DNA from: Candidatus Harrysmithiimonas galli
GTDB lineage: Bacteria > Bacillota > Bacilli > CAJFEE01
Reading direction: 5' to 3'
DNA length: 64,000 nt
NCBI GenBank assembly: GCA_904373265.1
Contig: CAJFEE010000003.1
Coordinates: 62,001 to 126,000 of the forward strand
Shown here piece after piece: positions 1-64,000 of the stretch. The notes under the pieces are model-generated. The model was not told the origin of the DNA and made no database searches. It saw only the letters and a program-made list of their open reading frames with translations. Position numbers and translations under genes: made by a program. The first letter of the stretch is position 1; every line of letters starts with the position of its first letter.

Positions 1-737
1 TTTAATACTTTAATAAATGTGCCTTTCATACCCAAAGAACGTGATTCAATTACACCAGCACTTTCAAGCTTTCTCAATGCATTTACAATCACTGATCTTG
101 TAATGCCTACACGATCTGCAATTTTGCTTGCAACCAATAGTCCTTCAGAACCTTGTAATTCAATAAAAATATGCTCAATCGCTTCCAACTCACTATAAGA
201 CAAAGAACCGATTGCCATTTGTACAACAGCTTGACTTCTAGCTTCCTCTTCAATCACTTCAGATTTCTCACGTAAAATCTCCATACCAACAAGTGTTGCT
301 CCACATTCTCCCAAAATCAAATCTTCTTCAGAAAACTCCTGAGTACAACGAGACAAGATTAAAGAAGCCAATCTTTCTCCTCCGCCTAATACCGGAATAA
401 TTGTAGATAAGCCATCTTTAAATGCTTCTTTACTTTCTTTTGGATAAATACTGTAGCGGCTGTCTACTTTAATATTTTGAGCTGTTTCCATAATATCCAT
501 TAAAGATTCGGCATATTCAAGCGGAAATTGTCTTTCCTCCAAAATATCTTCCATTCTTTCGCTTTCAATTTCTTCATAAATTGAATACCCCAAAAGCTTT
601 CCTCTTCTTGAAATAATATACACATTTGCACCAATTACAAGCTGTAATGCTGTTGCCATTTCTTTAAAATTCACAGCTTTTCCATTCGCCTGCTGTAATA
701 ATCGATTAATTTTTCTTGTTTTTTCTAATAATGTCAT
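1..737 (-). CDS. codY: Global transcriptional regulator CodY (3' end cut by window edge)
   Basis: CodY is the GTP- and branched-chain-amino-acid-responsive regulator of stationary-phase and nutrient genes in Firmicutes. Reading down from the ATG at 735-737 (good AGGAGG ribosome site just upstream) gives about 245 codons with no stop before the window edge. The family length is about 259, so roughly a dozen C-terminal residues are missing. The N-terminal GAF-type ligand domain begins [15 protein letters not shown]. The C-terminal winged helix-turn-helix contains [20 protein letters not shown], the family signature. It is the last gene of the xerC-hslV-hslU-codY cluster, the order seen in B. 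subtilis. In that species the fla/che operon lies beyond codY, which here would be outside the window. Confidence 0.96.
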
Positions 738-770
738 ATTCTTTTCCTCCTAAAAAATTTATTATTTGTT

Positions 771-2174
771 TTATAAAATATATTGACTTAAGTCACGATT
801 TTTAGAAATCGATTTCAACTTATCGTCTACATATTGAGCAGTAATCGTAATTTTCTCCAAATGAATATCTGGCGCTTCAAATAGAAGTTCCTCTAAAAGT
901 TTTTCTACAATCGTATGAAGTCTTCTAGCCCCAATATTTTCAGTTTCCTGATTCACTTCAAACGCAATTTCTGCAATGCGAGTGATGGCATCCTCACAAA
1001 AATCAACGGTTATCCCTTCTGTTTGTAGCAATGCGATATATTGCTTTGTAATGGCATGATCCGGTTCTGTCAAAATATTTTTAAAATCTTCAACAGATAA
1101 GCGATTTAATTCTACTCGAATCGGGAAACGACCTTGAAGCTCTGGAATTAAATCTGAGGGCTTCGAAATATGAAACGCACCAGCTGCAATAAATAAAATG
1201 TAATCTGTTTTTACTGGTCCATATTTCGTGTTGATTGTTGAACCTTCTACAATAGGTAAAATATCACGCTGTACACCTTCTCTTGACACATCAGCGCCAT
1301 GCTGATTAGCTTTTGCAGCAATCTTATCAAATTCATCAATAAAAATAATTCCCATTTGTTCAGCGCGTTTTACTGCCTCTTGAGATACTTCATCCATATC
1401 AATCAGCTTCTGCGCCTCTTCATGAATCAATAATGGCCGTGCTTCTTTAACGGTACATTTTCTTTTTTTTATTTTTTTGGGCATTAATGCACCAAGTGCA
1501 TCCTGCATATTTAATCCAAATTGCTCTAAATTCTGATTTGCACCTAATAAATCCATTAAGCCCCCGGTTTGTTGTTCCACCTCAATTGTTACCATCTCAT
1601 CTTCTAGCTCTCCGCTTTGCAACGCAGCAAACTTTTCTGCACGCAATCTTTGCAAGGTTTGTTGCTCCTCATTTACACTTGGCTGCGCAGCTTGATGATT
1701 TTGTTGACCTTGGAATAAAAATTCAAGCGGATTTTTAAACTCCGATTTTTTTTGTTTTTCTGGAACAAGCAACTCAATTAAACGTTCATTGGCTCGTTCT
1801 ACCGCCCGGCTGTGTACAGCAGTCATTTTTTCATCTTTAACCATGCGAACAGATGTTTCTATCAAGTCGCGAACCATAGATTCAACATCACGCCCTACAT
1901 ATCCAACCTCTGTAAATTTTGTTGCCTCAACTTTTACAAATGGTGCTCCAACCAATTTCGCCAAACGACGTGCAATTTCAGTTTTCCCGACACCAGTCGG
2001 ACCAATCATTAAAATATTTTTTGGAGAAATTTCATTTTGGAGCTTTTCATCTAAAAGGCTGCGTCGATAGCGATTTCGTAATGAAATGGCAACAGCCTTC
2101 TTTGCATCCTTTTGTCCAATAATATACTGATCAAGTTTCTCAACAATTTGTCTCGGCGTAAAAGAAACACTCAT
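771..2174 (-). CDS. hslU: HslU (ClpY), ATPase subunit of the HslUV protease
   Basis: AAA+ unfoldase that feeds substrates into the HslV peptidase in the cytoplasm. The 467-residue product has a Walker A motif GPTGVGKT at about residues 58-65, the substrate-gripping pore motif GYVG at about 91-94, a Walker [10 protein letters not shown], and a C-terminal tail LSQYIL of the kind that docks into HslV. The central I-domain is present, so the length is normal. It starts 11 bases after hslV and is transcribed with xerC, hslV and codY. Confidence 0.97.
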
Positions 2175-2185
2175 GAAAGAACCCC

Positions 2186-2734
2186 CTAAATCTCTTCCAG
2201 AATAATTTGTTTATTTGTATATACACATAAATCTCCAGCAATTTCAAGTGCAGCTTTTGCAATTTCAGCAGCTGTCATTTGCTCCCCAGCAAAATGCTTC
2301 AATGCTCGTCCAGCACTCAGCGCATAATTTCCGCCAGATCCAATGGCTAAAATTCCATCATCTGGCTCAATCACCTCTCCACTGCCTGAAACCAATAAAA
2401 GATTCGTCTTATCCATCACAATCAACATGGCTTCTAATTTTTGTAAAGCACGGTCACTTCGCCATTTTTTCGCCGTTTCTACAGCCGCTCTTGTCAAATT
2501 CCCATTATAGGTCTCCAATTGCGTTTCAAAAATATCATACAAAGTAAACGCATCGGCAACTGCACCCGCAAAACCAGCTACAACTTTATCATTATATAGT
2601 CTACGAACTTTTTTCGCTGTGTTTTTCATAATGACAGCATTGCCTAATGTAACTTGCCCATCTCCAGCCATTGCCATTTTTCCCTTATGTGAAATGGCAA
2701 ATATGGTGGTTGAATGAAAATCAGAATGATACAT
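2186..2734 (-). CDS. hslV: HslV (ClpQ), peptidase subunit of the HslUV protease
   Basis: Proteasome-like N-terminal nucleophile hydrolase working with HslU. The 182-residue sequence matches the family from [10 protein letters not shown] onward, including [11 protein letters not shown] and the [16 protein letters not shown] segment. The start ATG at 2734 is set by an AGAAAGGAG ribosome site 7 bases upstream. The product begins with eight residues (MYHSDFHS) before the conserved Thr-Thr pair. E. coli HslV has only Met before this Thr, while the B. subtilis enzyme is reported to use an N-terminal Ser after its Met. Here residue 2 is Tyr, so the nucleophile is probably exposed by removing a longer propeptide. 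The processing is inferred. Confidence 0.96.
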
Positions 2735-2748
2735 TCAAAAACTCCTTT

Positions 2749-3645
2749 CTAACGCTTTTGAGCGCGTGGATGATACATATTGTACACATTTTGTAATCGA
2801 TCTTTCGTTACATGCGTATAAATCTGTGTTGTTGCCAAATTTTCATGTCCTAATAATTCTTGAACAACTCTCAGATCTGCACCGCGATTCAATAGATGGG
2901 TGGCAAACGTATGTCTCAACATGTGCGGAGAAATCTTTTGAATTTCTGCAATATCTTCAATCCACTTTGTAAAAATATATTGTATACCTCTTGCTGTAAG
3001 TGATTTTCCTAAATGATTGACAAATAAAAATTCGTGTGGCTCAACATGTTTCATTAATTTTGGTCGTGCAATTTCCAAATATGTTTTTAAGGCCTGTCGT
3101 GCGTGCTGCCCAAACGGAACGAATCTTTCTTTATTCCGCTTTCCAAATACAAGAAGCGTATTTGTATAAAAATCAACAGAATCAACCCTCAATTTGCAGC
3201 ACTCGCTCACACGAATTCCAGTACCATATAACAATTCAAGAATAACTATATTTCTCAAGTTTAACGGCGTTTCTTCCAATTTTTGAGAAAATAAAAGTTC
3301 CATCTCATCTTCATAAAAAAAATTCGGTAATCTAATTTCTTTTTTGGGTAAAGAAACAGTTAAAAAGGGATTTTTCTTGACAACTCCTTCCTTTAGAAGA
3401 AATTTATAAAAAGAACGTAGCGCAGAAATTTTACGAGCAATCGTTGCTCGTTTATAATTTTTTGTGTATAATATTTGCAAAAAATTTCTTACCTCAATCA
3501 TACCCACATCTATATAAGAAGGTATCGCTTCTGTCTCTAAAAATGTCAAGAATTGTAAAATATCTTTTCTATAATTTGTAATTGTTAATTCTGAATAATT
3601 TCGTTCAAATTTTATTTCATGTAAGAATGCTTGAACATATTCCAT
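2749..3645 (-). CDS. xerC: Tyrosine recombinase XerC (CodV)
   Basis: Site-specific tyrosine recombinase that with XerD resolves chromosome dimers at dif. It has an N-terminal SAM-like core-binding domain (about residues 1-90) and a C-terminal catalytic domain. Catalytic residues are visible: Arg in YGTGIRVSE, HMLRHTFATH giving His and Arg, LLGHE, and the Tyr nucleophile in TTQIYTHV. The reading frame also allows a TTG start at 3651. The ATG at 3645 is preferred because it lies 9 bases after AGAGGTGAT, whereas the TTG almost touches that site. It is the first gene of the hslVU-codY cluster. Confidence 0.95.
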   Translation of the reverse strand: MEYVQAFLHEIKFERNYSELTITNYRKDILQFLTFLETEAIPSYIDVGMIEVRNFLQILYTKNYKRATIARKISALRSFYKFLLKEGVVKKNPFLTVSLPKKEIRLPNFFYEDEMELLFSQKLEETPLNLRNIVILELLYGTGIRVSECCKLRVDSVDFYTNTLLVFGKRNKERFVPFGQHARQALKTYLEIARPKLMKHVEPHEFLFVNHLGKSLTARGIQYIFTKWIEDIAEIQKISPHMLRHTFATHLLNRGADLRVVQELLGHENLATTQIYTHVTKDRLQNVYNMYHPRAQKR

Positions 3646-3716
3646 CTTCAATCACCTCTTGAAAAGGGCAACTTCATCATATCATATTTTTATATAAAAC
3701 TCAATAAACTACTACT

Positions 3717-5024
3717 TCAATTTAAATAATTTGAAATTATTTGTAAAGAATATGACGCCATTTGTTCATATTTTTCTTTTTTATTTCGAATTTTTTTCGA
3801 TAATGGCGGTAGCAAGCCAAAATTGGCATTCATTGGTTGAAAATTTTTTGCATTTGTATGTGTAATATAGTATGCCATACTCCCAATCATAGTGGCTCGC
3901 GGAAATAAACGCACAGGAAAATTTTTTAACCGTCGTGCCAAATGATAACCTGCACTAAGACCACTTGCTGCCGACTCTACATATCCTTCAACACCGGTCA
4001 TTTGTCCGGCAAAATAAATTCGATCCTCAGCTTTAAACGAAAAATCCTCATTTAAAAGAACTGGAGAGTTCAAAAATGTATTGCGGTGCATCACACCATA
4101 CCGGACAAAATTTGCATTTTCCAAGCCTGGAATCATTTGAAACACTCGTTTTTGCTCCGACCATTTCAAATGGGTTTGAAATCCAACCAGATTATATAAA
4201 GTTCCTGCTGCATTATCTTGCCGAAGCTGAACAACGGCATACGGACGTTCTCCTGTTCTTGGATCTTCAAGACCAACAGGTTTTAACGGACCAAATAATA
4301 AAGTTTTTAACCCGCGATTTGCCAAAACTTCAATTGGCATGCAACCTTCAAAGTATTTTTCCTTTTCAAAAGAATTAAGCGGCGCCGTTTGTGCATGAAT
4401 CAACGCTTCATAAAACATCTCAAATTGCTTCTGGTTCATCGGACAGTTTAAATATGCTGCTTCCCCTTTATCATAACGTGACTTTAAATAAACGATATTC
4501 ATATTTAAACTATCTTTTTCCACAATCGGTGCAGCTGCATCATAAAAATAAAAGCTGTCTGCACCCGTTAGACGCTGAATCTGTGAGGACAACGCTTTAG
4601 AGGTCAAAGGACCAGTTGCAATAATCACATATCCTTCGGAAGGAATTTCCTTCAATTCCTTCCGAACGATTTCAATATTCGGATGATTGGATAAAACCTC
4701 TGTTACTTGTTTTGAGAAGTTTTCCCTATCTACAGCAAGTGCACCCCCAGCCGGAACTTGTGTTTCATCCGCAATTCGAATGATTAACGAATCAAATCTT
4801 CTCATCTCTTCTTTTAATAACCCAACACCGTTGGTTAACTGATTGGAACGTAAAGAATTGCTGCAAACCAACTCAGCAAAATGAGGCGTGTGATGCGCTG
4901 GTGTCATCTGACCAGGTCGCATTTCATATAATTTCACATAAATTCCTTGCTTTGCAAGCTGCCAAGCCGCTTCACTGCCAGCTAAACCAGCTCCAATCAC
5001 AATGACTGTATCCTGAGTTTTCAT
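3717..5024 (-). CDS. trmFO: TrmFO, folate/FAD-dependent tRNA m5U54 methyltransferase
   Basis: Methylates U54 in the T-loop of tRNA using 5,10-methylenetetrahydrofolate and FADH2. The 435-residue product opens with an FAD-binding Rossmann motif, [12 protein letters not shown], and carries the family segments [10 protein letters not shown] and [15 protein letters not shown]. It is full length. It lies between topA and xerC, the standard Bacillales position. A 15-base gap to topA suggests co-transcription from the topA promoter. Confidence 0.97.
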
Positions 5025-5039
5025 CTGCGTACCTCTTTT

Positions 5040-7121
5040 CTAAGCTTGCTGTTCTTCATAATCACAATTCAAACACGAAATTTTTAAACTTTTTTTCAAT
5101 TTTTTCTCCACCAATACACTGTTACATTTTGGACACGGACGTGTAATCGGTTTATCCCAAGATGTAAAGTCACAATCTGGATAAGTTGAACAACCATAAA
5201 AAGTTTTTCCTCTTTTGTTCGATTTGCGTTCAATAATATTTCCTTTTTGACATTTCGGACAAACAACACCCGTATCTTTTATAATCGGCTTAGCATTTCG
5301 ACAATCTGGAAAATTTGAGCAAGCCATAAACTTACCGTAACGCCCATGCTTATAGACCATCTCAGCTCCACAATGCTCACATTGTTCCCCAACATAATCC
5401 GGTGTCAATTCAACAAATGCTAGTTCCTCCTCTGCCTTTAGCAGTTCTTTATGAAAGCCATCATAAAATTTATTCACAACTTGAACCCAGTTTTTCTTCC
5501 CTTCACCGATTAAATCCAGTGAAGATTCCATTTGTGCGGTAAACTCCACATTCATAATATCCATAAAATATTGGTTCATAATATCCACAACAATTGCACC
5601 AAGTTCTGTTGGAATAAACCGTTTATTATCCAGTATCACATAACCTCTTTTTTGAATCGTTTCAATGGTTGCAACATAGGTAGATGGTCTACCAATACCC
5701 AATTCTTCTAATGTTTTAACCAACCGAGCTTCAGTATAGCGTGGCGGCGGCTGCGTAAAATGCTGCTTTGGAGAAATGTCACACAAAACTACTTCATCCC
5801 CTTCTTCCAAAGCCGGTAGCCTTTTATTGATGTCAATCTCTTGCTTGTCGTCTGTACTTTCTACATACACTTTCATAAATCCTTGAAATTTGACTGTGGA
5901 GCCATTGGCATAAAAATCCAGCCCATTTTTTGAAATTTTCGCTCGCACAGTATCTAATTTTGCAGGCGCCATCTGGCTTGCAATAAAACGTTCCCAAATC
6001 AACTTATACAATCGATATTGATCTCGTGAGAGAACATCCTTCAATTCTTCTGGTGTACGCAAAGTTGAAGTCGGACGAATGGCTTCATGTGCATCCTGAC
6101 TATTATCGTTGTTTTTTTGCTTTTTCTTTTCCAGACCAACATACGCTTGACCAAAAGTTTCCATAATATAGGCTTGGCACTCTTCTTGAGCAACAGCAGA
6201 AATTCGAGTAGAATCGGTACGCATATAGGTAATCAAACCTTCAATTTTTCCGCGCCCTATCTCAACACCTTCATAAAGTTGCTGTGCCAAAAGCATAGTT
6301 TTTTTCGCCTTCATATTTAACTTTCTGGCTGCCTCTTGTTGTAATGATGAGGTTGTAAAAGGTACAGCTGGAAATTTCTTTCTTTCTTTTCGTACAACCT
6401 CGGTTACTGAAAAAAAGGTACCCTTTTCTAACCGAGAAACAATCTTCAAGGCTTCTTCTTCACTTTTCAATTCAATTTTTTTTCCGTTCTCACCATAAAA
6501 ATTTGCAGAAAAAGATGCCTTATCTTTCAAAAATTCAACCGGAATTGTCCAATATTCTTCTGGTACAAAACTTTGTATCTCATTTTCACGATCATTAATT
6601 AATTTTACCGCTATAGATTGCACACGTCCTGCACTCAATCCTTTTTTTACCTTTTTCCACAAAAGCGGGCTGATTTGATAACCAACCAGCCGATCTAAAA
6701 TCCGTCTCGTTTGCTGTGCATTCACTAAATTTATATTGATCGCTCGCGGATGTTTAAAAGATTCCTTAATCGCATCCTTTGTAATTTCATTAAAAACAAC
6801 ACGACATGGCGAATGCAAGTCAATATTTAACGTATGGGCTAAATGCCATGCAATAGCCTCTCCTTCACGATCAGGGTCAGAGGCCAAATAAACACGTTTT
6901 ACCTTTTTTACAGCCTTTTTTAAATCCTTTACAATTTGACCTTTTCCACGAATGGTTATATATCTCGGTTCAAAATCATGTTCAATGTCAATCCCCATTT
7001 GACTTCTTGGTAAATCACGCACATGCCCCATTGAAGCGACTACTTTGTACTTTTTCCCCAAGTATCTTTCAATGGTTTTGGCTTTAGCAGGCGATTCAAC
7101 AATTACTAAATTTTCTTCCAT
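5040..7121 (-). CDS. topA: DNA topoisomerase I
   Basis: Type IA topoisomerase that relaxes negative supercoils. The 693-residue protein has the N-terminal Toprim domain ([18 protein letters not shown] at 81-89) and the active-site Tyr in [10 protein letters not shown] (Tyr299). The C-terminal zinc-ribbon region has three Cys4 modules, beginning at [16 protein letters not shown] and CPKCNSVL. The third keeps CPKC and CLNC. The start ATG follows GGAGGCAAGGC. A strong consensus-type promoter lies 42-70 bases upstream. Confidence 0.97.
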
Positions 7122-7162
7122 GCCTTGCCTCCTTAATGAAAAGCCTAGATAAACATTAATAA

Positions 7163-7191
7163 TTATTATCTGATTTCCTAAAAGTTGTCAA
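7163..7191 (-). promoter_or_regulatory. Sigma-A type promoter of topA-trmFO
   Basis: On the minus strand there is a perfect -35 TTGACA (7186-7191), a 17-base spacer and a -10 TAATAA (7163-7168), about 42 bases upstream of the topA start. It is the best -35/-10 pair between dprA and topA, so topA is likely transcribed independently of dprA. Confidence 0.72.
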
Positions 7192-7247
7192 ATAAATTTG
7201 TAGCTTTTGCATAATTTTGTTCTAAAAAATTTAAATGTCTAACCTTC

Positions 7248-8102
7248 TTATAACATTTGTTTACAAATTTTCAAAATATCATATCCATCACAGACCAGAT
7301 TTGCTCCTTCTTGAATTAACCGATGGCAACCCACTGAATTTTCATTAAAAACGGAACCCGGAACTGCAAAAATCTCACGCCCTTCTTCCAAAGCCAGTTG
7401 TGCTGTAATTAAGGTACCACTTTTGGCTCTTGCTTCTATCACAACCGTAGCAATACTCAAACCAGCAATAATCCGATTTCGCTCAACAAAACGCCATTTT
7501 TGAGGTCTAACATATGGTGGATATTCAGTCAGCAGCAACTGACTAAAAGCAATTTGGTTTGCGAGTCTGCTATTGGATTTAGGATATATATAATTAAATC
7601 CACTGCCTAAAACCGCAATGGTCATTCCTTTTTTCTCCATCGTAAATAAATGAGCATATGTATCTATACCATTTGCCAATCCACTCACAATACAAAATTT
7701 CGAATCAATCAGCGGTGAAACCATTTTTTGTAAAACAAAATAAGCATTTTTAGAAGGCGTTCTTGTACCGATCACGGAGATACATATATTTTGTAAAAGC
7801 CGAATGTCTCCTTTAGCATATAAAACAAGCGGCGGATCATAAATATTTTTTAAAGAAACCGGATAAGCCTTGTCAAATATTGTAATGATCTGCATCTCCT
7901 TACGCAAATCTTCGGGTAGGATAAAGTTTTTCGACATTTTTTTTACTGACTCACAACTGGTTTGATACAAACATTTTTTTGGCATTTGTAATGATAATGC
8001 ATAAAGTGCATACAAAATTTCTTGATCTTGCAAAATTTCTGCATAAAATGCTTGCCGATTCCCTTGACTTTTATAGTGATAATAAATCAATCTTTCTCTC
8101 AT
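7248..8102 (-). CDS. dprA: DNA-processing protein DprA (Smf)
   Basis: Loads RecA onto incoming single-stranded DNA in transformation. The 284-residue product has the Rossmann-fold core: IGTRTPSKNAY, VSGLANGIDTYAH, AVLGSGFNYIYP, FVERNRIIAGLS and KSGTLITAQLALE. It ends soon after GANLVCDGYDILKICKQ, so it lacks the C-terminal winged-helix extension of longer DprA proteins. The start follows AAGGAGAGAAATC. Genes on both sides are separated from it by about 125 and 215 bases. In B. subtilis sucCD lies between this gene and ylqH; here it is absent. Confidence 0.94.
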   Translation of the reverse strand: MRERLIYYHYKSQGNRQAFYAEILQDQEILYALYALSLQMPKKCLYQTSCESVKKMSKNFILPEDLRKEMQIITIFDKAYPVSLKNIYDPPLVLYAKGDIRLLQNICISVIGTRTPSKNAYFVLQKMVSPLIDSKFCIVSGLANGIDTYAHLFTMEKKGMTIAVLGSGFNYIYPKSNSRLANQIAFSQLLLTEYPPYVRPQKWRFVERNRIIAGLSIATVVIEARAKSGTLITAQLALEEGREIFAVPGSVFNENSVGCHRLIQEGANLVCDGYDILKICKQML

Positions 8103-8171
8103 GATTTCTCTCCTTTTTTCTTTTGTAACAAGAATTTATTAAAAAGAAATCAAATCGGCAAAACGATAAAG

Positions 8172-8201
8172 TTTATATTTTCTACAGAAAAAGTAGATCA
8201 A
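8172..8201 (-). promoter_or_regulatory. Possible dprA promoter
   Basis: Minus-strand TTGATC (8196-8201) and TATAAA (8172-8177) separated by 18 bases, about 70 bases before the dprA start and downstream of the terminator closing the rnhB-ylqG-ylqH unit. It is a moderate match only. Confidence 0.38.
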
Positions 8202-8254
8202 CTCCAAAAAATTTCTGAAATCTCCTTAATATATACACTGAAAAATACAATTTC

Positions 8255-8305
8255 ACAAGAAAAAATAAGTCTGTCAACTTGCTTATCAAACAGGTTGACA
8301 GACTT
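8255..8305 (-). terminator. Intrinsic terminator after ylqH
   Basis: A 12-base perfect inverted repeat (AAGTCTGTCAAC, 8267-8278, paired with 8294-8305), extended by G-T pairs, sits 13 bases after the ylqH stop. On the minus strand it is followed by a run of U (ATTTTTT). It closes the rnhB-ylqG-ylqH unit. Confidence 0.88.
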
Positions 8306-8318
8306 ACTCAATTCTTTT

Positions 8319-8633
8319 TTATAGTTTCTTTTGTTTTCTTTTATCAATGCGATAGACAAATGCAAAAACTTCAGCTACAACTTGATATAGCTCTTCAGGA
8401 ATGGATTCATTAATATTAAGTTGACTCAATAATTCAACCAGAGTCGCATCACTTTGAATCGGAACACCGCTTTCCTTTGCCTTTTCTACAATGGCATCAG
8501 CAATCAACCCTTTTCCAGTAGCCACAACAAATGGTGCCTGACTTTGTTCCAGATCATATTTTAAAGCAACAGCCATATTTCTTTCTTTAATTTCTTCCAG
8601 CTCTTTTTCTCTCTGATATGGATTCTTTCTCAT
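8319..8633 (-). CDS. ylqH: FlhB C-terminal-domain homologue YlqH
   Basis: A 104-residue cytoplasmic protein corresponding only to the C-terminal cytoplasmic domain of the flagellar export switch FlhB. Visible are AVALKYDLEQSQAPFVVA, a region on IADAIVEKAKESGVPI, and the ELYQVVAEVFAFVYRID end. The membrane part and the NPTH autocleavage site of true FlhB are absent; the aligned position reads ERNMAVALKYD. It overlaps the end of ylqG by 4 bases (ATGA), so the two are translationally coupled. The function of such stand-alone FlhB tails is not settled. Confidence 0.88.
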   Translation of the reverse strand: MRKNPYQREKELEEIKERNMAVALKYDLEQSQAPFVVATGKGLIADAIVEKAKESGVPIQSDATLVELLSQLNINESIPEELYQVVAEVFAFVYRIDKRKQKKL

Positions 8634-10489
8634 ATGCGAAAATCAAATCCTTTATAGTCTGTTTGCTCCAATCGTTCCATCATCGCAAAATGAAAACCCA
8701 TTTCCTCTTCTTCCTCTGTCAACTCAAATATACAATAGTCTACATTCCCTAAATAATATCCTTTTTCTTCTAAACCTTTCTTTAAATCTTCAATATATAA
8801 ATTCCCAATCTCCTCAATAGACTGCTCTGTATAAACATTTAAACCGATAATACGGTCAACAATTTGCATATCCATAACAGTTCTTCCAATTTCATTCAAT
8901 TTCACATCAAAAATAATTCGACAAAAATCCGGATCTAAACTTCCGTCTGCCTTTCTTTTACTTTGCCAACTGATCTCCAAATCAGAGTTTAATCCCATCC
9001 CAAAAAGCGGAATGCTGATATGATAATTTTGCAAAATAGTATCCGAAAATTGGGAAATAATTTGCTGACCTGTAAATCTTGTTAATAGTGCTTCGGCATC
9101 TTTTCGAACAGAAGATGGCAATGCGACATCCTCCATAATTTTGATTAACAAGGGCTTAAATTGTTCTTCCAAACTCTCATTTTTGTTTGTACTTTGAAGC
9201 ATACTCTCAAAATTTAACCCCAATTTCATAATTGAATCTTTAATAAAACTGGCAACAGCTGTCTCAAATGTTGTAGGCTGTGTACTGGACAAATTTGAAA
9301 TAGATACAGAATTGGGTGTAGACACAAAAGTTGCTTTCTGAACGGATTCTGTCTGTTCACGTCTCATTTCTGTGTTTCCATTTATGTCAGGAGAAGTGTG
9401 TAAAATAGCAGTTTGCTGCCCCTGCACTTTTGTCGTTTCTGATGAAACAGCTACAGATGATTGTGGCTGAACACGTGAACCCTTTGCTAAATCCAATGAA
9501 AATTGTGAAACAAGCTTTGGCATTACACCTTCTTTTAATGTTTCAGAAAAGGTAATTCTTCCACTATTGACCAAAGCCTGTAACAATTGCTTTCCTTGCG
9601 CATCCCCAAGTTGATTTAAAACCTTAGGCAAAACTTGAACAAGTGCTTGATTCATTCCCCTAACCAAAACATGGAGTTCATTAGAGGTAAGTGTTGGAAA
9701 TTGTGCTTTTAACTGAGTCATAACAGATTCAGCTGTCAATCTAGGGAGCATTTTAGGAGAAAGTTCCTGAAAAGCCAAATCATTTTTGGAAAAATTTTTC
9801 GGTACTTCTGCTCGAGCTGTAGGCATGTTGGCAAGCATCTGCAATGTTTGCTGATTTTTCCCAAAATTGCTAGCCCATTGACGCAGCCCTTCCAATGATG
9901 GAAAATTCATATGTTCAGTCGTTTGCATAAACTGTGTGAACACTTGTGACATAGGCACTTTCGTATGAGTCGCAAGAATCGCCTGAAAAATATTTTTATC
10001 AAACGCAATTCCATTTTTATTCATAAAATCCAAGGTTTGTAAAACTTCAGGCGTTAGCTTTGTATTTTGAACCAAAGATAACATTTGTATAATATGATTT
10101 CGTTGAAGTGGGCTGGATCTCTGAAGAAGTCCCTCAATCAAAGTTTTTGCCAGATCATTTCCGTTTAAACGAAAGTGTGACAATAAATCACGAACCAGCT
10201 CACTAAAATTTTGAGAAGAAAGCTGACTCGGTAAATATGGCTTTAGTTCAATCATATCCCCGCTTGTTTGCAATACCTTAAAGGCATATATACCGTTTTC
10301 TCGCAAACTTTCACCTTGAACACGTACAGAAATTTCTCTGTCCCCAACTACAAGCTGTGTTGTGCCGTTACTGTTTGTTTGTTTTACACGTCCAACAATC
10401 ACCTGACCCTCTTTTAATGCAATATCTCGGTTTGTCGTTTTCAGACTGGATGTTGCAATATCTGAAACTGTCCGCTGGATTGTATTCAT
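8630..10489 (-). CDS. ylqG: YlqG-like protein with FliK-type hook-length-control C-terminus
   Basis: A 619-residue protein of uncertain role. The first 80 residues form a compact beta-rich segment (EGQVIVGRVKQ...). The middle is long, Gln/Ser/Thr-rich and low in conserved motifs. The last ~110 residues (from about LFGMGLNSDLEISWQ) resemble the FliK hook-length-control fold. The ATG at 10489 is chosen over the GTG at 10495 because AAGGAGAGG sits directly ahead. It is coupled to ylqH by a 4-base overlap and follows rnhB by 12 bases. Pairing of FliK-like and FlhB-like proteins mirrors the flagellar export-switch partners, but no flagellar gene is in this window. Confidence 0.8.
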   Translation of the reverse strand: MNTIQRTVSDIATSSLKTTNRDIALKEGQVIVGRVKQTNSNGTTQLVVGDREISVRVQGESLRENGIYAFKVLQTSGDMIELKPYLPSQLSSQNFSELVRDLLSHFRLNGNDLAKTLIEGLLQRSSPLQRNHIIQMLSLVQNTKLTPEVLQTLDFMNKNGIAFDKNIFQAILATHTKVPMSQVFTQFMQTTEHMNFPSLEGLRQWASNFGKNQQTLQMLANMPTARAEVPKNFSKNDLAFQELSPKMLPRLTAESVMTQLKAQFPTLTSNELHVLVRGMNQALVQVLPKVLNQLGDAQGKQLLQALVNSGRITFSETLKEGVMPKLVSQFSLDLAKGSRVQPQSSVAVSSETTKVQGQQTAILHTSPDINGNTEMRREQTESVQKATFVSTPNSVSISNLSSTQPTTFETAVASFIKDSIMKLGLNFESMLQSTNKNESLEEQFKPLLIKIMEDVALPSSVRKDAEALLTRFTGQQIISQFSDTILQNYHISIPLFGMGLNSDLEISWQSKRKADGSLDPDFCRIIFDVKLNEIGRTVMDMQIVDRIIGLNVYTEQSIEEIGNLYIEDLKKGLEEKGYYLGNVDYCIFELTEEEEEMGFHFAMMERLEQTDYKGFDFRI

Positions 10490-10501
10490 ACACACCTCTC
10501 C

Positions 10502-11284
10502 TTATAAAAGATTTTTCACAGGTGCAAAGCTTTTCCGATGAATCGGCGTTACACCGAATTGATGCAAAGCCTCTAGATGCATTCTCGTTCCGTAACCTGC
10601 ATTTTTTTCAAATCCGTAACCTGGAAATTGTTTGGCATAATCTCGCATCATTTGATCTCGTGTTTGTTTTGCAATAATAGAAGCTGCAGCAATGGATACA
10701 CTTCTAGCATCCCCCTTAATAACCGAAAGCTGTGGGATATTAACATCCAGCTCCATCGCATCAATACATAAATAGTCACAAGAAACTGGCAAATCATCAA
10801 TTGCTCTTTGCATAGCCAGCTTAGTGGCATGATAAATATTAAACATGTCAATTTCCTCTACAGAAGCAATCCCAATCCCGATTGCAACTGCATACTTTTG
10901 AATTTCTTCATACAACTGACTACGTTTTTTATCGGATAGTTGCTTGGAATCATTTAACCCTAAAATCTTATATGCTTTTGGTAAAATCACAGCAGCACTG
11001 ACAACTGGTCCAGCAAGTGGTCCACGCCCTACTTCATCAACACCAGCAATTTTTTCAAATCCTTTTGCCCAGATTTCTTTTTCAAACCTAGTCATTTCAT
11101 CATATTTTAAAATTTCCATTTTTTGTTTTTCTTCTCTTTTCAAATAAGCTGTCAATGCAGTCTGAACAGATTTTCTATTATCTTTTCGAATCTCGTTTAA
11201 ATATTCCAATGAAACCGTGCCTGCTTTTAATTGATTAAAAATTTCTTTTGTTGTCCGTTTCAATTTTGTATCCCTCGTCCCCAT
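10502..11284 (-). CDS. rnhB: Ribonuclease HII
   Basis: Cleaves RNA of RNA-DNA hybrids and single ribonucleotides in DNA. The 260-residue frame has an N-terminal extension typical of Bacillales RnhB (about residues 1-70). The catalytic core shows GVDEVGRGPLAGPVV (acidic DE pair), LNDSKQLS, CIDAMELD, KGDARSVSIAAASIIAK and GYGTRMHLEAL. A TTG at 11263, 7 bases after GAGGG, is an alternative start giving 253 residues; the ATG at 11284 has only a weak ribosome site. It is the first gene of the rnhB-ylqG-ylqH unit. Confidence 0.95.
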   Translation of the reverse strand: MGTRDTKLKRTTKEIFNQLKAGTVSLEYLNEIRKDNRKSVQTALTAYLKREEKQKMEILKYDEMTRFEKEIWAKGFEKIAGVDEVGRGPLAGPVVSAAVILPKAYKILGLNDSKQLSDKKRSQLYEEIQKYAVAIGIGIASVEEIDMFNIYHATKLAMQRAIDDLPVSCDYLCIDAMELDVNIPQLSVIKGDARSVSIAAASIIAKQTRDQMMRDYAKQFPGYGFEKNAGYGTRMHLEALHQFGVTPIHRKSFAPVKNLL

Positions 11285-11692
11285 CTTTATCCAATTTTTG
11301 ATATCAGAAAATAACTTATAATCTTGTTTTCCAAATCTCTTTTATTCATTCTAATGCTTCATCAATCTCCTGTTTTTACCCAACACAAAAAAGCTTTAAG
11401 AAAATTGTTTTATCACAACATTGTTGCTTTTCTATTTAGACAACCATTCAGTTCCTCAAACAACTGCTATTTCAGAAAAGTATTTGCAGATGTCTATCTT
11501 TAACCATTATCCCAATTCTATTTGTTATAATGGTGCTTTATCGGTTGCAATTTCTTAAAGCTTATTCTTGTTTTATTTGATACCTTCCACGACAAAAGTC
11601 AAGAGATTTTTGGAAAAAGAACATACTTGCTCGCATACTTCTTTACCCACAGAGATTTCTCTTACTGATCAAGTGATTTATTTTCGATTTTT
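11285..11692. other. 408-bp spacer between rnhB and rbgA
   Basis: No intact gene. On the plus strand a short frame (11409-11558) looks like a relic of a Cof-type HAD phosphatase and is listed separately. The rest is AT-rich without a clear promoter or terminator. Confidence 0.5.
11409..11558 (+). pseudogene. Possible relic of a Cof/HAD-IIB phosphatase
   Basis: A 49-codon open stretch without a start reads YLDNHSVPQTT early and SICYNGALSVAIS at its end. In Cof-type HAD phosphatases the sequence after the DxDGTLLD motif has H-x-(I/V)-P-x-(S/T)-T, and about 50 residues later a YNGA(L) motif. Both motifs occur here in the right order but closer together, and the catalytic DxD itself is not visible. 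It therefore looks like a decayed, internally shortened gene. Recognition is from motif memory only. Confidence 0.3.
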
Positions 11693-12544
11693 CTATTGAT
11701 CAAATACATCCAATGTCATCCGCCCCAATCGACCACTTCGAATATCACGCAATAAAAATTCGGCCGTACGGTCGTAATCAATGTTCTCTTGTGAAACAAA
11801 ATTTTGTTTTTTCGCCAAATATTCCATGAACGCTAAAGAATCCTCCATAGTATCCGGAAAACCGTAGCGTTCAAAAAACGATGTACGATAATTTTCTTTC
11901 AACCATTGAATTGTATAAAATCCAATATCCTGTAACGGTAAAATGGTATCTTTAATCGCACCAGTAATTGCCAAGTGCATACCGATTCTTTCATCTTCAA
12001 ACTTTGGCCATAAAATTCCTGGTGTATCTAAAAGTTCAAGTTCTTTCCCTACTTTAACCCATTGCTGAGCAGTTGTCACACCTGGACGATCACCAGTTTT
12101 GGCAATATTTTTTCTTGCCAAACGGTTAATTAATGTTGATTTCCCAACATTGGGAATTCCCAAAATCAATGCACGAATAGCCCTTGGTGTTACAACCCCT
12201 TTTGCCCGAAGTTTATCAAATTTTTCCTTTGTTGCTCGCTTGGCTGCATCTGTCAAGGTCTTGATACCTTCTCCTTGATGTGCATTCATGATAACAGTTG
12301 GAATCCCTTTTGCTTCATAGTAATTTTTCCATTGAACATTCATTACAGGATCAGCTAAATCCGCTTTATTTAAAATTAATACTCTTGGCTTATTCATAAT
12401 AATTTCATCCATCATTGGATTTCTTGAAGAAACTGGAATTCTTGCATCAACCAATTCAAAAACAACATCAATAAATTTCAGTTTTTCAGTAACTTGTCTT
12501 CGGGCCTTTGCCATATGTCCCGGGAACCATTGAATGGTTTTCAT
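11693..12544 (-). CDS. rbgA: Ribosome biogenesis GTPase RbgA (YlqF)
   Basis: Essential late-stage 50S assembly GTPase with circularly permuted G motifs. The order in the 283-residue protein is G4 LNKADLAD, then G1 GIPNVGKSTLIN, then G3 LDTPGILWP. The N-terminus MKTIQWFPGHMAKARRQV is the family hallmark. It is downstream of rplS and the signal-peptidase copies, as in other Bacillales. The start follows AAGTAGGTG. Confidence 0.97.
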   Translation of the reverse strand: MKTIQWFPGHMAKARRQVTEKLKFIDVVFELVDARIPVSSRNPMMDEIIMNKPRVLILNKADLADPVMNVQWKNYYEAKGIPTVIMNAHQGEGIKTLTDAAKRATKEKFDKLRAKGVVTPRAIRALILGIPNVGKSTLINRLARKNIAKTGDRPGVTTAQQWVKVGKELELLDTPGILWPKFEDERIGMHLAITGAIKDTILPLQDIGFYTIQWLKENYRTSFFERYGFPDTMEDSLAFMEYLAKKQNFVSQENIDYDRTAEFLLRDIRSGRLGRMTLDVFDQ

Positions 12545-12615
12545 TGTTCTTTAAACACCTACTTTACTCTTGCAATTCTTTATAATGTTCTATTCAAATT
12601 TCATCAACAGACCAA

Positions 12616-13086
12616 TTAAACAAACGAAGTCTTCCCAACAACCATGTCCATTGAAATAATTCCAATCAACGGATCTCGGCTGTCATCACTATAATGATGA
12701 TTATCCCCAAGTACAAACAACTCATTTTCTGGCAATTGCTCATAATATGCGTCCAAAGCGGACTCTTTCTATGCTTTACCATTAATATACAAAACATCGT
12801 CTCAATATTCTATCATATCACCTGGCAAACCAATGATGCGTTTAATATAACTTTTATCTTCTGTTACATGAAATACAATAATATCCAAGCGTTCTGGATC
12901 TTTAATTTTATAAGAAATTTTATCCACAATCATGCGATTTTCATAATGTAAACCGAGGTCCTCCAGCTTCTCATCCACAAGCACAGGCGCATAAAAAACG
13001 TATAAATTATAAACATAAAAATGAATGCAACAATCCATACACATAGCCACGCAAAAATTGCTCCTCGTTTTTTTAATTTGTAACAT
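12616..13086 (-). pseudogene. Decayed second copy of type I signal peptidase (lepB)
   Basis: Tandem relic directly after lepB (11 bases between the lepB stop and this ATG). Segments closely match the intact neighbour: NRMIVDKISYKIKDPER, IVFHVTEDKSYIKRIIGLPGD, DDVLYINGKA, ELFVLGDN, DDSRDP and GIISMDMVVGKTSFV. It is dead by several lesions: frame changes in the N-terminal membrane helix (near 12990 and 13075), an in-frame TGA at 12802-12804, an in-frame TAG at 12769-12771, loss of about 20 residues before FVLGDN, and truncation after KTSFV. The catalytic serine region is scrambled (VDEKLEDLGLH instead of VDGESMEPTLH). Confidence 0.93.
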
Positions 13087-13097
13087 CTGCTTTATTT

Positions 13098-13667
13098 TTA
13101 TTTCTCAGGCTCATTATAACGCTCAATTCGGATTTCTTTCAGTGGCCAATAAACAATCGAAGTTTTTCCGACTACAGCTTCCATTGAAATGGTCCCGATT
13201 TCACGGCTGTCATTGCTAACTCGACGATTGTCACCAAGTACAAATAATCTTCCTTCTGGAACCACTTTTTCACCAATCAGCTCTTCCATTGTGAAATTAT
13301 ATGTTAACAAATCTCCCTCTGCCAACTGAGCCTTATAAGCATCTAAATACGGTTCATCATAAGCTTTGCCATTAATATACAGCACATCATCTCGATACTC
13401 TACTGTATCACCTGGTAAACCGATCACACGCTTAATATAATCTTTTTCTGCAGTTGCCCGAAATACGATAATATCAAATCGCTCCGGATCTTTAATTTTA
13501 TAAGAAATTTTATCCACAATCATGCGATTTCCATTATGTAATGTAGGTTCCATCGATTCACCATCTACCAATATCGGTGCATAAAAAAAGGTTCGGATGA
13601 CAAAAGCAAGTATAATCGCAATAATAAATGCCCGTACCCATTCAAACAAAGAGCTTTTTTCTTTCAT
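13098..13667 (-). CDS. lepB: Type I signal peptidase
   Basis: Membrane-anchored serine protease that removes signal peptides of secreted proteins. The 189-residue product has one N-terminal membrane helix (about residues 8-28), the catalytic Ser38 in VDGESMEPTL, the catalytic Lys79 in DYIKRVIGLPGD, and the structural box FVLGDNRRVSNDSR near residue 145. This is the normal size for Gram-positive SipS-type enzymes. It lies between rplS and rbgA; a decayed duplicate follows immediately downstream. Confidence 0.97.
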   Translation of the reverse strand: MKEKSSLFEWVRAFIIAIILAFVIRTFFYAPILVDGESMEPTLHNGNRMIVDKISYKIKDPERFDIIVFRATAEKDYIKRVIGLPGDTVEYRDDVLYINGKAYDEPYLDAYKAQLAEGDLLTYNFTMEELIGEKVVPEGRLFVLGDNRRVSNDSREIGTISMEAVVGKTSIVYWPLKEIRIERYNEPEK

Positions 13668-13704
13668 TTTTCCAACCCCACTTTACGATATTTATTCATG
13701 TTAA

Positions 13705-13740
13705 AAGGAAAAAAAGGAGCTTGTAAAAGTTACAGGCTCC
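13705..13740 (-). terminator. Intrinsic terminator after rplS
   Basis: Hairpin of GGAGC-(U)-UGUAA type arms (13716-13726 with 13730-13740) followed on the minus strand by seven U residues (13709-13715). It sits 10 bases after the rplS stop, so L19 can be made as a single-gene transcript with limited read-through into lepB. Confidence 0.88.
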
Positions 13741-13749
13741 AATTTTTCA

Positions 13750-14094
13750 TTATCGAATTTCTTTAATACGTGCAGCTTTCCCACGTAGTTTACGCAAATA
13801 ATAAAGCTTCGCACGGCGTACCTTACCACGACGCAATACTTCTAATTTTGCAATTTTAGGTGAGTGAAGCGGGAATACACGTTCTACTCCTACACCATAA
13901 GAAATTTTACGCACTGTAAATGTTTCACTAATTCCGCCGCCACGACGTTTAATAACAACACCTTCAAACACCTGTATTCTTTCACGTGTTCCTTCGATTA
14001 CCTTTACATGAACTTTTACAGTATCACCAGGTCGAAAATTTGGTAAATCTGTTTTCAGTTGTTCTTTTGTAATTTCTGCAATAAGCTGTTGCAT
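13750..14094 (-). CDS. rplS: 50S ribosomal protein L19
   Basis: L19 sits at the 30S-50S interface. The 114-residue protein begins [13 protein letters not shown] and contains [30 protein letters not shown] and the [17 protein letters not shown] end. The frame stays open upstream to 14178, but the ATG at 14094 with AAAGGAGAG ahead is the true start. The upstream open part is the untranslated leader. Confidence 0.98.
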
Positions 14095-14178
14095 TTTATT
14101 CTCTCCTTTTACTCGATGCTCATAAAAGTAAGATTTCAGCGGAACATCAGAATATAGACTGGATATTTCCCAGCACAA
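14095..14178 (-). promoter_or_regulatory. Probable L19 leader RNA of rplS
   Basis: About 84 bases of transcribed leader between the rplS promoter and its start codon. Near its 5' end AGATTT can pair with AAATCT about 45 bases later, and internal arms CTGG/CCAG can form, giving a compact structured element. Autoregulatory L19 leaders are known upstream of rplS in Bacillales. The assignment rests on position and fold, not on a covariance-model match. Confidence 0.5.
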
Positions 14179-14183
14179 AATCT

Positions 14184-14212
14184 ATCATAACATACGAAAA
14201 AAAAACGTGCAA
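14184..14212 (-). promoter_or_regulatory. Sigma-A type promoter of rplS
   Basis: Minus-strand -35 TTGCAC (14207-14212), 17-base T-rich spacer, -10 TATGAT (14184-14189). Transcription would start near 14177, just ahead of the leader. Confidence 0.75.
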
Positions 14213-14523
14213 GAAAATTTACCCATAAGATAAAAAAGAAATACTATAATAAGGAAAATAAACCATAAAATAAGATAAAGTTTTCTTCCTAGCTATGGAA
14301 CCTTTATGAAATTTTAGCAGTTTTATGGATTATTCTCTTTTTTTATCATATTATTTAAATATTTCACGGTTTGTAGAAATATTTAAATAATTTTTCAAAT
14401 AAAATAATTATAAAAGCCTTTGCTACACATATAAAAGCACTCATATATTTTACCATTTTAGACGTTCATTATAAATTTACCAGATGTCTTACAACTGGCT
14501 GAAACAGCAAAACAAGCCAATAG
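14213..14523. other. AT-rich spacer between trmD and the rplS promoter, with a long inverted repeat
   Basis: No gene seen. The only structure is a perfect 16-base inverted repeat with a 10-base loop (14350-14365 and 14376-14391), made almost only of A and T and followed on the plus strand by TTTTT. It may serve as a weak terminator of the trmD unit or simply as a cruciform-forming spacer. Confidence 0.5.
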
Positions 14524-15276
14524 TTAAGTCATATCTATCCCATTTTCCAACTTGAATTTTTTCATCCAATATTGTTCTTCTTCTGTTAAACAACTTAAAT
14601 CTAATAAATCTGGTCTTCTTGTATATGTGCGAAGAAAAGATTGCATTTTTCTCCACTCTTCAATCATTTGATGATTACCTGAAAGTAAAACATCTGGAAC
14701 TTTCATTCCTCTAAAATCAGCAGGGCGTGTATACTGTGGATATTCTAATCTTCCTGTTGTATGAGAATCCTCTTTTGCTGAAACATGGTTGCCAAGCACT
14801 TTTTCCAAAAGTCGAACGACACTGTCAATCACAACCATAGCTCCGAGCTCACCTCCAGTCAAAACATAGTCTCCAATTGAAATTTCATCCGTAACAATAT
14901 GCGTACGAATTCTTTCATCATATCCCTCATAATGACCGCAAATAAAAATTAAATGTTCTTCTTTTGATAATGTTTCAGCTTTTTTTTGATTAAAAACCTC
15001 ACCTTGTGGGCACAGCAAAATGACTCTTGGATTTGAGATCGTTGATTGTCGTTTTAAATGTGAAACCGCATCAAATATTGGTTGAGGCTTTAAAACCATT
15101 CCTGCGCCACCTCCATAAGGGTAATCATCAACTGTTTGATGCTTATTATCTGAAAATGTACGAAAATTTGTCACATGAATGGTTACTGCTTGTTTTTCTT
15201 GTGCCTTTTTCAAAATCGAGCTGCCTAAAACACCAGTAAACATTTCCGGAAATAAGGTTAATACATCAATCTTCAT
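14524..15276 (-). CDS. trmD: tRNA (guanine37-N1)-methyltransferase TrmD
   Basis: SAM-dependent methylation of G37 next to the anticodon, which prevents frameshifting. The 250-residue SPOUT enzyme shows [13 protein letters not shown] at the start, [20 protein letters not shown], the trefoil-knot segment [12 protein letters not shown] and [14 protein letters not shown]. Its ATG overlaps the rimM stop by 4 bases (ATGA), so the pair is translationally coupled. Confidence 0.97.
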
Positions 15277-15794
15277 TCTATCAACCCTTCAATTTGCTCG
15301 ATTTGAATCACTTTATCGGCAATATTTACATTCTTCACTACCAAAGGAATATATGGAATTAAAATATCCTTACCCTTTTGAATGGGCTTGACCACCCAAA
15401 CATCATTCGCACCTGGTGACAAAATTTCTTTCACTACACCAAGCAGTTCATTTTTCTCATTATAAACTTTACAGCCGATCAATTCATAATAGTAATATTC
15501 TCCTTCATCCAAATCATTCAATTGGTCTTCAGATACCTTGAGTGTTGCACCTTTAAATTTTTCTACATCATTGATATCCTGAAATCCTTCAAAACTTAGC
15601 AAATCAAAATTTTTATGCTTTCGATGTGTTTTAACGGTTACTTGAACGCCTTCCCGATCTTCTCGGAAAAAGACATAAAGTGTATTTCCAATCCGATACC
15701 GTTCATCTGGAAAATCTGTAACCGACACAATGCGAACTTCACCTTTTAAACCATGTGTATTGACAATTTTTCCTACACGAAAATAATTGGTCAT
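15273..15794 (-). CDS. rimM: 16S rRNA processing protein RimM
   Basis: Assembly factor for the 30S head. The 173-residue protein begins [19 protein letters not shown], has the RimM N-terminal beta-barrel, then the PRC-barrel with [16 protein letters not shown] and [13 protein letters not shown]. The frame is open 15 codons further upstream, but the ATG at 15794 follows GGAGGGATAGA and matches family starts. It is coupled to trmD. The B. subtilis gene ylqD, usually between rimM and khpA, is absent. Confidence 0.96.
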
Positions 15795-15932
15795 TCTATC
15801 CCTCCATAACAATTTTTTACCTACTTTTAAATTCATCACGTAAGGATAATCGAAAAAGCAGGCATTTTATATAAATTGCTTTTAAAATGACTTAAACTCC
15901 TGATCTAATAAAAAGAATGTACAAATGATAAT

Positions 15933-15963
15933 AAAAAAGTTGAGGAAATCCCCTCAACTTTTT
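15933..15963 (-). terminator. Bidirectional-looking terminator after khpA
   Basis: Perfect stem AAAAGTTGAGG / CCTCAACTTTT with a 5-6 base loop. It overlaps the khpA stop codon and runs into A/T tracts on both sides. It should reduce read-through from rpsP-khpA into rimM-trmD. Confidence 0.75.
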
Positions 15964-16189
15964 AACATATTTCCAAATAAACCTTTTGATTTTTACGTAA
16001 AGCTGCACATTGTACAAGCAAACGTAAAGACTTTGCCACCCGACCTTGCTTTCCAATTATTTTCCCCATATCCTCCGAATGAACTGATAACTGGTACACT
16101 ATTTCATTCGGATTTTCTATCATTGTAATCGTTAAGTTTTCAGGATAATCTAGAAGTGGTGTAACGAGAACACGAATGAAATCCTCCAT
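15962..16189 (-). CDS. khpA: KH-domain RNA-binding protein KhpA (YlqC)
   Basis: A 75-residue single type-II KH domain protein that in related bacteria partners with KhpB in RNA binding and cell-size control. The GxxG loop is visible as IIGKQGRVAKSL. It lies 15 bases after rpsP, the conserved rpsP-khpA pairing. Confidence 0.95.
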   Translation of the reverse strand: MEDFIRVLVTPLLDYPENLTITMIENPNEIVYQLSVHSEDMGKIIGKQGRVAKSLRLLVQCAALRKNQKVYLEIC

Positions 16190-16204
16190 TCAGGCTACCC
16201 ATCC

Positions 16205-16477
16205 TTATTTTTGATTTTTAGAATTGTGGAACTTCTCCATAATACCAGCTTTAGAAAATAAATTACGAACTGTGTCAGAAGGTTTCGCTCCATCAGTCAA
16301 CCATTTTAATGCCAAATCCTCGTTGATATTAACTTCAGCTGGTTGACGAACTGGATTATAAGTTCCAATTTCTTCAATACAACGTCCGTCACGTGGAGAA
16401 CGAGAATCTGCTACAACAATACGATAAAAAGGTGCTTTTTTTGCGCCCATACGTTTCAAACGAATTTTTACTGCCAT
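16205..16477 (-). CDS. rpsP: 30S ribosomal protein S16
   Basis: A 90-residue protein beginning [22 protein letters not shown], with [19 protein letters not shown], both diagnostic of S16. A GGAGG site precedes the start. It is part of the ffh-rpsP-khpA-rimM-trmD ribosome and targeting cluster. Confidence 0.98.
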
Positions 16478-16578
16478 AAAAACATTCCTCCAAAAATTTT
16501 TTCATTTTTACTCTAACAGTTATAAATCATACCAATAAAAAATTTATTTGTAAAGTATTTTTTCTTAACAGGTAAAAA

Positions 16579-17940
16579 TTAAAACGGAAACTTCATTCCT
16601 TTGAAACCTTTCATTCCTTTCTTTTTTCCTTTTTTCCCGCCCATTCCAGACATCATTTTCATCATTTTTTTCATATCTTCAAATTGTTTGAGTAGACGGT
16701 TCACTTCAGGAACAGAACGCCCGCTGCCTTTAGCAATTCTTTGCTTTCTTTTTGCATTTAAAATCGAAGGATTTTCTTTTTCAGCTGGCGTCATAGATTG
16801 AATAATTGCCTCAATATGCTTAATCTGTTTATCATCAATATGAACTTTATCCAAACCTTTCATCTTATTCATACCAGGCATCATTTTCATAATATCTTGA
16901 ATGGGACCCAATTTTCGTACCTGTGCAAGCTGATCTAGGAAATCTTGTAAGGTAATTTCATTTGTCCGCATTTTCTTTTGCATTTCCAGGGCTTTCTCTT
17001 GATCCACAGCATCTTGTGCTTTTTCAATTAAAGAAAGTACATCACCCATACCTAAAATCCGCTGTGCCATACGTTCCGGATGAAAAATTTCCAAGCCATC
17101 CAACTTTTCGCCAACCCCGATAAATTTGATGGGTGTATCAGTCACTTGTCGAATAGAAAGTGCTGCACCACCACGTGTATCACCATCCAATTTCGTTAAA
17201 ACAACACCTGTTAAACCAAGTTGATCATGAAATGATTGCGCTACATTCACCGCATCCTGACCAGTCATTGCATCTACCACGAGCAAAATTTCATCCGGAT
17301 GAACAGCCTCCTTAATTTGTTTCAGCTCATCCATTAAATTTTCATCAATATGCAAGCGTCCTGCCGTATCAATAATAACCGTATCCAAAAGCTCTTCTCT
17401 TGATTTTTCAATCGCTTGAGATGCAATTTGCACAGGGCTGACTTGGCTACCTAAAGAAAAAACTGGGACATCAAGCTGTTTTCCTAAAGTTTGAAGCTGA
17501 TCAATCGCTGCTGGACGATAAACATCAGCAGCAACCATAAGTAGCTTGCGGTTATATTTTTTACGCAATAAATTAGCAAGTTTACCAGAAGTTGTCGTTT
17601 TCCCAGCACCTTGCAAACCGACCATCATCATAACAGTCGGTGGCTTTTTGGAAAATTGAATATCACTTTTTTCGCCTCCCATGAGTTCGGTCAACTCTTC
17701 TTTAACAATTTTCACAACTTGCTGCGCTGGTGTTAAACTTTTTAACACCTCCTGCCCAATTGCTCGCTCGCTCACTTTAGCAACAAACGATTTTACCACC
17801 TTAAAGTTCACATCTGCTTCCAAAAGCGCCAAACGAACCTCACGCATCATCGTTTTTACGTCTGCTTCACTAATCTTACCTTTTCCTTTGATTAAATTTA
17901 ATGTATTTTGTAACCGGGTGGATAAACCTTCAAACGCCAT
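16579..17940 (-). CDS. ffh: Signal recognition particle protein Ffh
   Basis: SRP54 GTPase that binds signal sequences and 4.5S/scRNA. The 453-residue protein has an N-terminal helical bundle (MAFEGLSTRLQ), the G domain with P-loop GLQGAGKTTTSGKLA, DTAGRLH and TKLDGDTRGGAAL, and a Met/Lys-rich M domain ending MKKMMKMMSGMGGKKG. The ATG at 17940 follows AAAGGAGGTAGTGAT and is preferred over the in-frame start 7 codons upstream. YlxM lies immediately before it. Confidence 0.98.
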   Translation of the reverse strand: MAFEGLSTRLQNTLNLIKGKGKISEADVKTMMREVRLALLEADVNFKVVKSFVAKVSERAIGQEVLKSLTPAQQVVKIVKEELTELMGGEKSDIQFSKKPPTVMMMVGLQGAGKTTTSGKLANLLRKKYNRKLLMVAADVYRPAAIDQLQTLGKQLDVPVFSLGSQVSPVQIASQAIEKSREELLDTVIIDTAGRLHIDENLMDELKQIKEAVHPDEILLVVDAMTGQDAVNVAQSFHDQLGLTGVVLTKLDGDTRGGAALSIRQVTDTPIKFIGVGEKLDGLEIFHPERMAQRILGMGDVLSLIEKAQDAVDQEKALEMQKKMRTNEITLQDFLDQLAQVRKLGPIQDIMKMMPGMNKMKGLDKVHIDDKQIKHIEAIIQSMTPAEKENPSILNAKRKQRIAKGSGRSVPEVNRLLKQFEDMKKMMKMMSGMGGKKGKKKGMKGFKGMKFPF

Positions 17941-17953
17941 ATCACTACCTCCT

Positions 17954-18283
17954 TTATTCAATAGATTCCAATTGTTCCAAAATCTCCTTTAGTTCACATA
18001 GATGATTTTGTTCGGAAAATATACGAAGTTTTTCAAAATATACCTGTCGTTTAATATATTTCTCGTATAACCGAAGTTTATTTTCATAATCTTCCAACAC
18101 TTTTTCTGTACGACGAATATTATCATATACCGCTTGTCGACTGACCGCAAACTGCTCAGCAATTTCTCCCAACGACAAATCATCCTCATAATAAAGTGCC
18201 ATATAACTTTTTTGCTTTTCTGTCAATAAACTCTCATAAAAGTCAAAGAGATTTGTCAATCGTATTGTTTTTTCTAAATTCAT
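17954..18283 (-). CDS. ylxM: SRP-associated HTH protein YlxM
   Basis: A 109-residue helix-turn-helix protein of the UPF0122 family, encoded just before ffh in most Firmicutes and implicated in SRP function. Visible are [17 protein letters not shown], the [23 protein letters not shown] and a coiled-coil-like C-terminus. The ATG at 18283 is supported by GGAGGGATTTGT. The frame is open further upstream without a better ribosome site. Confidence 0.93.
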
Positions 18284-18668
18284 ACAAATCCCTCCGAACC
18301 TTCTTCTGCAAATTTTTTCAATCATCGATCATAAAAGATAAGATAAATGTATCATGTATATTGAGTCCAAAAATATATGCTTTTCTTTATTTAAAACTGA
18401 GACCAACTTCCTCTGTTTCAATCCAAGACAAAAACAAAATAACTTCTTGACATTTGACCCGCTTTCTTCAAATGGGCAACAACTCTATCACAAAATATCG
18501 GCCTTTGCGCTAATTTCAGAAAAAATGGACTTTAACCAATCTTTTGATACAAAAATACTCTTATTTCAGCCTTCTTCTGAATTATGGACAATCCTATGAT
18601 TTTTATAAAAATCATATTATAAAAGCTTGTAAATGACAAAAAAACACAAGTAAGTACATAAGATATTT
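18284..18668. other. 385-bp spacer between ylxM and ftsY
   Basis: No recognisable gene. An 82-codon plus-strand frame (18354-18599) has no ribosome site, no family motif and spacer-like composition. A 20-base AT-rich palindrome (18596-18615) is a possible weak terminator for the smc-ftsY unit. Confidence 0.45.
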
Positions 18669-19673
18669 TTAATCATCTGATTGACTGGCTTCATTTTCCT
18701 TCCATAAATCAGCAAATAAGCCATACACAAATTCCTTTGTTTGAAATGGTTGCAAATCATCTAATTTTTCTCCAAGTCCAACAAATTTGACAGGAATCTG
18801 GATTTCATTTCGAATTCCAACGACAATCCCACCTTTTGCTGTACCATCTAATTTTGTTAAAACAATGCCGGTTACATTTGTAACTTCTTTAAAAGATTTC
18901 GCCTGAACCAAGCCGTTTTGCCCCGTTGTTGCATCAATAACCAATAAAACTTCATGTGGCGCATTTGGAATTTCACGTGCAATCACCCGATTTATTTTTT
19001 CCAATTCATTCATCAAATTCACTTTGTTCTGTAGACGTCCAGCAGTATCACAAAGTAAAACATCCATCTGTTTTTCTTTAGCGGCTTGAATAGCATCAAA
19101 CATAACAGAAGCTGGATCAGCACCTTCTTTTTGTACAATAACAGGTACTCCAACACGCTCTCCCCAAACTTGTAGTTGCTCTATAGCACCAGCACGAAAT
19201 GTATCACCTGCAGCCAACATGACATGTTTTCCCTGATTTTTTAAATAATATGCCAATTTCCCAATTGTTGTTGTCTTTCCTACACCATTTACGCCAACAA
19301 ACAAAATCACGGTCAAACCATCAGGTTGGAGGTTGAGCGTATAAAGTGTTTCTGCATCTGCTTCATATATTTCAACAAATTTTTCAACAATAATTTCTCG
19401 AACTGCCTCTGGTTCTTGAATATTTTTTCTTTTTACCTCTTGCTTAAGCTCATCAATCAGATCCAAAACAGTGTGGACTCCAACATCTGCCATAATTAAA
19501 ATTTCTTCTAGTTCTTCAAAAAAATCTTCATCAACTTTTCGATAACGGGCAAATAAATCATTTAATTTTTCGTTAAAAGACTCCCTTGTTTTAACAAGTC
19601 CATCTTTAAATTTCTCAGTTACAGCATTTTTCTTTTCCGAAAAAGATTGCTTTAATTTCTTAAAAAAACCCAT
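18669..19673 (-). CDS. ftsY: SRP receptor GTPase FtsY
   Basis: Membrane-peripheral receptor for Ffh-ribosome complexes. The 334-residue NG-domain protein shows a short charged N-terminus (MGFFKKLKQSFSEKK), P-loop GVNGVGKTTTIGKLA, GDTFRAGAIEQL, DTAGRLQNK and LTKLDGTAKGG. The long acidic A-domain of E. coli FtsY is missing, as usual in Firmicutes. Its ATG lies one base after the smc stop, so the two are coupled. Confidence 0.98.
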   Translation of the reverse strand: MGFFKKLKQSFSEKKNAVTEKFKDGLVKTRESFNEKLNDLFARYRKVDEDFFEELEEILIMADVGVHTVLDLIDELKQEVKRKNIQEPEAVREIIVEKFVEIYEADAETLYTLNLQPDGLTVILFVGVNGVGKTTTIGKLAYYLKNQGKHVMLAAGDTFRAGAIEQLQVWGERVGVPVIVQKEGADPASVMFDAIQAAKEKQMDVLLCDTAGRLQNKVNLMNELEKINRVIAREIPNAPHEVLLVIDATTGQNGLVQAKSFKEVTNVTGIVLTKLDGTAKGGIVVGIRNEIQIPVKFVGLGEKLDDLQPFQTKEFVYGLFADLWKENEASQSDD

Positions 19674-19674
19674 T

Positions 19675-22600
19675 TTATTTTCCCACTTTCTTTATTACAG
19701 TCGGATCATTTCCTTCAACCATTCGCACACTAACTATTTTTGACACGCCAGATTCTTGCATGGTTACGCCATAAAGTACATCACAATTCTCCATTGTACC
19801 CTTCCGATGTGTAATTACAATAAATTGTGTATCCTTACTAAACTGTTTAATATACTGTGCAAACCGAATCACATTTGCTTCATCCAATGCAGCTTCCACT
19901 TCATCCAATATACAAAACGGAACTGGACGCACTTTTAAAATGGAAAAAAGCAGAGCAATTGCGGTAAATGCACGTTCTCCACCTGATAATAAACTTAAAT
20001 TTGTCAATTTTTTACCAGGAGGCTGCGCAATGATTTCAACACCAGATGTCAGTAAATCAGAAGGCGTCGTTAAAACCAGCTCTGCATGACCGCCTCCAAA
20101 CAATTGACGGAAAACTTGTCGAAACTCTGTTTGAATGGCAAAAAAGGTTTGACCGAAGCGTCGATCCATTTCCTCATCCATTTCTTGAATAATTTGATAT
20201 AAATTATCTTTTGCTATGATTAAATCTTCTTTTTGCGTACATAAGAAAGTATGCCTTTTATCTAAGCGCTGAAATTCTTCAATGGCACCTAAATTCACAA
20301 CACCTAATGCCTCAATCGCTTGTCGAAGTAACTGTACCTGTTTTCGTACTGCATTTTCATCTATCTGATCCAAAGCAAACTGCTCCTTCGCAGCTTCAAA
20401 TGTTAAAATATATTCCTCACGTAAAAAATTCAATCGATTTTCCAATTCAAAATCCAGACGGCTGAATTGAATCTCCTCCTGCTTCAACTGTCCTTCAATT
20501 CGTTTAAAATCAGACTGATATTGTTTTAAATCCTTTTCCAATTTTTCAAGTTTTTGATGTATTTCAAATCGTTCTTTGCGAAGTAAAATCATTTTTTCTT
20601 CAAGGGATGTTTTTTTGTTTTCTTCTTCCTCAATTTCTTTTGCCAAACAACTGAGTTCATCCTGTGATTTTTCCATTTGCTCTGCTTCTCGTTCTAAATC
20701 CACCCTGATTTTATTCACTTGTTCATCAAGTTCAGTGTAAAGCATTTCTTCTTTTTTTTGATTGGACAAAACATGTTCCAACTGCTCGTTTCTCTGTGCT
20801 GAGCGAACACGTGCTTGCGTAATTTCTTCTAAAAGAAGCGCTGCTGATTCTGTTTGTTCCTTCTGAGATTGCTCTAATTTTTTGATTTTGTCTTGTAAAT
20901 GAATGATTTCCAGCTCAAGTGTAGACAGCGATCGATTGTTTTCTGTCTCTCTTACATCAAGATCTTCCAATTGAACTTGAAGCTGTCTTTTTTCTAAGTC
21001 AACCAATGCTTCTCGCTCTTTTAAACTTTGCCATGAAATATCCAACTCACGAATTTGTGCATCCTGTTCAATTTTTTCCTGCTGTTTGATTTCAATTTCA
21101 TTTTGCATCTGTGCCATATCCGATTGAATTTGCTGGTTTTGTTCGACCAATTTGTGCAACTGCTGTTGATTGTACTGCACCGATTCAGATAATGAAATAT
21201 ATTTTTTTTGTAAGGTTTCCAACTCACGTGCACGTGTAAAAAGCGGTGCATTTGTCCTTTTCGTTGAACCACCAGTCATCGATCCCCCTGGATTTAATAC
21301 ATCTCCTTCCAATGTGACAATGCGATAGCGATAAGAAAGCAACTTTGCCATTGTATTTGCTCCTTTTATATCCCGTGCAATTAAAACAGATCCAAGTAAA
21401 TTTCCAAAAACATTAGAAAATCTTGATTCAAATTGAATGAGCTGTACTGCCACGCCAATAAAACTTTTATGTGTTTGAACGGTTTGAAGCACAGAATTTG
21501 GGAGCATGCGCGGATGAATAACCGTCAATGGTAAAAAAGTTGCCCTGCCTTTTTTGGTTTGCTTTAAATATCCGATGGCTTCTTGGGCATGGATTTCATT
21601 TCCAACAATCAAATGCTGCATACTGGCTCCAAGCGCAGTTTCCATTGCCATTTCAAGCCCCTTTGGTACAGTCATACATTCTGCCACCGCTCCTTCAATC
21701 CCTTGAAGCTGCCCAGATTTTGCAGCCTTTAAAATCTCCTTTGTACCAATTTGATAACCAACATATTCCTCTTTCATTTCCAAAAGCGCTTCTTTTCTTG
21801 ATTGGATATGCTGTAACTCACGGAGCTGTTCATTTAAGACAGCGGTTTGTTGCTTTTCAGAAATCACTATTTTTTCATGTTCTACAAGCAAATGATTCAG
21901 TTCTTGTCTTTGTTGATTCAAAGCACTTTCCAGTTGTTCACATGCAAGTATGACTTGACTTTTTTGCTTATTTAATGCTGTCATTTCCAAAATTAGCTGT
22001 TTACATTGTGCATCATATTTGTCCATCTGATAAATGATACGACGCTTACTTTCCTTAATATTCCCATATTCGTTTTTGGTCATTGCCTCTTCATTTCTTT
22101 TTTCGATATATAAGGATTTTTCAGCTTCCAGCCTCTCCTCAAGCGCTTTTGGAACATCTGTTAATTGCTTTTGTCTTCCTTCGATCTCTATACGAATGTT
22201 TTCTATTTCTAAGCGAAGCTGCTTTTTTTCCATTTCTAATTGTTTGATTTGTTGACTGGTTGCTGAAATTTTTTCGCTCAGCTCAAATTGTTGCTCTTTT
22301 TTCATAAGCAAGGTTTTGTTTCCATGCAGCAGTCGCTCCTGAAGAACTTCTTGTTTTCCCCGCGCAGCCTGTACGGCTTCTGTCGCTTGCAATAAATGCT
22401 TTTGACATGCTTCAATATCGGCATCTAATTTTAACGCCTCTACGCGCCATTTTTCTTCTTTTGCTTCTTCAATGGAAAGAAATTGATGGATATGAAAGGA
22501 TTCATTTTTTAAAGATGATATCTTCGTCTTTTTTTCATTCCATTTTTGATGAAAGGATTCAATTTCCGATACAGTAAGAGTAACTTCATAATTTTTCAAT

Positions 22601-23262
22601 TGTTCTTTTTTATGCAAATAATCTGTAGCAATTTCCGACTGTTCACGAATCGGCGTAAGCTGCTGTTCCAATTCATATAGAACATCCTCAACACGCAATA
22701 AATTTTCATGGGTTTCTTCCAGCTTTACAACAGCTTTCTTTTTTCTTACCTTATATTTTAAAACACCTGCTGCTTCTTCAAAAATGGTTCGCCTGTCTTC
22801 AGGCTTACTGCTCAATATTTCTTCCACCTTTCCTTGACCAATTATAGAAAAAGCTTCACGGCTTAACCCTGTATCCAAAAACAGCTCCACAATATCTTTT
22901 AAACGGCATTTCTTTTTATTTAAATAAAAATCACTTTCACCTGAACGATAAACTCGCCTTGTAATACTAATCTCCTGAAATTCCATCGGAACATAACCAT
23001 CCGTATTATCCAAAATTAAAGTGACCTCTGCCATATTCAGCTTTTTACGTGTATCAGACCCCGCAAAAATCACATCTTCCAATTTGGAACCACGTAAGGA
23101 TCGTACAGATTGCTCGCCCAGCACCCATCGGATACAGTCAATCACATTGCTTTTTCCACTCCCATTTGGACCGACAATTCCCATCACCCCTAGAGAAAAT
23201 TCCATTTGTATTGGCTCAGCAAAAGATTTAAATCCAACAACTTCTAGTTTTTTTAAATACAT
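19675..23262 (-). CDS. smc: Chromosome partition protein SMC
   Basis: Condensin ATPase that organises and segregates the chromosome with ScpAB. The 1195-residue protein has an N-terminal ABC half (MYLKKLEVVGFKSFA, Walker A GIVGPNGSGKSN) and two long Glu/Gln-rich coiled coils. A hinge domain is centred near residues 510-660 (GYQIGTKEILKAA ... GGSMTGGS). The C-terminal half has signature LLSGGERAFTAIALLF and Walker B FCILDEVEAALDEAN. The ATG at 23262 follows AAAGGAGATATATAGA. It lies between rnc and ftsY as in B. subtilis. Confidence 0.98.
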   Translation of the reverse strand: MYLKKLEVVGFKSFAEPIQMEFSLGVMGIVGPNGSGKSNVIDCIRWVLGEQSVRSLRGSKLEDVIFAGSDTRKKLNMAEVTLILDNTDGYVPMEFQEISITRRVYRSGESDFYLNKKKCRLKDIVELFLDTGLSREAFSIIGQGKVEEILSSKPEDRRTIFEEAAGVLKYKVRKKKAVVKLEETHENLLRVEDVLYELEQQLTPIREQSEIATDYLHKKEQLKNYEVTLTVSEIESFHQKWNEKKTKISSLKNESFHIHQFLSIEEAKEEKWRVEALKLDADIEACQKHLLQATEAVQAARGKQEVLQERLLHGNKTLLMKKEQQFELSEKISATSQQIKQLEMEKKQLRLEIENIRIEIEGRQKQLTDVPKALEERLEAEKSLYIEKRNEEAMTKNEYGNIKESKRRIIYQMDKYDAQCKQLILEMTALNKQKSQVILACEQLESALNQQRQELNHLLVEHEKIVISEKQQTAVLNEQLRELQHIQSRKEALLEMKEEYVGYQIGTKEILKAAKSGQLQGIEGAVAECMTVPKGLEMAMETALGASMQHLIVGNEIHAQEAIGYLKQTKKGRATFLPLTVIHPRMLPNSVLQTVQTHKSFIGVAVQLIQFESRFSNVFGNLLGSVLIARDIKGANTMAKLLSYRYRIVTLEGDVLNPGGSMTGGSTKRTNAPLFTRARELETLQKKYISLSESVQYNQQQLHKLVEQNQQIQSDMAQMQNEIEIKQQEKIEQDAQIRELDISWQSLKEREALVDLEKRQLQVQLEDLDVRETENNRSLSTLELEIIHLQDKIKKLEQSQKEQTESAALLLEEITQARVRSAQRNEQLEHVLSNQKKEEMLYTELDEQVNKIRVDLEREAEQMEKSQDELSCLAKEIEEEENKKTSLEEKMILLRKERFEIHQKLEKLEKDLKQYQSDFKRIEGQLKQEEIQFSRLDFELENRLNFLREEYILTFEAAKEQFALDQIDENAVRKQVQLLRQAIEALGVVNLGAIEEFQRLDKRHTFLCTQKEDLIIAKDNLYQIIQEMDEEMDRRFGQTFFAIQTEFRQVFRQLFGGGHAELVLTTPSDLLTSGVEIIAQPPGKKLTNLSLLSGGERAFTAIALLFSILKVRPVPFCILDEVEAALDEANVIRFAQYIKQFSKDTQFIVITHRKGTMENCDVLYGVTMQESGVSKIVSVRMVEGNDPTVIKKVGK

Positions 23263-23302
23263 TCTATATATCTCCTTTTGAGGCAAAAGCAAGATGTATG
23301 AA

Positions 23303-24001
23303 TCAATTTGAAACTTCTTTCATCTGATCTAAAGCAATTTTAGCTGCCTGCTGCTCCGCTTCTTTCTTTGATTTGCCTTTTCCTTCACCGATTTCCTGCT
23401 GATTTAGCAAGACTCGTGAAACAAAAAAACGGTTGTGTGCAGGACCTGATTCGGCTACAATCATATATTCAATGCAGCCAGAATTATCTCTTTGTACCCG
23501 CTCTTGGAGCAAACTTTTATAATCTGTGACTTGAGAAAATATACCGCTTCGAATTTTTGGTAAAACCACTTTCTCCAGAAATTTACGCACTTCATCCAAT
23601 CCCCGATCTAGGTAAAGTGCCCCGATAAAGGCTTCAAATACATCCGCAAGCAATGCTGGTCTTGTGCGACCTCCTGTAATCTCCTCGCCTTTTCCCAATA
23701 AGACATAGTCCCCAAATTTAAGCTCATTTGCAAATAGGACAAGTGAAGATTCACAAACAATGTTTGCACGCAATTTTGTTAGTTCTCCCTCTGACATATT
23801 TGCATATTGCTCAAATAAATATTGGGAAACTGTCAATTCCAAGACCGCATCGCCAAGAAACTCTAATCTTTCATTATCTTGATAACGCATTTTCCGATGC
23901 TCATTTACATAAGATGAATGTGTAAATGCTTGAAACAACAGTTTTTCATTTTGAAATGAAACACCCAACTGTTTTTGTAATGTCAAAAATCTTTTTCTCA
24001 T
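23303..24001 (-). CDS. rnc: Ribonuclease III
   Basis: Double-strand RNA endonuclease for rRNA, scRNA and mRNA processing. The 232-residue product has the catalytic signature [14 protein letters not shown], the second acidic cluster [13 protein letters not shown], and a C-terminal dsRBD ([11 protein letters not shown] ... [16 protein letters not shown]). Two starts are possible; the ATG at 24001 sits 5 bases after AGAGGTG and is preferred over that at 24025. In B. subtilis acpA follows directly upstream, but here a transporter on the opposite strand is interposed. Confidence 0.97.
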
Positions 24002-24524
24002 TTTTTCACCTCTTACAGCTTTCATAACATCTTTACTTTAAAATAAAGCTCAAAAGAAAAATCATATGCAAATGAGCTTTGGCATCAGTTTTTCATATAT
24101 TTTCTTAATTTGTATCGCAAGCTTAAAAATCCTGTTTAAACAAGGAAAAGAGATAAGAAAAGCCCAGCACAGTTACAAACATATCTCCTATCTTTCTTTA
24201 TACCATACGAAAATGGTTTAAAAATATACATATACTGCTCTATTGTATCATATTTTTTCTTCATTTTGGAAAAATGTAGAGACAAAATTCAACTTTAATG
24301 ATAGTTGAACCAAAACCAGCAGAAAAGTACTGAACCATAAAATATCATTTCTTTTTAACATAACTTTTCATATTAGAATAAAGGAAAATTCTTTTTTATC
24401 CGTAAAACAATATCAATGATTCTTTATCACTCAGAAAAAACTTAATGATAAAAAAAGATTGCCTTTTCATCTTTAGACTTATATGATATAATCGAATAAT
24501 TTTAAAAAGGGAGTTTAAAAATTT
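24002..24524. other. Divergent intergenic region between rnc and the EamA transporter
   Basis: No gene seen. It holds a plus-strand promoter for the transporter (listed) and, on the minus strand at 24242-24250, an extended -10 element TGaTACAAT about 240 bases before rnc that could start the rnc-smc-ftsY transcript. Its -35 is poor. Confidence 0.4.
24464..24492 (+). promoter_or_regulatory. Promoter of the EamA transporter gene
   Basis: Extended -10 TGaTATAAT (core 24487-24492) with a weak -35 TTTTCA (24464-24469) 17 bases ahead, 32 bases upstream of the start codon. Confidence 0.6.
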
Positions 24525-25430
24525 ATGTGGTTTTTCTTTGCAATTTTAACTGCGATTTTATGGGGAATGGCAGATCTTTTTTATAAAAAAGGATCTGACC
24601 CAAAAGATCCTTACAGTCATTTCAAAATTGTTATTATGGTCGGACTCATTATGGGAATTCATGCAACTGGTTATATGCTGCTTAAGGGGCTAAGTTTCAG
24701 TTGGTCTGATGCCATTCAATATCTACCTGTATCTGCCATGTATATTCTTTCTATGACACTGGGTTATATTGGGCTAAGATATATTGCACTGTCTATCGCC
24801 TCTCCCGTGCAAAACAGCTCGGGTGCCATTACAACGATTTTACTTGCCATTTTCTTTACACAGACACTTATGTCTATTGAAATCTTCAGTATTATTTTAA
24901 TTTTGAGTGGTGTCATTTTGCTTGCTATACTTGAGAAAAAATATGAGGATCAGGAGCGAATCCAAAAACAAATTCAAATTGATAATAAGTATAAAAAAAG
25001 CTTTCTTGCGATTTTTTTTCCGATTTCATATGCCATTTTTGACGGCTTAGGAACATTTCTTGATGGTGTTTATCTTGATGAAATGGTATTAATCTCTGAA
25101 GATATGGCGTTACTTTCCTATGAATATACTTTTTTATTCTGTGCACTGATCATTTGGGGTATACTGAAAATCAAAAAAGTACCATTTCATCCACTGAAAG
25201 AAGGCACACGAACTGCAGCCGGATTATTTGAAACGGCTGGACAATTTTTCTATGTATTTGCAATGTCTGCCAATGCGATAATCGCTGCACCGATTATCGC
25301 AACATACAGTATTTTTTCTGTACTGCTTGCAAGAATGTTTTTAAAAGAAAAATTAACGAAAGCGCAATATATAGTTGTTTTAGCTGTTTTAATTGGGATT
25401 GCCCTTTTAGGAATTGCCGATGAGCTTTAA
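24525..25430 (+). CDS. EamA/DMT-family transporter
   Basis: A 301-residue integral membrane protein with about ten hydrophobic segments in two five-helix repeats, joined by a charged loop near residues 138-160 (EKKYEDQERIQKQIQ). It begins WFFFAILTAILWGMADLFYKK and contains an EamA-like second repeat ending FLKEKLTKAQYIVVLAVLIGIALLG. The substrate is unknown; members move metabolites such as amino acids or nucleotides. AAAGGGAG precedes the ATG. It is the only plus-strand gene in the first 34 kb and splits the conserved rnc-acpP neighbourhood, so it was probably inserted there. Confidence 0.85.
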   Translation: MWFFFAILTAILWGMADLFYKKGSDPKDPYSHFKIVIMVGLIMGIHATGYMLLKGLSFSWSDAIQYLPVSAMYILSMTLGYIGLRYIALSIASPVQNSSGAITTILLAIFFTQTLMSIEIFSIILILSGVILLAILEKKYEDQERIQKQIQIDNKYKKSFLAIFFPISYAIFDGLGTFLDGVYLDEMVLISEDMALLSYEYTFLFCALIIWGILKIKKVPFHPLKEGTRTAAGLFETAGQFFYVFAMSANAIIAAPIIATYSIFSVLLARMFLKEKLTKAQYIVVLAVLIGIALLGIADEL

Positions 25431-25711
25431 CCATACGAGCATTTATACCTGTTTGGTTTCCTTTATAATAAATAAAAAAGGAGAATAAAAGCTGACAGTG
25501 AAAAGAATAGACGAACAAAAATTTCTATTATTTGATCGTGCAAAAGAAGTAGCAAATGGTGAAACATCACAGAAAAAACATGGATAGACCTATGAATATT
25601 TCATAGAAAGGAAAAACAGACGCACGAATCTCTTTATAGAAAAAAGATATTTTTATGTTCGATTTTCATTTGAGTCCTTTTATCCCAGTTTCTTCTTTAT
25701 TCAAAAAAGAA
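25431..25711. other. Spacer between the transporter and the acpP terminator
   Basis: No convincing gene. A 29-codon plus-strand frame starting GTG at 25498, with GGAG 14 bases ahead, ends at 25587; it matches nothing I recognise and is too short to call. Confidence 0.4.
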
Positions 25712-25755
25712 AAGAAGTATTGATTCTCTCTCATTTTAGAAAATCAATACTTCTT
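25700..25755 (-). terminator. Intrinsic terminator after acpP
   Basis: A 14-base perfect stem (25712-25725 with 25742-25755) 19 bases after the acpP stop, followed on the minus strand by a T-rich tract (TTTTCTTTTTT). It ends the fapR-plsX-fabD-fabG-acpP operon. The stem is symmetrical enough to block the convergent transporter transcript too. Confidence 0.88.
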
Positions 25756-25774
25756 TACAAATTATATGGTGGGA

Positions 25775-26005
25775 TTACAAATTGTCGATAAATTTTACCG
25801 CATCACCCACTGTAACGATTTTTTCTGCTTCTTCATCTGAAATCTCAATTTCAAACTCATCTTCCAATTGCATGATTAATTCAACAACTTCCAATGAATC
25901 CGCACCTAAATCCTCACGGAATTTGGAATTCTCTGTAATTGTAGAAGCATCTTTTCCCAAGCGCTCAGAAATAATTTCCACGACTTTATTGAATGTATCT
26001 GCCAT
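25775..26005 (-). CDS. acpP: Acyl carrier protein
   Basis: Carries growing acyl chains on 4'-phosphopantetheine. The 76-residue acidic four-helix protein has the attachment serine in the [10 protein letters not shown] motif (Ser37). A strong AAGGAGG site precedes the ATG. It is the last gene of the FapR-regulated operon. Confidence 0.98.
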
Positions 26006-26054
26006 TCTCTTTTCACCTCCTTAAAAAGCTTGTTATATACAAATATAATATAAA

Positions 26055-26798
26055 TTACATATGCATACCACCATCAACACTTAAGATCTGTCCAGTCATA
26101 TAAGCACTCTGATCAGAGGCAAGAAAAAGTGCTACATTTGCAATATGTTCTGGCGTTCCCAATTTTTTTAACGGAATTTGCTGCAACATTTGTTCCTTTA
26201 CAGCATCCGATAAATTCTCAGTCATATCTGTTACAATAAATCCAGGAGCAATTGCATTTACACGAATTCCACGTACAGCTAGTTCTCTGGCCATCGTCTT
26301 AGTTAAACCAATTACACCCGATTTCGCTGCAACATAGTTTGCTTGACCAGCATTGCCTAGCAAACCAACAACTGATGCCATATTAATAATATTTCCATGA
26401 CGTTGACGCATCATTTGCTTTGCAGCAAGCTTTGAAACAAGGAAAACACTTTTTAGATTGGTATCCATAACACGATCCCATTCCTCTTCCTTCATACGAA
26501 TCAACAAGTTATCAGCAGTAATCCCCGCATTATTCACAACAATATCAAGTACTCCAAACGTATCAAGAATCGTTTGAAACATTTTCTGCACTTCTTCCTG
26601 CGAAGAAACATCTGCCTGAACCGCCATCGCTTCAGAACCATTCGCTTGAATTTGTGCAACAACCGCCTCTGCTTTTTCTTGACTACCGCAATAATTTACA
26701 ATGACTTTCGCCCCAGCACGCCCAAATTCTAAGGCAACCGCGCGACCTATGCCACGTGATGCACCTGTCACCAAAACAATCTTATTTTGCAGTTGCAT
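26055..26798 (-). CDS. fabG: 3-oxoacyl-[acyl-carrier-protein] reductase FabG
   Basis: NADPH-dependent reduction of beta-ketoacyl-ACP. The 247-residue SDR protein has the cofactor motif [18 protein letters not shown], catalytic Ser in NMASVVG, YVAAK and the C-terminal [14 protein letters not shown]. The ATG at 26798, preceded by AAAGGGGG, overlaps the fabD stop by 17 bases, so the genes are translationally coupled. Confidence 0.98.
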
Positions 26799-27756
26799 GA
26801 TTTTCCCCCTTTTTCTCATTCCATTCTTTTACAAATTGCTGGAATTCTTGAACTGTATTTGTAGAATAAACCACAATATTTTTATCGATTTTCTTAACCA
26901 ATCCAGACAGTACTTTTCCTGGTCCAACCTCTACAAAGGTTGTCGCACCATTTTCAATCATATTTTGAATCATTTCTGTAAATCGAACCGCACAAACCAT
27001 CTGCTGAACAAGCAAAGATTTGACTGTGGTATCTGCTTCCCATTCATGTGGTCGTGCAGTTACATTACTATAAACTGAACAAAACGGCTGTGCCAAACGG
27101 AGAGGCTCAAGAATAGGCAAAAATTTCTTTGCCGCCTGTTTCATAAAAGAGCTATGAAATGGACCCGCTACACTTAAAGGCATAACGCGTTTTGCACCTG
27201 CTTGTTTTAAAAGTAAAGTCGCCTTTTCAATCCCCTCTTTTAATCCTGAAAGAACAACCTGTCCTGGGCAATTGTCATTTGCAACTTCCACGTTTTCACG
27301 ACAAAAAGCATCAGACTGCAGAACCGTTGAAATTCGATGTGCATCCAACCCAAGTACTGCTGCCATTGTTCCTGTTTGATTTGGATCGGCCTCTGCCATA
27401 AAACACCCCCGTTGATAAACCAAACGAACACTTTGTTCATAAGAAAGTACACCAGCAAAAGCCAATGCAGAATATTCGCCAAGACTATGTCCTCCAACCA
27501 TATCTGGCAAAATTCCATTTTCCTTTAAAAGATTTCCAATCGAAACAGAGGTTGATAAAATACAAGGCTGTGCATATTCTGTTTGGGTCAACTGTTTTGC
27601 ATCTCCTTCAAAAATCATATGTTGCAAAGAAAATGGCAACACCTTTGAACCTTGATAAAATAATTCTTGAACAGAAGAAAATGAATCATAATAATCCTTT
27701 CCCATTCCGATTTTTTGTGATCCTTGTCCAGGAAATATAAATGCCAGCTTTGTCAT
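26782..27756 (-). CDS. fabD: Malonyl-CoA:ACP transacylase FabD
   Basis: Loads malonyl groups onto ACP. The 324-residue product has [13 protein letters not shown], the nucleophile elbow [10 protein letters not shown] (Ser91), the carboxylate-binding Arg in VYQRGCFM, and the catalytic His in [10 protein letters not shown]. Its 3' end overlaps fabG. It is the second biosynthetic gene after plsX. Confidence 0.98.
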
Positions 27757-27788
27757 AAAATCCCCTCCGTTTGTTGTTTGATTGTTTT

Positions 27789-28778
27789 CTATTTATTTTT
27801 TGTATAAGACTGACGAATCTGCTCAACCATTTCATTTTCCAACATAAATACACCTTGACGTATCGCATGAAAAAATGCATTTTTATCTGATGAGCCGTGT
27901 GCTTTGATCATTGGGGCATTCAATCCAAAAAGCGCCGCACCGCCATACTCTGTATAATCCATTTTATTTTTGATTGCCCGAAATTTTGACTTTAATAAAA
28001 GCGCACCCATTTTGGAAAATGTTGAAGACATTAGCTCTTCTTTTATCACCTGAAATAAAGCTAGCGCTGTTCCTTCAGTCGCTTTTAAAATCTGGTTTCC
28101 TGAAAATCCATCGGTTACACAAACATCTGCAACACCAAACAATAGCTCACGCGCTTCAATATTTCCCACAAAATTCAGATTCGATTCGCTCAGTTTTTGA
28201 TAAGTTTCTTGATATAGTGATGTTCCTTTATGTGCTTCCGTTCCAATGTTTACAAGACCAATTCTCGGATTTTGAATGCCGCGAACTTTTTCACAATAAA
28301 TCGCACCCATCTGAGCATACTGTACCAGGTGCTCAGTCTTTGCCTCGATATTGGCACCGACATCCAAAAGTAAAAAACCATTGCCGTCAATTGTTGGCAG
28401 CGTTGGTGCCAATGCAGGGCGCTCAATTCCTTGAATTCTTCCAACAATAAAAATTCCAGCTGCCATCAATGCGCCCGTATTTCCTGCTGAAATCCCAGCA
28501 TGTGCTTTTCCTTCCTTCACATATTGTGCCATTTGCATCATAGAAGAATTTTTCTTTTTGCGAATCACCTTAGCGGGTTCATCTTCACCTGTAATGATTT
28601 CTTCGGTATGAATGAATTCAATGCGTGAATGCTGCAATAAGGAAACATCCACTTGATCTTGATGACCAAACAATACAAACGAAACATTCTCCATTTGTTG
28701 AACAGCTTTTAAAACACCCTCGATAACAACCGGTGCTCCACCGTCCCCACCCATCGCATCAATTGCGAGCCTAAACAT
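27789..28778 (-). CDS. plsX: Phosphate acyltransferase PlsX
   Basis: Makes acyl-phosphate from acyl-ACP for phosphatidic acid synthesis. The 329-residue protein begins MFRLAIDAMGGDGGAP and has SAGNTGALMAAG, PTIDGNGFLLLDVGAN and VTDGFSGNQILK. The ATG at 28778 overlaps the end of fapR by 8 bases and follows GGAAAGGAAGAATAGAAACT; an in-frame start 9 codons upstream is less likely. Confidence 0.97.
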   Translation of the reverse strand: MFRLAIDAMGGDGGAPVVIEGVLKAVQQMENVSFVLFGHQDQVDVSLLQHSRIEFIHTEEIITGEDEPAKVIRKKKNSSMMQMAQYVKEGKAHAGISAGNTGALMAAGIFIVGRIQGIERPALAPTLPTIDGNGFLLLDVGANIEAKTEHLVQYAQMGAIYCEKVRGIQNPRIGLVNIGTEAHKGTSLYQETYQKLSESNLNFVGNIEARELLFGVADVCVTDGFSGNQILKATEGTALALFQVIKEELMSSTFSKMGALLLKSKFRAIKNKMDYTEYGGAALFGLNAPMIKAHGSSDKNAFFHAIRQGVFMLENEMVEQIRQSYTKNK

Positions 28779-29361
28779 AGTTTCTATTCTTCCTTTCCGT
28801 TCCAATATGCTTTACCATTTCAAATTCCCCTAAAAATACAATCTCACTCCCAACGGAACTTTTCACCTCAATAATTGAGTGGTCTTTTTCATGATCAAGC
28901 ATCTTGACCTGTGCTTTTGCAATCACACGTTGTCCCAAAAAGACTGGTTGAATATATTGAACATTGGCTCTTTTTGTAACTACTATGGGGGCATCAATCA
29001 CTGCTACACAAAGGGAGTTGGCCTGCGCAAATAAATGATGTCCTCTGGCAATTTGATTTCTAGAAAATACATGCTCATTTTCAATTTCAAGAAGGGATAG
29101 TCCTGTTTCATTCATTGAAATATCTAAAATTTCTCCAATAACTTCATCAATCTGTAAAGATTTAACAGATGCTGTCAAAGTTTGTGAAGCCACTTTTTTA
29201 ATTCGTTCTCGCGCCTCCGGAATATTTTTCCCTAACCGATCCAAACGGATGGTCTGAATGCTCACCTGAAATAGCTTTGCCAGTTCCTCATCTGTGATAA
29301 AAGGATTTTCTTCAATAACTTGCAAAAGTTTATCCTGCCGATCTTTTTTTTTCAACTTCAT
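28771..29361 (-). CDS. fapR: Fatty-acid and phospholipid biosynthesis repressor FapR
   Basis: Malonyl-CoA-responsive repressor of lipid synthesis genes in Bacillales. The 196-residue protein has an N-terminal HTH (ITDEELAKLFQVSIQTIRLDR), a linker helix, and a C-terminal hot-dog effector domain with EHVFSRNQIARGHHLFAQ and SSVGSEIVFLGEFEM. The ATG at 29361, 11 bases after AAGGTGAG, matches family starts; a GTG 5 codons upstream is possible. A FapR box overlaps its own promoter, so it is likely autorepressed together with plsX-fabD-fabG-acpP. Confidence 0.97.
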   Translation of the reverse strand: MKLKKKDRQDKLLQVIEENPFITDEELAKLFQVSIQTIRLDRLGKNIPEARERIKKVASQTLTASVKSLQIDEVIGEILDISMNETGLSLLEIENEHVFSRNQIARGHHLFAQANSLCVAVIDAPIVVTKRANVQYIQPVFLGQRVIAKAQVKMLDHEKDHSIIEVKSSVGSEIVFLGEFEMVKHIGTERKNRNYV

Positions 29362-29381
29362 AATAAATCTTCTCACCTTTT

Positions 29382-29398
29382 TTGTGACCTGATACTAA
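29382..29398. promoter_or_regulatory. FapR operator (FapR box)
   Basis: The 17-base segment ttgtgacctgatactaa matches the published FapR consensus TTAGTACCTGATACTAA at 14 of 17 positions, with the downstream half perfect. It lies directly after the -10 of the fapR promoter, over the expected transcription start, so bound FapR would block initiation. The adjoining 16-base perfect palindrome ATACTAAT/ATTAGTAT (29392-29407) repeats the half-site. Confidence 0.85.
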
Positions 29399-29402
29399 TA
29401 TT

Positions 29403-29431
29403 AGTATATAATCTTTTTTTTGGATTTTCAA
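29403..29431 (-). promoter_or_regulatory. Promoter of the fapR-plsX-fabD-fabG-acpP operon
   Basis: Minus-strand -35 TTGAAA (29426-29431), 17-base spacer and -10 TATACT (29403-29408). The -10 is embedded in the FapR half-site palindrome. Confidence 0.72.
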
Positions 29432-29469
29432 TGCCTTTTTTTTGATTTCGTACACAACTTTACCTCTAT

Positions 29470-31536
29470 TCAATCAAACATTTGTGCATCAAAATATCCG
29501 TTTTGTTCCATAAAATAGAGCAACGCTGCATACTCAGGATTATTCCACAGTTCACCATCATCAATTAAATGAACCGCATCCTGTCGTGCAACCTCAAGCG
29601 CTCGATAATCATGTATAATATTTGCTATTTTAAAATCCGGAAGCCCACTTTGTTTATAACCAAAAAAATCACCTGGTCCACGCAGATTCAGATCATGCTC
29701 AGCCACTTGAAAACCGTCATGCGTTTCCTCCATAATTTTTAAACGCTCCTTACCCATTTCTGTTTTAGGATTTCCAATTAAAATACAAAAGGACTGATTG
29801 GCACCACGACCGACTCGTCCACGTAACTGATGCAGCTGAGCTAAGCCAAAGCGCTCGGCATCATAAATAACCATTACAGAGGCATTGGGTACATTCACCC
29901 CAACTTCAATCACCGTTGTTGAAACAAGAATTTTTGTTTTTCCTTGCTTAAAACCGGTCATAATTTCTTCCTTTTTCTGCGGCTTCATTTTCCCATGCAA
30001 CAATGCAATTTCAAAAACATTGTTAACATAGCTTTTAAGCTTTTCGTACAGTTCAAGCGCATTTTCTAAATCCATCTTTTCTGAATCTTCAATTAACGGA
30101 CAGATGACATACGCTTGATGTCCTTTTTCCACTTCTTTACAAAGAAACGACCAAACCTGTGTCTCTGTTTCTTGTCGTACCCATCTTGTACGCACTGGCT
30201 TACGACCGCTTGGCATCTGATTAATGATGCTAACATCCATTTCCCCAAAAGCTGTAATCGCTAAAGTACGTGGGATAGGTGTTGCTGTCATATGTAAAAT
30301 ATTCGGCAACTGACCAGAGCTTTTTTCACGCAATATTTTCCTTTGCTCTACACCAAATCGATGCTGCTCATCCATTACAATCAAACCAAGCCGACAAAAT
30401 TTCACACGCTCCTGCAAAAGTGCATGCGTACCAATAAGAATGGATAACTTCCCATTTTCTGTTTCTTCAAGAATAATCTGTCGATCTTTGGCTTTTGTAG
30501 AACCGGTCAGACAGGCCAATGAAATATCTTCACCAGCCAATAAATTTTGGAAACTTTCAAAATGCTGCTGTGCCAAAATCTCTGTTGGAACCATAATCGC
30601 CACTTGAAAATTCCCACGAACCGCTGCATAAGCGCAAAGAAGTGCAACAATGGTTTTTCCTGAACCAACATCCCCTTGCAGTAAACGGTACAGCAAATAC
30701 GGTGAAGACATATCAGTTAAAATTTCGTCCAATACACTTTGCTGTGCCTGTGTTAAAGGAAATGGTACTTTTTGCTGAATAAAACGATTGATTTCTTCTT
30801 TGTCCACAGACACGCAAACTCCTTCACTGCTTTCACGAATTCTTTTACGCAACAATTGCATCTTAAGCTGAAATAACAATAGCTCCTCATAAATCATTCG
30901 TCTTCGCCCATGTTTTAATGCATGTGTTTGTTGAGGAAAATGCAAAATTTGATAGGTTTCTCGCTTAGATGGAAGTTTATACTGCGTGCGGACAGATTCT
31001 GGAAGCCAGTCCTCAATTTGATTCTTATACTGTTCTAGAGCATATTTCACCCATTTTCTCATTTGTTTTTGCGAAACAATGGTACGTAAGGAATAAATGG
31101 GTTGGAAAGAAGCTTTCCCTTCTTTTATATCCTTACCAAGAAATTTCCCTGTAATCGCAAGTTTACGACTGTCCCATTTTCCATATATACATACTTGATC
31201 TCCCAATTGAATGGTGTTCTTCACGTAATTTTGATTAAATAAGACCACTTTAATCACATACAAATCTGCTTTGATTTGAAAAGTACACCGGCTTTTTTTA
31301 CGTCCGTAAAATGAAATAATAGGTAAAGAAACAACCTCACCGGCAATTGTCACTGTTTCTTGATCACAAATTTCATCAAATGAACGAATCGTCTGATCTT
31401 CATATCTAGATGGAAAAAATTCCAGCAAATCAAACACAGTAAAAATACCAAGCTCTGCCAAAGACGCAATTGAATGCTGTCCAATTCCCTTCACAAAAGA
31501 AACAGAAATTTGTTGAAGTCCGGTATTTCGTTTCAT
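29470..31536 (-). CDS. recG: ATP-dependent DNA helicase RecG
   Basis: Remodels stalled replication forks and Holliday junctions. The 688-residue protein has an N-terminal wedge/OB region and SF2 helicase motifs: LLQGDVGSGKT (I), MVPTEILAQQH (Ia), VMDEQHRFGV (II), HMTATPIPRT (III), VSTTVIEVGVNVPNA (V) and QLRGRVGRG (VI). It ends in the TRG-type tail. The start follows AAGGAGGGGATATT. In B. subtilis sdaAB-sdaAA lies upstream; here that position is noncoding. Confidence 0.97.
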   Translation of the reverse strand: MKRNTGLQQISVSFVKGIGQHSIASLAELGIFTVFDLLEFFPSRYEDQTIRSFDEICDQETVTIAGEVVSLPIISFYGRKKSRCTFQIKADLYVIKVVLFNQNYVKNTIQLGDQVCIYGKWDSRKLAITGKFLGKDIKEGKASFQPIYSLRTIVSQKQMRKWVKYALEQYKNQIEDWLPESVRTQYKLPSKRETYQILHFPQQTHALKHGRRRMIYEELLLFQLKMQLLRKRIRESSEGVCVSVDKEEINRFIQQKVPFPLTQAQQSVLDEILTDMSSPYLLYRLLQGDVGSGKTIVALLCAYAAVRGNFQVAIMVPTEILAQQHFESFQNLLAGEDISLACLTGSTKAKDRQIILEETENGKLSILIGTHALLQERVKFCRLGLIVMDEQHRFGVEQRKILREKSSGQLPNILHMTATPIPRTLAITAFGEMDVSIINQMPSGRKPVRTRWVRQETETQVWSFLCKEVEKGHQAYVICPLIEDSEKMDLENALELYEKLKSYVNNVFEIALLHGKMKPQKKEEIMTGFKQGKTKILVSTTVIEVGVNVPNASVMVIYDAERFGLAQLHQLRGRVGRGANQSFCILIGNPKTEMGKERLKIMEETHDGFQVAEHDLNLRGPGDFFGYKQSGLPDFKIANIIHDYRALEVARQDAVHLIDDGELWNNPEYAALLYFMEQNGYFDAQMFD

Positions 31537-32284
31537 AATATCCCCTCCTTAATATAATACATGTAGATCAATAAAGGGAACCTACAACCTCTTGCTAGTG
31601 ATAAGTGATACTAACAATTCCTGTATCATCTCTGCATGAGATAAGATGACATTGTCTTCTTTTGAAGTATTTTCATAATTTTATGATTGAAAGATCAATG
31701 CCTCTATCTGATAACCCATCTACAAATCAGTTGGATTTTGCTTGCTTAAAAATATTTCATATATTAAATTAACAAATAAATATTTATTTATTAAGATAAA
31801 AAATGATTTAAAATATTTTTCTAATGATTTACTATATTTTGTTTCAATACGGATATTTAGATAAAATACTCACCCTGTTTGAAAAAACAATACACTTTGC
31901 AAAATCAAACAATCATCTTATACTGTCACATTTTTTGATCTATGAAAAGCAAGTCTTTTTTGTTATATATCCATTTGCATACTATATTCAAAAACTGTTT
32001 TTCATTTCCTTATTCCCTTTTGATAGCTGATCGTTCTTAAAAAATTACTTGTATCATTTGAAAATATAAAATAACGCAAAATAACGATTGATGAAAAATC
32101 AAACAGAAGAAAAAACAGCCCGTAAACAACCTTTGAACTACTCCCAAATTTTGTACCAAATATCTTATAAAATATTACAAGGCTCCTTATCCAACCATAT
32201 ACAAAGTCTATATTCCTGTGCTGATAAAAAAATAGATATCATATAATCAGCCATTTCAAATAAAATAGCCAATTTTTTAAAAAA
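31537..32284. other. Long AT-rich spacer between recG and the fakA terminator
   Basis: No intact gene seen on either strand. A 68-codon plus-strand frame at 31824-32030 is hydrophobic by composition only and lacks a ribosome site. The location corresponds to sdaAB-sdaAA in B. subtilis, so this may be a fully decayed remnant, but no serine-dehydratase motif is legible. Confidence 0.45.
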
Positions 32285-32381
32285 AGCGCTAAAAGATGCC
32301 TGATACTTTACGGAATTTCTCGCAGTTTTCATATATCATCGCAAATTTTCCGTCAATCGTACCCCAATTTCTCTTAGCGCT
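32278..32381 (-). terminator. Large hairpin with U-run downstream of fakA
   Basis: A 12-base inverted repeat (32285-32296 with 32370-32381, one mismatch, core AGCGCTAA) encloses about 73 bases. These contain an inner pair of arms, ACGGAA/TTCCGT. On the minus strand the outer stem is followed directly by UUUUUUU. It sits 41 bases after the fakA stop. Its position and U-run fit an intrinsic terminator, but the loop is far longer than usual. Confidence 0.6.
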
Positions 32382-32421
32382 TCAAATATTCAACTTAAAA
32401 TCTTTTTAACATAAAAATCCA

Positions 32422-34083
32422 TTATTCTAGTGAGAAAATAAAAGCATACAACGGCTGATTTCCTTTATGAACCTCCACTTCCACTTCCTCATACTTTTCA
32501 GATAAAAATGCACATAAGGCATCTACTTCTTCGTCTGTAGCATCTGCACCAGATAAAACTGTTAAAAGTTCATAATCTGGTGTAATCATTTGATCTAATA
32601 GCTTCTTTGCAGCTTCCAATTTATTTGGATGTGTGACAACAATTTTACTTTCTAAAATTCCCATAAAATCATTCATCCGAATATCAATTCCATCAATTTG
32701 CGTATCACGAACCGCAAATGTAATCTGCCCACTTAAAATATTTTTGCGTGCAGTTTCCATTGCCTTTATATTTTCCTCAACAGTTGCTTTCGGCTGGAAT
32801 GCAAAAACTGCAGCCAAACCTTGTGGAATGGAATTGGTTTCAATCACATGAATTTGAGCCGTTTCACAAATTTCTTTGGCCTGTTTTGCTGCCAAAATAA
32901 TATTTTTATTATTTGGTAACACATACACATGCTCGGCATTTGTTGCCTCAACAGCATGAACAATATCCTCAGTACTTGGGTTCATCGTTTGACCGCCTTC
33001 AATCATCTCGGTTACACCCATGTTTTTAAATAACTCGACAATACCACTACCGACCGCAACACTTACAAGTGCATAGGGTACACGCTGTGATGCATTTTTT
33101 TCTTCCTGACGATCAATTTCACCGTTATGAAGCAATGCTGTATGCTGCTCACGCATATTTTCAATCTTCATATTGATTAAGGAGCCATATTTTTGTGCAT
33201 GTGTTAAAACATTTCCTGGATACTCCGCATGGATATGCACCTTTACAATGCTTTCATCAGAAACAACCAATAAAGAATCTCCCATATGGCTTAAAGCTTC
33301 ACGAAAAACTGCTTCGTCAAACGGATTGGCTTTTAACTTCTCTGAATCCAACTTAATCATAAATTCTGTACAATAACCATATACAATATCTTCAGTGTTT
33401 AGGTGACTTTGAGCATTGGCAGGTTCTTTTACCATTTTAGGTGGCTCTTCAAATGAAATAGTTGTCGTTTCTTGACCTTTAAGTTGTTGTAAAAAACCTT
33501 CGTAGATCAATACCAATCCTTGACCTCCACTATCCACGACACCCACCTCTTTTAAAACAGGCAATAAATCTGGCGTTTTTTGCAGAGATGCTTGCGCTTC
33601 TTGAACAATTGCTGCCAAAAATGGTTCAAATTCCTCGATTGTAGAAGAAATCTCAAGTGCTTTTTTCGCCATATCCTTTGCTACGGTCAAAATGGTTCCT
33701 TCAACTGGCTTTAAGACGGCTTTATAAGCTGTTTGCACCCCTTGATCCAAACCTACCGCAAAATCTTTTGTTGTAATCATCTCTTTTCCTTCTACACCTT
33801 TGGCAAAGCCACGAAACAATTGTGATAATATGACACCTGAGTTTCCACGTGCACCCATCAATAAACCGCGCGATAAAAAAGCTGCGACTTTCGCCACATG
33901 ATCCACTTTATTTTGTGACACTTCCTTTGCACCAGATGTCATAGACAAATTCATATTGGTGCCTGTATCCCCATCTGGCACGGGGAAAACATTTAAAGAA
34001 TCTACATAATCTGCATTCTGACTTAAATTACTCGCGCCCTGAATCACCATATCTGCAAAGCGCAAACCACTCATTCTATTCAT
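32422..34083 (-). CDS. fakA: Fatty acid kinase FakA (YloV, DAK2 domain)
   Basis: Phosphorylates exogenous fatty acids bound to FakB. The 553-residue product has an N-terminal DhaL/DAK2 nucleotide domain (FPVPDGDTGTNMNLSMTSGA, GARGNSGVILSQLFRGF, PVEGTILTVAKD, VGVVDSGGQGLVLIYEG), a middle domain and a C-terminal EDD-like domain (NNKNIILAAKQAKE). The ATG at 34083 is chosen; an upstream TTG would itself overlap the GGAG site. It lies 25 bases downstream of asp23, the conserved yloU-yloV pair. Confidence 0.93.
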   Translation of the reverse strand: MNRMSGLRFADMVIQGASNLSQNADYVDSLNVFPVPDGDTGTNMNLSMTSGAKEVSQNKVDHVAKVAAFLSRGLLMGARGNSGVILSQLFRGFAKGVEGKEMITTKDFAVGLDQGVQTAYKAVLKPVEGTILTVAKDMAKKALEISSTIEEFEPFLAAIVQEAQASLQKTPDLLPVLKEVGVVDSGGQGLVLIYEGFLQQLKGQETTTISFEEPPKMVKEPANAQSHLNTEDIVYGYCTEFMIKLDSEKLKANPFDEAVFREALSHMGDSLLVVSDESIVKVHIHAEYPGNVLTHAQKYGSLINMKIENMREQHTALLHNGEIDRQEEKNASQRVPYALVSVAVGSGIVELFKNMGVTEMIEGGQTMNPSTEDIVHAVEATNAEHVYVLPNNKNIILAAKQAKEICETAQIHVIETNSIPQGLAAVFAFQPKATVEENIKAMETARKNILSGQITFAVRDTQIDGIDIRMNDFMGILESKIVVTHPNKLEAAKKLLDQMITPDYELLTVLSGADATDEEVDALCAFLSEKYEEVEVEVHKGNQPLYAFIFSLE

Positions 34084-34108
34084 AAAAAAACTGGTTTCTC
34101 CTTTCAAT

Positions 34109-34471
34109 TTAGATGCCCATTACACGAACACCATGAACAAAAATATTTATTGAATCGACCTGAATACCAGCTGTTTGCTGTAATGTATATCGGACACGTT
34201 GCTGCACATTATGTGCTACTTCGGAAATTTTTGTACCATAACTTACAATCACATACATATCAATATGAATCCCCTCTTCATCCTGACGAACGACTACACC
34301 TTTTGAAAAATTTTCTTTACGTAAAATTTCTGTAATTCCATCCTTTAATTGATTTTTGGATGCCATCCCTACAATACCATAGCATTCCGCTGCAGCACCA
34401 CCGGAAATGGAAGAAATAACCTCTGTTGCAATATCAATTTGCCCAAACTGATTGTTCATTTCAAGAGACAT
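34109..34471 (-). CDS. yloU: Asp23/Gls24-family protein YloU
   Basis: A 120-residue small cytoplasmic Asp23-domain protein of the family linked to envelope stress and almost always adjacent to fakA. Visible are the IDIATEVISSISGGAAAECYG start region, IHIDMYVIVSYGTKISEVA and VDSINIFVHGVRV. The start follows AAGGGAGCTGTTTTT. Its precise role is unknown. Confidence 0.92.
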   Translation of the reverse strand: MSLEMNNQFGQIDIATEVISSISGGAAAECYGIVGMASKNQLKDGITEILRKENFSKGVVVRQDEEGIHIDMYVIVSYGTKISEVAHNVQQRVRYTLQQTAGIQVDSINIFVHGVRVMGI

Positions 34472-34785
34472 AAAAACAGCTCCCTTCTACTTATGTTTGC
34501 TTTTCATAAAAATATCGAATCCATACTACAATCTTAGTTTATCATAAATGTATATGAATTGCATATTCATTCGGAAATTCTCCACCTATTCATTATGAAT
34601 ATATTTCATCTCTTTATCGTTTCGATCATGTACGAAAATATACATATTGTCAAGTAAATTTCCTTGTAGGATAGATAAAAATCTATTGCAAAGCCCATTT
34701 AATTATGATAAATTAGAGAAGTATTTGTTCAAATCAAATGAATAGCAATGTATTGCCTTTATTTTATTAAAGGAGGTTAGAATCT
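34472..34785. other. Divergent regulatory region between yloU and rpmB
   Basis: 314 bases without a gene. AT-rich, with several -10-like hexamers (for example TATGAT at 34704-34709 on the plus strand, near TTGCAA at 34685-34690), but spacing does not allow a confident promoter for either side. Confidence 0.4.
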
Positions 34786-34974
34786 ATGGCTCGTGTTTGT
34801 GCAATTACAGGCAGAAAAGCCCGTTCAGGAAACGCACGTTCTCACGCAATGAATGCAACAAAGCGTAAGTGGGGTGCAAACCTACAAAAAGTTCGTATTT
34901 TGGTTAATGGAAAACCAAAACGTGTTTATGTTTCTGCTCGTGCATTAAAATCTGGTAAAGTCGAACGTGTTTAA
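34786..34974 (+). CDS. rpmB: 50S ribosomal protein L28
   Basis: A 62-residue protein beginning [27 protein letters not shown], typical of L28. The zinc-ligand cysteines of some L28 paralogues are not present as CxxC, so this is the C-minus form. A perfect AAAGGAGGT ribosome site precedes it. It is transcribed opposite to fakA-yloU, as in B. subtilis. Confidence 0.98.
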
Positions 34975-35050
34975 TTATCGACTATTTTTAATGGATAATC
35001 AAATGCATATTAAACAAAAAGACTGAAACAAGATAAGGAGCAAATCATTA

Positions 35051-35087
35051 AAAAAGTGGAATGGAACCAATCCAATTTCACTTTTTG
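35051..35087 (+). terminator. Terminator after rpmB
   Basis: Arms AAAAAGTG...CACTTTTT extended by an imperfect GAATGG/CCAATT pairing, with a run of T at the 3' side, 76 bases past the rpmB stop. Confidence 0.65.
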
Positions 35088-35756
35088 ATGTATTTGCACT
35101 ATGTATACATATAATCATTAATATTCGGAATTTAACAGCTATAAGTACCCCATTCCATTTCCAATATTTGCTTTTCTTCGAACAAACAATCCATGAAAAT
35201 ACAAATTCCTTCAAACATTCAAAACCCATCATTTTTTCCTTCCTAGATAGATGAAATTTGTTTTTTCTCTAAAAGCCTTACACATGTGTATTCTTGAGTG
35301 TACATACTTCTCATTTCCCATTCATTTTTGCTAGACAAAACATGAACAACTTAAGTCTTTTTCTTTTGGATGGACAAAAATGGTTCCTAATGTACTTGAT
35401 TCATAATCTAGAACCAACCATACTTATACAAACACTCTCTTTTAAAAACTCTTTCATTTTACGCCTAAAAAAGACAGACTGAGATAAGCTATACGAGAGA
35501 ATTTTTAACATCATACATAGATAAAGGAAAACCGCCTATAATTTCAAAAAAATGGTTCCACCCCCCTTGCAGAATGCCTTCAACCAGATAATGAAAGGAA
35601 AAGATGGGATCATGATTTTGTAATTTCCTTTCTAAGATGTAAAAACAAGAGCAATGGGATTCAATATGATATGATTTTCAAACATCCAGACACTTCTTTT
35701 GATATAGATTTTATCGATAACTGAATTTGAACAGATGACATCCTTTTTATCAAAAA
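35088..35756. other. AT-rich spacer between rpmB and the chemoreceptor gene
   Basis: No convincing gene. Frames at 34999-35232 (minus) and 35294-35482 (plus) have no ribosome site, no motif and codon use like noncoding DNA. Confidence 0.45.
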
Positions 35757-35804
35757 ATCAAGACCACGGAATTTTTCTTATATTGTAAAATTCCCGTGGT
35801 CTTT
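35745..35804 (-). terminator. Intrinsic terminator after the chemoreceptor gene
   Basis: Stem AAGACCACGG-AATTTT (35760-35775) pairs with 35787-35803 with a single bulged base and an 11-base loop. On the minus strand it is followed by GATTTTTTG. It lies 25 bases after the stop of the upstream minus-strand gene. Confidence 0.87.
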
Positions 35805-35828
35805 TCATATCAAAAACAGGTTTTATCC

Positions 35829-37628
35829 TTATATCTCTTTTCGCAACGATTTTTTCACTTTAAAACGTTTGACCTCATTTTCTAACTGATGTGCACGTTC
35901 TTCAAATTTCATAGCACGATCATTCAGATCCATCGCTTGTTCTAAAATATTTGTACTTCTTTCTGCAATATCGGTAGTACCTACTGCCCCTTCACCAGCT
36001 GCAATGGATACTTCCTGAATGGTCTGAATAATACTTTGAATGGATGCAGACAAATTTTCAACATTCTCTTTAAATCCATTGATTAAGTTGTCTACTTGCA
36101 TTGCATCATCATTATAATGATTTCCTACATCCATAAACGCATCATAATCTTTTGTCACATCAACAGAAACAAAATTGTACAATCCTTCCGCACTCTTTGA
36201 TAAATTATCAACCGCTTCAACGACCTGATGGGTAACCTCTTGAATTTCTAAAACTGTATTTTTAGATTGTTCTGCCAAATTTCTAATTTCCATTGCAACA
36301 ACAGAAAATCCCTTTCCAGCTTCTCCTGCACGTGCTGCCTCAATTGCTGCATTTAATGCAAGTAAATTCGTCTGTCCGGAAATGTTCATAATTGACTCAG
36401 ACAAGATCCCAATTTGCTCAACAACCTTCGCTTTTTCTAAAGCCTCACGGAGAGTACTGGCAATTTCATCACGAATATCAAGCGCACGTCTGCGTGATTC
36501 TTGAACTTGTTCTTTTGTATTTTGTGCACCCTCGCTGATACGATCTACAATACTTGCCCCCTCTCGAGACTGATCCGCCATATCCTTTGTAGCAATTTCA
36601 ATTCGTTTTGAATTTGATGAAACCTCCTGTGCGGCTGCGGCTGTTTCTTCAATACTTGCCGATAATTGCTCTGTTGTTGCTGAAACCGCTTCAATTTCAC
36701 CAGATAAAGCTGTCATGCTCTTATTCATGCTTTGGATATCCGTTACAATATTATTTGCTTCTTCTCCCACTTTTGAAACCAAGCCACCGACAGAATCCTG
36801 CATATGCTGAATAGAGCGTGCCAAATTACCAAAATCTGCCTTATCTTGTAAAAATTTCTCTTCAACTGGCTGTGAAAAATCACCTGTTGCCATAATATTT
36901 GTTTGCTTCATAACCATATTTAAGCCGCTTGTAATTTGCCGAATAATCACAAAAGAAACAACCGCAACTATAATAACCACGATGATAAATATAATGATAC
37001 TTTCCTTAATTGATTTGGTCTGATATGTGTTCAACATCTGCTCTGTTTTATTGACTTTATCCATAATTGTCGTTGTATATTCACCAGTTACAATTACCCA
37101 ATTGTATGGCTCATATAACTGAGCGAATGAGGTTTTACTTTCTTCTTTCCCTGTAGCCGGATTTACATTCTGATATGAAACATAACCACCCTCTGTATTA
37201 TTTCGTGCTATGTTAATTAATTCCTGTACATATTTCTGTCCGTTTGCATCGGTTTCATTCAACAGGTTTTGTCCCTCTAATTCCTCCCTCCCCGGCCGGA
37301 CAATGGAGATTCCTGTTGTGTCCACAATGGAAAAATAACCATCCTTATGATAATGTAAAGCCCGCACAATGTTTGCTGAGCGTTCTTTGGCTTCCTCCAA
37401 AGTATAAAGACCTGTCTCATACTCTTGATAGATTGTATCCAGCATCGAAAATACAGTCTCTACTTGCCATGAATTTCCATCATTAAAAACTCCTTTTAAA
37501 GATTCAGTAAATTCGATAACTGCCTGTTCCTTTTGAGCATTTTGATGAAATAGATCATTTATCGTTAGAAAAACCATTCCCAATATGCCCACTAAGCTTA
37601 CTAACAAAATCTTTGTTTTAACTTTCAT
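35829..37628 (-). CDS. Methyl-accepting chemotaxis protein (single Cache sensor)
   Basis: A 599-residue transmembrane chemoreceptor. It has TM1 at about residues 7-25 and an extracellular sCache-type domain with the motif [20 protein letters not shown] and [14 protein letters not shown]2 lies near residues 195-220, followed by HAMP and a long coiled-coil signalling domain. The hairpin tip [19 protein letters not shown] and [15 protein letters not shown] are conserved. This Cache subtype in related receptors binds small carboxylates or related ligands; the ligand here is unknown. The ATG at 37628 follows AAGGAGAG. It stands alone between rpmB and spoVM, a non-standard position. Confidence 0.93.
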
Positions 37629-38901
37629 AAATTCTCTCCTTCTCACCTATAAAGTATCCATTCTAATTTTATAATTAAACATTATAATTTACAATATATT
37701 AAATAAGAAACATACTAAAATCCGTGTATAAAATATAGACAGCTTATTGGAAAAATATCTCTTACACAAAAAGTTTAAAATGATGGCTTCTTCTATGATC
37801 TTCATGTCATATGTCAATTGATTTCTTCTTGATTTTACATTACCAAAGTAGGTTGTTGTAGGCTACCGGAATATGGAAGTGAACAAAATTATAACGACAT
37901 TCTACCTAAGCAAAAGCAGGAAAACTTCCATCATTTATGGAACCAATTTTTTGATTCTTAAAAACACTCGGATGTACCATCTGACAAGATAAAAAGCAAA
38001 GATTGAAAATAAAATAGAAATGATATTCATAGCCATGAATTTCCAGACATTCAAAGCAAACTGTACAAACAAATTCTAAGATAAAATGATTTCATCCATA
38101 TAAAAAATCCGAACTGAGATGAATTCCCAAAGGTGAGTCCACATCAAATTCGGAGTTTTAACTTTATAGATTTCTGAACTTTAAAATATTTTTATCTATC
38201 CGAGATATTTTCGTTTTGTCTTAGTCTCTTTTTATAATTTGAAACTAGATTTATCCAAAGCTTTTTATTCATTGATAAAATAAATAATATCTAAAAATTT
38301 AATATAAAGAAATTTTACAATAATTTATTATGACACTTTACTTCAAAACAATTGTTCTCTAAAACCATACAGAAAAAAGCATCGAAAACTCAATTTGAAA
38401 ATAATGTACCAAACTTTTATATCACTTCCATTTCAAATCATTGTCAAGAGGGTCGAACCATTTTTATATTCCTAAATGTGAAGAAACAATTCATTCTTCA
38501 TTTGCTGAAACTATAAAATAACATTTTGATATGTGCTGGAACAAAAGCGGAAAAAATAAAAAAATAGAAAATAGCACTTTTAAAACATCTATGCTTTAAA
38601 CAAATTGCTGTGCTTGTTTGTTCTCTAAAAAGTAAATTTTCGCACTTCAACACCAACATTTAAATCTAGACAAAACACATCTACATATTAAAATGTATAA
38701 ATACCTAATAAAAAATACAGAAATCATTTCGATAAAGAAAATAAAAACTGTAGATCTAACCAAAGAAATCACATAGATCACTCATACCCTCTTTCATAAA
38801 ATAGGGTTTATTCCATTATCAAAAATCAACAATTTCCAAAATTATTTTATAAATATTTTATTGCCGTTTCCTAATAAAATGTTTTTCTACTTTTTGGCTC
38901 A
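37629..38901. other. 1.27-kb AT-rich region between the chemoreceptor and spoVM
   Basis: No intact gene on either strand. One candidate terminator-like hairpin (38103-38158) pairs TCCGAA/TTCGGA and GATG/CATC arms around a 30-base loop and is followed on the minus strand by TTTTTT. It could end the spoVM transcript, but it lies 750 bases away. The remainder is spacer-like with many stops in all frames. Confidence 0.5.
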
Positions 38902-38979
38902 CTATTTTTTAAATGTGCTAAGCAATGCCTTTACGATACCTCCAAGGAACTTAGGTAACTTAATCGTATAAAAACGCAT
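38902..38979 (-). CDS. spoVM: Stage V sporulation protein SpoVM (25 residues)
   Basis: Tiny amphipathic-helix protein that marks the convex forespore membrane and anchors SpoIVA to start coat and cortex assembly. The frame begins MRFYTIKLPKFLGGIVKALL and ends TFKK, differing from the 26-residue B. subtilis protein at only a few positions. Pro9, which sets curvature recognition, is kept. A strong GGGAGGCG ribosome site lies 6-7 bases ahead. The location, between rpmB and thiN, is the family's usual place. It is shorter than ordinary gene-calling cut-offs. Confidence 0.95.
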   Translation of the reverse strand: MRFYTIKLPKFLGGIVKALLSTFKK

Positions 38980-39022
38980 AAGGACGCCTCCCTTTTCGAA
39001 TTCACAAAAATTTTCCTATTGT

Positions 39023-39673
39023 CTAAAGCAATACATCAAGCTTTGAATCAGTACTCTTTATTACTAAAAGTATGCCTTTTTGAAACGAAATAGTACCTAC
39101 ATTTTTGCAAAATTCATTGCTTACAGTTAAGCTGCGCCCTTTTTTGATGTGACGTTGTTGCAAAGGATATTGAAAACCTTCCAATGTCAATGCCTCAACC
39201 ATTTCTGAATAGGGTAAAAAAGAAATATAACGAAATCTTTCATCATGTGCCAATTTATGACATCCTGCCAGTAAAAAAAACATTTCATTTTGCTCATCTT
39301 TGATAAAAATTTGAGTTGTATGCATCACCAAATCATATAACAAATCTAAAGTTGCAAGCTCATGATCCAACCGATGCCCGGTGGCACCATAAATGTGAAT
39401 TTCTTTTGGATCTTGTCTAATCGCCCAATCCAATGCCAACTCCAAATCAGTTTCATCCTTTTGTGTTGCATATACTTCTTTTTGCTGGACAGACTGAACA
39501 AATGTACGATGTTTTGCATCTATACTATCAAAATCACCAAAAATTCGCTGTGGGGCAATTCCTCGATCCAATAAATAGCCCACACCTCGGTCAACACCAA
39601 TCCAATAATCATTTATTGTATTTTCCAACTTTGCCTCTGGATTTCTACCACCAGCCATAATTTTTATTTTCAA
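39023..39673 (-). CDS. thiN: Thiamine pyrophosphokinase
   Basis: Converts thiamine to thiamine pyrophosphate. The 216-residue protein has IKIMAGGRNPE, VDRGVGYLLDRGIAPQRI, GDFDSID, KDETDLELALDWA and GATGHRLDHELATLDLL, the ThiN catalytic segments. The reading frame is open to 39760, but that extension runs through a terminator hairpin. The TTG at 39673, 7 bases after GGTGGTGAG, gives the family-sized protein and is taken as the start. Confidence 0.92.
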   Translation of the reverse strand: MKIKIMAGGRNPEAKLENTINDYWIGVDRGVGYLLDRGIAPQRIFGDFDSIDAKHRTFVQSVQQKEVYATQKDETDLELALDWAIRQDPKEIHIYGATGHRLDHELATLDLLYDLVMHTTQIFIKDEQNEMFFLLAGCHKLAHDERFRYISFLPYSEMVEALTLEGFQYPLQQRHIKKGRSLTVSNEFCKNVGTISFQKGILLVIKSTDSKLDVLL

Positions 39674-40023
39674 ATCACTCACCACCTGATTAGATTTTCC
39701 CTGATGACAGCTTACCATAGAAAAAAAGCAAAAACCGACAAAAAATTGTCGGTTTTTCATAAAAATAACGCTGGAAAATATACCTTTTCTTCAGTACATA
39801 ATATTTTTATTCATTGTCTTTTATGCTGCTACTTTTTATCATATCACTATGGTTTTTTCATTTCTGAAAAAATCACATATTTTTTTAAGAATTCGGGATA
39901 CTTGTATTCTGTAAACCCACTTGCTTCTCCTTCATTGAAAGACATAAGAAATACGCTACCTTTACAGATGACAACTGCCACACAACTTGGCGCAAAAGAA
40001 AATTTTATTTTGCGCTCTACAAT
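39674..40023. other. Spacer between thiN and rpe with two hairpins
   Basis: No gene. Apart from the strong terminator at 39730-39757, a second hairpin with GCGCAAAA/TTTTGCGC arms (39990-39997 and 40008-40015) lies 8 bases after the rpe stop and may assist termination. A 123-codon plus-strand frame crossing both is antisense to the 5' end of thiN and the 3' end of rpe. Confidence 0.5.
39722..39757 (-). terminator. Intrinsic terminator upstream of thiN
   Basis: Perfect 12-base stem AAAAACCGACAA / TTGTCGGTTTTT with a 4-base loop (39730-39757), with T-rich sequence following on the minus strand. It ends the long priA-to-rpe unit before thiN. Confidence 0.82.
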
Positions 40024-40671
40024 CTATGCTTCACGAATTTCACGAATTGCCTTTGCACGATCTGTTGCACAATAAATCGCATTTCCTGCAACCAAAACCT
40101 GTGCGCCTGCATCTTTACACAACTTAGCTGTCTCTCGATTTATTCCACCGTCCACTTCAATTAAAACATTTAAATGATTGGAATGAATTAATCGAGAAGC
40201 TTCCTCGATTTTTGGCAGCACATTCGGAATAAATTTTTGTCCACCAAAACCAGGATTCACTGTCATAAATAAAACCAAATCAATATCTTGGATTACATGT
40301 TGAATACTTGAAACTGGGGTTGCCGGGTTTAAAGAAACACCTGCCTTTACACCAAATGATTTAATAATTTGAACGGTACGATGTAAATGCTTGCTTGCTT
40401 CTGTATGAACAGTTATATAATCTGCACCTGCTTCAGCAAATACTGCAATATACTGATCTGGATTTTCAATCATTAAATGGACATCAAATGGCAATTTTGT
40501 ATATGGACGAATCGCCGAAACAATTGCCGGTCCCAATGTAATATTCGGTACAAAATGCCCATCCATAACATCAATATGAATCCAATCCGCTCCGTTTCTT
40601 TCTACGTCTTGAATTTCTTCCTTTAATTTTGCAAAGTCTGCTGACAATATTGACGGTGCCACCCATGTCAT
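40024..40671 (-). CDS. rpe: Ribulose-phosphate 3-epimerase
   Basis: Interconverts ribulose-5-P and xylulose-5-P in the pentose phosphate pathway. The 215-residue TIM barrel has [51 protein letters not shown] and [11 protein letters not shown]. It starts 2 bases after rsgA, so it is co-transcribed. Confidence 0.98.
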
Positions 40672-40673
40672 TT

Positions 40674-41549
40674 TTAATACCTCCGTTTTCTATCCTGAAT
40701 TTCCTGTACAAATGTGACATAATCTCTATATCTTGATGCCAAAATCTCTTGTTCTTCAACAGCCTCTTTTATTTTGCAATGCGGCTCATTCAAATGCAAA
40801 CATCCTCTGAATTTACATAAATCCTGCCGATCCACAAATTCTGGAAAACATTCACGCAAATCCTCCAATGTAAGCTCATCTAGCTCTAATGAGCTAAATC
40901 CAGGAGTATCCGCAATCCAACCGCCATATAAAGGAATCAATTCAACATGACGCGTTGTGTGCTTTCCTCGACCCAATGATTTTGAAATATTTCCAGTTTT
41001 TAAATCCAAATCAGGCGCCAAAATATTGAGCAGCGAAGATTTCCCAACACCAGTTTGCCCTGCGACAGTCGTAATCTTTCCAGGAATTCGTTCCTTTAAT
41101 TGCTGATCTACAAATTGATGTGAGCTGTAAAAAATGGTATACCCTATTTTTTCATATGGTTTTAGTTCCTGCTTTAGTTTAGACAATTCGTTTTCTGTCA
41201 ATAAATCCGTTTTCGTTATAATAATAATCGGTTCAATTCGATGATGCTCAACCAATACAAGAAAACGATTGAGCAAATAAAGTCGAAAATTCGGTTCTCT
41301 TGCTGAAAAAACCAAAAAGGCCTGGTCAATATTCACAATCGGCGGACGAATCAATTGATTTTTCCGTTCATGAATTTCTAAAACATAACCTTCTTCTGGA
41401 GATTCAGCTTTGTAAGTAACCCAATCGCCAACAAAAGGTGTTGTTTTATCTTTTCGAAATCTTCCGCGCCCTCGACAGGTGATAACCTGTTTTCCATTCT
41501 GTACATAATAAAATCCAGCTAAAGCTTTAATAATTTGACCTTCAGGCAT
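40674..41549 (-). CDS. rsgA: Ribosome small-subunit GTPase RsgA (CpgA)
   Basis: Circularly permuted GTPase acting in late 30S maturation; in B. subtilis it also influences metabolism and is phosphorylated by PrkC. The 291-residue protein has an N-terminal OB fold and G motifs in permuted order: [29 protein letters not shown]. It ends in a zinc knuckle, [14 protein letters not shown]. The ATG at 41549 follows GGGAGTGAAAGT. It lies just after prkC. Confidence 0.97.
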
Positions 41550-41574
41550 ACTTTCACTCCCACTGTACATTCGA

Positions 41575-43575
41575 TTATGAATTTGGATAATTTATGACTT
41601 TTTGCTGAATGACCGCACCTTCACGAACAATTCGATATTCCCCTGTTTCTCCATATGGAATCGTCATCTCAAATGATTCCTCTGTATCCTCTGTAATATC
41701 AAAATGCAATGCAGGTTGGTTAATGGAACGATTTAAATCCTTAATATAAATGACAACCTCTTGTACTTCCTTGTTAATATCATAATCAAATGGTAAGCTA
41801 ACTTGAACATAAACAACCTTTGGCGGTTTTTCTTCTTCTCCTTTGGATACAACAACTGTAATGGTTCCATTCTCCTGAATTGTATTGCCCGCACCTGGTG
41901 TATGTGAAATAATTTTTCCTTTTTCAACGGAATCATGATACTGTTCTTGTATCTGAACCTTTAAATGATTTGCGTTGGCAAATGACTCGAGCTCACTTAA
42001 CACTTTTCCTTCAAAGTTTTCTAATACAATTCCCTTTGGCTTTGGCTCTTCCTTTGCAATCACCAAATTCAAAACCGTATCAGCTAAAACAACCTCTTCT
42101 CCATGGCGAGGAGTTTGTTGTAAAATCATTCCTGGCGTTTGATCGGAAATTTCCTCTATCACCTGAACCTCTTTAAAAATCCCTTCCAACTGCTCTTTTA
42201 AATTGGGATATAAAAGTCCCTCATAATTGGAAACTGCTGCTTTTTCCATACCAAGAGAAACAAAGACGGTAATCGGAAAATTTTCTTTTACAAGTGCTCC
42301 GATTGAAGGATTTGTTTTGATCACCTTTCCTTCCTCAATTTCTTCACTGTTTTGTTCAATCACTTTATCCACTATTAAGTTATATTTCTCCAACTCCTGC
42401 TCTGCCTCTTCCAAAGTCATGTCTATAATATCTGGAATCTCTACTTCTTTTACTTCTTCCTTTCCAAACCAGTGAAAAGACAAAAATATTCCAAGTACAA
42501 TGATAACAAAAACGAAAAACACAAGCAGAATTTGATTTTTCTGAACTTGATACCAAGGCTTTGGTACACTGGAAACAGAAGGATTGATGTTTAGATTGGA
42601 AGCATGTTCATCTTCTCGAACCGAACTTGAAATATTTGTATGAAAAGAAACAGGCTCGATTTCTTGTATAAATGAATCATCAAATACAGAGGAAGCTGGT
42701 TTCGTTTTCTCCAAATCCTCTGCTTCTGGACGATAAGGCAAAACATTTAATCGATCTGGCTGCAAGCATTCATTGATATCTCTAACCATTTCCTGAACTG
42801 TATGGTAACGATGTTTTAAATCCTTTGCAGCTGCTTTTAAAATAATATTTTCAACACTTTGCGGTATCTCTGGACGTAAAATTCGAATGGAAGGAACTGG
42901 TGTTTGAATATGATGCAATGCGACTGCAACAGCAGATTCTCCTTGAAAAGGGGGAGCTCCTGCAAACAGTTCATAAAATAAAATCCCCATAGAATAAATA
43001 TCCGTTTGATATGTGATCACACTGCCATTTGCTTGCTCAGGCGACAAATAATGCACACTTCCGATGGTTGTATTGGTTTGTGTCATCGTTGCCGATTGTA
43101 AAAGCATAGCTATACCGAAATCTGTAATTTTAATATTTCCATTTGTGTCAATTAAAATATTTTGTGGCTTAATATCACGATGAATAATCTGGTACTCATG
43201 CGCATGAGAAATAGCTGAGGCAATTTGTTCCATGATTAACAAAGCCTCTTCCAATGGAATGGGATGATTGTTTTGAATATAGTCTTTCAAAGTCAACCCC
43301 TTCACATATTCCATCACAATATAATAAGTTCCTTCACCCTCCCCAATATCATAAATCGAAACAATATTCGGATGTGATAGCGTGAGCGCAGACTGTGCTT
43401 CTCGACGAAACCGTTTTACAGCGCGCTCATCCAAGGCTAAATCTTGACGCAAAATTTTCACAGCAACTTCGCGTTCCAAAATGTTATCAAACGCACGGTA
43501 AACGGTTGCCATTCCGCCTCCACCGATCATTTCTAAAATTTTATATCTATCTCCTAAACAAGAACCAATGATCAT
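41575..43575 (-). CDS. prkC: PASTA-domain Ser/Thr protein kinase PrkC
   Basis: Membrane eukaryotic-type kinase that senses muropeptides, controlling germination and cell-wall metabolism. The 666-residue protein has a kinase domain with GGGGMATVYRA, VAVKIL (catalytic Lys), IIHRDIKPQNILID, KITDFGIA and GSVHYLSPEQ. A variable linker and one membrane helix near residues 340-365 follow. Outside are three PASTA repeats (first beginning VEIPDIIDMTLEEAE) and a C-terminal beta-sandwich tail. It follows prpC by one base. Confidence 0.97.
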   Translation of the reverse strand: MIIGSCLGDRYKILEMIGGGGMATVYRAFDNILEREVAVKILRQDLALDERAVKRFRREAQSALTLSHPNIVSIYDIGEGEGTYYIVMEYVKGLTLKDYIQNNHPIPLEEALLIMEQIASAISHAHEYQIIHRDIKPQNILIDTNGNIKITDFGIAMLLQSATMTQTNTTIGSVHYLSPEQANGSVITYQTDIYSMGILFYELFAGAPPFQGESAVAVALHHIQTPVPSIRILRPEIPQSVENIILKAAAKDLKHRYHTVQEMVRDINECLQPDRLNVLPYRPEAEDLEKTKPASSVFDDSFIQEIEPVSFHTNISSSVREDEHASNLNINPSVSSVPKPWYQVQKNQILLVFFVFVIIVLGIFLSFHWFGKEEVKEVEIPDIIDMTLEEAEQELEKYNLIVDKVIEQNSEEIEEGKVIKTNPSIGALVKENFPITVFVSLGMEKAAVSNYEGLLYPNLKEQLEGIFKEVQVIEEISDQTPGMILQQTPRHGEEVVLADTVLNLVIAKEEPKPKGIVLENFEGKVLSELESFANANHLKVQIQEQYHDSVEKGKIISHTPGAGNTIQENGTITVVVSKGEEEKPPKVVYVQVSLPFDYDINKEVQEVVIYIKDLNRSINQPALHFDITEDTEESFEMTIPYGETGEYRIVREGAVIQQKVINYPNS

Positions 43576-43576
43576 A

Positions 43577-44335
43577 TTATTGTTCTCCTTCTGCTTGTAA
43601 ATTTGTTAAATCCACAAGAATGACAGAAATATTGTCTTCCCCACCCGCTTCATTGGCACACTCAATTAAAAGTTTTGATTTTTCCTCCAAACTTAAGGGT
43701 TTATGTAAAATATCCTCCATCTCATTTATGGATATTTTCCCAGACAATCCATCTGTACAAATCAATAGACAGCTTTTCTCATCAATACTGATGGTTTGAA
43801 CATCTACTTGAATGGTTTTTTCTGTTCCCAAAGCACGCATCAAAATATTCCTTTTTGGATGAGTCTGTGCATCCTTCAAAGATAAAGCACCGCGCTTCAC
43901 CAATTCATTCACGTAAGAATGATCCTCTGTTACTTGAATCAAGCCATCTTTTCCAAGTAAATATGCACGGCTGTCTCCGACATGTGCAACAGTCAAACTT
44001 TGATCTTGACATAAAGATACAGCAACAACAGTAGTCCCCATGCCTAAACAATCCTGATTTTGCATACTGTATGTATAAATTTTTTCATTCAATTCCTCAA
44101 TGGCAGATACCAACCATGCTTCCGCCTCTTTAGCTGAAAACCTCCCTTTTGTTTGTGAAAATTTCTCTTGAAAAAAATTTACTGTCATAGACGAAGCAAC
44201 ATCTCCGGCTTGATGTCCACCCATACCATCAGCTAAAACAAATAGCGGAATTTCATCTTGATTATAAACAATCATAACCGCATCTTCATTATGTTGTCTG
44301 ACACGTCCTAAATCTGTTTTAATTACTGTATTCAT
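43577..44335 (-). CDS. prpC: PP2C-type protein phosphatase PrpC
   Basis: Mn2+-dependent phosphatase that reverses PrkC action. The 252-residue protein has the metal-binding motifs RQHNEDAVM, LADGMGGHQAGDVAS, HVGDSRAYLL, CTDGLSGKI and GGEDNISVILVDL. It sits between rlmN and prkC in the invariant kinase-phosphatase pair. Confidence 0.97.
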   Translation of the reverse strand: MNTVIKTDLGRVRQHNEDAVMIVYNQDEIPLFVLADGMGGHQAGDVASSMTVNFFQEKFSQTKGRFSAKEAEAWLVSAIEELNEKIYTYSMQNQDCLGMGTTVVAVSLCQDQSLTVAHVGDSRAYLLGKDGLIQVTEDHSYVNELVKRGALSLKDAQTHPKRNILMRALGTEKTIQVDVQTISIDEKSCLLICTDGLSGKISINEMEDILHKPLSLEEKSKLLIECANEAGGEDNISVILVDLTNLQAEGEQ

Positions 44336-44347
44336 TTGCTCACCCCA

Positions 44348-45409
44348 TTATTTCAAATGGCCACTTTTTTTTGCACGCAATTGCCCACAGGCTGCATCGA
44401 TATCATGTCCCTGCTCTCTTCTTATCGTAACATTTATCCCTTGTTTTTTTAAGATATTAGCAAATTTTTGAATTTGTGACTGGGTTGTTCTTTGATAGAA
44501 TCGTTCCTGTACATGATTAATTGGGATTAAATTCACATGACATTTTAAACCACGAATCAAGTTTACCAACTCAAGCGCATGTGCTTCAGAATCATTCACA
44601 TGTGTAAGTCCATATTCAAAAGTTACACGGCGATTGGTTGTTTGAATATAATCTGCCACTGCTGTCATTAATTCCTTCAGGGGATAGGCACGATTAATCG
44701 GCATCATTTGCGTACGCAACACATCATTTGGCGCATGCAAAGAGATCGCAAAATTTACCTGCATGCCTTCTTTAGCAAATGTATAAATTTTTGGTACAAT
44801 TCCACTTGTTGAAACTGTAATATGGCGTGCACCAATATGAAGCCCTTTTTTGTCGTTGACAATACGCAAAAATTTTATCAATGCATCATAGTTATCAAAT
44901 GGCTCGCCAATTCCCATAACAACAATTTGACTGACTCGCTCATTTGTTCGATCCAACTCCTGCTGTACAGCCAGAACTTGCGCAACAATTTCTCCGGATT
45001 CAAGATTTCGCTGTAACCCACCTAAAGTTGAAGCACAAAACGTGCAGCCGATTCGGCATCCAACCTGTGTCGTTACACAAACTGAATTGCCATAATCATG
45101 CTTCATCAAAACCGTTTCAATGGCATTTCCATCTTGCAGCTCAAATAAAAATTTTTGTGTACCATCTTGTGAAATTTGATGTACCAACGGTTTTAATGTC
45201 GTAAAACGAAATTGCTCCGCAAGTTTTGCACGTAAATCTTTTGAGAGATTGGTCATTTCTTCAATCGTTGTCACACGTTTTTTATATAACCAGTCAAAAA
45301 TTTGTCCAGAACGAAATTTGGGCTGCCCATTTTTCTCTAACCAATCCTGCCAATCTTCCAATGAATAAGTATAAATAGATGGCAGCAAACGATGAACTTC
45401 TTTTTTCAT
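44348..45409 (-). CDS. rlmN: 23S rRNA A2503 / tRNA A37 methyltransferase RlmN
   Basis: Radical-SAM enzyme making m2A2503 in 23S rRNA. The 353-residue protein shows [24 protein letters not shown] with the CxxxCxxC cluster, [29 protein letters not shown]-type PINHV and a C-terminal catalytic Cys in DAACGQLR. The ATG at 45409 overlaps the rsmB stop by one base (TAATG). Confidence 0.97.
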
Positions 45410-46773
45410 TATTTTATCCTTTCTTTTACCAGTGCACAAATATAAAATCCATCACTATTGAAATCATGTGGAAGAATAAGCAACTCTCCTTCCTTTTGCA
45501 CCCGCTTATTTAAAATTCCTGTCGGAATTCGGGCATGTAAAGACGAATCGCGGGTAAAATTTGGATTTTGTAAAAGAAAATGCTGAATAACATTTTGATT
45601 TTCAATTGCTCCGATTGTACAAGTAGAATAGATCAGTCGTCCACCATCTTTTACCAGTTTTGCAGCAGACTGTAAAATCTGTTGTTGAATTTCCTGTAAT
45701 CGAAACAAATCTTCCATAGTTTTCTCGTCCTTAATTTCCGGTTTTCGACGAATCACACCTAGTCCGCTGCAAGGTGCATCCACCAAAACAATATCGAAAC
45801 TTTTTAACGGATGCTGCTCTGTCAAACATTTTGCATCCCCAAGTTGCGCGACAATATTTTTAAGCCCCAATCGTTTGGCGTTTTTTTGGATCAACCTTAC
45901 TTTATGAGGATGAATATCTTGAGAAACAACCATTCCAGTTCCGTTCATACGCTCTGCCAAATGAGCCGTTTTTCCACCAGGCGCACCACAACAATCCAGC
46001 ACTTTCATCCCTTCTTTTGGATCTGACGCATAAGCGACAAGCATTGAACTTCCATCCTGAATTGAAAATAATCCCGTTTCAAAAGCTTGAGACAGAGCCA
46101 AATTGCCCTGTTTATTGATAAAACATTCCTTTAAAAAATCAGAAGGTGTAATGGTAAATCCTTCTTCTTTCATTTTTCGTATTAGATTTTCCCTTGTTGT
46201 TCGTAGTGGGTTCAATCGAATCGTTTGCTTTGGTGGAATCAAATTGGACTCACAAATTTTTTGGGCTTCTTCCTCACCAAAATTATCTTTAAAATATGAA
46301 ATCATCCAAAATGGATGTGCTGTCTGAAAGGAAAGCTGTTTGGCAAAACTGCCCGATACAAGTAAAATTTTTTCTTTATTTCTAATGATATTGCGCAGCA
46401 CACCGTTTACAAAGGAACCAAGTCTTCCCTTACTACGCTGCTTGGCAATCTCCACAGCTTCATGTACAACGGCATGCTCTGGAACTCGATCTAAAAATAA
46501 AACCTGATATAAAGATAAGCGTAAAAGCATTAAAAGCCATAAGGCTGTTTTGTTCATTTGAATATATTCAGATAAAATTTCATCCAAAGTTGATTTACGC
46601 TGCAAAGTGCCATATACGAGCTCTGTAAACAAGCCTTTATCAGTCAATGGGAGCTTGGCTGTTTTCAAAACTTGATTGACCAATAAGTTGGAATATGCAC
46701 CTTCTTTTTCAATTTTTAACAATGTATTTAACGCCAAATTTCGTACATTTTCTTGCTCTCGTTGTTTTTTCAT
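45409..46773 (-). CDS. rsmB: 16S rRNA m5C967 methyltransferase RsmB (Sun)
   Basis: The 454-residue protein has an N-terminal NusB-like RNA-binding domain (about residues 10-130: [20 protein letters not shown] ... VNGVLRNI). The C-terminal Rossmann methyltransferase has [32 protein letters not shown] with the catalytic Cys, and [11 protein letters not shown]. The ATG at 46773 lies inside the last codons of fmt, so translation is coupled. Confidence 0.97.
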
Positions 46774-46774
46774 C

Positions 46775-47719
46775 CTATACACCCAATGTCTTCCCAATCA
46801 AAGTTTGTTGATCAATGCCAAGTATATAATCCTTAACCAACATTCGTTTTTTTCCTGACACTTGTACATCGGTTAATTCAATCCATGTCTCATTGCCAGT
46901 TGAAACAACAATACTTGTTTTTGTCATTTCTTGAATTTGACCAGCTGGCTTTACAGATTGATTCGGACGCTTAATCCCCCACCAAACCTTTAACGTAGCA
47001 CCATCAAGCAATGTATAAGCAACCGGCCATGGGTGCAAACCCCGAATCTGATTATAAATTTCTTCACCACTTTTGGACCAATCAATCCTTTCCTGTTCCC
47101 GTGAAATATTGCGAGCAAATGTTACTCGCTTGGTATCTTGAGGAACCGCTTGTATTTCACTGCGTAACAATTTTGGCAATGTCTCTGACAACAATTGCGC
47201 CCCCAGATGACTAAGCTTTTCAAATAAAATTCCAGTATGATCGGTTTCTGCAATTGGAATCTCCGCTTGGGCAATCATATCTCCTGCATCCAATGCCTCT
47301 ACCATATACATAATGGTCACTCCAGATTTCTGTTTTCCAGTCAAAATAGCATGATGAATCGGCGCACCGCCGCGAAATTCCGGAAGTAACGAGGCATGCA
47401 CATTGATACATCCATATCGTGGTGTTGCCAAAATTGCTTGTGGCAAAATTTGTCCAAATGCCGCAGTTACAATTAAATCTGGATTTAATGCCAAAATCGG
47501 CTCGTACGCTTCCTTTTCTTTTATTTTTTCTGGCTGAAATACAGGTAGATGGTATGCCTGTGCGCAAAGTTTAACTGGCGGTGGCGTCATAATTTTCTTT
47601 CTTCCTTTCGGGCGATCTGGCTGTGTCACAACGCCTATCACTTCATAATGATCCGCAATCAGCTTTTCTAATATTGCAACAGCAAAATCTGGTGTGCCCA
47701 TAAATAAAATTTTTGTCAT
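46775..47719 (-). CDS. fmt: Methionyl-tRNA formyltransferase
   Basis: Formylates initiator Met-tRNA. The 314-residue product has [15 protein letters not shown], the folate/catalytic core [20 protein letters not shown], and [13 protein letters not shown]-terminal OB-like domain with [11 protein letters not shown] is present. The ATG at 47719 follows GGAGGTGAAAAAA. It pairs with def directly upstream. Confidence 0.98.
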
Positions 47720-47739
47720 TTTTTTCACCTCCAGAACCG

Positions 47740-48222
47740 TCAATGTTTTCCATCCTTCAATTCTTCTGGTTGATAATACTTCACAACCTTTGATGTAAAT
47801 AATATCCCATGCAAATGATCAATTTCATGCAGACATACTCTTGCTAACAATCCACGTGCTTCCAAAATAAACGGCTTGCCCAAACGATTTTGTGCTTGAA
47901 TTTTTACATATGTGGCGCGTCTAACATCTCCGTATAAATTTGGAAAGCTTAAGCAGCCCTCTATATCAATTTGTGATCCAGATTGTGCTATAATTTTTGG
48001 ATTGATAAATTCAATTGTTCCATGTTGATCATCAATATCTACAATCGCAATTTGTGCATCCAATCCAATTTGTGGTGCTGCCAATCCGATACCGTCATAT
48101 GCTACCATTGTATCATACATATCCTCCAGTATTTGTTTCAGCTTACTGTCAAACTGCTCAACGATTCGCATTTCTTTTTCCAAAATCGGATTGGGGTACT
48201 TGATAATTTCTCGAATAGCCAA
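47740..48222 (-). CDS. def: Peptide deformylase
   Basis: Fe2+/Zn2+ enzyme removing the N-formyl group from nascent proteins. The 160-residue type-1 enzyme has the three motifs [18 protein letters not shown] and [11 protein letters not shown] (metal His pair and catalytic Glu; Cys ligand in motif 2). Confidence 0.97.
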
Positions 48223-48296
48223 ATGTTTTCCTCCTATTCAAAAATATGGTTGGCTATAATCTCTGTTTCACTTTCTGATATCTGTGGTTGTTTTTC

Positions 48297-50732
48297 TTAT
48301 ACAAACGTTGTTGCCTGCAAATCAATGGTCATTTGTAAATCACCTTTTGCTAGTTTGGCCTTGTATTTTTCCTGCAAAGTTTTTAAACAGATTTTTAAAT
48401 GTTGCTTCTCCTTATACTTCATCACAGTCATAAAACGAAAACGATCGGAAACCTTTGCAATATTCGTTGCAACTGGACCTAAAATCATCACTTGTTTTCC
48501 TTTCACAACTTGTCGAAGCTCATGGGTCGTTTGGTGTGCCAACTGATAGACTTCTTGTAAATCCTTACTGGAAAATAAAATATTCCCAATAAAATAATAG
48601 GGCGGTGCTTGCATAGATTTACGCAAATGCATTTCCTGATGAAAAAAAGAGAGATAGTCATGTTGACTTGCATGGACAATACTGTAATGATCTTTTGAAT
48701 ACGTTTGAATGTATACTTCACCAGATAATTCATGTCTGCCTGCACGTCCGCTAACCTGTGTGATCAGTTGAAAAGTTCGTTCGGAAGCACGGATATCTGG
48801 TACATATAGCATCGCATCTGCTGAAAGCATACCGACAAGTGTAATGCGTGGAAAATCCAATCCTTTAGCAATCATCTGTGTACCAAGTAAAATATCTGCC
48901 TCACCGCGTTCAAATTGCGTTAAAAGCTTTTCATGTGCCCCTTTTTTTCTGGTTGTATCCACATCCATTCGAATAATTCGCGCTTCAGGAAGTAACTGCT
49001 GTAATTCTTCCTCAATCTTTTGTGTTCCTGAGCCAAAAAAACGAATATGCTTACTTTGGCATGACGGACAAACAATTGGACGATTTTCCTCATACCCACA
49101 ATAATGACAACGAATCTTTTCTTGCACCTTATGGTAAGTCATGGAAACATCACAATGCGGACACTGGCAAACATAACCACATTCTCGACAAAGAATAAAA
49201 GTTGCATAACCTCTACGATTGAGCAAAAGCACCACCTGTTCTTTTTTTTGTAACCGAAGTCGAATTTGTTTAAGCAATTCCCTAGAAAAAGATGAGCGAT
49301 TCCCCAAACGCAATTCCTGACTCATATCCACAATATGAACCTTTGGTAACGGTTCTTGGTTAACACGCTCCAACAATTCAAGATGACCGTACACCCCTTT
49401 TAATGCACGGGCATAAGTCTCAAGAGAAGGTGTTGCACTTCCAAATATAACCGGACAACGATGATATTTTGCTCGTTCAATCGCAACTTGTCTGGCATCA
49501 TAACGCGGCATTTCCTCTTGCTTATAGGTCGCTTCATGTTCCTCATCAATAATCATCATTCCAAGATTTTCAAACGGAGCAAAAATTGCAGAACGTGCGC
49601 CAACGACAACTTGTACTTCTTTTTCTTGAATTTTTCGCCATTCGTCATACTTTTCTCCATAGCTCAGACCACTGTGTAGCACAGCAACATTTGAACCAAA
49701 ACGCTGTTTGAATCGTTTTACCATTTGCGGCGTCAATGAAATTTCTGGAACCAGAACAATGGCTTCTTTATTTTGCTGCAATGCATAAGCAATTACCTGT
49801 AAATAAACTTCTGTTTTTCCACTGCCTGTCACACCATGAAGCAAAAACGGTTTCGCATCATATTTTCGCATAGCATCTTGAATGACAGATACAATTTCTT
49901 TTTGCTTTTGTGTCAACTGAAGAGGTGCTTGCAAATCGGTTTCCCAATGTTCATACGGATTCCGATAAGCCTCTGTTTTTTCAATGACAGCCAAACCTTG
50001 TTGTACCAATGCCTTAAAATTCATAAATGTCAATCCATTATCAGCCAGATCCGCCTGAAAGAGCGGTCCAACAGCATGCAGTAAAAGCTCTGCTGCCCGC
50101 CTTTGTTTGGTTGCATTCGGTCTAATTCTCTCTGAAATAAACTTTTGAAGTACAGTATTAGAAACCCGCTTCACAACAAATTGGATGTACTTTTTCCTTT
50201 CCTTTGTTTTCATTTCTGTAAGCAGTCGAATATATTTTGCTTCTATCCAATACTTAATTTCCTTTTCTGCAACTCCTTGTTGCAATACAAATTTGAGTGA
50301 CTGACTGTTCTGCTTGGCAAAAATATTTTTCAATGGCTCAGGCAAATCTTTTGTTTGAATATTCGGGTAAAGTTCAAGTCTTTTTTCATAACTTGCCTTC
50401 ATGGTGGCTGGCAGCATAACCTGGAATGCATGAATCCAATAACAAAGAACTTCATCTTTTAAGTATGCTGCCAATTTCAGCATTTCTTTTGTAATAACGG
50501 GTGTATAATCAATTACAGAATGAATTTCTTTATATTGAATTTCTTTTTTTTTCAAAGGAGGAGCTGTATCTAACACCTGCAAAACAAAAGCTAAGCGATT
50601 CATATTGCCAAACGGAACCCATACCCGTATACCTGCTGAAACAATATTTTCCAAATGCCTTGGAACAATATAAGTATATGGTCGATCCACCGCATAAGCT
50701 GGCAAATCAATAATAACCTCAGCATATTGCAA
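48297..50732 (-). CDS. priA: Primosomal replication-restart helicase PriA
   Basis: Recognises stalled forks and loads the replisome. The 811-residue protein has an N-terminal 3'-DNA-binding domain and winged helix. Helicase motifs are LLHGVTGSGKT, LVPEISLTPQM, MIIDEEHEATYKQ, IFGSATPSLETYA and a paired zinc-binding insert (CRECGYVCQCPHCDVSMTYH, CHYCGY, CPSCQSKHIRFFG). GTQMIAKGLDFPRITLVG follows. It begins MQYAEVIIDLPAYAVD and is 3 bases after coaBC. Confidence 0.97.
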   Translation of the reverse strand: MQYAEVIIDLPAYAVDRPYTYIVPRHLENIVSAGIRVWVPFGNMNRLAFVLQVLDTAPPLKKKEIQYKEIHSVIDYTPVITKEMLKLAAYLKDEVLCYWIHAFQVMLPATMKASYEKRLELYPNIQTKDLPEPLKNIFAKQNSQSLKFVLQQGVAEKEIKYWIEAKYIRLLTEMKTKERKKYIQFVVKRVSNTVLQKFISERIRPNATKQRRAAELLLHAVGPLFQADLADNGLTFMNFKALVQQGLAVIEKTEAYRNPYEHWETDLQAPLQLTQKQKEIVSVIQDAMRKYDAKPFLLHGVTGSGKTEVYLQVIAYALQQNKEAIVLVPEISLTPQMVKRFKQRFGSNVAVLHSGLSYGEKYDEWRKIQEKEVQVVVGARSAIFAPFENLGMMIIDEEHEATYKQEEMPRYDARQVAIERAKYHRCPVIFGSATPSLETYARALKGVYGHLELLERVNQEPLPKVHIVDMSQELRLGNRSSFSRELLKQIRLRLQKKEQVVLLLNRRGYATFILCRECGYVCQCPHCDVSMTYHKVQEKIRCHYCGYEENRPIVCPSCQSKHIRFFGSGTQKIEEELQQLLPEARIIRMDVDTTRKKGAHEKLLTQFERGEADILLGTQMIAKGLDFPRITLVGMLSADAMLYVPDIRASERTFQLITQVSGRAGRHELSGEVYIQTYSKDHYSIVHASQHDYLSFFHQEMHLRKSMQAPPYYFIGNILFSSKDLQEVYQLAHQTTHELRQVVKGKQVMILGPVATNIAKVSDRFRFMTVMKYKEKQHLKICLKTLQEKYKAKLAKGDLQMTIDLQATTFV

Positions 50733-50735
50733 AGC

Positions 50736-51926
50736 CTATACCTCCAGTAATTTTCTAACATGAAACAAAATTTTTTCAGCGACAGCTTGCTTGGACTGAA
50801 GCGGAAGTGCTTCCTCGGTACCATCTTTAAATAATAACACAACCTCATTTGTATCATAATGAAAACCAACATTGGGTTTAGACACATCGTTTACCACAAT
50901 CAAATCCAAATTTTTTTCCTGTAATTTTTTTCGCCCATAATGGATTGCATTTTGTGTTTCCGCAGCAAAACCGACTAGAATCTGGTGTTTCTTATGAGCA
51001 CCGAGCCAGCTTAAAATATCGGGATTTCTTTCCAACTCTAAGCTCCAATGTTTATTGCCCTTTTTGTGCTTTTCCGGAAGCTGCTTAGCTGGACGATAAT
51101 CGCTAACTGCCGCTACTTTAATCACAGCATCCATTGATGCATATACAGCTTGAACAGCCTGAAACATCTGTTCTGCAGATTCCACACGTTGAAAAATGAC
51201 CCCTTCAGGTATCTCACAATTTGTCGGACCTGAAATTAATGTAACCTCTGCGCCTTGCTTTACTGCTAACTGTGCAATGCCATAACCCATTTTTCCGCTG
51301 GAATCATTGGTTATGTAGCGAACAGGATCAATTCTTTCTACTGTGGGACCAGCTGTAATTAAGATTTTCTTTCCAAGAAATGGTTTATCTTTAACAAAAA
51401 AATCATGAATCTGCGCCAAAATTTGTTTTGGCTCCATCATTCGTCCACTGCCGATATCGCCGCATGCCTGTCTGCCAGGCTGTCCGTTCAAGAACCGATA
51501 CCCCAGTTGTTCCAATTTCTTCATATTGGTTTGAACCATTGGATGCATAAACATCTTACGGTTCATCGCAGGACAAAACCATACTGGAGCATGCGAAGCC
51601 AAAAATAAAGTAGATAACACATCATCAGCAATTCCGTTTGCACATTTTCCAATGATGCTCGCTGTTGCTGGAACGATTACAAATAAATTCGCCCATTTCC
51701 CCCAATCAATATGTGAAATTTCATTCGGGTACATTTCTTCAAACACAGAGGTCATCACAGCTTCTTTTGATAAAGCCTGAAATGTTAAGGGTGTCACAAA
51801 CTTTTGGGCACCTTCTGTCATTATGACACGAACGGAATATCCCTCCTGCACAAGTTTACTGACTAGAGCTGCTGCTTTAAAGCAAGCAATTCCTCCACTA
51901 ACACCGACTAAAATATTTTTTTTCAT
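50736..51926 (-). CDS. coaBC: Bifunctional phosphopantothenoylcysteine decarboxylase/synthase CoaBC
   Basis: Two steps of CoA synthesis. The 396-residue protein has an N-terminal flavin-dependent decarboxylase domain (GVSGGIACFKAAALV, NLFVIVPATASIIGKCANG, catalytic PAMNRKMFMHP, CGDIGSGRMMEP). A C-terminal CTP-dependent ligase follows (ITAGPTVERIDPVRYITNDSSGKMG). The frame is open 52 codons further, but the ATG at 51926 with AAAGGAAAATA ahead matches family starts. Confidence 0.96.
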   Translation of the reverse strand: MKKNILVGVSGGIACFKAAALVSKLVQEGYSVRVIMTEGAQKFVTPLTFQALSKEAVMTSVFEEMYPNEISHIDWGKWANLFVIVPATASIIGKCANGIADDVLSTLFLASHAPVWFCPAMNRKMFMHPMVQTNMKKLEQLGYRFLNGQPGRQACGDIGSGRMMEPKQILAQIHDFFVKDKPFLGKKILITAGPTVERIDPVRYITNDSSGKMGYGIAQLAVKQGAEVTLISGPTNCEIPEGVIFQRVESAEQMFQAVQAVYASMDAVIKVAAVSDYRPAKQLPEKHKKGNKHWSLELERNPDILSWLGAHKKHQILVGFAAETQNAIHYGRKKLQEKNLDLIVVNDVSKPNVGFHYDTNEVVLLFKDGTEEALPLQSKQAVAEKILFHVRKLLEV

Positions 51927-52187
51927 TTGTTTATATTTTCCTTTCTCTCTTTCTTTGTAAAGGCATATATCATGTTCTAGAAAGATTCCTGTTTTGGCCA
52001 AAAACCACTGGATAAAAACGAGGATTCTTTGGGTAAGATATTTTTTTGTATATATGGATACACTTCTATGCTCGTTTATCATTTATCACATAAAATTGAA
52101 AAATCAAGAAAAATATTCCAATATGTAAAAAAAGAGCAGTTTGATTTTACCTGTTTTACCAGAAAATTTACATACTTTGTTCAGCTT

Positions 52188-52217
52188 ATAAAAAGAAAAC
52201 CCAGCCGAACGCTGGGA
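52188..52217 (-). terminator. Strong intrinsic terminator after rpoZ
   Basis: Perfect GC-rich stem-loop CCCAGC-GTTCG-GCTGGG type (52200-52216) followed on the minus strand by TTTTCTTTTT. It separates gmk-rpoZ from coaBC, so coaBC-priA and downstream genes need their own promoter. Confidence 0.93.
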
Positions 52218-52247
52218 ATAAACAACTGGCAAAACTTTGGTTGTACT

Positions 52248-52484
52248 TTATTTGATATGTGTTTTTTCTACAGACAGCGTTTCTTCTTCAAATTCTGGAA
52301 CATAGGTCAATACATCACAATAAACTTCCTCTAAAGCTTTTCCCACATTTTTATGTGAAACGGTTTGTGGAAGCTGACAATCATTTTCTTTTTGAAGTTG
52401 ACGCGCCCGCTTTGCAGCAACGGTCACCAAAATATATTTTGAATCTACTTTTTTCATTAACTTATCAATTGATGGATATAACAT
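52248..52484 (-). CDS. rpoZ: DNA-directed RNA polymerase omega subunit
   Basis: A 78-residue protein with [20 protein letters not shown] and [13 protein letters not shown], the conserved omega motif that clamps the beta-prime C-terminus. Its ATG overlaps the gmk stop (TAATG), the typical gmk-rpoZ coupling. Confidence 0.95.
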
Positions 52485-53101
52485 TATTCACTTTCCTCCA
52501 AATATGATTCATATCGATGCTTTACACGATCCTTTTTTAAATGTTCAGCAGTAATAATGGATAGAATGCGCTGACAGGCCAAATGTACCTCATCATTTTC
52601 GACAACATAATCATACGCCTCCATCATTTCAAGCTCTTCACGTGCTGCTGCCATTCGATTTTCAACAGCATCCAATGCTTCTGTACCACGGTTGACAATT
52701 CGGCTTTTTAATTCTGATAAACTTGGTGGTGCAAGAAAGATAAACAGCCCCTCTGGAAAAGATTTCTTTACTTTCATTGCACCTTGCACTTCTATTTCCA
52801 AAAATACATCTTTTCCTTTTGAAAGCTGTGCTTCTACATAAGCAATGGGTGTACCATAAAAATTATCCACATATTGCGCATACTCCAACAGCTCATTTTG
52901 TGCAATCATACGCTGAAATTCCTCACGCGAACGAAAAAAATAATCGATACCGTCTGTTTCCCCTTCTCTTGGATTCCTCGTTGTTACGGAAATCGAATAT
53001 GTCAGATTATACTGCTCGTGTTCAAATAACGCCTTACGAACTGTGCCTTTCCCAACACCACTTGGTCCTGATAAAACAATTAACAACCCTCTCTCAACCA
53101 T
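52484..53101 (-). CDS. gmk: Guanylate kinase
   Basis: Phosphorylates GMP to GDP. The 205-residue protein has the P-loop [34 protein letters not shown], and [13 protein letters not shown]. It is coupled to rpoZ. In B. subtilis remA (ylzA) lies between yicC and gmk; here only 123 noncoding bases are present. Confidence 0.98.
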
Positions 53102-53224
53102 ACTTGCTAAACCTATCCTTCCTTATATTCATATTGATATCCATTCAGTATAACATTGAATGTCTTGTATATATCTGTTATTTTAAAGCCAATAAAATAT
53201 CTGATCTTTTTGTTTACAGTTTTC

Positions 53225-54109
53225 TCACTCTACATTTTGCACCTGTTCACGAATTTTTTCAATATAAGATTTTAATTCAATAACCATTCTTGTAATTTCA
53301 AGTCCTCCAGATTTTGAGCTAATTGTATTTACTTCTCGATTCATTTCCTGTGTAATAAAATCCAACTTCCTACCAATTGGCTCGTCCTTTTCTAATTCTT
53401 CTCGAAATTGATGAATATGTCCATTAAGTCGGGATAATTCTTCATGAATATTACTTTTTTCAGCAAGAATGGCAATTTCCGTATATATTCTCTGTTCATC
53501 ATATTGTCCTTTCAGAACTTCATCTAAACGTTGTAAATATTTTTTCCGAAGCTTTTCGGTTATTTCTTCTGCAAATACAAGAAGCTGCTGATGCAAAGCT
53601 TCCATTTGATCTAAGTGACTGTATAAATCTTCTTGAATAAAACGCCCTTCTCTTAAACGCATCTCATATAAACTTTGCAGTGCTTCCGAAACGGCATGCA
53701 AAATATTTTGTTCAAGCGCCTCATTTCTGATGTCTTTATTTTCTATGTATAAAATTTCTGGTATAGAGAAAAGATCTTTTATATCTATCACATGATTGTA
53801 ACCTTTCTCTTGCAAATGTGACTTTGCCTCATCGTACAAACATAATAACTGTGAAAACAACACCCAGTCTACCTTAAGCTGTTTTTTGACCAAATCTTCA
53901 CCTTCAAAGTTTAAAAAAAGCTCGACTCTACCTCTTTTTAACTTCTGGCCAATCATTTTCGTAATTGGTTCTTCCAAATTTTGCAATGCTCGAGGCAAAC
54001 GGAAATGAATATCCAAAAAACGATGATTCACTGTTTTCATTTCTACTGTAATATTTTGATTTTCTCTTTGTACGTCACTTCTTCCAAATCCGGTCATACT
54101 TTGAACCAT
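53225..54109 (-). CDS. yloC: YicC-family endoribonuclease (YloC)
   Basis: A 294-residue member of the YicC family of RNases. It begins MVQSMTGFGRS, contains EMKTVNHRFLDIHFRLPRAL, RGRVELFLNFEG, and ends with GRKLDFITQEMNREVNTISSK and ELKSYIEKIREQVQNVE, all family hallmarks. E. coli YicC targets small RNA; substrates in Bacillales are not settled. Confidence 0.95.
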   Translation of the reverse strand: MVQSMTGFGRSDVQRENQNITVEMKTVNHRFLDIHFRLPRALQNLEEPITKMIGQKLKRGRVELFLNFEGEDLVKKQLKVDWVLFSQLLCLYDEAKSHLQEKGYNHVIDIKDLFSIPEILYIENKDIRNEALEQNILHAVSEALQSLYEMRLREGRFIQEDLYSHLDQMEALHQQLLVFAEEITEKLRKKYLQRLDEVLKGQYDEQRIYTEIAILAEKSNIHEELSRLNGHIHQFREELEKDEPIGRKLDFITQEMNREVNTISSKSGGLEITRMVIELKSYIEKIREQVQNVE

Positions 54110-54204
54110 ACCATCACCTCTTTAGAAAATGAAATGCTCCATTATTATAACATGAGCGAAAAAAATCCGCATAAGTCAAGAAAATTTTTTATCCACTGGT
54201 ACAT

Positions 54205-54248
54205 ATCCATAACAAAAAACATATGCATCTATTATCCAATGCATATGC
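54205..54248 (-). terminator. Intrinsic terminator after the P-type ATPase
   Basis: Perfect 9-base stem CATATGCAT / ATGCATATG with a 10-base loop (54220-54247), followed on the minus strand by TTTTTTG. It lies about 80 bases after the stop codon. Confidence 0.83.
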
Positions 54249-54325
54249 CTATTCATTCTATACCAAACGAAAAAACTTTTTCGTGGATGAAAGCCATCAT
54301 AAAGATCTGTCAAAACATAAATCGC

Positions 54326-57016
54326 CTATTCATATTGTTTTCCTTTCCGATGAATAACAGAAAAACCTGCCAAAAGAAAAGTCGGAACAGAAGCCATACC
54401 AACAATCAACAGCCAGTCCTTTAATACAATCGCATCTGTATGAAAAATATTTTGCAGCGGCGGATAATAAATAACAAGAAGCGTTAAAATCCAAGAAGAT
54501 ACAACCGCCCACACCAATGGCATGTTTCCAAACGGATTGCGATGCAAAACAGAGTATGCACTGCGGCAATCAAATACATGAATCAATTGCGTTAAAATTA
54601 AAGTTGCAAAGGCAATCGTTTGTGCATAGGAAAGATCATCTGGATTCAAATTATAAGCAACAACAAAGGTAAGCAATGTCGTTACACCAATTAAGAATCC
54701 GCGACTTATAATTTTCCACCATAACCCTTGAGAAAAAATACTTTCATTTTTATGTCGTGGGCGGCGTCTCATTACATCACCCTCAGATTGATCCAATCCA
54801 AGTGCCATTGCTGGCAGTCCGTCTGTCACCAAATTGACCCATAAAATTTGTATTGGAACAAGCGGCAATGGAAGAAAAAGCAGCATTGCAAACAGCATCA
54901 CCAAAATTTCTCCAACATTTGAAGCAAGTAAGTAACGTATAAATTTTCGAATATTCTCATAAATATTCCGACCTTCTGCAATGGCTCGTTCAATACCAGC
55001 AAAATTATCATCCATTAAAATCATATCTGACGCCTCTTTAGATACATCCGTCCCACTGATTCCCATTGCAATCCCAATATCTGCTCGTTTAATTGCTGGT
55101 GCATCATTCACACCATCCCCAGTCATGGCAACAATATGTCCTTTCTTTTGTAACGCTTGAACAATACGCAATTTATGCAATGGGGATACTCGGGCATACA
55201 CATAAACATCATCAACCATTTCTTCAAACTCTGTATCGGTTAAACCTTCTAATGTAGCTCCATCCAATACCATTCCATCTTTGGGAAGCATATTTAAGTC
55301 ACGGGCAATGGCTGTTGCAGTCAATACATGATCCCCCGTAATCATGACTGTTTGGATTCCTGCCTGCTTACAATTTTGAATGGCTGCCTTGACTTCTTTT
55401 CTCGGCGGATCATACATCCCTTGCAAACCGATAAAACATAAATGCTTTTCCATTTCTCCAGCTGTTGTAATCCTCTCATCTTTGGATAGCATACGATAAC
55501 CAATACCAATCGTCCGCAATGCCTGCTCATTTAACGCCTGACAAGCCTCCTCAATACGTGTTGTATACAGTTCGCTTTGTGCAACCTGCTTTTCACCCCA
55601 AACCAAATGCGTACAGCGATACAATAAAATTTCTGGTGCCCCTTTTGTTAACAAAAGTCGGTTCCCAAAAACATCTCGGACAATGACACTCATCATTTTT
55701 CGATCAGAATCAAATGGAAATTCCGCGATCATCTCATATTGCTTCAGCAATTCCTCCCGTGTCATGCCTCCCTTTAATGCACTGACAACCAGTGCACCTT
55801 CTGTTGGATCCCCTTCACAAAAATAGCTGTCTTGTTTGCGTATAATATCCGCATGGTTACAAAGTACACCATAAGCCAATAACTGCTTTAAATTTTCATG
55901 CTCCGTTGCTTTAATTTTCTGCTTTCCTTTATAAATTTCCCCTTTGGGATGATATCCTTCTCCAGTTACCAAATAAGTTTGCCCCGAAGTCCATAGCCGT
56001 GTTACCAGCATTTTGTTTTGTGTCATGGTTCCTGTTTTATCTGAGCAAATCACAGAAGCACAGCCTAGTGTTTCAACCGCTTGTAACTTTCGAACGAGCG
56101 CTTTCTTTTTGATCATACGCTGAACACCCAGTGATAATGCAACAGTTACAATTGCTGGAAGCCCTTCTGGAATCGCCGCAACCGCTAAAGAAACACCCGC
56201 TAAAAACATATCCATCATGTTCTGTCCTTCATAAATACCAAGACCAACAACAAGTAAAGTCAGCAAAAGCGCAACGACAATTAACACTTTCCCCAGATGC
56301 TCTAAACGCCGCTGTAAAGGTGTCATGATTTTTTCTGAATTGTCCATCATTTTAGCAATTTGTCCCATAACTGTTTCCATACCCGTCGCCACAACAATGC
56401 CCTCTCCATTTCCGGCTGTAACCAATGTACCTGAGAAGCACATATTTTCCATATCTCCAAGTGGTAGATGTTCTCCCTTTAGAATACTGGAATTTTTATG
56501 AACAGGGACAGATTCTCCAGTTAAAGCAGATTCCTCAATTTGAAGTCCTACACACTTAGTCAATCGTAAATCTGCACCAATGCGATCACCCGTTGCAAAC
56601 CTTACAATATCCCCAGGAACAGCCTCCTTGGATAAAATTTTCACCCATTTTCCGTCACGAAGCACTGTCATTTTTGGTGCTGACATTTCCTTTAATGCTT
56701 CCAGCGAACGCTCTGCTTTATACTCCTGCAAAAACCCAAGCACACCATTTAAAAATACGATAGCCAAAATCGCAACTGCATCGATAATGTCGCCCAAAAA
56801 GAAAGAAATAACAGTTGCTCCAAATAACACATAAACCATAAAATCATGAAATTGCAGAAGAAATACAATGAATGGGCTTATTTTCTTCCCGGTATTCAGT
56901 TCATTCAAACCGTACTGTTTTTGTCGATCTTCTGCTTCTTTTGTCAGCAATCCTTTTGTGACATTTGTTTCTAACTTTTCTTCCAACTGCTTTTGATTCC
57001 ATTCATGCCAGTTCAA
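54326..57016 (-). CDS. yloB: Ca2+-translocating P-type ATPase (YloB-like)
   Basis: An 896-residue SERCA-like type IIA P-type ATPase pumping Ca2+ (possibly Mn2+) out of the cytoplasm. It has an N-terminal cation ATPase segment, TGES in the actuator domain, VAAIPEGLPAIVTVALS in M4, and the phosphorylation site ICSDKTGTMTQNK. VMITGDHVLTA, MTGDGVNDAPAIKRADIGI and a C-terminal membrane bundle follow. The M4 PEGLP motif and M6 NLVTDGLPA fit Ca2+ specificity. It precedes yicC as in B. subtilis and diverges from rqcH. Confidence 0.95.
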   Translation of the reverse strand: MNWHEWNQKQLEEKLETNVTKGLLTKEAEDRQKQYGLNELNTGKKISPFIVFLLQFHDFMVYVLFGATVISFFLGDIIDAVAILAIVFLNGVLGFLQEYKAERSLEALKEMSAPKMTVLRDGKWVKILSKEAVPGDIVRFATGDRIGADLRLTKCVGLQIEESALTGESVPVHKNSSILKGEHLPLGDMENMCFSGTLVTAGNGEGIVVATGMETVMGQIAKMMDNSEKIMTPLQRRLEHLGKVLIVVALLLTLLVVGLGIYEGQNMMDMFLAGVSLAVAAIPEGLPAIVTVALSLGVQRMIKKKALVRKLQAVETLGCASVICSDKTGTMTQNKMLVTRLWTSGQTYLVTGEGYHPKGEIYKGKQKIKATEHENLKQLLAYGVLCNHADIIRKQDSYFCEGDPTEGALVVSALKGGMTREELLKQYEMIAEFPFDSDRKMMSVIVRDVFGNRLLLTKGAPEILLYRCTHLVWGEKQVAQSELYTTRIEEACQALNEQALRTIGIGYRMLSKDERITTAGEMEKHLCFIGLQGMYDPPRKEVKAAIQNCKQAGIQTVMITGDHVLTATAIARDLNMLPKDGMVLDGATLEGLTDTEFEEMVDDVYVYARVSPLHKLRIVQALQKKGHIVAMTGDGVNDAPAIKRADIGIAMGISGTDVSKEASDMILMDDNFAGIERAIAEGRNIYENIRKFIRYLLASNVGEILVMLFAMLLFLPLPLVPIQILWVNLVTDGLPAMALGLDQSEGDVMRRRPRHKNESIFSQGLWWKIISRGFLIGVTTLLTFVVAYNLNPDDLSYAQTIAFATLILTQLIHVFDCRSAYSVLHRNPFGNMPLVWAVVSSWILTLLVIYYPPLQNIFHTDAIVLKDWLLIVGMASVPTFLLAGFSVIHRKGKQYE

Positions 57017-57069
57017 TTTCTTTCCCCCTCACATTGTCCACCATTTGAAACAAGCTTATTTCATCTTTA

Positions 57070-57098
57070 TTCACCTTCCTTTGAAAAAATGCTATGAT
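57070..57098 (+). promoter_or_regulatory. Probable promoter of rqcH
   Basis: -35 TTCACC (57070-57075), 17-base spacer, -10 TATGAT (57093-57098), 37 bases upstream of the start codon. The -35 is a weak match and the -10 good. Confidence 0.55.
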
Positions 57099-57135
57099 AA
57101 AAAAGCAATATTTGATTGGAAAGTGAGGAAAAAAC

Positions 57136-58842
57136 ATGAGCTTAGACGGATTATCCGTACACTGCCTCGTTTGGGAACTGATAGAAGAAATTGAAAGCGG
57201 TAGAATTTCAAAAGTATATCAACCTTCCAAAACCGAAATTTTATTTCAGTTACGAAAAAACGGACAAAATAAAAAGCTACTTTTATCCATTCATCCAAAC
57301 TATGGAAGAATTCATATCACGGATAAAAAATATGATGCGCCACAAGAACCACCGATGTTTTGCATGACTCTGCGTAAATATATCGAGGGTGCAATTATTG
57401 AAAAAGTTTTGCAAAAAGATTTGGAACGAATTATTGAACTTCACATGTACAACCGTAATGAAATCGGTGATGTGCAAAAAACTGTATTGATTTTGGAATT
57501 AATGGGCAGACATTCCAATCTTTCACTCATCCAAAAAAATAAAGATGAAATGAAGATCATTACATGTATGAAACAGGTAGGATACAATGTAAATCGGCAT
57601 CGCGCCCTAATTCCTGGATTTGCTTATATTTATCCGCCAAAACAGGAAAAAATCAATCCGTTAACAATGGAGCCAAACCAAATCAATCAAAAAATACAAT
57701 GGAATGAAGGAAAAATTGATAAACAACTCGTTGCCAGTCTGCTTGGCCTATCTCCACAATTGGCAAGTGAGATCACTTTTCGAGCAAAAATCGTCAATCC
57801 AACAAGCCTACCTTCTGCATTTGAATCTGTAATTCATCCGTTTCGTGAAAATCAAATTGAACCACAAATTACAGTAACTGATACAAAAGAATATTTTTCA
57901 CTAATTCCGCTGACTCATGTTAACGGATCTATACAAAAATTCTCACACATTTGTACAATGCTCGATACATTTTTTTCAGAAAAGGCTTTGCGTGACCGTG
58001 TAAAGCAAGTCGCTTCCGATTTGGAGCTGCGAATGGAAAAAGAACTGGAGAAATTTCATAGAAAAGCAGTAAAATTGACCGAAGACCTACAAAAAGCTAA
58101 GGATGCCGAAATTTTTCAAAAATATGGTGAACTTTTAACAACCTTTGCCTATAGCATTGAACTAGGACAAAAGGAAGCCGTACTCCAGGACTATTACGCT
58201 AAGACAGAAACTTATTTGTCCATTCCATTAAAACCGCAGGAAACCGCCATTGAAAATGCACAACGCTACTTCAAACAATATGCTAAGCAGAAAAAGGCCA
58301 TTCCGATCATTCAGGAACAGTTGAAAAAAAATGAGGAAGATATGCGATATATCGAGCTGGTTTTGACACAAATTGAAAATGCTTCAGTTCGAGATATTGA
58401 AGAAATTCGTGAAGAGCTGCAAGAAGTGGGATATTTAAAAAGCCGCAAAAAATCCAAAAAAACAAGACAAAAAAAGCCGCAAATCGATTGTTATTTGGCA
58501 GCAGACCAAACAGAAATTTTTGTGGGAAAAAACAATAAGCAAAACGATTATTTAACAAATCAATTGGCCGCCCGTCATGATATTTGGCTTCATGTGAAAG
58601 ATATGCCTGGCAGCCATGTCATTATTCGAGATTCCAACCCATCAGACGAAACCTTGCAAACCGCCGCTGAGCTTGCTGCATATTTCAGTAAGGGAAAATT
58701 ATCTGGACAAGTACCCGTTGATTATACTGCAGTGAAAAATGTGAAAAAGATTCGAGGTGCCAAACCCGGTTTTGTGACATATGAAGCACAAAAAACACTC
58801 TATGTAACACCAAAGCTGCATATGCTAGCATCAAAAAGATAG
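57136..58842 (+). CDS. rqcH: RqcH, NFACT-family ribosome quality-control factor (YloA)
   Basis: Binds peptidyl-tRNA on split 50S subunits and adds C-terminal alanine tails to stalled nascent chains. The 568-residue protein has NFACT-N (MSLDGLSVHCLVWELIEEIES, RIHITDKKYDAPQEPPMFCM), a tandem HhH segment, a long coiled-coil middle, and NFACT-R at the C-terminus with VGKNNKQNDYLTNQLAARHD, WLHVKDMPGSHVIIR and VKKIRGAKPGFV. A GAGGAAAAAAC site precedes the ATG. It was formerly annotated as fibronectin-binding protein FbpA. Confidence 0.95.
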   Translation: MSLDGLSVHCLVWELIEEIESGRISKVYQPSKTEILFQLRKNGQNKKLLLSIHPNYGRIHITDKKYDAPQEPPMFCMTLRKYIEGAIIEKVLQKDLERIIELHMYNRNEIGDVQKTVLILELMGRHSNLSLIQKNKDEMKIITCMKQVGYNVNRHRALIPGFAYIYPPKQEKINPLTMEPNQINQKIQWNEGKIDKQLVASLLGLSPQLASEITFRAKIVNPTSLPSAFESVIHPFRENQIEPQITVTDTKEYFSLIPLTHVNGSIQKFSHICTMLDTFFSEKALRDRVKQVASDLELRMEKELEKFHRKAVKLTEDLQKAKDAEIFQKYGELLTTFAYSIELGQKEAVLQDYYAKTETYLSIPLKPQETAIENAQRYFKQYAKQKKAIPIIQEQLKKNEEDMRYIELVLTQIENASVRDIEEIREELQEVGYLKSRKKSKKTRQKKPQIDCYLAADQTEIFVGKNNKQNDYLTNQLAARHDIWLHVKDMPGSHVIIRDSNPSDETLQTAAELAAYFSKGKLSGQVPVDYTAVKNVKKIRGAKPGFVTYEAQKTLYVTPKLHMLASKR

Positions 58843-59217
58843 GTTATGTATAAAAAGTATAAACCATTAAAAATCTGAAAATGAGATTATTTAAAAGAAA
58901 AATACAACAGATGGAAAAGTACTAGAACAAATATGAAAAAACTTACAAATGATACATCATACCATCTTAGGAAAAATGGATGGTCTCCTCATAGAATGCA
59001 GCAAAATATGACCTTATCACCAACACTTATTCTTCAAAATGAAAATAGACGGCTAGTCTGTGTATAGTTAGTCATTGGAGTCCATCTCGTTTTGAAATAT
59101 GTCAAATTTCATAGGGTGATACTCCAATCCAAAAATAACAGATGGAAAAAATAAATGGATGGTCACATAGAAACCACTCCATAAATTAATCACAATTCAC
59201 CATATCTGTATGGGTGA
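58843..59217. other. Spacer between rqcH and the mob remnant
   Basis: No gene. An 8-base inverted repeat ATTGGAGT/ACTCCAAT (59074-59081 with 59123-59130) encloses about 41 bases; no U-run follows. The base composition is AT-rich like the chromosome, in contrast to the GC-richer mob remnant that follows. Confidence 0.4.
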
Positions 59218-59642
59218 TCAATACTTTGTTGAAATGTCATCATTTATGAAAGAATAAGCAAATATATTTATTCCATTGATCATAGGAGCGCTTTCTTTAT
59301 CAAAGACAGGCTGCCCTTTCTTTTCTCTTCCCCAATCAACGGTCAATCCGTTGTCGAGGTCAACCCATAGGTCAAAGCTAATGATATAATGGTGACCCTT
59401 TACGTTCTCCCGTTTCTGATTCTTTCTAAGCAGAGATTGGGGCACATACAAGCAACAGCAAAATCCTCTCCGTCACAATTTAGAGAAGATATGTGGTAGT
59501 CTGTCTTCGATATCAGCCGCCCATCTGCGTCAAGGGCGGACTTTATGGTAAACTTGTCATGCTCAAACGTGAGATACTTTTCAGCAACACCGTAATCTGC
59601 ATTTTTAGAGTTGATATGTTTGAGTATCGCCAACGGCTTCAC
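59218..59642 (-). pseudogene. Relaxase (MobA-like mobilisation nuclease) remnant
   Basis: Starts at a GTG overlapping the 3' end of mobC. The first frame reads AILKHINSKNADYGVAEKYL and LNCDGEDFAVAC, like the N-terminus of relaxases of Clostridial integrative elements. Near 59415-59430 the match shifts frame and continues KNQKRENVKGHHYIISFDL...NGLTVD. It then jumps to WGREKKGQPVFDKE, which in intact proteins lies about 100 residues further on. The deletion removes the metal-binding HxH region. The protein is therefore frameshifted, internally deleted and truncated. Confidence 0.85.
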
Positions 59643-59880
59643 CTACTTTCTGCAAGACTTCAAACTTCAAGGTGGCAAGGCCGGTGGTCAACTTCCCAAC
59701 AGCAAAAAGCAACTCGTCATTAAAGGGAAAAACGGTAATCACAGGGCATGTGGTTACCCACTGTATGGCTTGCTAGATAAATTCAGACTGACTGATACTA
59801 TATTGTGACAGCCGCATGGTAAAATCAGCGTATTCTTCATCTGTCATGCAGGTTTTTACTACATGGCAGCGGTGGGGCAT
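59605..59880 (-). pseudogene. mobC relaxosome-protein remnant
   Basis: From the ATG at 59878-59880 the frame reads RCHVVKTCMTDEEYADFTMRL and SQYSISQSEFI, then an in-frame TAG. It continues QAIQWVTTCPVITVFPFNDELLFAVGKL and LKFEVLQKVGEAVGDTQTYQL to a TAA at 59605-59607. The ribbon-helix-helix part, the NDELL..VGKL helix and the C-terminal LKFEVLQKVGDAVG segment fit MobC proteins of the same element family. The central part is shortened by a deletion. Its end overlaps the relaxase start as in intact mob operons. Confidence 0.8.
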
Positions 59881-60614
59881 ATTATATTCTTCACATGGTC
59901 ATTGACCTCTTTTCACAATTGACAAGCCGCATGGTAGGGTTTAGGGGAAGGCACTCCCCAACGAGATTCCCACAGGGGAAAAATGAGCAAAAAGCGAATT
60001 TTGGTACTGCAGTAGAATCTTGCTCTGAAAAATTCCGACGTTCCCTGGGCTCTCATACCATCCAGCTTGCAAAGGGCGATTTGTTGCGCTCCCCTCAAAC
60101 TTTCTTCTGTCAATAAAGCGAATGAAAGCCGCAACACTGCTCGCTCTTTGCCAATAAGACATCAGGCGGCTCTACCGCTTTCTTGCTTCCCTCAACGAAA
60201 AAGAAAAATATTTTGCCAATGCAGCTCCCCCTTTTCGTGAGGCAATACTAGAATGTTTTCAAAACACCGAACTGTCCGGATAATTTTTATATCAATGCTG
60301 TGGGCGGCTCCCTCTGGCAAAAACGGACGCAAAAAAAGCAGAAAACCTGTTGATGGTTTCCTGTTTTTTGCTTTTACCGCCGTAAACATAGCGTTACAGA
60401 TAACAATTTTACAAAAGGCATGGAAAGTGTACTCGATATGCTCTCAGTATTCTTCTGTACAGGTTATGGAAGTTTCCCCCCCCTTTCTTCACTTAGAGGG
60501 GCATGGCGGCAGTTGATTGACAGTTGCCTTTTATGATGGTAAGAGGTGGTAGCACTTTAGACTGTCTCTTCTTGACCATTCCGACTGGTTTTGCTAATTT
60601 TTTAGCTTAACAAG
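59881..60614. other. Remnant of integrative/mobilisable element upstream of mobC
   Basis: About 730 bases with visibly higher GC than the surrounding genome and stops in all frames. Overlapping opposite-strand frames at 59895-60162 show the kind of conserved nonsense often seen in gut-element intergenic DNA. A short plus-strand open segment (60158-60283) reads DIRRLYRFLASLNEKEKYFA and ends FQNTELSG, with protein-like helix periodicity; it looks like the tail of a lost gene. The GC-rich stretch 59930-59990 with GGGGAAGG...CTCCCC arms lies where an oriT would be expected. Confidence 0.5.
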
Positions 60615-61082
60615 TTAGTTATAAATGAATGTTTGTTCAAAAGCTATATTTGCTCTGTCAAAAGGAAATTTTTCTTTATCAACTGGAACTTCAACAAAAC
60701 CAAACTTTCTGTATAAATGAATTGCCTGTTCACATTTCCTATTAGTCACAATACCAACTTTTTCAATACGTTTTTCTTTTGCATAGTCAATACAGGCTTT
60801 TAGGCAGGCACTTCCCGCACCTGAACCAGTATACATTCCTTTAGCACAAAATTTTTCTATTTCCCACTCACCATTTGGTAATGGAGCTATCATACAACAG
60901 GCTAATACTTCGTCATTGTCATCAATCGCAAAAAATATTTGACCGCCAGCTTCAAGCGTCTGTTCAATGTTGTTTAAGACAGCTAAATCTTCTTTCTCAA
61001 TTACAAACATATTTGAAATCCACTGTTTATTCATTTCAATAAACACATTTTTATATTTTTTCTCATATATCACTATTTTCAT
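60615..61082 (-). CDS. GNAT-family N-acetyltransferase
   Basis: A 155-residue acetyl-CoA-dependent acetyltransferase. The acetyl-CoA-binding segment is YTGSGAGSACLKACIDYAKE, followed by VGIVTNRKCEQAIHLYRKFGFVEV, the beta5-alpha4 element of the fold. The substrate is unknown. The ATG at 61082 follows GGGAGAG; the frame is open 6 codons further. It sits 32 bases after the marR-type gene and is probably controlled by it. Confidence 0.85.
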   Translation of the reverse strand: MKIVIYEKKYKNVFIEMNKQWISNMFVIEKEDLAVLNNIEQTLEAGGQIFFAIDDNDEVLACCMIAPLPNGEWEIEKFCAKGMYTGSGAGSACLKACIDYAKEKRIEKVGIVTNRKCEQAIHLYRKFGFVEVPVDKEKFPFDRANIAFEQTFIYN

Positions 61083-61114
61083 AAAATAAATCTCTCCCAT
61101 AAATTTTACTGTGG

Positions 61115-61552
61115 TTAATCGTGTTTTTCCAAAATTTCCGTTATCGTATTAAGGGCTTTTATCAACTCTGCATAATCCTCTTTACGCAAAGATTTTATAA
61201 TATTTTCAATTTGTTGATTTGATTTTTTAATAAAATCTTTTGTTTGAGCTATGCCTTTTTCGGTTAAATGGATTTGATATGCTCTTGAATCTGTTTCAGA
61301 TACATTTCTTACCAAATATCCTTTTGTTTCGTGTGCTCTAATAATTCTGCTTAAATAGCTCTTGTCTATATTCATTTTCTTTGCTATGTAGGCAGCATTG
61401 CACCCATCATTTTCGTATATTTCAAACAATACACGCGCTTCTGTAGGAGTATATTCGGAATCCAAATAATGATTATCCAGCAGTCTTAATTTAGGCATAT
61501 AAAAGCGATTGAAAGCTCGTATTCGATATATTACTTTTTCTTTTTCTGTCAT
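61115..61552 (-). CDS. MarR-family transcriptional regulator
   Basis: A 145-residue winged-helix regulator: N-terminal dimer helix (YRIRAFNRFYMPKLRLLD), HTH with YTPTEARVLFEIYEN, AAYIAKKMNIDKSYLSRIIRAHE, wing VSETDSRAYQIHLTEKG, and a C-terminal dimer helix. The ATG at 61552 follows TTTGGAGGAAATA. A 20-base-arm inverted repeat just upstream is the likely operator, suggesting autorepression of this gene and the downstream acetyltransferase. Confidence 0.9.
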   Translation of the reverse strand: MTEKEKVIYRIRAFNRFYMPKLRLLDNHYLDSEYTPTEARVLFEIYENDGCNAAYIAKKMNIDKSYLSRIIRAHETKGYLVRNVSETDSRAYQIHLTEKGIAQTKDFIKKSNQQIENIIKSLRKEDYAELIKALNTITEILEKHD

Positions 61553-61570
61553 TATTTCCTCCAAACAATT

Positions 61571-61628
61571 TTTAGTTGATAAAAGCTACTATTCACCATG
61601 CATCAAAAAGTAGCTTTTGTCAACTAAA
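61571..61628. promoter_or_regulatory. Long inverted repeat, probable MarR operator
   Basis: Two 20-base arms (61571-61590 and 61609-61628) match at 19 of 20 positions and flank an 18-base loop, starting 19 bases before the marR-type start codon. One arm contains TTGACA, so a promoter element is embedded. Both the position and symmetry suit binding of a MarR dimer pair. Confidence 0.75.
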
Positions 61629-62235
61629 TGGCAGGGTATTTCCATATTATTGTTTTGAAATAATTGAGTGACTATCTATCAAATTTATGTGTTACTTTAT
61701 CGCATATGAGCATGGGTTCTTGAGTTACCAAAGATAATCCTCATACCAAACAGCATTTATCACCCACTATAGAAAATGGGTGACTTCTGCCTGAATTAAG
61801 TTAAATATTTTGTTAGCTTGCTCTTTCCCAAATGATGCATACGCTTGATGTATTATATAATATTTTTCATTGGTGTACTCATCTTTTACTGTTTAAAAGG
61901 TGAACAGTAATTTACTCTGAGTTTGTATTTTTCTTTTTATAAATGCTATATAATAAATATCCACGATAATGATCACTTATCCCATCTTCTCTACTTTCTT
62001 TCGTTATTTTTACATGGTGAAAAAACATCTTTCCTCATTTTTAAATATCCAAAAAGCGAGATTTTTAGCATTTATGTTCTAAAGATTTATAACAATATAT
62101 TTTCAAAGTTATTATGGTTTTGCTTATTCATCTAGGTATGTTAATTTTCTTACCAGATTAACCAAATCAAGCAATCTATGGAATACAATAAAATATTTTT
62201 TATAAATTTCATAGAAAACTTCCGATATTTTATGA
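61629..62235. other. Intergenic region between the MarR and azlCD units
   Basis: No intact gene. A minus-strand open stretch without a start (61767-61892) reads KYYIIHQAYASFGKEQA and ends AEVTHFL, and appears to be the tail of a degraded gene of unknown family. It overlaps a hairpin with TCACCCA/TGGGTGA arms (61760-61783). The remainder is AT-rich. Confidence 0.4.
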
Positions 62236-62241
62236 TATAAT
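62233..62241 (+). promoter_or_regulatory. Extended -10 promoter of azlCD
   Basis: TGaTATAAT, with the core -10 at 62236-62241, 37 bases before the azlC start. No good -35 is seen, consistent with an extended -10 promoter. Confidence 0.5.
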
Positions 62242-62277
62242 CTCGACTATGTTTTGGTTGAATTCGGAGGTTTGAAT

Positions 62278-62985
62278 ATGAAAAATCGGACTGCATTCAA
62301 AGCGGCTTTTCCCTATACCATTCCTGTTCTGGCTGGCTATTTATTTATGGGGATGGCATTTGGAATCTTATTACAAAGCAAAGGCTATCATTTCGGCTGG
62401 GCCTTTTTTATGGCGCTGTTCATGTATGCTGGCTCGATGCAATTTGTGGCTATTAACCTATTAACTGGAGGCTTTCATTTACTGCATACAGCCTTTATGA
62501 CACTGATGGTCAATGCCCGCCATTTATTTTATGGATTATCTATGCTAGAGAAATTCAAAAATATGGGTTCAAAAAAACCATATATGGTTTTTTCTTTAAC
62601 TGATGAAACATATTCACTGCTTTGCTCGGTGAAACCACCAGATCATGTTGACAAGAACTGGTTCTATTTTTTTATTGCACTTTTAAATCAATCATATTGG
62701 ATTACTGGATGTACGCTTGGCGCCATATTAGGGTCTCTAATTACATTTAATTCCAAAGGAATTGATTTCGTTATGACTGCACTGTTTGTGGTCATTTTTA
62801 TCGGACAATGGAAAAGCAATCCAAATCATATGCCAGCTTGCATTGGCGTTGGTACAACTGTACTTTGTTTACTTATTTTCGGGGCAACAAACTTTTTACT
62901 TCCTTCGATGCTTTGTATTTTGGTGCTGTTGACTGTTATGAGAAAAAAGATAGAGGAGAACCATACCCATGATCTTAACCGTTGA
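62278..62985 (+). CDS. azlC: AzlC-family branched-chain amino-acid exporter, large subunit
   Basis: A 235-residue membrane protein with about eight hydrophobic segments. It carries the AzlC signatures AAFPYTIPVLAGYLFMGMAFG, MYAGSMQFVAINLL and MTLMVNARHLFYGLSM. With AzlD it exports branched-chain amino acids or analogues such as 4-azaleucine. The ATG at 62278 follows CGGAGG and is preferred to the upstream TTG. It overlaps azlD by 17 bases. Confidence 0.93.
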   Translation: MKNRTAFKAAFPYTIPVLAGYLFMGMAFGILLQSKGYHFGWAFFMALFMYAGSMQFVAINLLTGGFHLLHTAFMTLMVNARHLFYGLSMLEKFKNMGSKKPYMVFSLTDETYSLLCSVKPPDHVDKNWFYFFIALLNQSYWITGCTLGAILGSLITFNSKGIDFVMTALFVVIFIGQWKSNPNHMPACIGVGTTVLCLLIFGATNFLLPSMLCILVLLTVMRKKIEENHTHDLNR

Positions 62986-63310
62986 ACAATCCATCTATAT
63001 GATTCTTGTTATGGCATTGATTACCTTTTTAACACGTGCATTGCCATTTATCATTTTTCCAGGAAACAAAAAAACCCCGAAATATATTCAATATCTTGGT
63101 GAAGTTTTACCTTATGCCATTATCGGCATGCTGATTGTTTATTGCCTAAAAGATGTCAAACTAACAAGCGGTACCTTTGGACTTCCAGAATGTATTGCCA
63201 TTATTGTGATTGCATGTTTACATTTTCGCTTCGAGAACACTTTGCTCAGTATTGGTATTGGAACTGTACTCTATATGATACTTGTTCAATTTATATTCGT
63301 ATCGTCTTAG
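62969..63310 (+). CDS. azlD: AzlD-family branched-chain amino-acid exporter, small subunit
   Basis: A 113-residue protein with four hydrophobic helices; family segments FLTRALPFIIFPG and YLGEVLPYAIIGMLIVYCLKD are visible. The ATG follows GAGGAG inside the azlC 3' end, so the two subunits are translationally coupled. Confidence 0.93.
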   Translation: MILTVEQSIYMILVMALITFLTRALPFIIFPGNKKTPKYIQYLGEVLPYAIIGMLIVYCLKDVKLTSGTFGLPECIAIIVIACLHFRFENTLLSIGIGTVLYMILVQFIFVSS

Positions 63311-63435
63311 TATATGTTCATACAAATTTCGAAGTCTTAAATTTATAAATAAACCGTTCTTTCCTTCTTAATAATGGTCTAAATAAAAATACAATCAACC
63401 AAGCATTGACTCAATCAGCCTTTTATTCACCTTTT

Positions 63436-63606
63436 TCATATAAATTGGTATTTTAACATATAATAAATGACATATATCCAACTTAAAAGTCCATGAAAAA
63501 TAGCCCAAGGAATAGATTTCCATGCAGTGTAAGAAATTACCATAGCCAAGCATGTTCCAAAAGAAATGCCCGTTTTCACCTTGCCTTTTATACTTTCTTT
63601 TCTCAT
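63436..63606 (-). CDS. 56-residue small membrane protein
   Basis: A short frame with an ATG at 63606 preceded by CAAGGAAG. It reads MRKESIKGKVKTGISFGTCL, then hydrophobic helices around AMVISYTAWKS and WAIFHGLLSWIYVIYYMLKY. The basic N-terminus, Gly/Ser-containing first helix, and PWAIFHGLLSWIYVIYY pattern resemble a conserved hypothetical family of Firmicute small membrane proteins. The longer frame at 63395-63646 overlapping it is in the wrong phase. The function is unknown. Confidence 0.75.
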   Translation of the reverse strand: MRKESIKGKVKTGISFGTCLAMVISYTAWKSIPWAIFHGLLSWIYVIYYMLKYQFI

Positions 63607-63683
63607 AAATACTTCCTTGCGATTCCTTTATAAAATGATTGGACAATTATATCCGATCATTTTTTGACAATCCTATAGCATAT

Positions 63684-64000
63684 TTACTTCCTTTTTAAAT
63701 CATCGGTTGCTGGGTTATCAATCAATTCACCGTTTGTCTGAAAGCGTGAACCATGACACGGACAGTCCCACGAACGTTCATCTTCATTCCATTTGAGCGC
63801 ACAGCCCAAATGTGGACAGCGTTTTGAAGAAGGATACAAAAGATTGGCTACAGATTCAAACGCATTCAACACCAACTGTGGACGAAGCATCGTTCTGGAA
63901 GGAGAAAATACAGAAGCGTATGGATTGTTTTTTCCAATAATTCGATCGGTTAAAATCCTAGCAGCTACCATAGAAGAAGTCATCCCCCATTTATTAAAAC
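63684..64000 (-). CDS. FAD-dependent oxidoreductase with C-terminal Rieske domain (5' part beyond window)
   Basis: The C-terminal ~100 residues of a YhfW-type protein. The frame stays open to the window edge (FNKWGMTSSMVAARILTD), so the gene begins outside. The Rieske [2Fe-2S] ligands are visible as CPHLGCALKWN and CPCHGSRF. The preceding part, KWGMTSSMVAA, is the end of a DadA-like FAD domain. The substrate is unknown. Confidence 0.88.
   Translation of the reverse strand, partial: FNKWGMTSSMVAARILTDRIIGKNNPYASVFSPSRTMLRPQLVLNAFESVANLLYPSSKRCPHLGCALKWNEDERSWDCPCHGSRFQTNGELIDNPATDDLKRK

Follow-up and report, generated by a model that had tools for sequence, protein, structure and literature searches.

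SpoVM has been described as an amphipathic helix which prefers convex membranes, which recruits and tethers SpoIVA, and which loses its localisation when the proline at residue 9 (Pro9) is replaced by alanine (PMC12004969, excerpted text). The B. subtilis protein is available as PDB entry 2mvh, and its form with alanine at residue 9 as 2mvj. The B. subtilis gene is switched on by sigma-E (PMC517825, excerpted text). According to the excerpted text of Galperin et al. 2012 (PMC3533761), SpoVM is seldom recognised in genome annotation, and 70 newly identified copies are given there; that spoVM is missed in annotation is thus already known, having been published in 2012. A sequence-only reading of the DNA studied here had expected standard gene callers to miss its spoVM, which agrees with the rare recognition of SpoVM in the past reported in that text, but the NCBIfam models NF011327 and NF033436 both catch this copy.

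The spoVM gene

The stretch of DNA analysed (64,000 nucleotides of Candidatus Harrysmithiimonas galli; hereafter, the window) contains on the minus strand, at 38902..38979, an open reading frame of 25 codons with an ATG start and a TAG stop, translated as MRFYTIKLPKFLGGIVKALLSTFKK. The protein passes the cut-offs of Pfam PF08183 (59.1 bits; cut-off 20.6), NF011327 (56.8 bits; cut-off 55), and NF033436 (51.7 bits; cut-off 31), and, with E 1.3e-14, the frame is the sole SpoVM match across the 2.70 Mb genome. Of 14 control genomes searched in the same way, one, B. subtilis, gave a match. The resemblance to SpoVM is real and far beyond chance. Direct reading of the sequence also bore out the claim of a strong ribosome site: AGGGAGG is found at 38987..38993 on the minus strand, 7 nt before the ATG. 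Comparison of codons 2–23 with those of 29 relatives revealed 173, 76, and 428 changes at codon positions 1, 2, and 3, respectively, and 306 of the 471 changed codons were synonymous; the third-position excess and the share of synonymous changes indicate that the frame behaves as a translated frame.

With only 25 codons, the frame could be imagined to look like SpoVM by accident, but the ribosome site, the codon-position pattern, the conserved neighbour genes (see below), and the genome-wide E value all speak against a chance frame; the last three together refute this reading, to which we assign practically no probability. The frame is a genuine, intact SpoVM, with nothing unusual for this well-known family; almost certainly, it is the orthologous spoVM of an endospore-former from the broad group that also includes B. 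subtilis.

Of its 25 residues, the window SpoVM shares 19 with B. subtilis SpoVM, among them Pro9; this is the extent of the match "almost residue for residue" that had been noticed. The differences are at residues 2, 17, 19, 21, 22, and 24, and three of the six substitutions are K/R exchanges. Identity to the SpoVM of a genome of the same family (G001; L019, L075) is likewise 19 of 25 residues, the G001 protein having 26 residues and the window protein 25. For a broader comparison, the window copy was aligned with 29 others (L004–L032), these 30 being the best-scoring among the 44 genomes in which SpoVM was matched, without the 14 lower-scoring ones; the codon preceding the R/K-F-Y-T stretch was taken as the start. 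Pro9 is kept in all 30 of these best-scoring copies, including that of the window. Their lengths are 25 (four copies), 26 (14 copies), 27 (11 copies), and 28 residues (one copy). The window protein is indeed one residue shorter than the 26-residue B. subtilis protein, as had been remarked, but its length is no oddity in a range of 25–28 residues. A 25-residue length was rejected as a peculiarity, since four of the 30 aligned copies share it.

Gene neighbourhood

The upstream neighbour of spoVM is thiN, coding for thiamine diphosphokinase (39023..39760, minus strand; TIGR01378, 187.5 bits). Because the TIGR01378 match begins at residue 34, the true thiN start is probably located downstream of the first start codon. 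Further members of the conserved gene order are rpe for ribulose-phosphate 3-epimerase (40024..40671, minus strand) and rsgA for a ribosome small-subunit GTPase (40674..41570, minus strand), while rpmB for ribosomal protein L28 (34786..34974, plus strand) is the conserved convergent neighbour. The order fakA-asp23-rpmB-spoVM-thiN-rpe-rsgA-prkC-stp-rlmN-rsmB of G001 matches that of the window. Searching 29 relative loci, which had flanks of at most 1.5 kb (one being shorter at a contig end), with the window proteins detected rpmB at 29, fakA at 28, asp23 at 25, rpe at 21, rsgA at 17, and thiN at 10 loci; rpmB is therefore the constant neighbour of spoVM, whereas thiN is not. The placement of spoVM between thiN and rpmB, as in G001, and the presence of rpmB at all 29 loci agree with the conserved location which the sequence-only reading had assumed.

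In the window, thiN is adjacent to spoVM, whereas rpmB lies 3.9 kb away, with a chemoreceptor gene (35829–37646; Cache and MCP signalling domains according to Pfam) in between. In G001, by contrast, the chemoreceptor stretch of 3.9 kb is lacking, and rpmB follows spoVM by less than 60 bp. The region 34975–38901, absent in G001, holds the chemoreceptor gene and about 1.2 kb of DNA with a GC content of 24–28%. A repeat search of 34900–39100 returned pairs that were for the most part weak and AT-rich, and did not reveal an evident insertion boundary. No terminator-like site was found at 37500–39200, and an Rfam scan of the window at the gathering score gave no match.

Candidate sigma-E promoter

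Inspection of the DNA upstream of 38979 for a sigma-E motif, as had been proposed, yielded a candidate promoter at 39067..39093 on the minus strand, inside the 3' end of thiN (CTATT, 14 nt, CATACTTT). It agrees at 10 of 12 positions with a sigma-E consensus, a score that 6 of 100 plain shuffles also attained. A similar site, ATATT, 13 nt, CATACATAT, was read by eye before the spoIVA gene of the same genome. Two patterns were shaped after the site had been seen: the window holds five copies of TATT-N13 to 15-CATACNNT versus 0.53 expected, and TATT-N14-CATACNT occurs without mismatch at the spoVM candidate site only; with one mismatch, the latter is no commoner than chance (6 versus 7.3 expected). 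A strict sigma-E consensus gave nine sites in the genome versus four in the reversed control; the candidate sites before spoVM and spoIVA are both missing from these nine. A sigma-E site common to the 30 spoVM upstream regions was sought, but not found. Given this post hoc choice of patterns and the overlap with thiN, the site remains a candidate.

A GGCATAYT likeness of the upstream regions of the window, L008, L012, and L019 was rejected; as judged by eye, it is thiN coding sequence for a Gly-Ile-Leu stretch near the C-terminus, and as it is explained by coding, it was left out as promoter evidence.

Sporulation genes in the same genome

The sequence-only reading had looked to spoIVA, sigE, sigF, and spo0A for corroboration, and had named the absence of spoIVA and of sporulation sigma factors as what would speak against it. 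Profile searches of the genome detected spoIVA (833 bits; cut-off 459.9), spo0A (380 bits; cut-off 200), sigE (406 bits; cut-off 348.6), sigF (358 bits; cut-off 321.5), and also sigG (495 bits; cut-off 457), all without internal stops. SpoIVA and the regulators above cut-off support the claim that the organism carries the endospore coat-assembly anchor. The window thus belongs to a genome that carries the endospore regulators searched for and an intact spoVM, and, judging from these genes, its source is likely a spore-former.

The sigK gene, whole in G001 (370 bits), is split in the window genome. Two pieces, each below the cut-off, match model positions 6–126 (contig C17:58813–59172; L076) and 108–226 (contig C28:1358–1714; L077). 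They have a 14-nt core in common, and a gene for a large serine recombinase overlaps the first piece with its end, an arrangement that resembles the skin element, described as being excised during sporulation; the window genome may by analogy carry a skin-like element. The halves are on different contigs, and the split may also be due to an assembly fault. Near the recombinase, L076:4680–5951 (minus strand) encodes a trypsin-like protease carrying ricin-type lectin domains, which is possibly located inside the sigK element.

The two sigK pieces on two contigs could be read as decay, with a true spoVM left as a relic after the loss of sporulation. However, the common core and the recombinase overlap are as in the skin element, a sigK match over cut-off is likewise lacking in all 14 control genomes, including B. 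subtilis, and spoIVA, spo0A, sigE, sigF, and sigG are above cut-off and uninterrupted, making a relic very improbable.

For the functional spoVM favoured here, localisation, SpoIVA binding, and sigma-E control are extrapolated from the family. By analogy with B. subtilis, the peptide would be made in the mother cell under sigma-E and would reside as an amphipathic helix in the outer forespore membrane, with Pro9 keeping its N-terminus flexible. It would favour the convex membrane surface and recruit the ATPase SpoIVA, which would polymerise to form the base layer of the spore coat. The window SpoVM keeps the sequence features described, and we infer from the family that its behaviour would be similar.

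Co-occurrence with SpoIVA and diverged copies

Among 61 genomes, SpoVM exceeded the Pfam cut-off in 44 and SpoIVA its own cut-off in 50, and all 44 SpoVM genomes fall within the 50 with SpoIVA. Co-occurrence with SpoIVA is common to the window SpoVM and B. subtilis SpoVM. One genome (G003) contains weak SpoIVA fragments only, and ten further genomes have neither protein. In the 44 SpoVM genomes, SpoIVA scores at least 761 bits, except for split or partial matches in G034 (648 plus 198 bits) and G056 (687 bits). The spoIVA match of G034 (C1:3783769–3785243) consists of two overlapping pieces, covering positions 1–109 and 104–492; this split may reflect a frameshift or a sequencing error.

In six of the 61 genomes (G015, G025, G026, G044, G058, G059), SpoIVA is present, with scores of 470–721 bits, and SpoVM is below the Pfam cut-off. 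With a laxer search, frames resembling SpoVM were detected close to rpmB in G025 (L091; 36 residues), G058 (L092; 36 residues), and G059 (L090; 29 residues). Examination of gene order, covering G026 and G044, located such a frame beside rpmB in both (L108, 34 residues, and L112, 31 residues, respectively); G015 remains without SpoVM. Residue 9 is proline in all five frames. Towards PF08183 (cut-off 20.6), they score 16.5 (G025), 16.7 (G058), 20.2 (G059), and 15.1 (G026), with no match for G044. The broad NCBIfam model (cut-off 31) is passed by G059 (43.9) and G026 (36.5); G025 and G058 (14.3 each) are below it and G044 again has no match, so that three of the five frames are below the cut-offs of both collections. 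The genes thiN and rpe flank the frame in G059, G026, and G044, and were not found within 1.5 kb of it in G025 and G058, where only fakA, asp23, and rpmB were detected. In G044, where 5 of 25 residues agree with the window SpoVM, the frame is tentatively assigned by its position and its proline only.

The wider comparison suggests that SpoVM sometimes seems absent only because it escapes detection, and that gene order recovers the missing copies, which bears on a question left open in the excerpted text of Galperin et al. 2012 (PMC3533761). The diverged copies are of more interest than the ordinary window spoVM itself. We tentatively propose, at somewhat less than even probability, that SpoVM and SpoIVA diverge together, such that lineages which seem to lack SpoVM and have low SpoIVA scores mostly keep a strongly altered, longer SpoVM with Pro9 beside rpmB; the five genomes come from just two families (f3 and f25), so that common descent could also account for the pattern. 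If the two proteins do co-diverge, Pro9 and an amphipathic stretch would make up the anchor's irreducible core, while residues 10–14 and the tail would be re-tuned to the respective SpoIVA.
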